Source: an uncultured Methylibium sp. (lineage in GTDB: Bacteria; Pseudomonadota; Gammaproteobacteria; Burkholderiales; Burkholderiaceae_C). Taken from it: a DNA stretch of 40,779 bases. The stretch is from contig NZ_CADEFR010000031.1 of the NCBI RefSeq assembly GCF_902826655.1, positions 1 through 40,779 of the forward strand, in the 5' to 3' direction. Shown in pieces: positions 1-40,779 of the stretch (position 1 is its first letter; each line of letters opens with the position of its first letter). Both the position numbers and the translations under genes were made by a program. The notes beneath the pieces are model-generated. The model did not search any database. It was not told where the DNA came from and was given only the letters and a program-made list of their open reading frames with translations.

Positions 1-396
1 CAGGCGAGTCACTTTCATTTGCTGGCCCAAATGAAAGTAACCCAAGCAAAGGGCCTCGAACGCCAGCCATCTGGCTCGCTGTGGATGCCCGCATCGCTGC
101 GCTCGCTTGGAGCTTTGGCACACCACGGCTCGCCCGCGAGGGGCTCGAACATTTCGGTTGTTGAAGGACGAGGGCACTCTCGGCCCCCGCGCGTCCAAGG
201 CCGCTGCGTCGTTGGACGCTCGGTGCTTCGAATCAAGGCGGTCGATGCAAGACCGCGTTGTTCGAGCCCCTCGCGGGCGAGCCAGGGTGCGCAGAAGTCC
301 GGAGCGCAGCGATCGATCCGCTCAACCCACATGTCTGGCGTTCGGGCTCTTTCTTTGGTTACTTTCTTTGAGCCAGCAAAGAAAGTGACTCGCCTG
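1..396. repeat. Fold-back (MITE-like) non-coding element with long terminal inverted repeats
   Basis: The first 396 bases form one long imperfect palindrome. Paired blocks are 1-66 with 335-396 (terminal repeats, starting CAGGCGAGTCACTTTC and ending with its complement), 93-104 with 302-313 (12 of 12), 127-151 with 259-283 (25 bp perfect), and the inner hairpins 191-198/212-219 and 238-243/251-256. Each terminal arm also holds its own hairpin (11-38 and 361-386). Open frames crossing it have no ribosome binding site and read through the palindrome, so I treat it as non-coding. Repeats with similar ends are, from memory and unverified, multicopy in Burkholderiales genomes. It may extend left of the window. 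It ends 46 bases before urtC, so it may separate urtC from an upstream urtB that is not visible here. Confidence 0.8.
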
Positions 397-442
397 CCGG
401 GCGAGACCGGCGCCCCCTCCCGCGGCCAGCGGGCATAAACCA

Positions 443-1563
443 ATGAGCGCCGTCCTCACCCAATCCCCGCCGGCTGGCAGATTGCTCACTGCCAGGACAT
501 GGTCGGGGGTGATGGCCGCCACGATCGCGATCGCCGTCGTCGCACCGACCCTGAACCTCCTGGTTCCGGAAGCCAGCGCCTTCCACCTCAGCGACTACGC
601 CGTCGGCCTGATCGCCAAGATCATGTGCTACGCCCTCTGCGCGCTGGCGATGGACCTGATCTGGGGCTACGCCGGCATCCTGTCGCTGGGTCACGGCCTG
701 TTCTTCGCGCTGGGCGGTTACGCGATGGGCATGTACCTGATGCGCCAGATCGGCACCGACGGTCAGTACAAGTCCGAGATGCCGGACTTCATGGTGTTCC
801 TGAACTGGAAGGAATTCCCCTGGCACTGGGCGCTCAGCGACTCCTTCGTCGCGCAGATGGCGCTGGTGGTGCTGGCGCCGGGGCTGCTGGCCTTCGTGTT
901 CGGCTACTTCGCGTTCCGCTCGCGCATCAAGGGCGTGTACTTCTCGATCATCACGCAGGCGCTGACCTTCGCCGCGATGCTGCTGTTCTTCCGCAACGAG
1001 ACCGGCTTCGGCGGCAACAACGGCTTCACCGACTTCAAGCGCATCCTCGGGCATCCGATCGCGACGCCGTCGATGCGCATGCTGCTCTTCGTCATCACCG
1101 GGCTGACGCTGATCGGCGCCTTCGTCGGCGCGCGCTGGCTGATGGGCACCAAGTTCGGCCGCGTGCTGCAGGCCATCCGCGACGCCGAGGGCCGCACCAT
1201 GTTCATCGGCTACGACCCGGTGGCCTACAAGCTGGCGATCTGGACGCTGTCGGCGGTGCTGTGCGGCATCGCGGGCGCGCTGTACGTGCCGCAGGTCGGC
1301 ATCATCAACCCGAGCGAGATGTCGCCGGCCGCCGGCATCGAGATCGCGATCTGGGCCGCGGTCGGCGGACGCGGCACGCTGATCGGTCCCATCGTCGGCG
1401 CCTTCTTCGTCAACGGCGCGAAGAGCTGGTTCACGCAGGCCTTCCCGGAGTTCTGGCTCTACTTCCTGGGCGTGCTGTTCATCGCGGTGACGCTGTTCCT
1501 GCCGAATGGCCTGATCGGGCTCTATCGCCGGCTGCGTGCCGGCCGCACGAAGGGCGGCACGAG

Positions 1564-1567
<4 letters not shown>
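443..1567 (+). CDS. urtC: Urea ABC transporter permease UrtC
   Basis: 374-residue inner-membrane permease of the branched-chain amino acid/urea (LivM-like) type. After about 25 polar residues it has a series of hydrophobic segments. It carries the UrtC-type stretch LIWGYAGILSLGHGLFFALG near residues 70-90 and a central cytoplasmic-loop motif (RDAEGRTMFIGYDP). Length and sequence fit UrtC rather than LivM. With UrtB it would form the channel energised by UrtD and UrtE. Its stop overlaps the urtD start (ATGA at 1564-1567), indicating translational coupling. The ATG at 443 has only a weak ribosome binding site, and the fold-back element ends 46 bases upstream. urtA and urtB are not visible and would lie to the left. 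Confidence 0.93.
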
Positions 1568-2448
<881 letters not shown>

Positions 2449-2450
2449 CC

Positions 2451-3143
2451 ATGCTTGAAGTCGAAGACCTGCACCAGTACTACGGCGGCTCGCACATCCT
2501 GCGCGGCGTCGGCTTCACCGCGCGCGCCGGCGAGGTGACGGTGGTGCTGGGCCGCAACGGCGTGGGCAAGACCACGCTGCTGAAGTCGCTGATGGGCCTG
2601 GTGCCGATCCGCAGCGGCAGCGTCAAGCTGGCCGGCCAGCCCATCACGGGCAGCACGCCCTTCGAGCGCGCCCGCCTCGGCGTGGGCTTCGTGCCGCAGG
2701 GCCGCGAGATCTTCGGCCGCCTCACCGTCGAGGAGAACCTGCGCATGGGCCTGGCCAGCAAGCCCGGCAGCGCCACGATCCCGGCCGAGCTCTACGAGCT
2801 GTTCCCGGTGCTGAAGCAGATGCTCGGCCGCCGCGGCGGCGACCTCTCCGGCGGCCAGCAGCAGCAGCTGGCGATCGCGCGCGCGCTGGCCGCGGGCCCG
2901 CGGCTGCTGATCCTGGACGAGCCGACCGAAGGCATCCAGCCCAGCATCATCAAGGACATCGGCCGCGTGATCCGCAAGCTGGCCGACCGCGGCTCGATGG
3001 CGATCCTGCTGGTCGAGCAGTACTACGACTTCGCCGCCGAATTGGCCGATCAGTACCTGGTGATGGAGCGCGGCGCGGTGGTGCAGCGGGGTCGCGGACA
3101 GGACATGCACGCCGACGGCGTCAAGGCGCGCATGTCCATCTGA
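2451..3143 (+). CDS. urtE: Urea ABC transporter ATP-binding protein UrtE
   Basis: 230-residue ABC ATPase. Walker A is GRNGVGKT at residues 34-41 (Lys40), the signature is LSGGQQQQLAIARAL, Walker B is LLILDEPTEGIQPSII, and the switch histidine region is replaced by LLVEQYYDFA, as is usual in LivF/UrtE. The Q-loop region reads GFVPQGREIFGRLTVEENL, also LivF/UrtE-like. It starts two bases after the urtD stop, so urtCDE is one transcription unit. It ends the operon: the next gene is on the opposite strand with its stop 13 bases away. No urease or urease-accessory gene follows in the window. Confidence 0.94.
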   Translation: MLEVEDLHQYYGGSHILRGVGFTARAGEVTVVLGRNGVGKTTLLKSLMGLVPIRSGSVKLAGQPITGSTPFERARLGVGFVPQGREIFGRLTVEENLRMGLASKPGSATIPAELYELFPVLKQMLGRRGGDLSGGQQQQLAIARALAAGPRLLILDEPTEGIQPSIIKDIGRVIRKLADRGSMAILLVEQYYDFAAELADQYLVMERGAVVQRGRGQDMHADGVKARMSI

Positions 3144-3156
3144 GTGGTGTGCGCAG

Positions 3157-4107
3157 TCAGCGGATCGCCACCGGGTTGACGATCCCCTGCACCCCGCCGG
3201 TGAAGCGCGACACGCCCAGCACGAACATGAACTCCCAGGCCTTGTCCTTCGCGAGTTCGGCGGTGTCCATGTTCTCGAGGATGTAGATGCCGTTCCTCGG
3301 CAGCAGGATCTGGTGCACCTCGAACACGCCGACGCCGGGCTCGAAGGGGATGGCGTCCAGGCCCCAGGTGTCGGCGCCGACGGCCAGCACGTTCTTGCTG
3401 GCCAGGTAGAGCGCGCCGTCCTTGCCCAGGCCCGGCTCGCCCGAGATGAAGCGCTTGTCGTCCTTGCCCACCAGCGACTGCCAGCCGGTGTGGAACAGCA
3501 CCACGTCGCCCTTGCGGATCTCGACGCCCTGGCGCTTCGCCTGCTCGTCGATCTCCTTGCGGTTGAAGGCGGTGCCCTCGGGCAGGATGTCCTTGCCGTA
3601 GTAGGCCGTCATGTCGAGCAGCACGCCGCGTGTGACGAAGGGCGGGATCTTCTCGACGCCGAGCTTCTTCAGGCCGTTGGCCTGCACGAACTCGCTGTTC
3701 CTGTTGCAGTTGTAGTAGACGTTGTCGACGCCGATGTGGCCCAGGCCGTCGATCTGCGAACCGGTGCCGACATAGCCCATGTAGATGTCGTCGTTGTAGT
3801 TGGTCTTGGTCGGCCCCAGGCCGATGCCGCCCGCCTGCCCCGGCTGGTTGACGACCAGCGCCCAGCTGCGCGGGCCGAAGGCGGGCGTCTTGCTGTTGGT
3901 CTCGACGCCCAGGCGGTAGGTCTTGCCGGTCTTGACCAGCTTCGCCGCCTCGAGCGCCAGCTGCGGTGTCAGCAGGTTGGCCGCGCCGATCTCGTCGGCC
4001 GGCCCGTACTTCGACTTGCACCAGTCGTCGGACGCGGCGGCCAGCGGCAGGGCCGATGCCAGCGCCAGAGCGACCGCCAGGCGTTGCAGGAAGGGAGCAG
4101 GGTTCAT
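3157..4107 (-). CDS. Exported cyclase-family (kynurenine formamidase-like) protein
   Basis: 316 residues with a signal peptide (hydrophobic run at about 7-24, cleavage near AAA-SD), so periplasmic. It belongs to the metal-dependent cyclase/formamidase fold (PF04199 type), in which a zinc or manganese site lies in an HxGTHxDxPxH motif. Here the region reads VGTGSQIDGLGH (about 113-124): Asp120 and His124 are kept but the central His is Gln118. This places it in a diverged subgroup of secreted cyclase-like proteins whose substrates are unknown. The start is set by a good ribosome binding site (AAGGAGAC) ahead of the ATG at 4107; longer upstream reading lacks one. The neighbour on the left is convergent urtE and on the right is a divergent WYL regulator that might control it. 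Confidence 0.85.
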   Translation of the reverse strand: MNPAPFLQRLAVALALASALPLAAASDDWCKSKYGPADEIGAANLLTPQLALEAAKLVKTGKTYRLGVETNSKTPAFGPRSWALVVNQPGQAGGIGLGPTKTNYNDDIYMGYVGTGSQIDGLGHIGVDNVYYNCNRNSEFVQANGLKKLGVEKIPPFVTRGVLLDMTAYYGKDILPEGTAFNRKEIDEQAKRQGVEIRKGDVVLFHTGWQSLVGKDDKRFISGEPGLGKDGALYLASKNVLAVGADTWGLDAIPFEPGVGVFEVHQILLPRNGIYILENMDTAELAKDKAWEFMFVLGVSRFTGGVQGIVNPVAIR

Positions 4108-4193
4108 GTCGTCTCCTTGAATGTGGGTGGGATCGGCGTTCTGGCGACGCCTCGGGTCGGGCAGCGCACGATAACGGCTCGGCCGCGACACTG

Positions 4194-4211
4194 CTGCCAC
4201 CCCGTTGTCAG
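4194..4211. promoter_or_regulatory. Candidate operator between the cyclase gene and the WYL regulator
   Basis: An imperfect 18-bp dyad CTGCCACCCCGTTGTCAG (12 of 18 positions symmetric, outer CTGnCA...TGnCAG). It lies in the divergent intergenic region 4108-4348 between the cyclase gene and the WYL-type regulator. TGnCA half-sites in such a position would suit autoregulation. The assignment is inferred from position and symmetry only. Confidence 0.35.
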
Positions 4212-4348
4212 TAGGCCGCAGGCAAGATCGCGGCTTCGTCGACGCCACCGCCCGCCATGAACCTCGCCTGCCGCATCGTCCACCCCGCCCCGGCCTGCGC
4301 GGCCCCGCGATGCACGCCGACGTCCTGATCGAGACCGAGCCCCTGCCG

Positions 4349-5050
4349 ATGCGCCGCGCCGACCGCCTGTTCGAGCTGGTGCAGCTGGTGCGCGGCCGCC
4401 GGCTGTCGACGGGCGACTTCCTGGCCGAGCGGCTGGCGGTGTCGGTGCGCACCGTCTACCGCGACGTCTCGGACCTGCAGGCACAGGGCGTGCCGATCGA
4501 GGGCGAGGCCGGCGTCGGCTACCGCATGCGCGCCGGCTACGACCTGCCGCCGCTGATGTTCGGCGCCGAGGAGGCCAAGGCCCTGGTGGCGTCGGTGCGG
4601 CTGGCGCAGCCGCGCCTCGACCCCGAACTCGCGCAGCGGGCCGAGGCCGCGCTGTCCAAGATCGTCGCGGTGCTGCCCGCGCCGGCACGCGCCGCCGCCG
4701 AGAGCCTGGCGCTGTACGCCCCGGTGCCGGCCTTCGACGCCGCCACGCGGGAACACCTGCTGACGCTGCGCCACGCGGCCGAGTCGCGCGCCAAGCTGCG
4801 GCTGCGCTACGTCGACCTGCAGGGCCGGGCCAGCGTGCGCGTCGTGCGCCCGCTCGGCTGCTTCCTGTGGGACGCGGCGTGGACGCTGGCGGCCTGGTGC
4901 GAGCTGCGCAAGGACTTCCGCAACTTCCGCGTCGACCGCATCGCCTCGATCAAGCCGACCGGTGCGCGCTTCCGCGACGAGCCGGGCCGCACGCTGGCGG
5001 ACCTGTGCCGGATCGAGGAGGGGCGCGCCGGGCAGCGCGCCGCTCAGTAG
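4349..5050 (+). CDS. YafY-type HTH/WYL transcriptional regulator
   Basis: 233-residue cytoplasmic regulator. An N-terminal winged helix-turn-helix (residues about 1-60, RRADRLFELVQLVRGRRL then the recognition region VSVRTVYRDVSDLQ) is followed by a WYL domain (about 125-215) with the conserved pattern RYVDLQG...RPLGCFLW...LAAWCELRKDFRNFRVDRI. WYL domains sense small ligands or nucleic-acid-derived signals, and this subfamily often controls a neighbouring gene. I chose the ATG at 4349 because family members start MRRADRL. An in-frame ATG at 4310 would add 13 residues, and neither has a strong ribosome binding site. It is divergent from the cyclase gene. Its stop overlaps the stop of the convergent TonB receptor gene by 7 bases. 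Confidence 0.88.
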   Translation: MRRADRLFELVQLVRGRRLSTGDFLAERLAVSVRTVYRDVSDLQAQGVPIEGEAGVGYRMRAGYDLPPLMFGAEEAKALVASVRLAQPRLDPELAQRAEAALSKIVAVLPAPARAAAESLALYAPVPAFDAATREHLLTLRHAAESRAKLRLRYVDLQGRASVRVVRPLGCFLWDAAWTLAAWCELRKDFRNFRVDRIASIKPTGARFRDEPGRTLADLCRIEEGRAGQRAAQ

Positions 5051-7122
5051 CGCAACACCATCGTCACGCGGAAGGACCGGCTCTCGATCGGGTGGAAGTG
5101 GATGTCGGGCGTGGCGACGCCCGAGGGCTCGCTGGCCAGCCGCGACTCGTAGTAGTAGTCGATGGCCGAGGCCTTGCGGTTGGCGAGGTTGTAGCCCTCC
5201 AGTTCGACGCTGAGGTCGCGCGTGAGCTTGTAGCCGATGCGGCCGTTCAGCGTCGCGGTGCTCTTGGAGCGCACGCTGTTGTCCTCGAGCAGCGGCCGGG
5301 GCCCGAACCAGCGGGCCTGCAGCGCACCGAACCACGGGCCGAGGTTGTCCACCGCGATCGCCAGCGAGGCCACGCCTTCCACCGCGCCGGGGATGCGACG
5401 ACCCTCGGGCGCCGCGTCCTTGAAGCGGGCGCGCGCGAAGGCGATGTCGGCGTCGACCGTGAGCCAGTCGTTCAGCCGGTAGTAGTTGGCCAGCTCGAAG
5501 CCGGTGCGGCGGCTGGGCCGGGTCGCCTCGGTGCCGCCGGCATCGCCGATGAAGAGCAGCTCGGAGTCGATGTCCAGGCGGTACAGCGACAGCGAGGTCT
5601 GCAGGCCCGGGATGAGCGAGGTGCGCGCGCCCAGCTCGTAGCCCTTCGACCGCACCAGCGGCGTGACCTTGTCCACCGGGTCGCCGCTCGCCGGGTCGAC
5701 GCTGATGGTGGTGCCGCGCGCGTCGTTGCTGTGGAAGCCGGTGCCGGCGTTGAGGTAGAACTCGGTGCTGCCGAAGGGTCCGAAGATCAGGCTGAGCTTG
5801 GGGCTGACCAGCGTGTCGTTCGCCTTGCCCGGGTTGGCCGGGTTGTCGCTCTGCACGTCGAAACGGTAGTGGTCCGCGCGCACGCCGGCCACGGTGCGGA
5901 AGCTCGGCGTCCACGGCACCAGGGTCTGGACGTAGAGGCCGAGACTGGACTCGACGACGTGATCGCGCCGGGTGGTGCCGATGGTCTCGCGACGTACGGT
6001 GCGCAGCAGCCCGTTGTGGATGTTGTCGTTCTGGAACTGCGCGCCGAACGTCGTCTCCGCGGCGCGGCCGAGCAGCGGCGTGGCGAGCGTGTGGCTGGCG
6101 TTGACGCCGGTCGTCACGCGCCGGTCCGGCTGCGCGAACTGGTCGCCGTTCACCTCGTCGTCCAGGAAGTAGGTGAAGTTGGAGTACAGGTCCAGCCTGG
6201 ACGCAACCACGTAGGCGTTGAGGCGCGTGGCGCTCGCCTCGTCGGTGCGCCGCCATTCGCCCGACAGGCTGTGGCGCTGCGCCTGGCCGCCGTCGCTGGT
6301 ATCGATGGTGTCGAAGCGGTCCAGCTGGCCGGCATCGACGGCGCGCTTCGGGATCTGGTCGGTGGCGTTCCACTTCGCGTCGTAGGCCATCAGCGTGACG
6401 TTCCAGCCGTTGGCGCGGTCGCCGCGCGAATAGCGCAGCACGCCGTTGAAGCGCCGGTAGCCGTCGGGGTTCACGAAGGGGCCGTCGTTGCGCATGCCTT
6501 CCAGGGCGTAGAGCAGGTGGCCGTCGCCGACGGCCGGCGAGTCGGCGAGCAGCACGCGTCGGTAGCCGTTCTGCCCCAGGCCGATGCTCGCGATGCCGCG
6601 CTCCAGCCGGTCGGCATAGAGCACCTCGACCGCGCCGGCCGACGCGAAGTCGCCCTCTGCTGCGTCGTAGGTGCCCTTCTTGTAGCGCAGCCCGGTCGCC
6701 AGTTCGGGGATCAGGAAGTTGAGGTCGGTCCAGCCCTGGCCGTGCGCGTGCGTGCGCTGGTTCACCAGCATGCCGTCGACGCTGGTGCGCAGGTCGGTGC
6801 CGTGGTCGAGGTTGAAGCCGCGCAGGTAGAACTGGTTGGCCTTGCCCTCGCCGCTGTGCTGGCTGACGACCAGGCCGGGCGTGGCCTCGAGCAGCTCGCC
6901 GCTGCGGTAGACGGTGCGCGCTTCCAGCTGCTTCTGCGTCACGGTGCCGACGCTGGCGGCCTCGGCGACGCCGACCTGCTCGGTGGCCGAGCCCTTGACG
7001 ACGACCCGCTCCAGGGTCTGCTCGCCGCCGGCACGGGCGGTCGGGAAGGCGCAGGCCGCGGCCAGGGCCAGGCTCAGGGTCGCGACGCGAGGTCGCACCC
7101 GGGGGGTGAGGCGGTGTTGCAT
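5044..7122 (-). CDS. TonB-dependent outer-membrane receptor
   Basis: 692 residues. The signal peptide covers about 1-31, followed by a TonB-box-like stretch (TLERVVVKG), a plug domain (about 40-150) with the motifs GEGKANQFYLRGFNLDHGTD and THAHGQGWTDLNFLIPE, and a beta-barrel rich in alternating aromatic strands. It ends in the terminal aromatic typical of Omp proteins (VTMVLRY). It would import a bound substrate across the outer membrane using TonB-ExbB-ExbD energy, none of which is encoded here. The substrate is not given by sequence. The upstream histidine-rich gene in the same operon suggests a metal or metal complex. The start at 7122 has GGGAG eight bases upstream. The gap to the upstream gene is 92 bases. 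Confidence 0.9.
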   Translation of the reverse strand: MQHRLTPRVRPRVATLSLALAAACAFPTARAGGEQTLERVVVKGSATEQVGVAEAASVGTVTQKQLEARTVYRSGELLEATPGLVVSQHSGEGKANQFYLRGFNLDHGTDLRTSVDGMLVNQRTHAHGQGWTDLNFLIPELATGLRYKKGTYDAAEGDFASAGAVEVLYADRLERGIASIGLGQNGYRRVLLADSPAVGDGHLLYALEGMRNDGPFVNPDGYRRFNGVLRYSRGDRANGWNVTLMAYDAKWNATDQIPKRAVDAGQLDRFDTIDTSDGGQAQRHSLSGEWRRTDEASATRLNAYVVASRLDLYSNFTYFLDDEVNGDQFAQPDRRVTTGVNASHTLATPLLGRAAETTFGAQFQNDNIHNGLLRTVRRETIGTTRRDHVVESSLGLYVQTLVPWTPSFRTVAGVRADHYRFDVQSDNPANPGKANDTLVSPKLSLIFGPFGSTEFYLNAGTGFHSNDARGTTISVDPASGDPVDKVTPLVRSKGYELGARTSLIPGLQTSLSLYRLDIDSELLFIGDAGGTEATRPSRRTGFELANYYRLNDWLTVDADIAFARARFKDAAPEGRRIPGAVEGVASLAIAVDNLGPWFGALQARWFGPRPLLEDNSVRSKSTATLNGRIGYKLTRDLSVELEGYNLANRKASAIDYYYESRLASEPSGVATPDIHFHPIESRSFRVTMVLRY

Positions 7123-7214
7123 GACGGCTCCCGCAGCCAGGCCTCGACAGGCGGCTGCTCGATGTGCAGGGGACGATCGACGAGCGGCGCCCGGACGGGG
7201 CCGCGGGGGGCGCC

Positions 7215-7649
7215 TCAGCGCGGCGGATGCTCGAGCGGTGCGACGACGCGCGACAGGAAGCCCGCGCACGAAGCGAGCGGGCGTTCGGGCACGGCGTGCG
7301 GCAGCGCCGGCACGCCGGCGGCAAGGCCGGTCGCTTCCAGGCCCGTCGGCGGGTTCTTCAGGACCGAGCCGCCGCCGGCGTCGCCGTCCTGCGAAGCGGC
7401 GACGTAGACGACGCCGGGGTCGCCGAGCTCGTGTCCGTGATGCCCGACGGCCGCATGCGGGTGCGCCGGCTCGTCGTCGCCGAAGTAGACGTCGAGGCGA
7501 TCGCCATCATCGACATGGAAGTGCGCCGGTGCGCTGACGCTGGCCATGCCGACCGCCAGACCCTGCAGCGGCAGCGCTGCGGCCAGCAAGGCCACCGCCA
7601 GCCATTGCAGCAGCGGTCGGCGGCGTCGGGCGAGAGGCAGGGTGTTCAT
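7215..7649 (-). CDS. Small exported histidine-rich protein, first gene of the TonB-receptor operon
   Basis: 144 residues. A hydrophobic export segment or membrane anchor lies at about 13-36. The mature part is acidic and histidine-rich: His43, 45, 63, 65, 70, 71 and 73 fall in the region PAHFHVDDGD ... HPHAAVGHHGHELGD. A Cys lies near the end (SCAG, residue 128) and the tail is LEHPPR. I do not recognise a named family. The layout resembles small periplasmic metal-associated proteins (DUF2946-like) found beside TonB receptors. The clustered His and Asp residues suggest zinc, copper or nickel binding, which is inference. ATG 7649 was chosen; an in-frame TTG at 7670 would add 7 residues. It reads into the receptor gene downstream. 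Confidence 0.7.
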   Translation of the reverse strand: MNTLPLARRRRPLLQWLAVALLAAALPLQGLAVGMASVSAPAHFHVDDGDRLDVYFGDDEPAHPHAAVGHHGHELGDPGVVYVAASQDGDAGGGSVLKNPPTGLEATGLAAGVPALPHAVPERPLASCAGFLSRVVAPLEHPPR

Positions 7650-7663
7650 GATCGGCAGCAGGG

Positions 7664-7692
7664 ATTGCAAGTCCTACGCCGGCCGCCGGCAA
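7664..7692 (-). promoter_or_regulatory. Candidate sigma-70 promoter for the His-rich protein/TonB-receptor operon
   Basis: On the minus strand, TTGCCG (7692-7687) and TGCAAT (7669-7664) are separated by 17 bases. Each matches 4 of 6 consensus positions. Transcription would begin around 7656, leaving a leader of only a few bases before the ATG at 7649. Confidence 0.3.
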
Positions 7693-7724
7693 GCGGATGC
7701 ACCCGCGCCTACACTGCCGGCTCC

Positions 7725-8621
7725 ATGCCCGTCTCGCACCTGCTGCTGGCCCTGGCGGTCGTCTTCGTCTGGGGCACGAACTTCGTGGTCATCAAGTGGG
7801 GGCTGGCCGAGCTGCCACCCTTCCTGTTCGCGACCCTGCGCTTCGCGCTGTCGGCCTTCCCGCTGCTGCTGTTCGTGCGCCGGCCGGCGGTGCCGCTGCG
7901 CAAGCTGGCGGCCTTCGGCGTGCTGCTGGGGGCCGGGCAGTTCGGGCTGCTGTTCTATGCGATGCGCGCCGACATCGCGCCCGGCCTGGCCTCGCTGGTG
8001 ATCCAGGTGCAGGTGTTCTTCACCATCGGGCTGGCGATGGCCCTCGACGGCGAACGGCCGAAGACCGTGCAGGCCCTGGCGCTGGCGCTGGCGGTCGCCG
8101 GCATGGCGGTGATCGCCGGCCACATCGACCGCCACAACCTGACCGCGCTGGGCCTGGTGCTGGTGCTGTGCGCGGCGCTGGCCTGGGCCGGCGCGAACAT
8201 GGTGGCGCGCTCGGCCGGCCGCGTCGACATGCTGGGCTTCATGGTGTGGAGCAGCGTCTTCGCGACGCCGGCGCTCGCGGCGCTGAGCCTCGCGCTCGAA
8301 GGCCCGGCCGTGATCGTCGCCAGCCTGCAGCACGCCGGCTGGGTCGCCTGGGCGGCGGTCGCGTGGCAGGCCGTGGGCAACACGCTGTTCGGCTACGGCG
8401 CCTGGAACTGGCTGCTCTCGCGCCACCCGGCCGCGACGGTGACGCCGGCCGCGCTGCTGGTGCCCGTGTTCGGCATGGCGGCCTCGTCCGCGCTGCTGGG
8501 CGAAGGCATGCCGGGCTGGAAGCTCGGCGCCACCGCGCTGGTGATCGCAGGCCTGGCGCTCAACACCCTGGCCAGCCGCGGCACGTTCAACTCGCTCCTC
8601 AAGGCCAAGGCCGCGCCATGA
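7725..8621 (+). CDS. EamA/DMT-superfamily transporter
   Basis: 298-residue inner-membrane protein with ten predicted membrane segments arranged as two EamA repeats. The N-terminal repeat starts LALAVVFVWGTNFVVIKWGL, and the second begins near residue 145 (LVLCAALAWAGANMVAR). Family members export amino acids or other small metabolites; the substrate here cannot be read off. A TACACT -10-like element at 7710-7715 lies only 9 bases before the ATG, so the transcript is probably leaderless or nearly so. The stop overlaps the ATG of the next gene (ATGA, 8618-8621), coupling it to a glutathione S-transferase. Confidence 0.9.
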   Translation: MPVSHLLLALAVVFVWGTNFVVIKWGLAELPPFLFATLRFALSAFPLLLFVRRPAVPLRKLAAFGVLLGAGQFGLLFYAMRADIAPGLASLVIQVQVFFTIGLAMALDGERPKTVQALALALAVAGMAVIAGHIDRHNLTALGLVLVLCAALAWAGANMVARSAGRVDMLGFMVWSSVFATPALAALSLALEGPAVIVASLQHAGWVAWAAVAWQAVGNTLFGYGAWNWLLSRHPAATVTPAALLVPVFGMAASSALLGEGMPGWKLGATALVIAGLALNTLASRGTFNSLLKAKAAP

Positions 8622-9283
8622 CCACGATCCAGCTGCACCACGCTCCCAGCAGCGCCGCGATGGCGCCGCACATCCTGCTGACCGAGATCGGCGTGGACTT
8701 CGAGCTCGTGCCGGTCGACACCTCGGCGCAGGGCCACAAGACCGCGGCCTACCTGAAACTCAACCCCAACGGCCTGCTGCCCGCCTACGTCGAGCGCAGC
8801 CCGCAGGGCGAGCTGGTGCTGTACGAAAGCGCCGCGATCTGCCTGCATCTCGCCGACACGCACCCGCAGGCAGCGCTGGCGCCGGCGCTCGGCAGCGTCG
8901 AGCGCGCGCACCACTACAAGTGGATGGCCTGGCTGACCAACACGCTGCAGGCCACGCTGATCGCCTACTTCTATCCGCAGCGCTGGGTCGCCGACGGCAA
9001 CACCGCCGGAGCCGCCGAGGTGAAGGCCTGCGCCGCGGCGCGCGTCGACGGCCTGCTGGACCAGCTGGACGCGCAGCTCGCGTCGCACGGCGGGCCCTGG
9101 CTGCTGGGCGAGCACTACCGCGCGGCCGACGCCTACGCGCTGATGCTGTGCCGCTGGACGCGCTACTTCGCGCGCCCCGCGCGCAGCCTGCCGCATCTGG
9201 GGCCCTATCTGCAGCGCATGCTGGCGCGGCCGGCAGTGCGGCAGGCGTTCGAGCGCGAGGGGCTGGCGCTGCCCTGGGTCTAG
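8618..9283 (+). CDS. Glutathione S-transferase family protein
   Basis: 221 residues. The N-terminal thioredoxin-like domain (about 1-80) starts QLHHAPSSAAMAPHILLTEIG and contains the cis-proline region NPNGLLPAYV and the glutathione-gamma-glutamyl motif YESAAICLHLAD. An all-helical C-terminal domain follows (about 90-215). The SSAAMAPH segment replaces the catalytic Ser/Cys region and resembles the beta/Nu-like bacterial GSTs, so the catalytic residue is uncertain. It is translationally coupled to the EamA transporter, which suggests a conjugate-and-export role, although that is inference. The 13 bases between it and the convergent S9 peptidase gene hold no obvious terminator. Confidence 0.9.
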   Translation: MTTIQLHHAPSSAAMAPHILLTEIGVDFELVPVDTSAQGHKTAAYLKLNPNGLLPAYVERSPQGELVLYESAAICLHLADTHPQAALAPALGSVERAHHYKWMAWLTNTLQATLIAYFYPQRWVADGNTAGAAEVKACAAARVDGLLDQLDAQLASHGGPWLLGEHYRAADAYALMLCRWTRYFARPARSLPHLGPYLQRMLARPAVRQAFEREGLALPWV

Positions 9284-9296
9284 CCCGGGGGCGATC

Positions 9297-11375
9297 TCAA
9301 CGCGCTGCAGGTGCCGTCGCGTCGGCCACTGCGGCCGAGGGGCCGATGTGGCGGGCGAGGAACTTCTCGACGCGAGTCCAGAAATCGCGCGTGTTGTCCG
9401 GCGAGCCCCAACCGTGCCCTTCATCGGCGTAGACGACCCATTCGACATCGCGGTTGTGGCGCGTCACCGCGTCGCGCAAGCGGGTGCCGTGCTCGATCGG
9501 CACGCGTCGATCGACCGCCCCGTAGGCCATCAGCAGCGGCTGGGTGATGCGCGCAGCCTGCGCGATCGGCGAGGTCTGCGCGAAGCGTTCCTTGTCCTTC
9601 TCCGGGTCTCCCAGCATGATGCGCATGCCATGGCGCTTCCAGTCCTCGGGCAGATCGCTGTGGTTGATCGAGAACATCAGACCAGGGTCGGTCACGCCGA
9701 CCCAGTTGATGCCGCAGCGATACAGCTCCGGCTCCCGGATCAGTCCCATCAGCGTCGCGTAGCCGCCGTAGCTGGCGCCCGCGATGCAGATGCGCTTCGG
9801 ATCGACACCTGCTTCGCGGATCGCCCAGCGCGTCGCGTCGGTGACGTCGTCCTGCATGGCAAGGCCCCACTGTTTGAAGCCGGCCGCCAGATGCGCCCAG
9901 CCGAAGCCGTCGCCGCCGCGGAACTCCGGCTCGATGACGACATAGCCTCGCGAGGCAAGGAACTGCGCCTCTTCGTTCCATCCCCAGGAGTTGCCGCGCA
10001 CGTGCGGGCCGCCGTGCACCAGCACGACCGCCGGCCGCGGCTGAGCGCTCTTGCCGCGCGGGCGCGTCACGTAGATGGGCAGGGAGCGGCCGTCGCGTGC
10101 GGCGACGCGCACGAAGTCCTGCTCGGCCATCTGCTTCGGGTCGATCCAGGGGCGCGAGGCCCCGACCATCTCGAGCTTGCGGCTCTTCGTGTCGAAGATC
10201 CGGAAGACCGCCGGCTGCCGGTCGGAGTGCGAACGCACCAGCAGACGAGGCGAACCGCTGCAACGCGTGCAGGTCAGACGGTTCACGGTGCCAGGGAGGA
10301 GCGCATCGACCTCGCGCTGAGCCGCCTGGAGGCCCGCATCGAACCAATGGCTGCCCTCCGCATCGGCCGTGTAGTGGATGCCAACCGTGCGACCGCCGTC
10401 GTGCTCGCGATCGCCGCTGTAGTCGAAGCCGTCGATGCTGAACAGCGGCTCCGGCACGACACGACGCGCCGCGACATCGAAGCGAAACAATGCCCGCGTG
10501 CCGGCCGGGCCCGTGGGTGCGGTGACGTACAGCGTGTCGGCATCCACCCACTGCGGCTGGATGGCAGTGCCGAAAGCGGCAGGCTCGTCGAGCAGCAGGG
10601 TCCAGTCCGCGTCCTTGGGGGCACGCCAGTACAGGCGAGAGCGCCCCGCCGACTCGGACAGTGCCGCACGCGCCTCACCCTCCGCGTCGACGACCCAGTC
10701 GACCGTGTGGCTGTCGGGCGCCTTGGCCAGGGGACGAACAGCCCCCGTGCGCGTGTCGAGACGGCGCAGCACCACGCTGGTGACGTCGCCCACGTTGTCC
10801 CAGCGGGCCTGGCCCACGATGACGTCGCCGCTCCCATCGTTAACGATGGAATGGAAGTAGTGATCCGGTTCGAGCAGGCGACTGACGATGCGCGTGTTGC
10901 CTTCACTGATACGTTCCGTCCACTTCCGCTTGATGAGCGCGCGGAGTTCGCTGCCATCGCGGTTGACTGCCATCAGCCCGCGCGGACGACGCCGGTCGAC
11001 CGGCGCATCGCTGTCTGTCGCGCCGAACAGCAGGCGCTGGTCGTCGACCCAGCGTACGTCGGTCACGTCGGCGTCCTCGAAGCGAGCGATGACCTTCGCC
11101 GCCAGGCCGGGCTGATCGAGATCCAGCACGGCGAGCCGGGCGCGCGCGCCCTTGGCGCCGATGACGATCGCCAGGTAGCGGCCCGACGGGGACAGCCGCG
11201 CGCTGTCGATCGCGGCCGCGCGGAAGAAGTCATCGACCAGCGGAGGAGCAGCCTGCGACCAGGCCGCACTGCCGACCACCAGCAGCGCCGCCATGCCCGC
11301 AGCGCGCATCGCGCCTCTCACGTGCGCGCACGTCCGCGAGAAGGCCGCGCCACTCCAAGCACGGTGTTCTGTCAT
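9297..11375 (-). CDS. Exported S9-family prolyl oligopeptidase/acylaminoacyl peptidase
   Basis: 692 residues. An N-terminal export segment at about 23-43 (MRAAGMAALLVVGSAAWSQA) is followed by a beta-propeller region (about 50-420) with repeated blade motifs. The C-terminal alpha/beta-hydrolase domain (about 430-680) has oxyanion/entry motif VLVHGGPH and a visible triad: Ser535 in GASYGG, Asp622 in GAVDRRVP and His654 in DEGHGWG. It likely cleaves short peptides in the periplasm. The start at 11375 has an AGGGAG ribosome binding site; an internal ATG at 11309 sits just ahead of the signal sequence and is an alternative. A TAGAGT -10-like element lies at about 11410-11415 on this strand. Confidence 0.92.
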   Translation of the reverse strand: MTEHRAWSGAAFSRTCAHVRGAMRAAGMAALLVVGSAAWSQAAPPLVDDFFRAAAIDSARLSPSGRYLAIVIGAKGARARLAVLDLDQPGLAAKVIARFEDADVTDVRWVDDQRLLFGATDSDAPVDRRRPRGLMAVNRDGSELRALIKRKWTERISEGNTRIVSRLLEPDHYFHSIVNDGSGDVIVGQARWDNVGDVTSVVLRRLDTRTGAVRPLAKAPDSHTVDWVVDAEGEARAALSESAGRSRLYWRAPKDADWTLLLDEPAAFGTAIQPQWVDADTLYVTAPTGPAGTRALFRFDVAARRVVPEPLFSIDGFDYSGDREHDGGRTVGIHYTADAEGSHWFDAGLQAAQREVDALLPGTVNRLTCTRCSGSPRLLVRSHSDRQPAVFRIFDTKSRKLEMVGASRPWIDPKQMAEQDFVRVAARDGRSLPIYVTRPRGKSAQPRPAVVLVHGGPHVRGNSWGWNEEAQFLASRGYVVIEPEFRGGDGFGWAHLAAGFKQWGLAMQDDVTDATRWAIREAGVDPKRICIAGASYGGYATLMGLIREPELYRCGINWVGVTDPGLMFSINHSDLPEDWKRHGMRIMLGDPEKDKERFAQTSPIAQAARITQPLLMAYGAVDRRVPIEHGTRLRDAVTRHNRDVEWVVYADEGHGWGSPDNTRDFWTRVEKFLARHIGPSAAVADATAPAAR

Positions 11376-11497
11376 TGCCCGCTCCCTGCCGTTCTTGCCG
11401 GCGGAAACTCTAGCAGCGTGCATACGCCGAACGCCAGCCGCACACCCCCGCAAGCGAGGACTGCGCTTTCTCGTGATCTATTGCATGCGCCCCGCGC

Positions 11498-11902
11498 TCA
11501 GGCCGGCGTCTCGTCCCAGAACGACGCCTCGACCTTGTGCCCGTCAAGGTCGCGCACGAAGCAGCCGTAGTAGGGCTCGCCGTAGTGCGGGCGCGGGCCG
11601 GGCGGGCCATCGCCTTGCGCGCCGTGCGCCAGCGCCGCGGCGTAGAAGGCCTCGACCTGCGCGCGGCTGGCGGCGATGAAGCCGATGTGCGTGCCGTTGC
11701 CGACGCTCGCCGGCCGGCCGTCGATCGGCCGCTGCACCCAGAACTCGGGGAAGGCCTTGCCGTAGGCGACCGCGCCCTCGTGTTCCATCACGCGCCGCAC
11801 GCCCAGCGTCGCCAGCACGGCGTCGTAGAAGGCGCAGGCTTCGTCGTGGCGGTTGCTGCCGATCGAGACGTGCGAGATCGCGCTCGGGTTGTCGTCGCTC
11901 AT
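11498..11902 (-). CDS. VOC-family (glyoxalase/bleomycin resistance-like) protein
   Basis: 134 residues forming one vicinal-oxygen-chelate domain: ISHVSIGSNRHDEACAFYDAVLATLG at the start, then GTHIGFIA and the terminal DLDGHKVEASFWDE. Candidate metal ligands are His11, the His in GTHIGF and a Glu in the final strand. It is homologous to small lactoylglutathione-lyase-like proteins whose substrates are usually unknown. It starts 13 bases after the tyrB stop on the same strand, so the two are probably co-transcribed. The name says nothing about substrate. Confidence 0.88.
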   Translation of the reverse strand: MSDDNPSAISHVSIGSNRHDEACAFYDAVLATLGVRRVMEHEGAVAYGKAFPEFWVQRPIDGRPASVGNGTHIGFIAASRAQVEAFYAAALAHGAQGDGPPGPRPHYGEPYYGCFVRDLDGHKVEASFWDETPA

Positions 11903-11915
11903 GACACGAACGCCT

Positions 11916-13112
11916 CTAGGCCTGCAGCACGTCGGCCATCGCGCTCGCGACCGCCTGCACGTTGCCGGGGTTGAGTCCGGCCACGCACATGCGGCCCGAA
12001 CGCACCAGGTAGACGGCGTGGCGCTCGCGCAGCGCGTCGACCTGCACGGCGCTCAGGCCGGTGTAGCTGAACATGCCGCGCTGGCTCAGGAAGTAGCCGA
12101 AGTCGCGGCCGGGCAGCTGTGCCGACACCGCGCCGTGCAGCGCGCGCCGCATCGAGAGGATGCGTTCGCGCATCGCGGCGAGCTCCTCTTCCCAGCGCGC
12201 GCGCAGCGCCGGCACGCCGAGCACCGACGCCACGATCTGACCGCCGTGGATCGGCGGGCTGGAGTAGTTGCGGCGCACCGTCGCCTTCAGCTGGCCGAGC
12301 ACGTGCTCGGCCTCGCGTGCCGTCGGGCACACGACGCTGAGCGCGCCGCAGCGCTCGCCGTAGACGCTCATGCTCTTGCTGAAGGAATTGGCGACGAAGC
12401 CGGGCACGCCGGCCGAGGCCAGCGCGCGCACGGCATAGGCATCGGCCTCGATGCCGTCGCCGAAGCCCTGGTAGGCCAGGTCCAGATAGGGCAGCAGGCG
12501 ACGCTCGCGCAGCACCGGGATCAGCGCGTCCCATTGCGCGGCGCTCAGGTCGACGCCGGTCGGGTTGTGGCAGCAGGCGTGCAGCAGCACGACGCTCTGC
12601 GGCGGCAGCGTGCGCAGCGCCGCGAGCATGGCGTCGAACCTCAGCCCGCCGGTGGTCGGGTCGTAGTAGGGGTAGGTGTGGACCTTCAGTCCCGCGCCCT
12701 CGAACATCGCGCGGTGGTTGTCCCAGGTCGGGTCGCTGACCCAGACCTCGCTGCCGGGGAACCAGCGCGCGATGAAGTCGGCGCCGACCTTGAGCCCGCC
12801 GCTCGAGCCGACCGACTGGATCGTCGCGATGCGCCCGGTGCGCACCGCCTCGTGGTCGGCACCGAACAGCAGCGCCTGCACCTCGCGACGGAAATTGGCC
12901 GCGCCCTCGATCGGCAGGTAGGGCTTGGGGCCGCCGGCCTCCAGCAGCATCGCCTCGGCGCGCTGCACCGAGTCCAGCACCGGAATGCGCCCGGCCGCGT
13001 CGAAGTAGATGCCGATGCTGAGGTTGACCTTGTGCGGTCGCGGGTCCTTCTGGAAGTCCTCGTTGAGGCTCAGGATGGGGTCGCCGGGATAGGGGTCGAT
13101 GTGCTCGAACAT
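11916..13112 (-). CDS. tyrB: Class I aromatic/aspartate aminotransferase
   Basis: 398 residues, the normal length for TyrB/AspC-type PLP enzymes. The PLP lysine is Lys246 in NSFSKSMSVYGERCG. Other family features are CCHNPTGVD, DLAYQGFGDGIEADAYAVR, GSSGGLKVGADF and the C-terminal substrate arginine region YLVRSGRMCVAGLN. It transfers amino groups between aromatic amino acids (or aspartate) and 2-oxoglutarate, acting in Tyr/Phe biosynthesis and degradation. The start at 13112 has AGAGGAG upstream. The downstream partner is the VOC gene. Aromatic versus aspartate preference is not settled by sequence, though the SFSKSMSVYGERCG context matches TyrB. Confidence 0.9.
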   Translation of the reverse strand: MFEHIDPYPGDPILSLNEDFQKDPRPHKVNLSIGIYFDAAGRIPVLDSVQRAEAMLLEAGGPKPYLPIEGAANFRREVQALLFGADHEAVRTGRIATIQSVGSSGGLKVGADFIARWFPGSEVWVSDPTWDNHRAMFEGAGLKVHTYPYYDPTTGGLRFDAMLAALRTLPPQSVVLLHACCHNPTGVDLSAAQWDALIPVLRERRLLPYLDLAYQGFGDGIEADAYAVRALASAGVPGFVANSFSKSMSVYGERCGALSVVCPTAREAEHVLGQLKATVRRNYSSPPIHGGQIVASVLGVPALRARWEEELAAMRERILSMRRALHGAVSAQLPGRDFGYFLSQRGMFSYTGLSAVQVDALRERHAVYLVRSGRMCVAGLNPGNVQAVASAMADVLQA

Positions 13113-13308
13113 GCTGGCTCCTCTGATGGCCGGCATTATCGAAGCAGCGGCCCGCCCCCGCCTCGGCGCTGCTTCGTTCCGCCACAGCTTGCGCCACGCG
13201 GTGACGCATCGGCGTAGCACTCTGAACCTTCGCGGCGTGGCTCGGCGCCTGCCGCGGATCGGCCATCGGCCGGCGAGACCGCTCGTCGGCCGTGACTTCC
13301 TTGGCTGC

Positions 13309-13336
13309 GGCCCGGCCGGCATGCGCCGGCCGGGCC
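13309..13336. repeat. 12-bp perfect GC-rich inverted repeat in a divergent promoter region
   Basis: Arms 13309-13320 and 13325-13336 (GGCCCGGCCGGC and its complement) are perfect, with the 4-base loop ATGC. It lies between tyrB (minus) and the gene at 13440 (plus), in a 327-base gap. No T-run follows on either strand, so it is not a classic terminator. It could be an operator, a DNA cruciform or part of an mRNA leader of the plus-strand gene. Apart from this hairpin I see no other structure in the gap. Confidence 0.6.
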
Positions 13337-13439
13337 GCCCGAAGCCGCGCAGGCCCCATCCTTGCGTGCGACGCCGCCCGGAACGCATCGAGCCTCTGCC
13401 GGAACAGGGGCCAAGGTGCCGTGCAGAGGAGACATGCAC

Positions 13440-14168
13440 ATGACGGGTATCGACAAGGCCCTGCTGCGCCAGCTGCTGTTGATCGGCAACGCGTGGGAGA
13501 TCGGCGACTACCAGCTGGACCTGCGCAAGCGGCGCTGCGACGTCTGGGTGGCCCCGGAGGTCGAGCGCAGCTGGTTCGGCCGGCCACGCAAGGCCCAGGC
13601 GGCGCGCACCGAGCAGCACACCTGGCAGCACCTGGCGCTCGGCCCGGTCCGCTTCTTCCTGCACGTCAGCGCCCCGGTCGGCGCCGACCTGAGCCGCAGC
13701 TCCTGGACCGGCGACCCCGGCATGCCCTTCACGCACGCGCTGGCCCAGCAGGTGTTCGCGATGTTCACCGAGGGCATGGAGCTGACGGCGATCTGCAAGA
13801 TGATGGGCCTGTCGCTCAACGACGTCTGGCGCTACCGCTTCGCGATCGACAACGGGCTGGTGCAGAGCCAGACCGGCGCTGCGATGGCGCCGGCACGGCC
13901 CGCCGCGGCCGCCGTCGACGTGGCCCCCGGCGTCGCCACGGCCGTGCCCGACGTGGCCGACCCGGTGTGGCTGCGCGTGGTCAGCGGCGACCTCAAGCTC
14001 GACATCAAGGTCCTCAGCCTGAAGCTGATGCTGACCCGCGTGCGCTCGCAGCTGGAGGTCATCTCCGACGACGAGGTGCGCCTCCTCAAGCTGCGCGACC
14101 TGCACCGCTACTTCGTGAAGAACGAGCGCGTGCTCGCGCACGAGCTCACCCAGCTGCGGATGGGATGA
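13440..14168 (+). CDS. Uncharacterised protein resembling the N-terminal region of ISL3-type transposases
   Basis: 242 residues, no signal peptide or membrane segment. The block WEIGDYQLDLRKRRCDVWV, then HTWQHLALGPVRFFLHVSAP, then FTHALAQQVFAMFTEGMEL and AICKMMGLSLNDVWRYRF follows the order seen in ISL3 transposases (zinc-finger region, then helix-turn-helix). The paired cysteines are absent and there is no DDE catalytic domain. The C-terminal part (about 165-242) is charged and helical (VLSLKLMLTRVRSQL ... ELHRYFVKNERV-like). I infer a domesticated nucleic-acid-binding protein. The ATG at 13440 is preferred over 13434 because AGGAG is then 8 bases away. The next gene starts 4 bases after its stop. 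Confidence 0.75.
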   Translation: MTGIDKALLRQLLLIGNAWEIGDYQLDLRKRRCDVWVAPEVERSWFGRPRKAQAARTEQHTWQHLALGPVRFFLHVSAPVGADLSRSSWTGDPGMPFTHALAQQVFAMFTEGMELTAICKMMGLSLNDVWRYRFAIDNGLVQSQTGAAMAPARPAAAAVDVAPGVATAVPDVADPVWLRVVSGDLKLDIKVLSLKLMLTRVRSQLEVISDDEVRLLKLRDLHRYFVKNERVLAHELTQLRMG

Positions 14169-14172
14169 CGCC

Positions 14173-15198
14173 GTGAACGCTCGCCCCCCCGCATCGTCGC
14201 TGCGCCCGGCCACCGGCGCGCTGATGTCCGTCGAGGAAGCCTCGGTGCTGTTGCGCAGCGGCGGCTGCTATGCCGTCGCTGCCGAGGACGCCCTGCTCAG
14301 GCGCCTGCCGCGCGGCCTGTGGATCGGCGGCAGCATCCCCTACTTCGTCGGCCAGGACGGCGGCCGCACGACCCGCGACCACGTCTTCGTCACGAAGCTG
14401 CCGACGGCGGCCGGCCTCGAGCCGCAGTTGCGCTGGTACGACGCGGCCGAGCTGCCGCGGATCTGCACCGACGCGCCGGAGAACGGCTTCTCGCTGGTCA
14501 TCATCCCGGCTTTCGGCGAGCTGCATTCGCAGTTCGCACGCGAGGCACCGCAGTACGAGGACATGTACCTCAAGCCGCTGCTGGGCTGGATCGCCGGGAT
14601 CCACCTCGACGACCTGGGCAGCCGGTCGCCGGTGGTCGTGCACGGCGCCACCGGCGAGGTCGACGGCGCGCGCGCGCTGGTGATGCACGTGCCGCTGGCG
14701 CCGGCGCAGGTCGCGCGGCTGGACATCGTCAACCTGTTCGAGCAAGGCGACGGCGACCGCATCCGTTTCCCCGAGTCGGGCTTCCACGCGCGCGACTGCC
14801 TGGTCAACGGCAGGCTCGCCAATCTGGCCGACTACCTGAAGGCGCAGTCGATCGACACCCGGCTGCCGCTGGTGGCCGACTACTCGGGCGCGATGATCAA
14901 CGTGTCGTTCAAGGGGGTCGACGAGGCGGATCGCCGGGTGGATTTCTACGCGCCGGTGTTCGACGACACCGAATACCGTCTCGCCAGGCCGGTGGCCGAC
15001 TACGGGGCCGCGCTGGCCGCCGCGCTGCCGCACGACGCTGTGCACACGGCCTGGAGCTGCAACTGCATCCTGAACTACATGTACTCCGAGCTCGAGGGCA
15101 AGCGCACCGGGCCGATCACCGGGCCGATGACCTTCGGCGAGATCGCCTACCAGCTGCTGAACCAGACCATGGTGGTCCTGTCGATCGACGAGGCCTGA
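14173..15198 (+). CDS. Conserved uncharacterised protein, operon partner of the ISL3-like gene
   Basis: 341 residues from a GTG start with GGGA upstream; an ATG at 14224 would give 324. No signal peptide or membrane helix. Distinct stretches are GLWIGGSIPYFVGQDGG (about 50-66), a central region FSLVIIPAFGELHSQFARE, CNCILNYMYSELEGKRTG and the ending GPMTFGEIAYQLLNQT. The last is very ordered and looks like a conserved family signature. I do not recognise a function. The two cysteines in CNC could be functional. The gene follows the ISL3-like gene by 4 bases, so the two are probably translated together and may act together. Confidence 0.8.
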   Translation: MNARPPASSLRPATGALMSVEEASVLLRSGGCYAVAAEDALLRRLPRGLWIGGSIPYFVGQDGGRTTRDHVFVTKLPTAAGLEPQLRWYDAAELPRICTDAPENGFSLVIIPAFGELHSQFAREAPQYEDMYLKPLLGWIAGIHLDDLGSRSPVVVHGATGEVDGARALVMHVPLAPAQVARLDIVNLFEQGDGDRIRFPESGFHARDCLVNGRLANLADYLKAQSIDTRLPLVADYSGAMINVSFKGVDEADRRVDFYAPVFDDTEYRLARPVADYGAALAAALPHDAVHTAWSCNCILNYMYSELEGKRTGPITGPMTFGEIAYQLLNQTMVVLSIDEA

Positions 15199-15211
15199 GC
15201 GAAAGGCGGCC

Positions 15212-15697
15212 TCAGGCCGCGAGCGCGGCCTCGATGTCCTTCTTCAGCGACTCGGGCTTGTCGGTCGGCGCATAGCGCTTGAGCACCTGGCCGTCCTTGC
15301 CGACCAGGAACTTGGTGAAGTTCCATTTGATGGCCTGGGTCCCCAGCAGGCCCTTGGCCTCCTGGGTCAGCCACTGGTAGAGCGGGTGCGCCTTGGGGCC
15401 GTTGACCTGGACCTTGGCCATCATCGGGAAGCTGACGCCGTAGTTGAGCTGGCAGAAGCTCGCGATCTCGTCGTTGCTGCCCGGGTCCTGCGCACCGAAC
15501 TCGTTGCTCGGGAAGCCCAGCACGGCCAGGCCCTTCGGGCCGTACTCCTTCCACAAGGCCTCGAGGCCGGTGAACTGCGGCGTGAAGCCGCAGGCGCTGG
15601 CCGTGTTGACGATCAGCAGCACCTGGCCCCGGCAGTCCGCCAGCGCGACCTTCTGGCCGGTGATGGTCTGGGCTTCGAAGTCGTAGACGGTGGTCAT
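15212..15697 (-). CDS. Glutathione/thioredoxin-dependent peroxidase (GPx family)
   Basis: 161 residues, a typical bacterial GPx. The peroxidatic Cys36 lies in NTASACGFTPQF, the tetrad Gln70 in EFGAQDPG, and the Trp/Asn pair in IKWNFTKFLV. The second cysteine Cys82 in SFCQLNYGV is placed for a thioredoxin-dependent disulfide. The usual FPCNQFG motif reads FPSNEFG, so one commonly seen cysteine is a serine. It reduces hydroperoxides in the cytosol. The start at 15697 has GGAG eight bases upstream, and longer upstream reading is rejected. A TAGCAT -10-like element lies upstream on this strand near 15740. Confidence 0.92.
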   Translation of the reverse strand: MTTVYDFEAQTITGQKVALADCRGQVLLIVNTASACGFTPQFTGLEALWKEYGPKGLAVLGFPSNEFGAQDPGSNDEIASFCQLNYGVSFPMMAKVQVNGPKAHPLYQWLTQEAKGLLGTQAIKWNFTKFLVGKDGQVLKRYAPTDKPESLKKDIEAALAA

Positions 15698-15857
15698 CGC
15701 GGGAGCTCCGGGCACGCCGACGGTGGCGAAACCCGATGCTAGTCCACCCCCAAGGACCCCCGGCGTCTCGTGAAGAAGTGGGATTGACGCCCTGCGGCCG
15801 AGGACGGAGCATGCGTCGCATGGATGGTTCCAAGTTCCCCGCCCCGCGGAGGCCCTG

Positions 15858-16628
15858 GTGAGCACGCGCTACCGCGTCGCACTCCAGGGCTTCAGTGCTT
15901 TCGAGCGACAGGCCCTGGAGAGCTACTTCCGGCTGGCCGCCACGCCCAAGCTGGGTTTCGATCCGGTGACGGTGCTGGCCGACAGCGACTTCTGCGTGGT
16001 CGATGCCGATCGCGCCTCGGCCGTCGAGGCGGTGCGCAGCGCCGGCCGCATGGACTGGGGTGTCTTCGTCGGCGCCCAGTTGCCCAAGGGCGCGATCATG
16101 CATCTGGCCCGTCCCATCGACCCGACCCAGGTGGCCCGCGCGCTCGAGACCCTGGTGGTGGCGCGGCAGTCGGTGGCCGATCCCTATGCCTCGACGCCCG
16201 TCGAGCCCAAGCGCACCCGCGCCGCCGCCACGCCGGCCGCGGCCAATTTCGACATCGACGTGCTGGTGGTCGACGACACCGACATCGCGCGCCGCTTCCT
16301 GCAGGTCCAGCTCGGCAAGCTCGGCTGCCGCGTCACCGAGGCGGCCAGCGGCGAGCAGGCCCTGGCCGAGCTGACGAAGCATCGCTTTCGCGTCGTCTTC
16401 ACCGACGTCGACATGAAGGGCCTGGACGGCCTGAGCCTGTGCCAGCAGATCAAGCAGCGCCGCAAGGGCGCGCCGACCGTGGTGCTGATGAGCGCGCAGG
16501 CCTCGGCCAGCGATCGCGTGCGCGCCACGCTGGCCGGCGGCGACGCCTTCCTGCCCAAGCCGATCGACGTCGCCGAGCTGCTCGGCGTGCTGCGCACCGT
16601 CAGCAACCGACGGCGCCGGGCGCGCTGA
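15858..16628 (+). CDS. Response-regulator protein with N-terminal pseudo-receiver and C-terminal receiver
   Basis: 256 residues from a GTG start with GGAGG 5 bases upstream. The C-terminal receiver (about 132-250) has the acidic pair in VLVVDDTD, phospho-acceptor Asp183 in VVFTDVDMKG, the conserved Thr/Ser in VVLMSAQ and the Lys in FLPKPID. The N-terminal 1-105 region ends ARPIDPTQVARALETL and contains DFCVVDADR, an arrangement like a degenerate receiver that has lost the phosphorylation site. There is no DNA-binding or enzymatic output domain. It may therefore act by protein-protein contact. It faces the orphan binding protein (stop 10 bases away). Confidence 0.88.
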   Translation: MSTRYRVALQGFSAFERQALESYFRLAATPKLGFDPVTVLADSDFCVVDADRASAVEAVRSAGRMDWGVFVGAQLPKGAIMHLARPIDPTQVARALETLVVARQSVADPYASTPVEPKRTRAAATPAAANFDIDVLVVDDTDIARRFLQVQLGKLGCRVTEAASGEQALAELTKHRFRVVFTDVDMKGLDGLSLCQQIKQRRKGAPTVVLMSAQASASDRVRATLAGGDAFLPKPIDVAELLGVLRTVSNRRRRAR

Positions 16629-16637
16629 GCCGCGCCG

Positions 16638-17651
16638 CTAGCGCAGCCGGCGCGACAGCGCCACACCGACCTCTCGATTCACGAACTGCGTCGTCGCCAC
16701 CCTGGCCAGGTCCACGTCGCCCGCCCGGTACAGGCCGGCCTTGACCATCTGCTCGAAGAAATCGCGCACGCGTTCGGGCTGCATCGCACCGATGCCGCGC
16801 GACTCGGCCTCGCCGGAGTCGACGATGCCCAGCGTCTTCATCAGGACCACCGACTTCGCGATCGTGTCGGCGGTCATGTCGGGGTTGTCGCGCAGGATCA
16901 GCGCATCGGCCGCGCGGCGGTCGCCGTGCAGGTAGTTGACCCAGCCCAGGATGGACGCATCGACGAAGCGCTGCACCAGCGCGGGTCGCTTCGCCACCGT
17001 CTCGGCGGTGGCCTCGATCAGCGTCGAGTAGGTCGAGAAGCCGTGGTCGGCCAGCAGGTGCGTCTGCGGCACGAAGCCGCCCTGGCGCTCGATCGAGATC
17101 GGCTCCTCGATCGCATAGCCCTGCTGGATGCTCTGCCGGTTGGCGAGGAAGGGGCCGAGGTTGTAGGCATAGGGTCGCAGCTGCTCGTCGCGCAAGCCGT
17201 GCACGCGCGTGAGCCAGGCCCACCAGCTGAACTGCGCGTCCTTCGCGATCCACGCCACCGGCGCGCGCTTCAGGTCCTCGAAGCGCGGGTAGGCGCCCGG
17301 ATGCGCGAACAGCGCCTGCGGATCCTTCTGGAACATCGCCGCCACCGCGACCGTCGGCACGCCGTTCTTCACGTTGTCGAAGCTGTGCAGCAGGTTGCCG
17401 GTCATCAGGAAGTCGATGCGGCCGGCCGGCAGCAAGGGCCGGTTGTTGACCTGCGGCCCGCCGGGGCGGATCCGAACGTCGAGCCCGGCGCGGGCGTAGC
17501 TGCCGTCGGCCAGCGCCTGGTAGAAGCCGCCGTGCGCGGCCTGCGCCTTCCAGTTGGTGGCGAAGACGACGCGCTCGCCGGCCGCCGCGCGAGACGCGCG
17601 CAGCGGGCCGGCCGCGCCGAGCGCGCCAAACACCACGGAGCGGCGTTGCAT
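16638..17651 (-). CDS. Orphan NMT1/THI5-like ABC substrate-binding protein
   Basis: 337 residues with a signal segment (about 1-24, Tat-like MQRRSVVFGALGAAG). The fold family is periplasmic binding type 2 (NMT1/SsuA/TauA); segments VVFATNWKAQAAHGGFYQAL, DFLMTGNLLHSFDNVKNG and WLTRVHGL fit the thiamine-pyrimidine/riboflavin-like binding group. It would bind a small nitrogen-containing molecule in the periplasm. No permease or ATPase gene is adjacent, so it is an orphan here. The start is at 17651. Upstream lies a CCTTTGT ... ACAAAAGG near-palindrome. The neighbouring OPT gene is divergent. Confidence 0.85.
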   Translation of the reverse strand: MQRRSVVFGALGAAGPLRASRAAAGERVVFATNWKAQAAHGGFYQALADGSYARAGLDVRIRPGGPQVNNRPLLPAGRIDFLMTGNLLHSFDNVKNGVPTVAVAAMFQKDPQALFAHPGAYPRFEDLKRAPVAWIAKDAQFSWWAWLTRVHGLRDEQLRPYAYNLGPFLANRQSIQQGYAIEEPISIERQGGFVPQTHLLADHGFSTYSTLIEATAETVAKRPALVQRFVDASILGWVNYLHGDRRAADALILRDNPDMTADTIAKSVVLMKTLGIVDSGEAESRGIGAMQPERVRDFFEQMVKAGLYRAGDVDLARVATTQFVNREVGVALSRRLR

Positions 17652-17658
17652 GGTCAGG

Positions 17659-17676
17659 CCTTTGTCATACAAAAGG
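17659..17676. promoter_or_regulatory. Candidate dyad in the orphan-SBP/OPT divergent region
   Basis: CCTTTGT (17659-17665) and ACAAAAGG (17669-17676) form a near-palindrome (7 pairs with one bulge), 8 bases upstream of the binding-protein start. It is AT-richer than its surroundings. It could be a promoter/operator element. The rest of 17652-17788 shows no further structure. Confidence 0.3.
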
Positions 17677-17788
17677 GACGGGCCTCTATCGTGCCAGCCC
17701 GCGCCGCCGCGACAATCCGCGCACCGCAAATTCCCGAGAAGCCCAGGCGCCCGCCGACCCACCCGGTCGACCGAGGCCCGGCCCCGTC

Positions 17789-19624
17789 ATGAGCACACCC
17801 CTCCCGACCGCCCCGGGCGCCTTCGAGCGCGCCGCCCCTGCCACCGGCCAGCGCTGGGCGTGGCTGCCCGCCATCGGCTCCTGGCAGTACTACCTGATGC
17901 TGGCCGCGCTGGGCATCTTCATCCTCGGCCCGCTGGGCGGGGTGACGGCCTCGTACATGAACTTCTCGATCGGCTTCTTCGTCGGCGGCCAGGTCGTCGC
18001 GGGGATCCTGGGATCGACGGTCACGCTGGGCTACGGCCCCGAAGGCAAGCACGGCGCCAACTACATGCAGACCGCGGCCGCCTCGGTGGCCGGCATGTCC
18101 GGCATGGGCGTGCTGATCCAGGCGATGGTGTGGATGGGCCTGCCGCAGCCGCCGGCCTGGCAGCTCATGCTCTTCATGGGCGCGATCGGCATGTTCGGCG
18201 CGGGCGTCGGCATGCTGTACACGCCCATCCTCGTCGACCGGCTGCAGCTGACCTTCCCCTCGGGCTTCGCGGTCGCCAACATCCTGCGCGCCCTCACCGA
18301 CCCGGCGCTGCTGAAGCGCTCGGTCGCGCGCCTGGGTGGCGGCATCGCGCTCGGCATCACCGGCGGCCTGGCCTCGGCCAAGGTGGCGGCGCTGGGCGCG
18401 ATCGAGCTGTCGACGTCGACGCTGGGCGCGGGCATGCTGGTCGGCGCGCGCATCGGCATCGCGGCGCTGGTGGCCGGCCTGACCGGCTCGATGCTGATCC
18501 CGACCTTCGTCGACATGGGCTGGCTGCAGCCCGACGAGCCCTTCCGCAAGATCACCTTCCTGATCGGCCTGGGCTTGATCATGGGCGCCGCCATCCTCGA
18601 CATCGGCGAGCTGCTGATCGAGGCGTGGCGACGCTGGCAGTCGCCGCCGGCCGCATCGACCGAGCCCGAGCCCGCGTGGAAGCGCATGAACTATCCGCGC
18701 CTCGTCGCGTGGATCGTGTTCTGGGGCGCGATGGTGGTGGTGCTGGGCGCGACCATCCTGCACCAGCCGATCGGCTTCCTGGTGCTGGCGGTGCTGCTGG
18801 TGCTGGTGTTCTCGCTGATCGTCGGCATCTCGCTGGGCATCAGCGACTCGGCGCCGATCTCGGCCGCCTTCGTCGCGGCCATCGTGCTGATGGCCGCGCT
18901 GGGCCTCAAGGACCCGACGGTCGGCCTGATGGCCGGCGGCATCCTGCTGGTGGCCTGCAGCGTCGGCAGCGACATGCAGCAGGACCGCTCGACCGGCTGG
19001 CGCCTGGGCACGCCGCGCACGCTGCAGTTCCGCTTCCAGGTGCTGGGGCTGGTGGTCGGCGCGGTGCTGACGGTCGGCTTCGCCAAGCTCTTCATGAGCG
19101 CCTACCCGGTGCTGGCGCTCGACCAGACGGTGATGAAGGCCGGCGAATCGCCCGCGCAATGGCAGTCGGCGATGACCTACAAGTTCGTCGGCGCGCTGCG
19201 CAGCCTGACCGACGACAAGCCCTTCCAGCGTCACGCGATCGTGCTCGGCATCGCGCTCGGCCTGGCGGTGCAGATCGTGCGCCGCTGGCTGTTCTCGACC
19301 CCGGCCTACCAGCGCTTCAAGGCCAGCGGCAAGGCCGGCGGCGCGGGCGACTTCCTCATCGACGCGGTCGTGCTGCCCTCGCCCTACGCCTATTCCTTCG
19401 GCACCTTCTTCGGCATCGCCACCTCGGCCTGGCTGGCGATCGGCGGCGTGATCAGCAGCAGCGCCAACTGGCTGCAGGCCCGCAGGCCGCGCCAGCCCTC
19501 GGAGCAGGCGCTGCCCAGCGACATGAGCACCACCTCGCTGCTCGGCGGCGGCCTGATCGCCGGCGACGCGCTGGCGGCGCTGGGCCTGGGGGTCGTCGGC
19601 CTGCTGGCGACCGTGATCGCCTGA
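17789..19624 (+). CDS. OPT-family oligopeptide/metal-chelate transporter
   Basis: 611-residue membrane protein with many hydrophobic segments. Near the N-terminus it has GPLGGVTASYMNFSIGFFVGG. The OPT/YSL-type middle (PTFVDMGWLQPDEPFRKIT, about 235-255) and the conserved ending LGGGLIAGDALAALGLGV near residue 590 also fit the family. OPT proteins import peptides or metal-siderophore complexes using proton energy. The OPT assignment rests on overall character, not on an alignment. It is divergent from the orphan binding protein. The next gene, an epimerase, starts 26 bases after its stop on the same strand, so the two may be co-transcribed. Confidence 0.85.
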   Translation: MSTPLPTAPGAFERAAPATGQRWAWLPAIGSWQYYLMLAALGIFILGPLGGVTASYMNFSIGFFVGGQVVAGILGSTVTLGYGPEGKHGANYMQTAAASVAGMSGMGVLIQAMVWMGLPQPPAWQLMLFMGAIGMFGAGVGMLYTPILVDRLQLTFPSGFAVANILRALTDPALLKRSVARLGGGIALGITGGLASAKVAALGAIELSTSTLGAGMLVGARIGIAALVAGLTGSMLIPTFVDMGWLQPDEPFRKITFLIGLGLIMGAAILDIGELLIEAWRRWQSPPAASTEPEPAWKRMNYPRLVAWIVFWGAMVVVLGATILHQPIGFLVLAVLLVLVFSLIVGISLGISDSAPISAAFVAAIVLMAALGLKDPTVGLMAGGILLVACSVGSDMQQDRSTGWRLGTPRTLQFRFQVLGLVVGAVLTVGFAKLFMSAYPVLALDQTVMKAGESPAQWQSAMTYKFVGALRSLTDDKPFQRHAIVLGIALGLAVQIVRRWLFSTPAYQRFKASGKAGGAGDFLIDAVVLPSPYAYSFGTFFGIATSAWLAIGGVISSSANWLQARRPRQPSEQALPSDMSTTSLLGGGLIAGDALAALGLGVVGLLATVIA

Positions 19625-19649
19625 CCGAAACGCGGCACGGGTCGGGCCG

Positions 19650-20621
19650 ATGAAGCTGCTGGTGCTGGGCGGCACCGCCTTCCTCGGCCGCCACGTCGTC
19701 GAGGCAGCGCTCGCGGCCGGTCACGCGCCGACGCTGTTCAACCGCGGCCGGCGCGCGCCCGGGCTGTTCCCGGCGCTGCGCACGCTGGTCGGCGATCGCA
19801 ACGGCGACGCTGCAGCGCTGCGCGGCCAGCGCTTCGATGCGGTGATCGACCTCAGCGGCTACACGCCGCGCCATGTGGCGACGGTGCTCGATGCCCTGGG
19901 CACCGATGCGATCGGTCACTACGTCTTCGTCTCCAGCATCTCGGTCTGCCGGGCGTTCCCGCCGGGCTGCGCCTATGACGAGGCGGCGCCCGTGGCCGAC
20001 GGCCACGAGGGCTACGGCCCGCTCAAGGCGCGCAGCGAGGAAGCGCTCGCCGCCGCGCTGCCGGGGCGCCTGAGCTGCGTGCGGCCCGGGCTGATCGTCG
20101 GCCCGCACGACCCGACCGGGCGCTTCACCTACTGGCCGCGGCGCGTCGCGCGCGGCGGGGCCGTGCTGGCGCCGGGCCGGCCCGGGCGGCCGGTGCAGTG
20201 GATCGACGCGCGCGACCTGGCGGCCTGGTGCGTGCAACTGGCCGAACGCCGGCAGGGTGGCGTCTTCCACGCGGTCGGGCCGCGCGAGGTGCTGACGATG
20301 CTGGAGCTGCTCGAGACCTGCCGAGACGTCGCCAACAGCGATGCCCGGTGGGTGTGGCGCAGCGATGCGGAACTGCGGGCCGACGGCGTGGCGCCGTGGA
20401 CCGGCCTGCCGCTGTGGCTGCCCGAGGACGACGCGGACTTCGGCGGCATGCTGCTGGCACGCTGTGAACGCGCGCTGCAGGCCGGCCTGCGACTGCGGCC
20501 GCTGGCCGACACGGTGCGCGCGACGCTGGACTGGGACCGCGCGCGCGACCCGCCGGTCGTCGGCGAGGTCGAGACGCTGAGCGCCGGGCGCGAAGCCGAA
20601 CTGCTGGCCGACGCGGCCTGA
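19650..20621 (+). CDS. NAD-dependent epimerase/reductase (atypical extended SDR)
   Basis: 323 residues with an N-terminal Rossmann nucleotide-binding motif GGTAFLGRHVVEAAL (about 8-22). The variant active-site Ser-Tyr/Lys region is FVSSISVC followed later by GYGPLKARSEEAL, and binding contacts appear in VIDLSGYTPRH. It resembles bacterial extended/atypical SDR reductases with unknown substrate. The start follows the OPT stop by 26 bases. It runs convergently into the HDOD gene, whose stop is 3 bases away. Confidence 0.87.
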   Translation: MKLLVLGGTAFLGRHVVEAALAAGHAPTLFNRGRRAPGLFPALRTLVGDRNGDAAALRGQRFDAVIDLSGYTPRHVATVLDALGTDAIGHYVFVSSISVCRAFPPGCAYDEAAPVADGHEGYGPLKARSEEALAAALPGRLSCVRPGLIVGPHDPTGRFTYWPRRVARGGAVLAPGRPGRPVQWIDARDLAAWCVQLAERRQGGVFHAVGPREVLTMLELLETCRDVANSDARWVWRSDAELRADGVAPWTGLPLWLPEDDADFGGMLLARCERALQAGLRLRPLADTVRATLDWDRARDPPVVGEVETLSAGREAELLADAA

Positions 20622-20623
20622 GA

Positions 20624-21490
20624 CTACTCGCCGAGGCGCGACACGCTGGCCACGACGGCCTCGTGCAGCAGCGCGGCGTCGAGCCCGGCCGTCGCGCCGA
20701 GCGCCGCGCACAGTCGGGCCAGCGCCGCGTCGCTGCTGCCGTCGAGCGCAGCGTCGACCACCGCGGCCAGCACCAGCAGGCGCTGCACCGACAGCGACTC
20801 GGTGAGCCAGGGCGCGGACATCTCGTCGCCGGCGTCGCGGTCGGCGCCGTGGCCGGTGTCGGCCACCGCCAGACTGCGCAGCACCGCCGGGCGCAGGCGC
20901 ACGCTGGTGGCGACATCGCCGGACAGGCCCCAGGCCTGGCACAGCGCGGCACCCAGCGCCGCATGCGTCGCGCCGTAGGCGGCGGCTTCGGCCTGCAGTT
21001 GCGCCAGCGCATCAGGCGCCAGCGTGACCAGGGCCTCGTAGGTCGGCCCGTCGTGGGCGACCAGCGCGGCCTGGCCGCTTTCGGCGAACAGGCCGGCGGT
21101 GTGCGCCAGCCAGGGATCGATGTCGAGCGCCTGGGCCGCACGGCCCATCGCGAGGCCGCGCTTGCCAGCGCGCGCCCACAGGGCGGTGAGCAGCGGGCTC
21201 GGTGGGAAGGCGCCGCGCAGGCCGATCTCGAAAGTCAGTGCCGACACCTCGCGGGTGCCCAGGTAGCGCGCGGCCTCGGGCACCGATTCGACGCGCCGCA
21301 TCAGGCCGAACAGCGCCGAGTTGACGGTGCGAACGACCGCCGACGCCAGCGCCATGTCGGTCTCGATCAGCGACGAGATGGATTGCAGGTTGGCGTCCTC
21401 GTCGTGCATCAGCAGCGAGAGCTTCACCAGGACCTGCGGGCAGGCCGGCAGGTCGATGTCGAGGTTGCGCAGGGCGGGATCGATGGCCAT
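20624..21490 (-). CDS. HDOD-domain protein
   Basis: 288 residues. The HDOD domain begins DIDLPACPQVLVKLSLLMHDEDANLQSISSLIETDMALASAVVRTVNSALFG at about 9-65. This is the degenerate HD-type helical domain used in signalling and in chemotaxis-like pathways, without catalytic HD metal residues. The C-terminal half is helical without a named domain. The ATG at 21490 was chosen; an in-frame TTG at 21508 is less likely. A TAGCAT -10-like element lies only 5 bases before the ATG on this strand, so the transcript would be leaderless. Divergent from the OYE gene. Confidence 0.85.
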   Translation of the reverse strand: MAIDPALRNLDIDLPACPQVLVKLSLLMHDEDANLQSISSLIETDMALASAVVRTVNSALFGLMRRVESVPEAARYLGTREVSALTFEIGLRGAFPPSPLLTALWARAGKRGLAMGRAAQALDIDPWLAHTAGLFAESGQAALVAHDGPTYEALVTLAPDALAQLQAEAAAYGATHAALGAALCQAWGLSGDVATSVRLRPAVLRSLAVADTGHGADRDAGDEMSAPWLTESLSVQRLLVLAAVVDAALDGSSDAALARLCAALGATAGLDAALLHEAVVASVSRLGE

Positions 21491-21592
21491 ACGGGATGCT
21501 AGAAGCAAGCACGGAACGAGAGAACTTGCAGCAGCGCGCCTTTGACCTTGCTTTTAGAGTGACCGGAACGCTTTCGTGAAGGAGTTGCGCTC

Positions 21593-22681
21593 ATGCCGTC
21601 CACGCCCAGCCTGTTCGATCCCGTCCGCCTCGGCGACATCGCCCTGGCCAACCGCGTGGCGATGGCCCCGCTGACGCGCAACCGGGCGGCGCCCGGCCGC
21701 GTGCCCTCGCCGCTGGCGGTGGAGTACTACGCCCAGCGCGCCAACGCCGGCCTGATCGTCACCGAGGCGACCCAGATCTCGCCGCTGGGCCAGGGCTACC
21801 TGGACACGCCCGGCATCTACAGCCGCGAGCAGGTCGAAGGCTGGAAGCCCGTCACCCGCGCCGTGCACGAGCGCGGCGGCAAGATCGTCGTGCAGCTGTG
21901 GCACGTCGGCCGCATCTCGCACGTCTCGCTGCTGCCCGACGGCGAGGTGCCGGTGGCGCCGTCGGCGATCCGCGCCAGGTCCAAGACCTTCACGGCCCAG
22001 GGCTTCGAGGACGTCTCGGCGCCGCGCGCGCTGGCCCTCGACGAGCTGCCGGGCATCGTCGAGCAGTACCGCGTCGCCGCGCGCCACGCCATCGAGGCCG
22101 GCTTCGACGGCGTCGAGGTGCACGGCGCCAACGGCTACCTGCTCGACCAGTTCCTGCGCGACGGCATGAACCAGCGCACCGACGCCTACGGCGGATCGAT
22201 CGAGAACCGCGCGCGCCTGCTGCTCGAGGTGATGACGGCGATCACGCAGGAGATCGGCGCCGGCCGCACCGGCCTCAGGCTGTCGCCGGTGACGCCCGCC
22301 AACGACGCCAGCGACTCGAACCCGCAGCCGCTGTTCAACCACGTGGCCGAGCAACTGGCGCCGCTGAAGCTCGCCTTCGTGCACGTGATCGAGGGCTCGA
22401 CCGGCGGGCCGCGCGACGTGGCACCCTTCGACTACGCGGCCCTGCGCGAGCGCGCGAAGGCACCGTGGATGGTCAACAACGGCTACGACCGGCAGATGGC
22501 GGTGGACGCCGTCGCCTCGGGCGCGGCCGACGTCGTGGCCTTCGGCCGGCCCTACATCAGCAACCCGGACCTGGTCGAGCGGCTGAAGCGCGGCGCGCCG
22601 TTCGCGCCGCTGAACCGCGACACGCTCTATGGCGGCGGCGCCCAGGGCTACACCGACTACCCGGCGCTGGAAGCGGCCTGA
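21593..22681 (+). CDS. Old Yellow Enzyme-family ene-reductase
   Basis: 362 residues, FMN-binding TIM barrel (residues 5-350). Motifs are MAPLTRNRA, the flavin-binding QLWHVGRIS, the catalytic pair His and Asn in VEVHGANGYLLDQFL, the RTDAYGGSIENRARLLLEV stretch and the phosphate-binding VVAFGRPYISNPDLV. It reduces activated C=C bonds using NAD(P)H and belongs to the classical NemA-like group. The start has GAAGGAG upstream. The tautomerase-like gene follows after 23 bases, so the two likely form a small detoxification unit. Confidence 0.92.
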   Translation: MPSTPSLFDPVRLGDIALANRVAMAPLTRNRAAPGRVPSPLAVEYYAQRANAGLIVTEATQISPLGQGYLDTPGIYSREQVEGWKPVTRAVHERGGKIVVQLWHVGRISHVSLLPDGEVPVAPSAIRARSKTFTAQGFEDVSAPRALALDELPGIVEQYRVAARHAIEAGFDGVEVHGANGYLLDQFLRDGMNQRTDAYGGSIENRARLLLEVMTAITQEIGAGRTGLRLSPVTPANDASDSNPQPLFNHVAEQLAPLKLAFVHVIEGSTGGPRDVAPFDYAALRERAKAPWMVNNGYDRQMAVDAVASGAADVVAFGRPYISNPDLVERLKRGAPFAPLNRDTLYGGGAQGYTDYPALEAA

Positions 22682-22704
22682 GCCGCCGCAACGAAGGAGC
22701 TGCC

Positions 22705-23085
22705 ATGCCACTCGTCACGCTGACCGTCCGCAAGCCCCGGAGCGCCGCCTTCAAGGCCGGCGTGCTCGATGCCGTGCACGCCGCGCTGGTCGCGTCCGGC
22801 GTGCCGGAGACCGACAAGTTCCAGCGCGTGCTGGAACTCGACGCCGCCGACTTCCGCGTCGACCCGAGCTATCCCGACGCCGCGTCGCCGCGCGGCGACG
22901 ACTTCGTGCTGATCGAGGTGCTGTGGTCGGTGGGCCGCAGCGTCAAGGTCAAGAAGAAGCTGCTCGAGGACCTGATGGGCCGACTGAAGGCCCAGGGCCT
23001 GGACCCCGAGCACGTGATGGTCGTCTTCAAGGAGACGACCTGGGAGAACTGGTCCTTCGCCGGCGGGCGGCTGATCCACACCTGA
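22705..23085 (+). CDS. Tautomerase-family protein
   Basis: 126 residues. After Met removal the N-terminal Pro2 is exposed (MPLVTLTVRK), as needed for the proline-based acid/base chemistry of the 4-OT/MIF superfamily. The size is double that of 4-OT, so it belongs to the long, fused-type tautomerases. The C-terminal segment ...VFKETTWENWSFAGG resembles these larger members. The start has AAGGAGC upstream. It lies 23 bases after the OYE gene and ends just before the convergent Bug receptor. Substrate unknown. Confidence 0.85.
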   Translation: MPLVTLTVRKPRSAAFKAGVLDAVHAALVASGVPETDKFQRVLELDAADFRVDPSYPDAASPRGDDFVLIEVLWSVGRSVKVKKKLLEDLMGRLKAQGLDPEHVMVVFKETTWENWSFAGGRLIHT

Positions 23086-23102
23086 CGCGCGAGGATCCGA
23101 CG

Positions 23103-23117
23103 GCGACCGCGGGTCGC
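23103..23117. repeat. Small hairpin in the 72-base gap between two convergent genes
   Basis: GCGACC (23103-23108) and GGTCGC (23112-23117) pair perfectly with a 3-base loop. It lies between the tautomerase stop (23085) and the convergent Bug receptor stop (23158). There is no T-run, so it may only be a weak bidirectional terminator. Confidence 0.3.
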
Positions 23118-23157
23118 TTGCTCCGCAACGCGTACCGCGATCCGAGGCGCTGTCTCC

Positions 23158-24141
23158 CTAATCTACCTTCGCGCCCGACACCTTCACGACCTGCGCCCAC
23201 TTCTTCGTTTCGCTGTCGATCAGCTTCGCGAACTCGGCGCTGGTGTTGCCGCTGGGGATCGCGCCCTGCGACAGCAGCCGCTCCTTGAGCGCCGGCGCGC
23301 CCAGCGCCTTGGCGGTCTCCTGCTGCAGCCGCGTGACGATGTCCATCGGCGTGCCGGCCGGCGCGAGCAGGCCGAACCACGAACTGGCTTCGTAGCCCTT
23401 CACCGGCCCGGCTTCGGCGATGGTCGGCAGGTCGGGCAAGGCCTGGGAGCGCTCGGCACTCGTCACGGCCAGGGCCTTGAGCTTGCCGGCCCGGATCTGC
23501 GGCATCGCCGACGGCAGGTTGTCGAACATCAGGTCCATCGTGCCGCCGATCAGGTCCAGCAGCGCCGGGCCCGAGCCGCGGTAGGGGAAATGGACCATGA
23601 AGCTGCCGGTCATGCTCTTGAACAGCTCGCCGCTCAGGTGGATCGAGGTGCCGTTGCCGCTGGAGGCCATGTTGAGCTTGCCGGGGTTGGCCTTGGCGTA
23701 CTTGATGAGATCGGGCACGCCCTTGATGCCCAGTTGCTCGGCCTTGGCCGGGTTCATCACCAGCACGTTCGGCACCGCGGCGACCAGCGACACCGGCACG
23801 AAGTCCTTGATCGGGTCGTAGGGCAGCTTGGGGTACAGCGCCGCGTTGATGCCGTGCGTGCCGACCGTGCCCATCAGCAGCGTGTGGCCGTCGGCGGCGC
23901 TGCGCGCGACCTCGGCCGCGCCGACGTTGCCGCCGGCGCCCGGCTTGTTGTCGACCACGAAGGCCTGGCCGAAGGCCTTCTGCAGCTCGGGCGCGAGAGC
24001 GCGCGCGAGGATGTCGGTGGTGCCGCCGGCCGCGAAGGGCACGACGATGCGCACGGGCTTCGCCGGCCACGCGGCCTGCGCGTGCAGACCGGCGGGCGCA
24101 GCGGCGAGCAGGGCAAGGACGGAGCGGCGCTGGACGGTCAT
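23158..24141 (-). CDS. Bug-family tripartite tricarboxylate transporter receptor (orphan)
   Basis: 327 residues with a signal segment (about 1-22, Tat-like [12 protein letters not shown]). Bug/TctC family features are [25 protein letters not shown] (about 27-51) and [20 protein letters not shown], plus the later [15 protein letters not shown] and the [15 protein letters not shown] segment. Bug proteins bind carboxylates or similar small molecules in the periplasm, and most are encoded without a TctAB transporter. The start at 24141 has GAGGAG upstream. It is divergent from the second Bug gene across a 140-base gap with no clear regulatory motif. Ligand unknown. Confidence 0.9.
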
Positions 24142-24281
24142 GATGTCTCCTCGGCGACAGAACGTGGCGGGCAGAGGGTCAGTGTGCCGCACGACGGCGT
24201 CGCGACGTTCGGCGAAATCCCGATGCGTGCACGCGGGCCGGGTGCCAAGCTCGCCGCTTCGCCATTCGCCGGGAGATCGCC

Positions 24282-25253
24282 ATGACGCAACGCCGCACCC
24301 TGCTCAAGACCCTGGCCGGCAGCGCTGCGCTCGTCGCGCTGCCCGCGCTGCGCGCGCAGACCGCCTGGCCCGCGCAGCCGATCAAGCTGCTGGTCGCCTT
24401 CCCGGCCGGCGGGCCGACCGACATCACGATGCGCGTGCTGGCCGAGAACGCCGGCAAGCTGCTCGGCCAGACGGTGATCGTCGAGAACAAGCCCGGCGCC
24501 GGCGGCACGCTGCCGGCCCAGCAGCTGCAGCAGAGCAAGCCCGACGGCTACACGGTCGCGCAGATCCCGCTCGGCGTGTTCCGCCTGCCCTACACGCAGA
24601 AGATCACCTGGGATCCGCTCAAGGACCTGAGCTACATCATCGGCATCACCGGCTATGCCTTCGGCGTGGTCGTGCCGGCCGAGTCGCCGATCAAGACCTG
24701 GGCCGATTTCGTCGCCTACGCCAAGTCCAACCCGGGGCAGCTGAGCTACGGCTCGACCGGCATCCTGACGAGCCCGCACCTCACGATGGAGGAGATCGCG
24801 CTCAAGCTCGGCATCACGCTGAACCACATCCCGTACAAGGGCAGCGCCGACCTGATGCAGTCCATCCTGGGCGGGCAGATCATGGCCGCGGCCGATTCGA
24901 CCGGCTTCGCGCCGCACGTCGCGGCCGGCAAGCTGCGCGTGCTCAACACCTGGGGCGAGCAGCGCCTCGCCAAGTTCCCCGAGGTGCCGACGCTCAAGGA
25001 CCTGGGCCTGGGCATCGTGCAGGCCTCGCCCTATGGCCTGGGCGGCCCCAAGGGCATGGACGCGGGCCTGGTGCAACGCCTGCACGACGGCTTCAAGCAG
25101 GCGATGGAGATGCCCAACCACGTCGAGGCGCTGGCCAAGTACGACCAGGCGCTGATGTACATGAGCCCGGCCACCTACGCGAAGTTCGCCGCCGACACCT
25201 CGGCACGCGAGAAGGCGGTGGTCGAGCGCCTCGGGCTGGCCAAGCCGACCTGA
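24282..25253 (+). CDS. Bug-family tripartite tricarboxylate transporter receptor (orphan, second copy)
   Basis: 323 residues with a signal segment (about 1-26, [21 protein letters not shown]). Family features are [27 protein letters not shown] and [25 protein letters not shown]. Other shared segments are [18 protein letters not shown] and [19 protein letters not shown]. It differs strongly from the divergent neighbour Bug, so the pair is not a recent duplication. The start has GGGAGA upstream. No TctA or TctB gene is near. Ligand unknown. Confidence 0.9.
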
Positions 25254-25337
25254 GGTCGCGCCGCACACCCCCCGGCGACGGGAGCTGGCCGGCGGGCGCT
25301 GGCTTAGCATCGGCGACAGCCGCTGCCGCCTGACGCC

Positions 25338-27830
25338 ATGCCTTCCGAACTGCTCGCGCTGATCCGCCAGCTCCAATCGCGCTTCGTGCGCAGCGACGAG
25401 CCGCATCGCGTCTTCGACGTCATGCTGCCCGACCTGCTGCGCCTGTGCGAGAGCGAGTACGGCTTCATCGCCGAGGTCTGGCGCGACAGCAAGGGCACGC
25501 CCTTCCTCAAGATCTTCACGATGACCAACATCGCCTGGGACGCGCCGACGCGGGCGATGGTCGAGCGCGAGCGCGTCAACGGCATCGAGTTCCGCAACCT
25601 GAAGACGCTGTTCGGTGCCGGGCTGGTCAGCGGCGCGCCGGTGATCGCCAACGACGCGCCGAACGACCCGCGCAGCGGCGGCGGGCTGCCCAAGGGCCAC
25701 AGCCCCCTGAATGCCTTCCTCGGCGTGCCGCTGCACTACGGCGGCGACATGGTCGGGATGATCGGCCTGGCGAACCGGCCCGGCGGCTACAGCGAGGCGC
25801 TGCTGCAGGACTGGGATCCGCTGTTCCAGGCCATGGCCGGGATCATCGCGGCGGTGCAGCTCGACCGCCAGCGGCGCGCCGCGGAAGCGCGGCTGACCGA
25901 GAGCGACGAACGCTGGCGACGCAGCTTCGAGCTGGCCGGTGCGGGGCTGGCGCAGGTCGACCGCAACGGGCACTTCATCGACGTCAACGATCGCATGTGC
26001 CTGATCACCGGCTGGCCGCGCGTGGACCTGCTGCGCAAGCGCTTCCAGGACATCACCCATCCCGACGACCTGCCGACCGACGAGTCGCTGCTGCAACGCA
26101 TGGTCGCCGGCGAGGTCAGCACCCACAGCCTCGAGAAGCGCTACCTGCGGCCCGACGGCAGCACCGTGTGGACCCAGCTGGCCACCGCGCCGGTCTTCGA
26201 CGCCGCGGGCCGCTTCGAGCACACGGTGACGATCGTGCTCGACATCGACCAGCGCAAGCGCGCCGAGGCGGCGCTGCGCGAGCGCGACCTGCTGTTCACG
26301 CAGCTGACGAACCGCGTGCCCGGCGTGCTGATGCAGTTCCATGCCGACACCGCCGGCCATGCCAGCGTGCCCTATGCCAGCGCGGGCCTGCGGACGCTGT
26401 TCGACCTCGACCCGGACGGCCCGGTGCGCGGCGACGCGCGCCTGATGATCGAGCGCGTCGTCAAGGGCCAGCGCAAGCGCGTCTGGGAAACGCTGGACGA
26501 GTCGGGCCAGTCGCTGCAGCCCTGGGCGCTGGAGTTCGAGATCGACCACCCGGCGCGCGGCCGGCGCTGGGTCGAGGCGCACGGCACGCCGCAGCGCCTG
26601 CCCGACGGCAGCACGCTGTGGCACGGCTACATCAGCGACATCACCGACCGCAAGCAGCTCGACGCCGCGATGCTCAATGCGCAGGCGGCCGAGCGCGCCA
26701 ACGAGGCCAAGACCGAGTTCCTGTCGCGCATGAGCCACGAGCTGCGCACGCCGCTGAACGCGGTGCTGGGCTTCGCGCAGCTGCTGCTCAGCGACGCCTC
26801 GTCGCCGCTGGTCGACGGCCAGCGCACGCGCGTCGGCCACATCGAGCGCGCCGGCCAGCACCTGCTGGCGATGATCGGCGACGTGCTGGACCTGTCGCGC
26901 ATCGAGGCCGGCAGCCTGCCGCTGGCGCTGCAGCCGCTGTCGGTGGCGACGCTGATTGACGAGTCGATCGCGCTGGTGGCGCCGACCGCCCGCGCCAGCG
27001 GCATCTCGCTCTTGCGTCGCAGCGCCGACGCCGAGGCGCGGCTGCACGTGCGCGCCGATCCGATGCGGCTGCGCCAGGTGCTGGTCAACCTGTTCAGCAA
27101 TGCCGTCAAGTACAACCACTCGGGCGGCCAGGTCGTGGTCGAGAGCCAGGCGCTCGGCGACGACCGGGTGCTGATCGCCGTCAGCGACACCGGCGTCGGC
27201 CTGACGCCGGCGCAGCAGCAGCACCTGTTCGAGCCTTTCAACCGCCTCGGTGCCGAGCGCAGCGGCGTCGAGGGCACGGGACTGGGCCTGGCGATCACGC
27301 GGCGCCTGCTCGACCTGATGGACGGCAGCGTGTCGGTGCACAGCCAGCCCGGCAAGGGCTCGACCTTCAGCATCGAGCTGCCGCGCGCGCTGCCGCTGCG
27401 GCAGGCCGCGATGCCGATGCCGTCGCAGGCCGGCCACGGCGGAGGCACGCACACCGTGCTGTACGCCGAGGACAACCGCCTCAACGTCGAGCTGGTCGAG
27501 CAGCTGCTGCTGATGCGCAGCGGCTGCGAGCTGCGCATCGCCCGCAACGGCCGCGAGGCGATCGCCAGCGCCCGCAGCCACCCGCCCGACCTGCTGCTGA
27601 TCGACATGCACCTGGGCGACATGACCGGGCTGGACGTGCTCGACGCGCTGCGCGACGACGACGGCCTGCGTGGCGTGCCGCGCATCGCGCTGTCGGCCGA
27701 TGCGCTGCCGCACAACGTGCGCATCGCGCGCGAGCGCGGCTTCGACGACTACCTGACCAAGCCGGTCGACGTCGCCGAGCTACTGCGCTGCCTGGACCGC
27801 CACCTCGCGGCGCGGCGCGGCGCGGGCTGA
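25338..27830 (+). CDS. Soluble hybrid histidine kinase (GAF-PAS-PAS-HisKA-HATPase-receiver)
   Basis: 830 residues without a membrane segment. GAF-like domain at about 15-175; PAS at about 180-315 (SDERWRRSFELAGAGLAQVD...DIDQRKRAEAALRERD); a second PAS-like region at about 316-450 (DITDRKQLD); HisKA with phospho-acceptor His467 in SRMSHELRTPLN; HATPase with N-box VNLFSNAVKYN near 580 and GTGLGLAITRRLLDLM; C-terminal receiver at about 705-825 with Asp756 in LLLIDMHLGD and Lys in YLTKPVDVAE. Cytosolic signals sensed by GAF/PAS would drive autophosphorylation, then internal phosphotransfer. Its 3' end overlaps the convergent GGDEF gene by 51 bases. Confidence 0.93.
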   Translation: MPSELLALIRQLQSRFVRSDEPHRVFDVMLPDLLRLCESEYGFIAEVWRDSKGTPFLKIFTMTNIAWDAPTRAMVERERVNGIEFRNLKTLFGAGLVSGAPVIANDAPNDPRSGGGLPKGHSPLNAFLGVPLHYGGDMVGMIGLANRPGGYSEALLQDWDPLFQAMAGIIAAVQLDRQRRAAEARLTESDERWRRSFELAGAGLAQVDRNGHFIDVNDRMCLITGWPRVDLLRKRFQDITHPDDLPTDESLLQRMVAGEVSTHSLEKRYLRPDGSTVWTQLATAPVFDAAGRFEHTVTIVLDIDQRKRAEAALRERDLLFTQLTNRVPGVLMQFHADTAGHASVPYASAGLRTLFDLDPDGPVRGDARLMIERVVKGQRKRVWETLDESGQSLQPWALEFEIDHPARGRRWVEAHGTPQRLPDGSTLWHGYISDITDRKQLDAAMLNAQAAERANEAKTEFLSRMSHELRTPLNAVLGFAQLLLSDASSPLVDGQRTRVGHIERAGQHLLAMIGDVLDLSRIEAGSLPLALQPLSVATLIDESIALVAPTARASGISLLRRSADAEARLHVRADPMRLRQVLVNLFSNAVKYNHSGGQVVVESQALGDDRVLIAVSDTGVGLTPAQQQHLFEPFNRLGAERSGVEGTGLGLAITRRLLDLMDGSVSVHSQPGKGSTFSIELPRALPLRQAAMPMPSQAGHGGGTHTVLYAEDNRLNVELVEQLLLMRSGCELRIARNGREAIASARSHPPDLLLIDMHLGDMTGLDVLDALRDDDGLRGVPRIALSADALPHNVRIARERGFDDYLTKPVDVAELLRCLDRHLAARRGAG

Positions 27831-29855
27831 GCCGCCGTCGCGCGGCGCGCCTTCGAGGCGCAGCAGCTCGGCGCGACCGTCCTGCACCGCCGCCTCCAGG
27901 TCCTGCTCGATCGCGCGCAGGGCCGCGTCGTCCGGGGCCTGCACGCGCTCGATGCCGACCGCCCGATGGCGACCCTGGCGCTTGGCCAGGTAGAGCGCGC
28001 CATCGGCCAGCTGCAAGGCGCGCTCCCAGCCGATCGGCGGGCAGCCCGGCAGCGGAAAGCGCGCATGGCCGATCGAGGCCGTCACGGACAGCGGCCCGGC
28101 CGGCGTGTCGACCGGCTCGGCGCCGATCGCCCGCAGCAGCCGCAGCGCGAGCGCCGGCAGGCGCGCCGGCGGCAGCTTGAGCGAGACGACCAGGAACTCC
28201 TCGCCGCCCCAGCGCACGATCAGGTCGTCGTTGCGCGCGGTGCGCTCGATGCGGCGCGCCACCTCGGCCAGCACCGCGTCGCCGGCGGCGTGGCCGTGTT
28301 CGTCGTTGATGCGCTTGAAGTGGTCGATGTCCAGCAGCAGCACCGCGCCCTCGAACACGCCGTCGAGGCCGCGCGCCTTCATCACCGTCTGGAAATGGCG
28401 GCGGTTGGCCAGGCGCGTCAGCGGGTCGCGCTCGCTCAGATCGCGCAGCTGGGCCTGGCGCGCCGCGAGCTGCGAACGGGTGCGGCGCACCCGCCGGTAC
28501 AGCAGCACCAGCACCGCCAGCGCCAGCGCCACGACCAGGGCCGCCAGCCACAGCGCGCGCTGCTGCAGCGCGCGCTGCTCCAGCTCGGCCGCCTTCAGCG
28601 CATTGCCGCGGTTGAGCGCCTCGACGGAGCGTTGCTGCCGCGCGCTGTCGTGGCGCGCCTGCAGTTCGCCCAGCACGACGGCGCGTTCGCGCGCCAGCCT
28701 TGCGTCGTGCAGCGCCCGCTCGCGGTGGAAGACCTCGAGCGCGCTGCGGGCGTCGCCGGCCGCGGCCAGGGCCTCGTCGAGCTGGCGCAGCAGCGCCTCG
28801 GCCAGGGTGTCGGTCGGGCCGAGGCGCAGCGCCTCCTCGACCTCCTGGCGGCCGGCCGCCGTCTGGCCGAGCGCGATGCGCGCCAGGCCCAGCTGGGCCT
28901 GCGCGCTGCGACGCTGCGGCGCGTCGGCCGGCAGCTCGGCGACGGCGGCAAGCGCCGCTTCGGCCGAGCGCCGCGCCGTGGCCGGCTCGGCCGCGAGGCG
29001 CAGCGCCTGCGCCCCCAGCGTCAATGCCGCGCCGCGCAGCAGGCGCGCGTCGGCCTCGTCGGCCTTGGCGAGTGCGCGCTGCGCCAGCAGCTTGCCCAGC
29101 TCGTGCTGGCCGCGCTGCAGGGCCAGCCGCAGTTGCCCCACCAGCAGCCGGGCCTGCAACGCCGGCTCCGGCATCGCCGCACCCTGCAGCAGCCGCCACG
29201 CCTCGCCCTGCGCCGCCTGCGCGCGCTCGACGTAGCCGTAGTCCGCCAGCAGCCGGGCTTCCTCGTCGAGCGCCAGCGCCTCGCGCGGCGCATCGTGCAG
29301 CGCGCGCGCCAGGTGGCGGGCGGTGCGCAGCTGCCGCATGCCGTCCTCGAGCTGTCCGAGCGCACCGGTGATGCTGCCGAGCATGCGAAAGGCCTCGGCG
29401 CGCAGCGCATCGTCGAGCACGCCGGGGCGAACCTCGGCGTAGGCCTGCTCGATGCCGTTCATCGCCTGGCGCGCCTCGCGGCCAGCCACGTCGAGCTGGC
29501 CGGCCTCGCGCGCCAGCCGCGCGCGCACCAGCGCACCGACGCTGCGCAGCAGCGGCTCGGTGTCCCGCGACAGCAGTTCGGCGGCGGCGCGCGCCGCGGC
29601 CGCGTCGTGCCGGGATTCGTGCAGGCCGTCCAGCAGCCACCAGGCCAGCGCGCGCTGCGCCGGCGCGCCCGACACGGTCAGCAGGCGCAGGCGCTGCGCG
29701 GCGATGTCGGGGTCGCTGGCGACGGCACGCTGCGCAGCGTCCAGGGCCACCAGGGTTTCGCTGCCGGGCAGGGGTGCCGACGGCGTCGCGGCGCCCGCGC
29801 TCGACGCCGCGACCAGCAGCCCGACCGCCACTCGGCGCCGCCAGGACGGGGTCAT
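27780..29855 (-). CDS. TPR-containing diguanylate cyclase (second of tandem pair)
   Basis: 691 residues. A signal peptide (about 1-22) is followed by a long periplasmic helical repeat region (TPR-like, about 30-420), one membrane segment (about 432-455, LWLAALVVALALAVLVLLY), then a cytoplasmic GGDEF domain. The catalytic motif is GGEEF at 550-554. The RNDD inhibitory I-site lies five residues upstream, suggesting product inhibition by c-di-GMP. It is translationally coupled to the upstream paralogue by an ATGA overlap (29852-29855). It overlaps the 3' end of the hybrid kinase by 51 bases. Confidence 0.9.
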   Translation of the reverse strand: MTPSWRRRVAVGLLVAASSAGAATPSAPLPGSETLVALDAAQRAVASDPDIAAQRLRLLTVSGAPAQRALAWWLLDGLHESRHDAAAARAAAELLSRDTEPLLRSVGALVRARLAREAGQLDVAGREARQAMNGIEQAYAEVRPGVLDDALRAEAFRMLGSITGALGQLEDGMRQLRTARHLARALHDAPREALALDEEARLLADYGYVERAQAAQGEAWRLLQGAAMPEPALQARLLVGQLRLALQRGQHELGKLLAQRALAKADEADARLLRGAALTLGAQALRLAAEPATARRSAEAALAAVAELPADAPQRRSAQAQLGLARIALGQTAAGRQEVEEALRLGPTDTLAEALLRQLDEALAAAGDARSALEVFHRERALHDARLARERAVVLGELQARHDSARQQRSVEALNRGNALKAAELEQRALQQRALWLAALVVALALAVLVLLYRRVRRTRSQLAARQAQLRDLSERDPLTRLANRRHFQTVMKARGLDGVFEGAVLLLDIDHFKRINDEHGHAAGDAVLAEVARRIERTARNDDLIVRWGGEEFLVVSLKLPPARLPALALRLLRAIGAEPVDTPAGPLSVTASIGHARFPLPGCPPIGWERALQLADGALYLAKRQGRHRAVGIERVQAPDDAALRAIEQDLEAAVQDGRAELLRLEGAPRDGGSARAAPRREVAVQAAQ

Positions 29856-31960
29856 GCCAGTGCCTCCGCGCGCAGGGCCGGCGTCACGGGCCCCGTCACC
29901 TCGGCCAGGGCCACGTCGCCGCGACGCCAGGCCGTCGCCAGGCCGCGCTCGATGCCCGCCACCGCGGCGTCGTCGGCCGCGCGCATCAGGCGGATGCCGC
30001 AAGCGCGGTTGCGGCCCTCGGTCTTGGCGTGGAACAGGGCCGCGTCGACCAGCCCGACGGCACGCTCCCAGGGCAGCGCGAGCTGCGCGGGCACCAGCGG
30101 AAAGGTCGCGAAGCCGATCGAGGCAGTGACCGGCAGGCGGCGCCCGCCGACCTCGAAGGGCGCGCCGCCGATCGCCGCCAGCAGGCGCTCGACCAGCTGC
30201 TCGGCCTGCTCGGCCGGCAGCGCCGGCAGCAGCATCAGGAACTCCTCGCCGCCCCAGCGGGCCAGCAGGTCGGCCTCGCGCAGCACCTCGCGCAGGCGCC
30301 GGGCGACCTCGACGAGCACTGCATCGCCGGTGGCGTGGCCGGCGCTGTCGTTGACGCGCTTGAAGTGATCGAGGTCCAGCATCAGCAGCGTGCCGGTGAA
30401 GGACACGGGCCGCTCGCGCAGCACGGCCTGCACGTGACGCCGGTTGGACAGGCCGGTCAGCGGGTCCTGCCCACCCTGCACGCGCAACTGTTCGTTGGCC
30501 TGCGCCATGGCCCGGTTGTCGCGCCGGTCCTGGCGCAGCAGCAGCACGCCCAAGGCCAGCAGCAGCACGCCGGCCACGGTGCCCAGCGCCCAGGCGCGCT
30601 GGCGCATGCCGTGGCCGCGCAGCTCGGCATCCTGCATCGCGCCCTGTTCGCTGAGCGCCGTCATCTCGCGCTCGCGCTGCTCGCGTTCGTAGCGTTCCTG
30701 CAGGTCGAGCACGGCCCGCTGGTGGTCGCGCTGGCCCAGGCTGTCCTGCAGCCCGCGCAGCTGGTGGTGGGCAGCGATCGCGGCGCGCAGGTCGCCGGCG
30801 CGCTCGTAGGCGGCGGCGGCATCGACCAGGATGGCGGCCTCCTCGGCGCGGGCGCCCTTGCGGCGTTCGATGGCCAGCGCGAGGTCGATGTGCTGGCGGC
30901 CCGCGTCGACGCGCCGCAGGCCGACTTCGGCCAGGCCCAGGTTGGTCAGCGCCAGCGACTCGGCACTGCTGTCGCCCAGCGCGCGCGCACCCGCCAGGGC
31001 CTGCTGGGACGCGGCGAGCGCGGCATCGAAGGCGCCGCCGCGCAGGTGCACGTCGGCGACGTTGCTCAGCACCAGCACCTCCTGGGCCTTCCAGCCGGCC
31101 TCGCGGGCCAGCGACAGCGCGGCGTTGAAGGACACGAGGCTGCGCGCCGGCGACTCGAAGTTGCTGAGGATGTTGCCCTCGGTGTTGCGCACCCGCGATT
31201 GCTCGGCCGGGTTGTCGGCGCGCACGGCCCACTGCCAGGCCTGCGCGTTGAACTCGACCGCCCGCTCGTTCTGCCCGGCACGCTGCAGCACGTAGGCCAG
31301 CTGGTCGAGCGCGCGCGCCTGCAGCAGGGCCCCGTCCGGTTCGCCTTGCAGCGCGCGGGCGATGCGCGCGGTCTCCTGGGCTGCGGCCAGCGCGTGGTCG
31401 AGATCGCCGCGCTCGTAGCGCACCCGCGTCAGCATGTGCTGCAGGCGGAAGCGTTCGACGCTCAGGGCCGGCGCCGGACTGAGCTTCAACGCCGTGCCCA
31501 GGTCGGCCTCGGCGCGCGCCAGCTCGCCCTGCTGGCGCTCGAGGTTGGCTGCGACCGCCAGCGCGGCCGCACGCGCCGCGGCGCTGGCGTGGTCGCGGCC
31601 CAGGGTTTCCAGTTCGCGCTGCACCTCGGCCATCGCGGCGGCGCGGTTCAGGTCGCCGAGCGTCAGGCCCAGCACGGTCAGCAGTTCCAGCCGCACCGCA
31701 CCGGCGCCGGCGCTGCGCAGACGCAGCGTCTGCAGGCTGGACACGGTGGCATCGGGCCGGTTGCGCGCACGCTCGGCCAGCGCGCGCAGGTCGGCGGGCG
31801 CGGGCAGGGCCGCGTCGCCCGTGGCCGCCGGGGGCGTCGTCTCGCCGGTCGCCGCCAGGGCAGACGCCGCCGCGGCGCCGGCCAGCAGGCAGGCCACCAC
31901 GCAGGCACGGGCCAGGAGGCCGGTGCGGTCAAGGCGTCTCATCGTCGTTCTATCGTCCAT
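29852..31960 (-). CDS. TPR-containing diguanylate cyclase (first of tandem pair)
   Basis: 702 residues. Export segment at about 15-37, periplasmic TPR-like helices (about 55-440, including repeats such as SLALTNLGLAEVGLRRVDAGRQHI), one membrane segment at about 452-475 (ALGTVAGVLLLALGVLLLR), then a GGDEF domain. The catalytic motif is GGEEF at 570-574, with the inhibitory I-site READ five residues upstream. It makes c-di-GMP in response to a periplasmic signal. The start is uncertain: 31960 or an ATG at 31942, neither with a good ribosome binding site. A TACACT -10-like element at 32014-32019 (minus) lies upstream. The two cyclases share architecture. Confidence 0.9.
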   Translation of the reverse strand: MDDRTTMRRLDRTGLLARACVVACLLAGAAAASALAATGETTPPAATGDAALPAPADLRALAERARNRPDATVSSLQTLRLRSAGAGAVRLELLTVLGLTLGDLNRAAAMAEVQRELETLGRDHASAAARAAALAVAANLERQQGELARAEADLGTALKLSPAPALSVERFRLQHMLTRVRYERGDLDHALAAAQETARIARALQGEPDGALLQARALDQLAYVLQRAGQNERAVEFNAQAWQWAVRADNPAEQSRVRNTEGNILSNFESPARSLVSFNAALSLAREAGWKAQEVLVLSNVADVHLRGGAFDAALAASQQALAGARALGDSSAESLALTNLGLAEVGLRRVDAGRQHIDLALAIERRKGARAEEAAILVDAAAAYERAGDLRAAIAAHHQLRGLQDSLGQRDHQRAVLDLQERYEREQREREMTALSEQGAMQDAELRGHGMRQRAWALGTVAGVLLLALGVLLLRQDRRDNRAMAQANEQLRVQGGQDPLTGLSNRRHVQAVLRERPVSFTGTLLMLDLDHFKRVNDSAGHATGDAVLVEVARRLREVLREADLLARWGGEEFLMLLPALPAEQAEQLVERLLAAIGGAPFEVGGRRLPVTASIGFATFPLVPAQLALPWERAVGLVDAALFHAKTEGRNRACGIRLMRAADDAAVAGIERGLATAWRRGDVALAEVTGPVTPALRAEALA

Positions 31961-32013
31961 CGCGGGCCGGACTTGAACCGCGGCCGAAGGCCGCCGCCGG
32001 GCCGGCCCTGCGC

Positions 32014-32019
32014 AGTGTA
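32014..32019 (-). promoter_or_regulatory. Candidate -10 element for the diguanylate cyclase pair
   Basis: TACACT on the minus strand lies 54 bases before the ATG at 31960. No matching -35 hexamer is clear. The same hexamer sits just upstream of the EamA gene. Apart from this the gap 31961-32102 shows no gene or other structure. Confidence 0.3.
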
Positions 32020-32102
32020 GGCAGCCGCACCGCGGCCGGGCGCATGCCGACGTCGCAGCAGCGGCAATGCAGCACGCCGCAGCGCGCGAAGTTCGATGAG
32101 GG

Positions 32103-32172
32103 AAAAAAATGAGGGGAGCGGGACGTGCTGGTCAGGGGCTCGCTCTCATCCACCCCGACCCGCCCGCTCCCC
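32103..32172 (-). terminator. Intrinsic terminator of the small-gene unit
   Basis: On the minus strand, GGGGAGCGGG (rc of 32163-32172) pairs perfectly with CCCGCTCCCC (rc of 32113-32122). A second stem (GGTC-GGGG with CCCC-T-GACC) forms inside the loop. Three bases later comes a run of seven T (A-tract 32103-32109 on the plus strand). This is a textbook rho-independent terminator for leftward transcription. It lies just after the last small open frame ends at 32181. Confidence 0.8.
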
Positions 32173-32180
32173 CTTGGACG

Positions 32181-32384
32181 TCAACCAGTCCGCAACCTTT
32201 GCCGCGGCAGTGCCGCGGGCATGACGAACGGCAGTTCGAGCTGCCGCGAGGCGCTGCGCGTGGGCAGCACCTGACCCTTGCCCGTCGCCGCCGGCCCGAG
32301 TCCGCCGAAGCCGCTGTCGCGCTGAGGGGCCGTGGCGAGACGGGCCATCTGCGAGGCAAGGCTGAAGCGGGGGCTGCTGCTCAT
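32181..32384 (-). CDS. Small uncharacterised protein (second gene of small-gene unit)
   Basis: 67 residues, basic, rich in Ser, Ala, Arg and Gln (MSSSPRFSLASQMARLAT at the start, LELPFVMPAALPRQRLRTG at the end). No signal peptide or membrane helix. I do not recognise it. Codon use is high-GC at third positions, like real genes of the window. There is no good ribosome binding site before the ATG. It lies in the same frame as the upstream small gene, with one TGA and 16 sense codons between, so it may be coupled translation, a separate small protein or the second half of one longer, interrupted gene. It precedes the terminator. Confidence 0.5.
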   Translation of the reverse strand: MSSSPRFSLASQMARLATAPQRDSGFGGLGPAATGKGQVLPTRSASRQLELPFVMPAALPRQRLRTG

Positions 32385-32432
32385 GGGAGGCTCGCCAACG
32401 AGATTTCCAACGACGCTTTCTCTGTATCCGTG

Positions 32433-32675
32433 TCAGCGGCCGCTCAGCCACTCGCTGGGCGCGAACTCCATGCCCGCGAGCACGCCGTTGATCGGCGCTG
32501 CGCCCTGGCCCGGACCCGCCGAGCGCAGTGCGCGCTGCAGGCCCTTGAGCCAGCCCGGCGCTGCCGCGCTGGCCTGCCGCTCGCGAGCCGCGAGCCGCAG
32601 CATCGAGGACACCGAACCGAGCGTGCCGCCGCGGGCGGCCTGCGTGCGCAAGCGGGGTCTGAGGGTCGGGGCCAT
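32433..32675 (-). CDS. Small uncharacterised protein downstream of a sigma-54-type promoter
   Basis: 80 residues, strongly basic in the first half (MAPTLRPRLRTQAARGG), helical middle (SMLRLAARERQ), then a Gly/Pro/Ala-rich end (GWLKGLQRALRSAG ... EFAPSEWLSGR). No signal peptide. Evidence that it is expressed: an AGGAGGA ribosome binding site 6-7 bases before the ATG, a sigma-54-type promoter about 22 bases ahead of the ATG, high-GC third codon positions, and a downstream terminator. It resembles no family I know. The basic N-terminus could contact nucleic acid or membrane, but this is inference. Confidence 0.65.
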   Translation of the reverse strand: MAPTLRPRLRTQAARGGTLGSVSSMLRLAARERQASAAAPGWLKGLQRALRSAGPGQGAAPINGVLAGMEFAPSEWLSGR

Positions 32676-32707
32676 GCGGATTCCTCCTGCCGTGTTGGCA
32701 GCACAAG

Positions 32708-32723
32708 TGCATCTTGTGTGCCA
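32708..32723 (-). promoter_or_regulatory. Candidate sigma-54 (RpoN) promoter
   Basis: On the minus strand the 16-base box reads TGGCAC-ACAAG-ATGCA, with the GG and GC dinucleotides exactly 10 bases apart as required for -24/-12 elements. All six TGGCAC bases match, and four of five in TTGCA. Transcription would begin near 32697, giving a leader of about 22 bases with the ribosome binding site inside it. The same sequence also contains the short dyad CACAAG-TGCAT-CTTGTG. Confidence 0.65.
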
Positions 32724-32769
32724 TGGCCCGCGCGCCCCTGGCGACGGCGCCCGCCACCGGCCACCGGCT

Positions 32770-32785
32770 CCAGTGCGTGCACTGG
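32770..32785. promoter_or_regulatory. Palindromic upstream activating site candidate
   Basis: CCAGTGC-GT-GCACTGG is a perfect 7-bp inverted repeat with 2-base spacer. Its centre is about 80 bases upstream of the predicted sigma-54 start, a usual place for enhancer-binding activators. The activator gene is not visible in the window. Confidence 0.45.
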
Positions 32786-32838
32786 GTCACACGGCAAGCT
32801 CGCAGGCGCCGCCGCCGCGCCGGGCGTTGGTCACACGG
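32785..32838. repeat. Pair of 10-bp direct repeats upstream of the sigma-54-type promoter
   Basis: GGTCACACGG occurs at 32785-32794 and 32829-32838, 44 bases apart (about four helical turns). Both sit upstream of the predicted promoter. They could be activator binding sites on one face of the helix, but this is inference from spacing. Confidence 0.4.
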
Positions 32839-32839
32839 G

Positions 32840-32879
32840 CGACGTTTTTCGTCGACCGGGCGACAGGGCGTTGCGCCCT
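32840..32879 (-). terminator. Possible terminator of the hydrolase gene
   Basis: Just after the hydrolase stop (32908, minus strand) two hairpins lie in the gap: AGGGCG-TTG-CGCCCT at 32865-32879 and CGACG-TTTTT-CGTCG at 32840-32854. Neither is followed by a true T-run, so termination is uncertain. Confidence 0.35.
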
Positions 32880-32907
32880 TCGCGTAACAGCGGGTTGCAC
32901 GAGGGGC

Positions 32908-33789
32908 TCAGCGCAGGTGGTCGAGCACCGCGGCCGCGACCTCGGCATCGCCGAGCAGGCGCCGATGGCCCAGGCCCTCGGTCGGCCACAGGCGCACGCC
33001 GGAGCCCAGCGCGGCCAGCCGGCGGCTGATGTCGAAAGGCGCAACGCGGTCGGCCCGGTCGTGGACGATCAGCGTCGGCAGCTGCAGCGCCCGGCCCAGC
33101 TGTTCGGGCTCGAAGCGGTCGAGCAGCAGGCCCTCGCTGGCTTCGATGTGGGCCTGCATGCGCTCGCGCTGCGCCGGGTCCAGCCCCAGGCCGCGGGCGA
33201 ACCAGCCCAGCACCTGGCGCGGCGGTGGCGAAGGCGCCAGCAACACCAGCCGGCGCCACGCCAGGCCGCGCTGCAGCGCGGCGGCGGCGGCCAGCGCGCC
33301 GAGCGAATGCGCCACCACCGCGTCGATCGGACCCAGCCGCGCGACGGCGTACTCCAGCGCGCGCAGGAACTGCGGCAGCGTGCTGCGCTCGCCGTCGCTG
33401 CGGCCGTGGGCCGGGAAGTCCAGCAGCACCGGATCGAAGTCGTCGGCGCGCAGGGCCTCGGCCAGCGGCAGCAGCTGCAGCGCGTGGCCGCCCCAGCCGT
33501 GCAGCAGCAGCACGCGCCGTCCGGCGCCGGCCCCGGCGAGTCGATAGACGGTCAGCGACGCCCGCTCGAAGGGCCAGCGCTCGATCTGCCAGCCCGGCGG
33601 GGCGGCCAGCCGGCGCGCGACGCGCTTGCCCGGCAACGGCGTGAAGAACAGCCGTGCCGCGAGCCGCGTGCCCAGGGCCGGCCGCAGCGCATGCGCGAGC
33701 CGCAGGCCGGCGCCCAGCCAGGCGGCCACGCGCGCGCCGCCGAACAGATCGGCGGCCGGATTGGCGGCCGCCTGCGCGGTCGAGGCCAT
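32908..33789 (-). CDS. Alpha/beta hydrolase
   Basis: 293 residues. The hydrolase fold is clear: LLLHGWGGHALQLLPLAEAL, nucleophile Ser162 in VVAHSLGALAAAA, Asp247 in IVHDRADRVAPF and His275 in EGLGHRRLL. The first 65 residues (RLAHALRPALGTRLAARLF-like) are not part of the core. It could act on an ester or acyl substrate; substrate not known. It starts 4 bases after the stop of the 37-residue membrane protein and is probably co-transcribed with it. Both lie downstream of a dyad shared with the tetR promoter, so TetR is the likely regulator. Confidence 0.9.
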   Translation of the reverse strand: MASTAQAAANPAADLFGGARVAAWLGAGLRLAHALRPALGTRLAARLFFTPLPGKRVARRLAAPPGWQIERWPFERASLTVYRLAGAGAGRRVLLLHGWGGHALQLLPLAEALRADDFDPVLLDFPAHGRSDGERSTLPQFLRALEYAVARLGPIDAVVAHSLGALAAAAALQRGLAWRRLVLLAPSPPPRQVLGWFARGLGLDPAQRERMQAHIEASEGLLLDRFEPEQLGRALQLPTLIVHDRADRVAPFDISRRLAALGSGVRLWPTEGLGHRRLLGDAEVAAAVLDHLR

Positions 33790-33793
33790 GGCC

Positions 33794-33907
33794 TCAGGCG
33801 AGGTCGAAGTCGGCGTTGCGCGCCGGGATGCTGCGCAGCACGGCCGCGATGCGGCGCGCGCCGCGGTAGGCCAGGTAGCCGACGAAAGCGATGGCGAAGA
33901 TCCACAT
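33794..33907 (-). CDS. 37-residue membrane micro-protein upstream of the hydrolase
   Basis: Sequence starts MWIFAIAFVGYLAYRGARRI: one hydrophobic helix (about 2-15), then a basic stretch. The start at 33907 has a very good ribosome binding site (GAAGGAG). Its stop lies 4 bases before the hydrolase start. A predicted TetR operator lies 39 bases upstream. I do not know a function; possible roles are membrane anchoring or regulation of the hydrolase, which is inference. Confidence 0.65.
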   Translation of the reverse strand: MWIFAIAFVGYLAYRGARRIAAVLRSIPARNADFDLA

Positions 33908-33945
33908 GAAAGGCTCCTTCAACGAACAGACCCGCGTCGCGGGCG

Positions 33946-33968
33946 ATATCGCACGACTGTGCGAAATT
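33946..33968. promoter_or_regulatory. Candidate TetR operator in front of the micro-protein/hydrolase genes
   Basis: The core dyad TCGCAC-GACT-GTGCGA (33949-33964) is a perfect 6-bp inverted repeat with 4-base spacer. The 23-base window matches the reverse complement of the tetR-upstream site at 34630-34652 in 21 of 23 positions. Two matched copies, one in front of each transcription unit, are strong evidence for a TetR binding site. Confidence 0.75.
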
Positions 33969-34007
33969 TGGGCAGGCCAGAACGAAACTCGGGCATGGCC
34001 GGCTCCG

Positions 34008-34622
34008 TCAGTCCTGGGGGTCGGTCCGCAGGCCACGCATGAGCCGCTCGTAGGCAGCCCAGGCGCGGTCGGCGGCCTTGGGGTCGCGCAGGAAGCGCGC
34101 GTCGCGCATCAGCGCGATGAACAGGGCGTCGAGTTCGAACACCAGCTGGTCGGGGTCGGTGTCGGCCCGCAGCTCGCCGGTCTCCATCGACTGCACGATG
34201 CTGCGGCGGAGCGCCGCGCGCCAGCGCAGCACGCCGTCGAGCAGGGCGTCGCGCAGCGGGCCCTCGCGGTCGTCGAACTCGAAGGCCCCGGCGCTGAAGA
34301 TGCAGCCCGAGCGGATGTCGACGTCGCGCGCGCGCTGCAGCCACAGCCGCATCAGCGCGTTCAGGCGCGGCAGGCCGCGCGGCTCGCGCAGCGCCGGGAT
34401 CACCACCGCCTGCACGAAGCGGCGCTCGAACTCGGCGATGACCGCCTGCTGCAGCGCCTCGCGCGAGCCGACGCGCGAGAACACGCCGCTCTTGCTGAGG
34501 CCCAGCTTCTTGGCCACCTCGCCCAGGCTCAGCGATTCCAGGCCCTCGGCCGTGGCCATCTCGAGCGCGGTGTCGAGGATGGCCGCGCGGGTCAGCTCGC
34601 TGCGGTCGGTCTTGGCGTCCAT
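34008..34622 (-). CDS. TetR-family transcriptional regulator
   Basis: 204 residues. The N-terminal helix-turn-helix is at about 10-55 (TRAAILDTALEMATAEGLESLSLGEVAKKLGLSKSGVFSRVGSREAL). The C-terminal domain has the pattern RSGCIFSAGAFEFDDREGPLRD and a ligand-binding helical bundle. It likely represses its own gene and the micro-protein/hydrolase pair through the operators at 34630-34652 and 33946-33968. The ATG at 34622 was chosen; a TTG at 34631 is in frame. The predicted -10 lies directly before the ATG, so the mRNA is nearly leaderless. Ligand unknown. Confidence 0.92.
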   Translation of the reverse strand: MDAKTDRSELTRAAILDTALEMATAEGLESLSLGEVAKKLGLSKSGVFSRVGSREALQQAVIAEFERRFVQAVVIPALREPRGLPRLNALMRLWLQRARDVDIRSGCIFSAGAFEFDDREGPLRDALLDGVLRWRAALRRSIVQSMETGELRADTDPDQLVFELDALFIALMRDARFLRDPKAADRAWAAYERLMRGLRTDPQD

Positions 34623-34627
34623 GAGCT

Positions 34628-34657
34628 GCAATTTAGCACAGTCGTGCGAAATTGCAA
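34628..34657 (-). promoter_or_regulatory. tetR promoter with overlapping operator
   Basis: On the minus strand, TTGCAA (34657-34652) and TAAATT (34635-34630) are 16 bases apart. The sequence between is part of a dyad whose 12-base arms (34628-34639 and 34644-34655) match in 11 positions around AGTC. Transcription would start at about 34623, one base before the ATG. The window 34630-34652 matches the second operator at 33946-33968. Confidence 0.65.
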
Positions 34658-34668
34658 GCCGCAGGCCT

Positions 34669-36054
34669 TCACGGCCGATCGCGGCGCTCGCCGTCCCAGG
34701 GCAGGTGACGGCTGAGCAGCACGTTCAGAAGGTTGTCCTGGAAGTTGATGTTGGCCGTGAGGGCCTGGTGGTGCTCGCACAGGAAGAAGGGGTAGGCCAC
34801 CGGCAGGAAGCTGTCCTCGTGCTGCGGTGCGCTGGGGTCCAGCGTGTCGCGCGCCAGCAGCGAAGGCTTGGTGACCCGGCCATCGCCCGGTTCGAGCATC
34901 AAGGCCTCGTAGTCCATGCCGGGTCGCGGCGCCCGGACCTCCTGCGGTGCCACCCGGACCATGTCGCGCCCCTCGTCCTGCTCGATCAGCAGGCGCGCCG
35001 GCGTCAGGTGACAGTCGCCGCCGAACATCACGTAGCGGATCGGCGAGCGCGGCTCGTCGACCGACAGCATCCAGGCAAAGCGGCGAGCCCGCTCGAGCTG
35101 GTGGACGAAGTAGCGGCGCTGTGCCGCCAGTGCCGCCGGATCGGCCGGGCCACCGTCGCCGTAGACCGACCAGCGGTGGCGCTGCCAGGTGCCCGCGTCG
35201 AACAGGTCGTCCGGCACCGCCCGGCCATCGAGGCCGACCAGCCAGCTCGCCAGTGGATGCGGAAACAGCTGGTAGCCGCTGGGCATCGTCGCCAGCGTGC
35301 GCGGCGCGATGCGCCCCAGGCCGACCCGCTCGCCGCTCAGGAAGGCGTGCAGCGAGCTGACCGAGCCGAGGTTGGGCGTGCCCAGCAGCACCAGCTTGCG
35401 CACCTGGGCGGCGCCGGCCATCGTGACCTGCTGCTGCTCGCCGTCCAGCACGTCGCGCGTGCCGAAGCGCAGGTAGTAGCGTGCGACGAGACCGCCCATG
35501 CTGTGCGCGACCAAATCCACGCGCAGGGCCGGGTCGCCGTGGTCGCGGCGAACCGCCTCGATCAGGCGGTGCAGCTCGCCCGCACTGACGACGTTGTCCT
35601 GGCGCCAGTCGTAGTTGAAGACATAGAGCCGCCGCTCGCCCTTCTTCGTGACCGGCGTGCCGACGCGGCTGCGCACATAGCCGCCGTGGCGGGTCAGCGT
35701 CTCGACGATGGGTCGGTAGAAGTCGCGGCCGAAGGCCTGCTCGGCGATGTCGTAGGCCTCGAGCCGCGACGGCAGCGGCGCACCGGTGGCCGCGTCGATG
35801 CCGACGGCGAGGTCGGCATAGGACGAGAACAGGATGCGCCACCACGGGCCCGGCCAGACCTCCTCGCCGGTGTCGCGGTCGCGCAGCCGCGAGCCGAAGG
35901 CGCCGGGGATCAGGATCACCGGCGCGGCCTCGGCGTCGCTCATGCCGAACTGGTAGAGACGCTTCAGGTCGGGGCGCGGGGGCTCGCCGCAGGCGACGAC
36001 GATCAGGGCGAGCAGCGCCGCCACCAGCGTGCGTCGCCCTCGTCGCGGGTCCAC
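34669..36054 (-). CDS. LCAT-like lipoprotein lipase/acyltransferase
   Basis: 461 residues from a GTG start with GAGG upstream. A lipoprotein signal ends at Cys22 (ALIVVAC), so it should be a lipidated envelope protein. The enzyme core has PVILIPGAFGSRL, the nucleophile Ser185 in LVAHSMGGLVARYY and the TPNLGS segment, as in the lecithin:cholesterol acyltransferase family (PF02450 type). It could hydrolyse or transfer acyl chains; substrate not known. It starts 22 bases after the stop of the peptide transporter ATPase and so is probably the last gene of that operon. An upstream ATG at 36138 in frame would overlap the ATPase gene and destroy the lipoprotein signal. Confidence 0.85.
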   Translation of the reverse strand: MDPRRGRRTLVAALLALIVVACGEPPRPDLKRLYQFGMSDAEAAPVILIPGAFGSRLRDRDTGEEVWPGPWWRILFSSYADLAVGIDAATGAPLPSRLEAYDIAEQAFGRDFYRPIVETLTRHGGYVRSRVGTPVTKKGERRLYVFNYDWRQDNVVSAGELHRLIEAVRRDHGDPALRVDLVAHSMGGLVARYYLRFGTRDVLDGEQQQVTMAGAAQVRKLVLLGTPNLGSVSSLHAFLSGERVGLGRIAPRTLATMPSGYQLFPHPLASWLVGLDGRAVPDDLFDAGTWQRHRWSVYGDGGPADPAALAAQRRYFVHQLERARRFAWMLSVDEPRSPIRYVMFGGDCHLTPARLLIEQDEGRDMVRVAPQEVRAPRPGMDYEALMLEPGDGRVTKPSLLARDTLDPSAPQHEDSFLPVAYPFFLCEHHQALTANINFQDNLLNVLLSRHLPWDGERRDRP

Positions 36055-36076
36055 GCGCGCCTCGCGGGGGCCGGGC

Positions 36077-37806
<1,730 letters not shown>

Positions 37807-37807
<1 letters not shown>

Positions 37808-38862
37808 CACTCGGCTCCGCGAAGCTTGGGATCCAACGCATCGCGCAGCGCATCGGTCATCAGCGAGAAGGCCGTGACGAACAGCGCCATGAAGGCGGTC
37901 GCCGCGGCCAGCTGCCACCAGTGGCCGAGGATCAGCTCACCCTGCGCCTCGGCCAGCATCGTGCCCCAGCTGACCTGGTCGACCGACACGCCCAGCCCCA
38001 GGTAGCTGAGGATGACCTCGGCCTTGATGAACTGCACCACGTGGATCGACAACTGCACCAGCACCACGTGGCTCACGTTGGGCAGGATGTGGCGGAACAT
38101 GCGCGAGCCGGCTGATGCGCCGATGGCCTCGGCCGAGCGCACGTACTCGCGCACCGAGTGCTTGATGAACTCGGCCCGCACCAGCCGGTAGATGCCGGTC
38201 CAGCCGGTCAGGCCCAGGATCAGCACCACCGACAGCACGCCCCGCCCCGTGACCGCCGCGAAGGCGAAGATCAGCAGGATGCTGGGGATCGAGGTGAAGA
38301 CGTTGTAGACCCACTCGAGCGCGTCGCCGACCTTGCCGCCGAAGAAGCCGCCGAAGGCCCCCAGCAGCGTGCCGATCAGCGTCGCCAGCAGCGCGGCCGA
38401 CACGCCGACCAGGATGGAGATCTCGGCGCCCTTGATGGCCTTTGCCAGCACGTCGCGGCCCAGCCGGTCGGCGCCGAAGGGCAGGGTCTGGGCGCGCGGC
38501 TGCTCGGCGGTGGCGTACTTCTTGGCGGCCTCGGCCCATTCGGCGTACTTGGGCGCCAGCGGGTCGATGTCGGACAGGTCGATGCGCGGGGTCGTCGAGG
38601 CGGCGACGGCGGCCTGCTCCTGCGGCGCGGCCGGGCCGACGAAGGTCGGCGGCGCGTTGGGCACGCCGATCTCCTGCTGCCACTGGCTCGCCAGCACGCC
38701 GATGCCGGCCAGCACCACCAGCGCCACGAAGCCCGCGACGATGACCAGCGACACCATGCCGACGCGGTCGCCCTTGAAGCGCCGCCAGGCCGAGGCCCAG
38801 ACGCCCTCGGAGCGCGCCGTCGCGGCGGTCGGTGCCGAAGAAGAAGGAAGCACGGCGCTCAT
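37807..38862 (-). CDS. Peptide ABC transporter permease (DppC/YejE-like)
   Basis: 351 residues. One membrane segment near 35-58 is followed by a long polar insertion (about 65-130, TPRIDLSDIDPLAPKYAEWA) before the DPP-type motif LPFGADRLGRDV. The permease core then has several membrane segments and the EAA loop (EYVRSAEAIGASAGSRMFRHILPN). The insertion is larger than in E. coli DppC and probably lies in the periplasm. The start overlaps the stop of the upstream permease (ATGA, 38859-38862). It partners with the DppB-like permease and the dual ATPase. Confidence 0.9.
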
Positions 38863-39797
38863 TTGAGGACCACCCGGGGGTCGACGACCTTGTAGAGCAC
38901 GTCGGTCAGCAGGTTGATCACCATCGTCAGCACCGCGATGTAGATCGTCACCGCCTGGATGACGGGGTAGTCGCTGCGGTTCACCGCCAGCAGCACCTCG
39001 CGGCCCAGGCCGGGGATCGAGAAGAACACCTCGATCAGGAAGGAGCCGACGAAGATGCCGGGCAGCGAGACCGCGACGTTGGTCAGGATCGGGATCAGCG
39101 CATTGCGCAGCACGTGCTTGAGCAGGATCGTGGTCTCGGTCAGGCCCTTGGCGCGCGCGGTGCGCACGTAGTCCTGGCCGATCTCGTCGAGGAAGAAGCT
39201 GCGGTACAGCCGCGTCTGCGGCGCCAGGCCGACCAGCACCGCCAGCAGCACCGGCAGCGGCGCGTACTGGACCAGGTTGGTCCACAGGCTGTCGCTCCAG
39301 CCCTGCACCGGGAACCAGCCCAGGCGGAAGGCGAAGACGTATTGCCCGACGATCACGTAGACGAGGAAGCTGATCGCCAGCGCGACCGTCGTGACGACCA
39401 TGATCGTGCGGTCGGTCAGCGAGCCGCGCACGTAGGCGACGGCCAGGGCGAAGGGGATCGCCAGCAGCACCTCGAGCAGCAGGATCGGCACCATCACCGT
39501 CAGCGTGGCCGGCAGCCGCGTGGCGAACAGGTTCGCCACCGACTCGTTGGTCGCCCAGCTCTTGCCCCAGTCGAAGCTGAGGATCTGCCGCACGAAGATC
39601 CACAGCTGCTCGAGCACCGGGCGGTTCAGGCCCAGCTGCTCGCGGATCGCGTCGATCTGTTCGGGCGTGGCGTTCAGGCCACCGAGGATCTCGGCGGGGT
39701 CGCCGCCGAAGAACTTGAAGAGAAAGAACACCAGCAGCACGACCCCGGCGAGGGTCGGGATCATTTGCCACAGGCGCCTTGTCAGATAGGCCGCCAT
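38859..39797 (-). CDS. Peptide ABC transporter permease (DppB/YejB-like)
   Basis: 312 residues. It starts MAAYLTRRLWQMIPTLAGVVLLVFFLF, as in DppB, followed by the large external loop (about 30-95) and a series of membrane segments with the EAA-like loop DYVRTARAKGLTETTILLKHVLRNALIPIL. This is the first gene of the leftward operon and is divergent from the family-5 binding protein at 40097. The ATPase, the second permease and the LCAT-like lipoprotein follow it. The substrate is probably peptides. Confidence 0.92.
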   Translation of the reverse strand: MAAYLTRRLWQMIPTLAGVVLLVFFLFKFFGGDPAEILGGLNATPEQIDAIREQLGLNRPVLEQLWIFVRQILSFDWGKSWATNESVANLFATRLPATLTVMVPILLLEVLLAIPFALAVAYVRGSLTDRTIMVVTTVALAISFLVYVIVGQYVFAFRLGWFPVQGWSDSLWTNLVQYAPLPVLLAVLVGLAPQTRLYRSFFLDEIGQDYVRTARAKGLTETTILLKHVLRNALIPILTNVAVSLPGIFVGSFLIEVFFSIPGLGREVLLAVNRSDYPVIQAVTIYIAVLTMVINLLTDVLYKVVDPRVVLK

Positions 39798-39864
39798 CGT
39801 CAGGGGTACTCCAGAAAACCGCGGCAGCCGGATCGCTCGTGACGACCGGCTGCCGTTCTTGTGC

Positions 39865-40044
39865 AGGCGCGAAGTCTAGGGCCTGGGCCGACGGGCCCCG
39901 GCCCGCGTTTGCCCGGGGCCCGCGGCGCGCCCCACCACGGCATGCAACTCGCATGCCGCCCGAGCGTCCAAGCGGGTTGCGAAGCCCGCCGATGCGGGTC
40001 GGCCACATGGCTCGCGGCAGTTCCAGGCCCTAGACTTCGCGCCT
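39865..40044. repeat. Divergent promoter region with a perfect 22-bp inverted repeat and inner hairpins
   Basis: The 22-base arms at 39865-39886 and 40023-40044 are perfect complements, 136 bases apart. Each arm carries TAGACT (a -10-like hexamer) pointing outward to its gene: the permease on the left and the binding protein on the right. Between them are hairpins 39892-39901/39913-39922 (10 bp), 39938-39945/39951-39958 (8 bp, CGGCATGC) and 39972-39976/39985-39989. I infer a mirrored promoter pair that could give balanced divergent transcription. No gene lies in the 299 bases from 39798 to 40096. Confidence 0.7.
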
Positions 40045-40096
40045 TCGGCCGGGCGACGCCGGCCGGCCCGGCCCACGAGGCCCCGAGGAGTTGTCG

Positions 40097-40779
40097 ATGT
40101 TGCGTTCCGGCCTGATCCTGGCCCTGGCTTTGACGATCGGCGCCGCCGCGCCGGCACAGACGGTGCAGCCCGCCTCCGAGAAGAAGGTGCTGCGCTACGC
40201 CTTCCGCGTCGCCGAGACCGGCTTCGACCCGGCCCAGCTGTCGGACCTGTACTCGGCCACGGTCGCGGCCAACATCTACGACGCGCCGCTGCAGATGTCC
40301 TTCCTGGCCCGCCCGGCACGCCTGCGGCCCAACACCGCGGCGGCGATGCCGGAGATCTCGGCCGACTTCACGACCTACACCGTCACGATCAAGCCCGGCA
40401 TCTACTTCGCCGACGACCCGGCCTTCAAGGGCAAGAAGCGCGAGCTGGTGGCGGCCGACTACGTCTATTCGCTCAAGCGCCACTACGACCCGAAGAACAA
40501 GAGCCCGACGCTCTACCAGTACGAGAACGCCAGGATCCTGGGCCTGAGCGAGCTGCGCCAGGACGCGCTGAAGAACAAGACGCCGTTCGACTACGACCGC
40601 GAGGTCGAGGGCCTGCGTACGCTGGACCGCTACCGCTTCCAGATCAAGCTGGCCGAACCGCAGCCGCGCTTCGAGCAGAGCCTGGCCGACCCGTCGCGCG
40701 CGGGCGCGGTGGCACGCGAGGTGATCGAGGCCTACGCGGGCAAGACGATGGAGCACCCGGTCGGCACCGGGCCGTTCCG
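40097..40779 (+). CDS. Family-5 ABC transporter substrate-binding protein, 3' end beyond the window
   Basis: The first 227 residues are visible; the gene runs off the window. Signal peptide about 1-20 (LILALALTIGAAAPAQ). The mature start KVLRYAFRVAETGFDPAQLSDLYS is typical of SBP_bac_5 peptide-binding proteins, and YSLKRHYDPKNKSP and GTGPF later belong to the same fold. It would deliver peptides or related solutes to the divergent permease-ATPase operon. The start has CGAGGAG upstream. The frame stays open to the last base, so the product is partial only because the window ends. Confidence 0.92.
   Translation, partial: MLRSGLILALALTIGAAAPAQTVQPASEKKVLRYAFRVAETGFDPAQLSDLYSATVAANIYDAPLQMSFLARPARLRPNTAAAMPEISADFTTYTVTIKPGIYFADDPAFKGKKRELVAADYVYSLKRHYDPKNKSPTLYQYENARILGLSELRQDALKNKTPFDYDREVEGLRTLDRYRFQIKLAEPQPRFEQSLADPSRAGAVAREVIEAYAGKTMEHPVGTGPF

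Follow-up and report, generated by a model that had tools for sequence, protein, structure and literature searches.

Comparative evidence for a sigma-54 operon of two microproteins and a structured RNA in Burkholderiales, a probable member of the PilR regulon

Results

Layout of the locus

The window, i.e. the whole 40,779-nucleotide stretch of DNA that was analysed, belongs to an uncultured Methylibium sp. whose genome comprises 4.2 Mb in 142 contigs. On its minus strand, within 32103-32838, a sigma-54-type box, two short open reading frames (ORF A and ORF B) and a two-tier terminator follow one another in this order (Table 1), and a check of the sequence located every element that a first-pass annotation had named, on the same strand and at the same places. 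The neighbouring genes vary between loci: a gene for a dipeptide-type ABC ATPase lies at most about 850 bases upstream in 29 of the 59 loci that carry the 3' RNA described below (RNA loci), and a hydrolase gene does so in 14 of the 59, several of these with a TetR gene and an ABC gene further up, loci with short flanks being scored as neither ABC nor hydrolase in these counts. After the unit, the window contains a pair of adjoining TPR-GGDEF-like frames (27780-31960, minus strand), and a GGDEF relative also lies downstream of the unit in several other loci.

Table 1. Features of the unit and of its flanks in the window
Feature	Position	Strand	Remarks
Composite upstream activating site	32822-32857	minus	core dyad CGACGAAAAACGTCG at 32840-32854, then TGTGAC; proposed PilR site
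CRP/Vfr-like dyad TGTGACCCAGTGCACG	32776-32791	minus	consensus CGTGAcnnnnntCACG; overlaps the palindrome at 32770-32785
Sigma-54 -24/-12 box TGGCACACAAGATGCA	32708-32723	minus	predicted; inferred transcription start near 32697
Shine-Dalgarno sequence of ORF A GCAGGAGGAAT	32680-32690	minus	kept in the same-genus genomes G001 and G003
ORF A, 80 aa	32433-32675	minus	family motif CRGGASSLLRL, here GSVSSMLRL
ORF B, 67 aa	32181-32384	minus	short conserved segment towards the C-terminus
QLELPF codons in ORF B	32226-32243	minus	candidate hexapeptide beta-clamp-binding motif
Structured RNA	32103-32193	minus	small GGAC/GTCC hairpin, long two-tier stem, invariant loop AGAGCG, T7 tail
Alpha/beta-hydrolase gene	32908-33789		one flank of the unit
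TPR-GGDEF gene	29852-31960	minus	other flank of the unit; Pfam run on 29852-31960 only

Conservation and distribution

In a BLASTN comparison with 60 relatives the stretch aligned up to the terminator in three of the five same-genus genomes, with 67-68% identity, the alignments beginning at the box in G004 and just after it in G001 and G003, and only its 3' part was matched in another genus. In a multiple alignment of the same-genus relatives the -24/-12 box itself is kept. This conservation is more than chance, although the flanking genes differ, and it refutes the view of an empty or chance stretch; frames and box alike, whose lack of conservation in relatives would have refuted the operon of the first-pass annotation, recur.

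A covariance model of the RNA, built from four sequences, found it in 45 of 399 genomes of the family, the own genome included, as a single copy in 43 of the 45, and in two of 300 genomes of the order, again including the own one and both belonging to this family. A pattern scan of named genomes returned 67 loci, 50 of which score with the RNA model; the other 17, labelled as other phyla or classes, have no RNA model score and were discarded as chance matches. The 50 scoring loci are distributed over Methylibium, Rhizobacter, Piscinibacter, Sphaerotilus, Leptothrix, Rivibacter, Albitalea and other Burkholderiales or broad labels, and one of them, L086 (PLYU01000246.1), lies in a MAG labelled Myxococcales. 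This locus contains a fused ORF like those of the Burkholderiales loci L098 and L105, and its contig is probably mis-binned.

Searching the family with ORF A gave matches in 56 of the 399 genomes at an E-value of 0.01 and in 40 at 4.5e-8 or below, of which 37 have the RNA too. Box, A and B are present in G075, G088 and G301, where the RNA is not recognisable by eye, which shows that the two proteins are retained independently. The matches of A in G116 and G023 are weak and were rejected, inspection having revealed neither an A motif nor a unit. In three loci (L063, L128, L077) box, upstream site and RNA surround a 37-38 residue peptide of the MKxxRWxxWLAA type that replaces A and B, and in Sphaerotilus/Leptothrix-type loci (L122, L062, L106, L067, L087, L057) the same RNA is preceded by one or two peptides of the MKxRWxxWLAAAAL kind, with no recognisable box. 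L115 shows the end of one such peptide before the RNA, the upstream sequence being too short to judge the box.

A sigma-54-type promoter

Of the 59 RNA loci, near-duplicates included, 55 have enough sequence, and 46 of these contain a box scoring at least 13.4 at a distance of 250-620 bases 5' of the RNA. Such a box occurs in 17 of 1100 shuffled windows (1.5%) and, if the opposite strand of the 55 loci is read, in a single one; L090 has no box. The own genome encodes RpoN (TIGR02395, 449 bits, above the cut-off). Comparison across the loci thus bears out the sigma-54-type box that had been annotated, and the prediction of an operon with a promoter of the sigma-54 class is well supported.

Two small conserved frames

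ORF A, recognised by the pattern SS[LMVI][LI]R[LP], is present in 43 of the 59 RNA loci, and ORF B in 46, the remaining 13 giving no B; as B was collected by a regular expression for its Q-type tail motif, the count of 46/46 for the motif is circular. The alignments comprise 32 of the 43 A sequences (the window being L034) and 31 of the 46 B sequences, three fused ORFs and others, including truncated or odd-start ones, being omitted. The consensus of A reads RRxRPAxPxCRGGASSLLRLAQPAAxRLPxxxxLxxWxxRAA and that of the B tail VLQSxRAPAQLSLFLRP. Over 21 hand-picked pairs A has a pooled pN/pS of 0.32 and B one of 0.55, single B pairs reaching up to 0.77, and the differences at the three codon positions (197, 151 and 510 in A; 235, 200 and 371 in B) fall mostly on the third position in A and less so in B. 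The two annotated genes of 80 and 67 residues are hence conserved as frames, and this comparison indicates that both are under purifying selection.

The A and B motifs lie within one ORF in L105, L086 and L098 (62, 71 and 62 residues, given the start codons selected). The Rivibacter locus L119 has a short version of A, of 47 aa, directly next to B, and in L080 the only frame seen is B-like, with the degenerate motif QRSLIL.

The proteins matched nothing known to the first-pass annotation, and neither ORF A nor ORF B has a family above the cut-off in Pfam, NCBIfam or PHROGs. A Pfam reovirus match to B (E 0.023, below the cut-off), a match of A to a designed repeat in the PDB (E 0.0039) and a PHROG match (E 0.48) were treated as chance. 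The AlphaFold (AF2) model of A consists of two helices with a pLDDT of 56, a low confidence that is too poor for a fold search. By tblastn, one representative A and one representative B had no match in plasmids and one representative B none in phages, and the RNA pattern had 0 matches in viral contigs.

The tail motif of B

The motif occurs as QLSLF (24 of 46), QLCLF (4), QLSFQF (3), QLTLPW, QLELPF and QLSFF (2 each) and in nine other forms found once each, so that among the 46 regex-collected B sequences 33 have a pentapeptide and 13 a hexapeptide form. Arg occupies position 2 in three off-pattern motifs (QRSLF, QRALPL, QRSLIL), and another one reads QMSLAL. In the accessible part of the respective source, the clamp motif is given as QL[S/D]LF or QxxLF, with QLSLPL as a tight binder (PMC12309361), and is described as usually C-terminal in transposases (PMC4549789). 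The interchange of QLSLF with QLELPF, QLTLPW and QLSFQF among orthologues fits the groove of the clamp, as the clamp motif allows, and the motif suggests that B may bind the beta sliding clamp.

Structured 3' RNA

The two-stage stem followed by seven T, which had been annotated as an intrinsic terminator, is conserved in structure. In an alignment of 45 of the 48 non-redundant sequences from the 59 loci (three near-duplicates omitted), 95.6% of the cells of an 18-pair stem are paired, compared with 88.7% after shuffling; two-sided changes occur in 12 of the 18 pairs, and 0 of 500 shuffles reach the pairing or the covariation values. Pairing falls to 61-63% on shifting the partner by one column, and the loop AGAGCG as well as the flanks GGGC and GTCCC are invariant across the 45 sequences. 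Rfam had 0 matches in the window, the only match at E up to 1, mir-328 (E 0.75, below the cut-off), being treated as chance. As it ends in a T run, the predicted RNA is at least the terminator, and it may possibly be a 3' sRNA as well.

Sites upstream of the promoter

Two kinds of repeats had been listed upstream of the box in the first-pass annotation, and they met a mixed fate. The direct repeats CCGTGTGACC (= GGTCACACGG) are indeed found at 32829-32838 and 32785-32794, 44 bases start to start, and so is the palindrome CCAGTGCACGCACTGG at 32770-32785, but the repeats are not shared by relatives and the palindrome is not kept in them. Since they are not conserved, both were rejected as activator sites; they overlap two elements that are conserved, the composite site and the CRP-like dyad (Table 1).

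The composite site emerged from motif discovery in the 190 bases upstream of the box of 45 loci (47 loci minus one near-identical and one short row), which yielded ccGACnaatccgGTCggncnTGTAACnangcncTta with a log-likelihood of 646 vs. 116 and 117 in two shuffled controls. It takes the form of a dyad, cGAC-N7-GTCg, followed by TGTAAC, and has a posterior >0.5 in 43 of the 45 upstream regions; the window reads TGTGAC after the core dyad, most relatives TGTAAC. Its distances to the box cluster at 77-78, 100, 109-112, 119-122, 128-134 and 142, and helical phasing gives a resultant of 0.80 at 10.75 bp (n=43, the sequences not being independent). Steps of about one helical turn are as expected for an activator that is held on one face of the helix. 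Scanning 26 unit-bearing genomes with a pattern of the composite site gave a single match in each of 12, at most 750 bases from the RNA of the unit, and 0 in the remaining 14, whereas the pattern run in reverse as a control had 2 matches across the 26; a wider regulon defined by this pattern was thus rejected, the single matches lying at the unit itself.

With the upstream site masked, a second dyad of the form CGTGA-N6-TCACG surfaces (log-likelihood 106 vs. at most 18.6 in six shuffled controls), which we take to resemble a CRP/Vfr site. Its posterior exceeds 0.5 in 34 of the 45 loci, the other 11 units having no confident site. Of these 34 sites, 28 keep a spacing to the box of 25-26, 35-37, 47 or 68-70 bases, the window having 68, and six lie elsewhere. 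A TyrR/PhhR-type or CbrB-type box, considered for TGTAAC-N6-CTTAC, was dropped after the dyad had turned up at pilA.

Sites common to the unit and pilA

For pilA, 24 loci were found, 17 hand-listed and 16 scored, representing seven of eight genomes; L193 of G022 was left out of the scoring, as it has no centred pilin. A 15-mer matrix derived from the units, which covers the dyad and not the TGTAAC half of the site, matches the promoters of 11 of 11 pilA genes (seven genomes), at most 1 of 500 shuffles being as good in each case, although these genes are not independent, three of G136 adjoining each other. The boxes of ten of them score at least 13.7 and that of one 12.7, and in G003, for example, the dyad reads CGACCAAAAGTGTCG at pilA vs. 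CGACCAAAAGCGTCG at the unit. For five pilin-like genes with a box of at most 12.0, 5, 66, 205, 270 and 290 of 500 shuffles are as good, and 0.8% of 3000 random windows, some of them units themselves, reach 13 bits for the dyad. The CRP-like dyad, searched with a matrix from 21 hand-picked unit sites, is found in seven of the 11 pilA promoters (at most 5 of 300 shuffles as good) at 24-25, 35, 46 and 56-57 bases; it is weak in two (30 and 58 of 300) and missing from two (271 and 186 of 300). In genomes without the unit, ten pilin loci from eight genomes have a strong dyad in three cases, a moderate one in one and a weak one or none in six.

In G119, G293, G136 and G226, which represent three genera, one contig carries both the unit and pilA, with some 52-64 kb between them, possibly an old synteny. 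Unit and pilA are far apart on one contig in G003 (about 200 kb if the contig is circular) and on separate contigs in G000 and G147.

Candidate activators

The own genome has 12 matches to the Sigma54_activat domain, seven of them strong, and strong matches number three in G022, three in G238 and six in G136. The search for a matching bEBP gene, which had been proposed as a check, leads to only two activators that are orthologous in these four unit-bearing genomes, a PilR-like protein and NtrC. The PilR-like protein, 68-76% identical across the four, reaches no NCBIfam model cut-off, and a histidine-kinase frame lies just upstream of its gene in 3 of 3 loci checked; this response regulator is a candidate PilR. 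NtrC, with 75-79% identity, is over the curated ntrC cut-off and adjoins NR(II). Another response regulator, L145, has orthologues in 76 of the 399 family genomes (E 1e-120) and was dismissed as the activator, being absent from the unit-bearing genomes G004 and G022.

The principal regulator of pilAB in Azoarcus is PilR, and pilAB has a potential sigma-54 promoter, consistent with RpoN dependence (PMC3262810), and in Pseudomonas aeruginosa PilR acts on pilA, the regulon of Vfr including pilus genes (PMC6058289), as far as the available sections of these two papers go. Because the pilA promoters carry the same sites and a PilR-like regulator is among the only two shared activators, the unit is probably under the control of PilR and part of its regulon.

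Discussion

The first-pass annotation had proposed an undescribed, activator-controlled small-protein operon under RpoN, and the comparative data support this proposal. Based on the sites shared with pilA and on the tail motif of B, we consider it moderately probable that the unit encodes a PilSR/RpoN-controlled pair of microproteins that belongs to the type IV pilus regulon and docks on the replication clamp. As at pilA, PilR, driven by the sensor kinase PilS, would bind the GAC-N7-GTC enhancer and a CRP-like protein would occupy the second dyad, the two jointly activating sigma-54 polymerase on the -24/-12 box. The resulting transcript would encode the two microproteins and carry the conserved hairpin at its end. 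Protein B would expose a beta-sliding-clamp-binding peptide of the QLSLF type near its C-terminus and dock on DnaN, where it may compete with clamp clients or recruit them, and protein A might work with B via its GGASSLLRL segment. Under a shortage of pilin, or while pili are rebuilt, the pair would hold back or readjust replication or clamp-dependent repair. We infer that PilR is the protein at the enhancer, that B binds the clamp, that A acts jointly with B and that the cell responds in this way, the last of these steps requiring both that the motif mediates docking and that docking affects replication. A more far-reaching version, which we put forward tentatively, has pili wired to the replisome: PilSR, sensing the state of pilin or of the surface, would directly drive a clamp-plugging microprotein, so that the status of the pili would govern replication or the DNA processing that depends on the clamp, which comprises what becomes of pilus-imported DNA, and the co-transcribed RNA would extend the signal to other messages.

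The main product might instead be the RNA, i.e. a sigma-54/PilR-dependent 3' small or dual-function RNA that acts by base-pairing of its AGAGCG loop with targets or by a protein that recognises this loop, in which case the ORFs would be secondary and replaceable. Conservation is highest in the loop and the base stem, and promoter and upstream site precede the RNA in L063, L128 and L077 even though A and B are replaced there; however, A and B appear to be under purifying selection, they accompany the promoter without a visible RNA in G075, G088 and G301, and a strong terminator would be needed anyway, so that we rate this reading as possible but rather unlikely. The activator could also be another one. 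NtrC, which would place the operon under nitrogen starvation, is the sole other activator common to the four genomes compared and is shared by them as fully as the PilR-like protein; it is set aside solely because the upstream dyad is that of the pilA promoters. The NtrC consensus, GCAC..GTGC, differs from the composite site, and we deem control by NtrC very improbable.

Two further alternatives concern the partner and the role of B. PilM binds a short INLLPW-like peptide of PilN, to which the QLTLPW and QLELPF forms of B are, in our view, somewhat similar, and the promoter sites common to the unit and pilA would fit a B that binds a type IV pilus component such as PilM rather than the clamp, A and B being accessories of pilus assembly. 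Gln at position 1, Leu or Phe at +3 and an aromatic residue or Leu at +4/+5 are, however, the pattern of the clamp motif, and 24 of the 46 B sequences, regex-collected as they are, read exactly QLSLF, which renders this alternative improbable. A and B, small and adjacent as their genes are, may also be regarded as a pair similar to toxin and antitoxin that acts on the clamp in the manner of SocAB, B arresting replication and A neutralising B or targeting it for proteolysis; clamp-targeting toxins are known, namely SocB and RipA (PMC9690074 and PMC12795458, in the parts of the text available). Against this stand the occurrence of both motifs in a single ORF in L105, L086 and L098, the single copy, counted by the RNA, in 43 of 45 genomes and the failure of the representatives to match plasmids (one A, one B) or phages (one B), and we hold such a pair to be distinctly improbable.

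The proposed PilSR/RpoN-controlled, clamp-docking microprotein pair resembles several known systems in part. With pilA under PilSR and RpoN in P. aeruginosa and Azoarcus it has in common the sigma-54 box and a PilR-like regulator beside a histidine kinase, and the upstream dyad and the CRP-like dyad are common to the unit and to pilA of the same genomes; in contrast, the targets at the unit are two microproteins and an RNA, and no such target was met in the available sections of PMC6058289 and PMC3262810. SocB from Caulobacter and RipA from Streptococcus, compared by description only, resemble B as bacterial proteins with the sliding clamp as their presumed target, SocB reaching it via the usual clamp-binding motif according to the accessible text, whereas the B gene is part of a sigma-54 operon with a second microprotein and its representatives have no plasmid or phage match. 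The N-terminal peptide QLSLPL, which we take to be the clamp peptide of Hda, is of the hexapeptide type QLxLPx, just like QLELPF of the window, but B, with about 50-67 residues, is too small for an AAA+ domain. CrcZ, GlmY, Qrr and NrsZ are sigma-54-dependent sRNAs and share with the unit an activator-controlled sigma-54 transcript that ends in a conserved structured RNA; unlike them, the RNA of the unit has no Rfam match, and its transcript also encodes two selected proteins. Full-text literature, with subscription papers mostly outside its scope, contained no description of the unit or of a relative among the matches listed.

A seemingly empty stretch contains, in several genera of Burkholderiales, a pair of protein families and an RNA family for which Pfam, NCBIfam, PHROGs and Rfam gave no match above the cut-off. 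The promoter motif common to pilA and the unit, probably a site for PilR, is useful at once for mapping the regulon in this group. For the question of how surface contact through pili changes the cell cycle of bacteria, a clamp-binding microprotein that is co-regulated with pilin would, if our proposal is true, constitute a testable molecular link.
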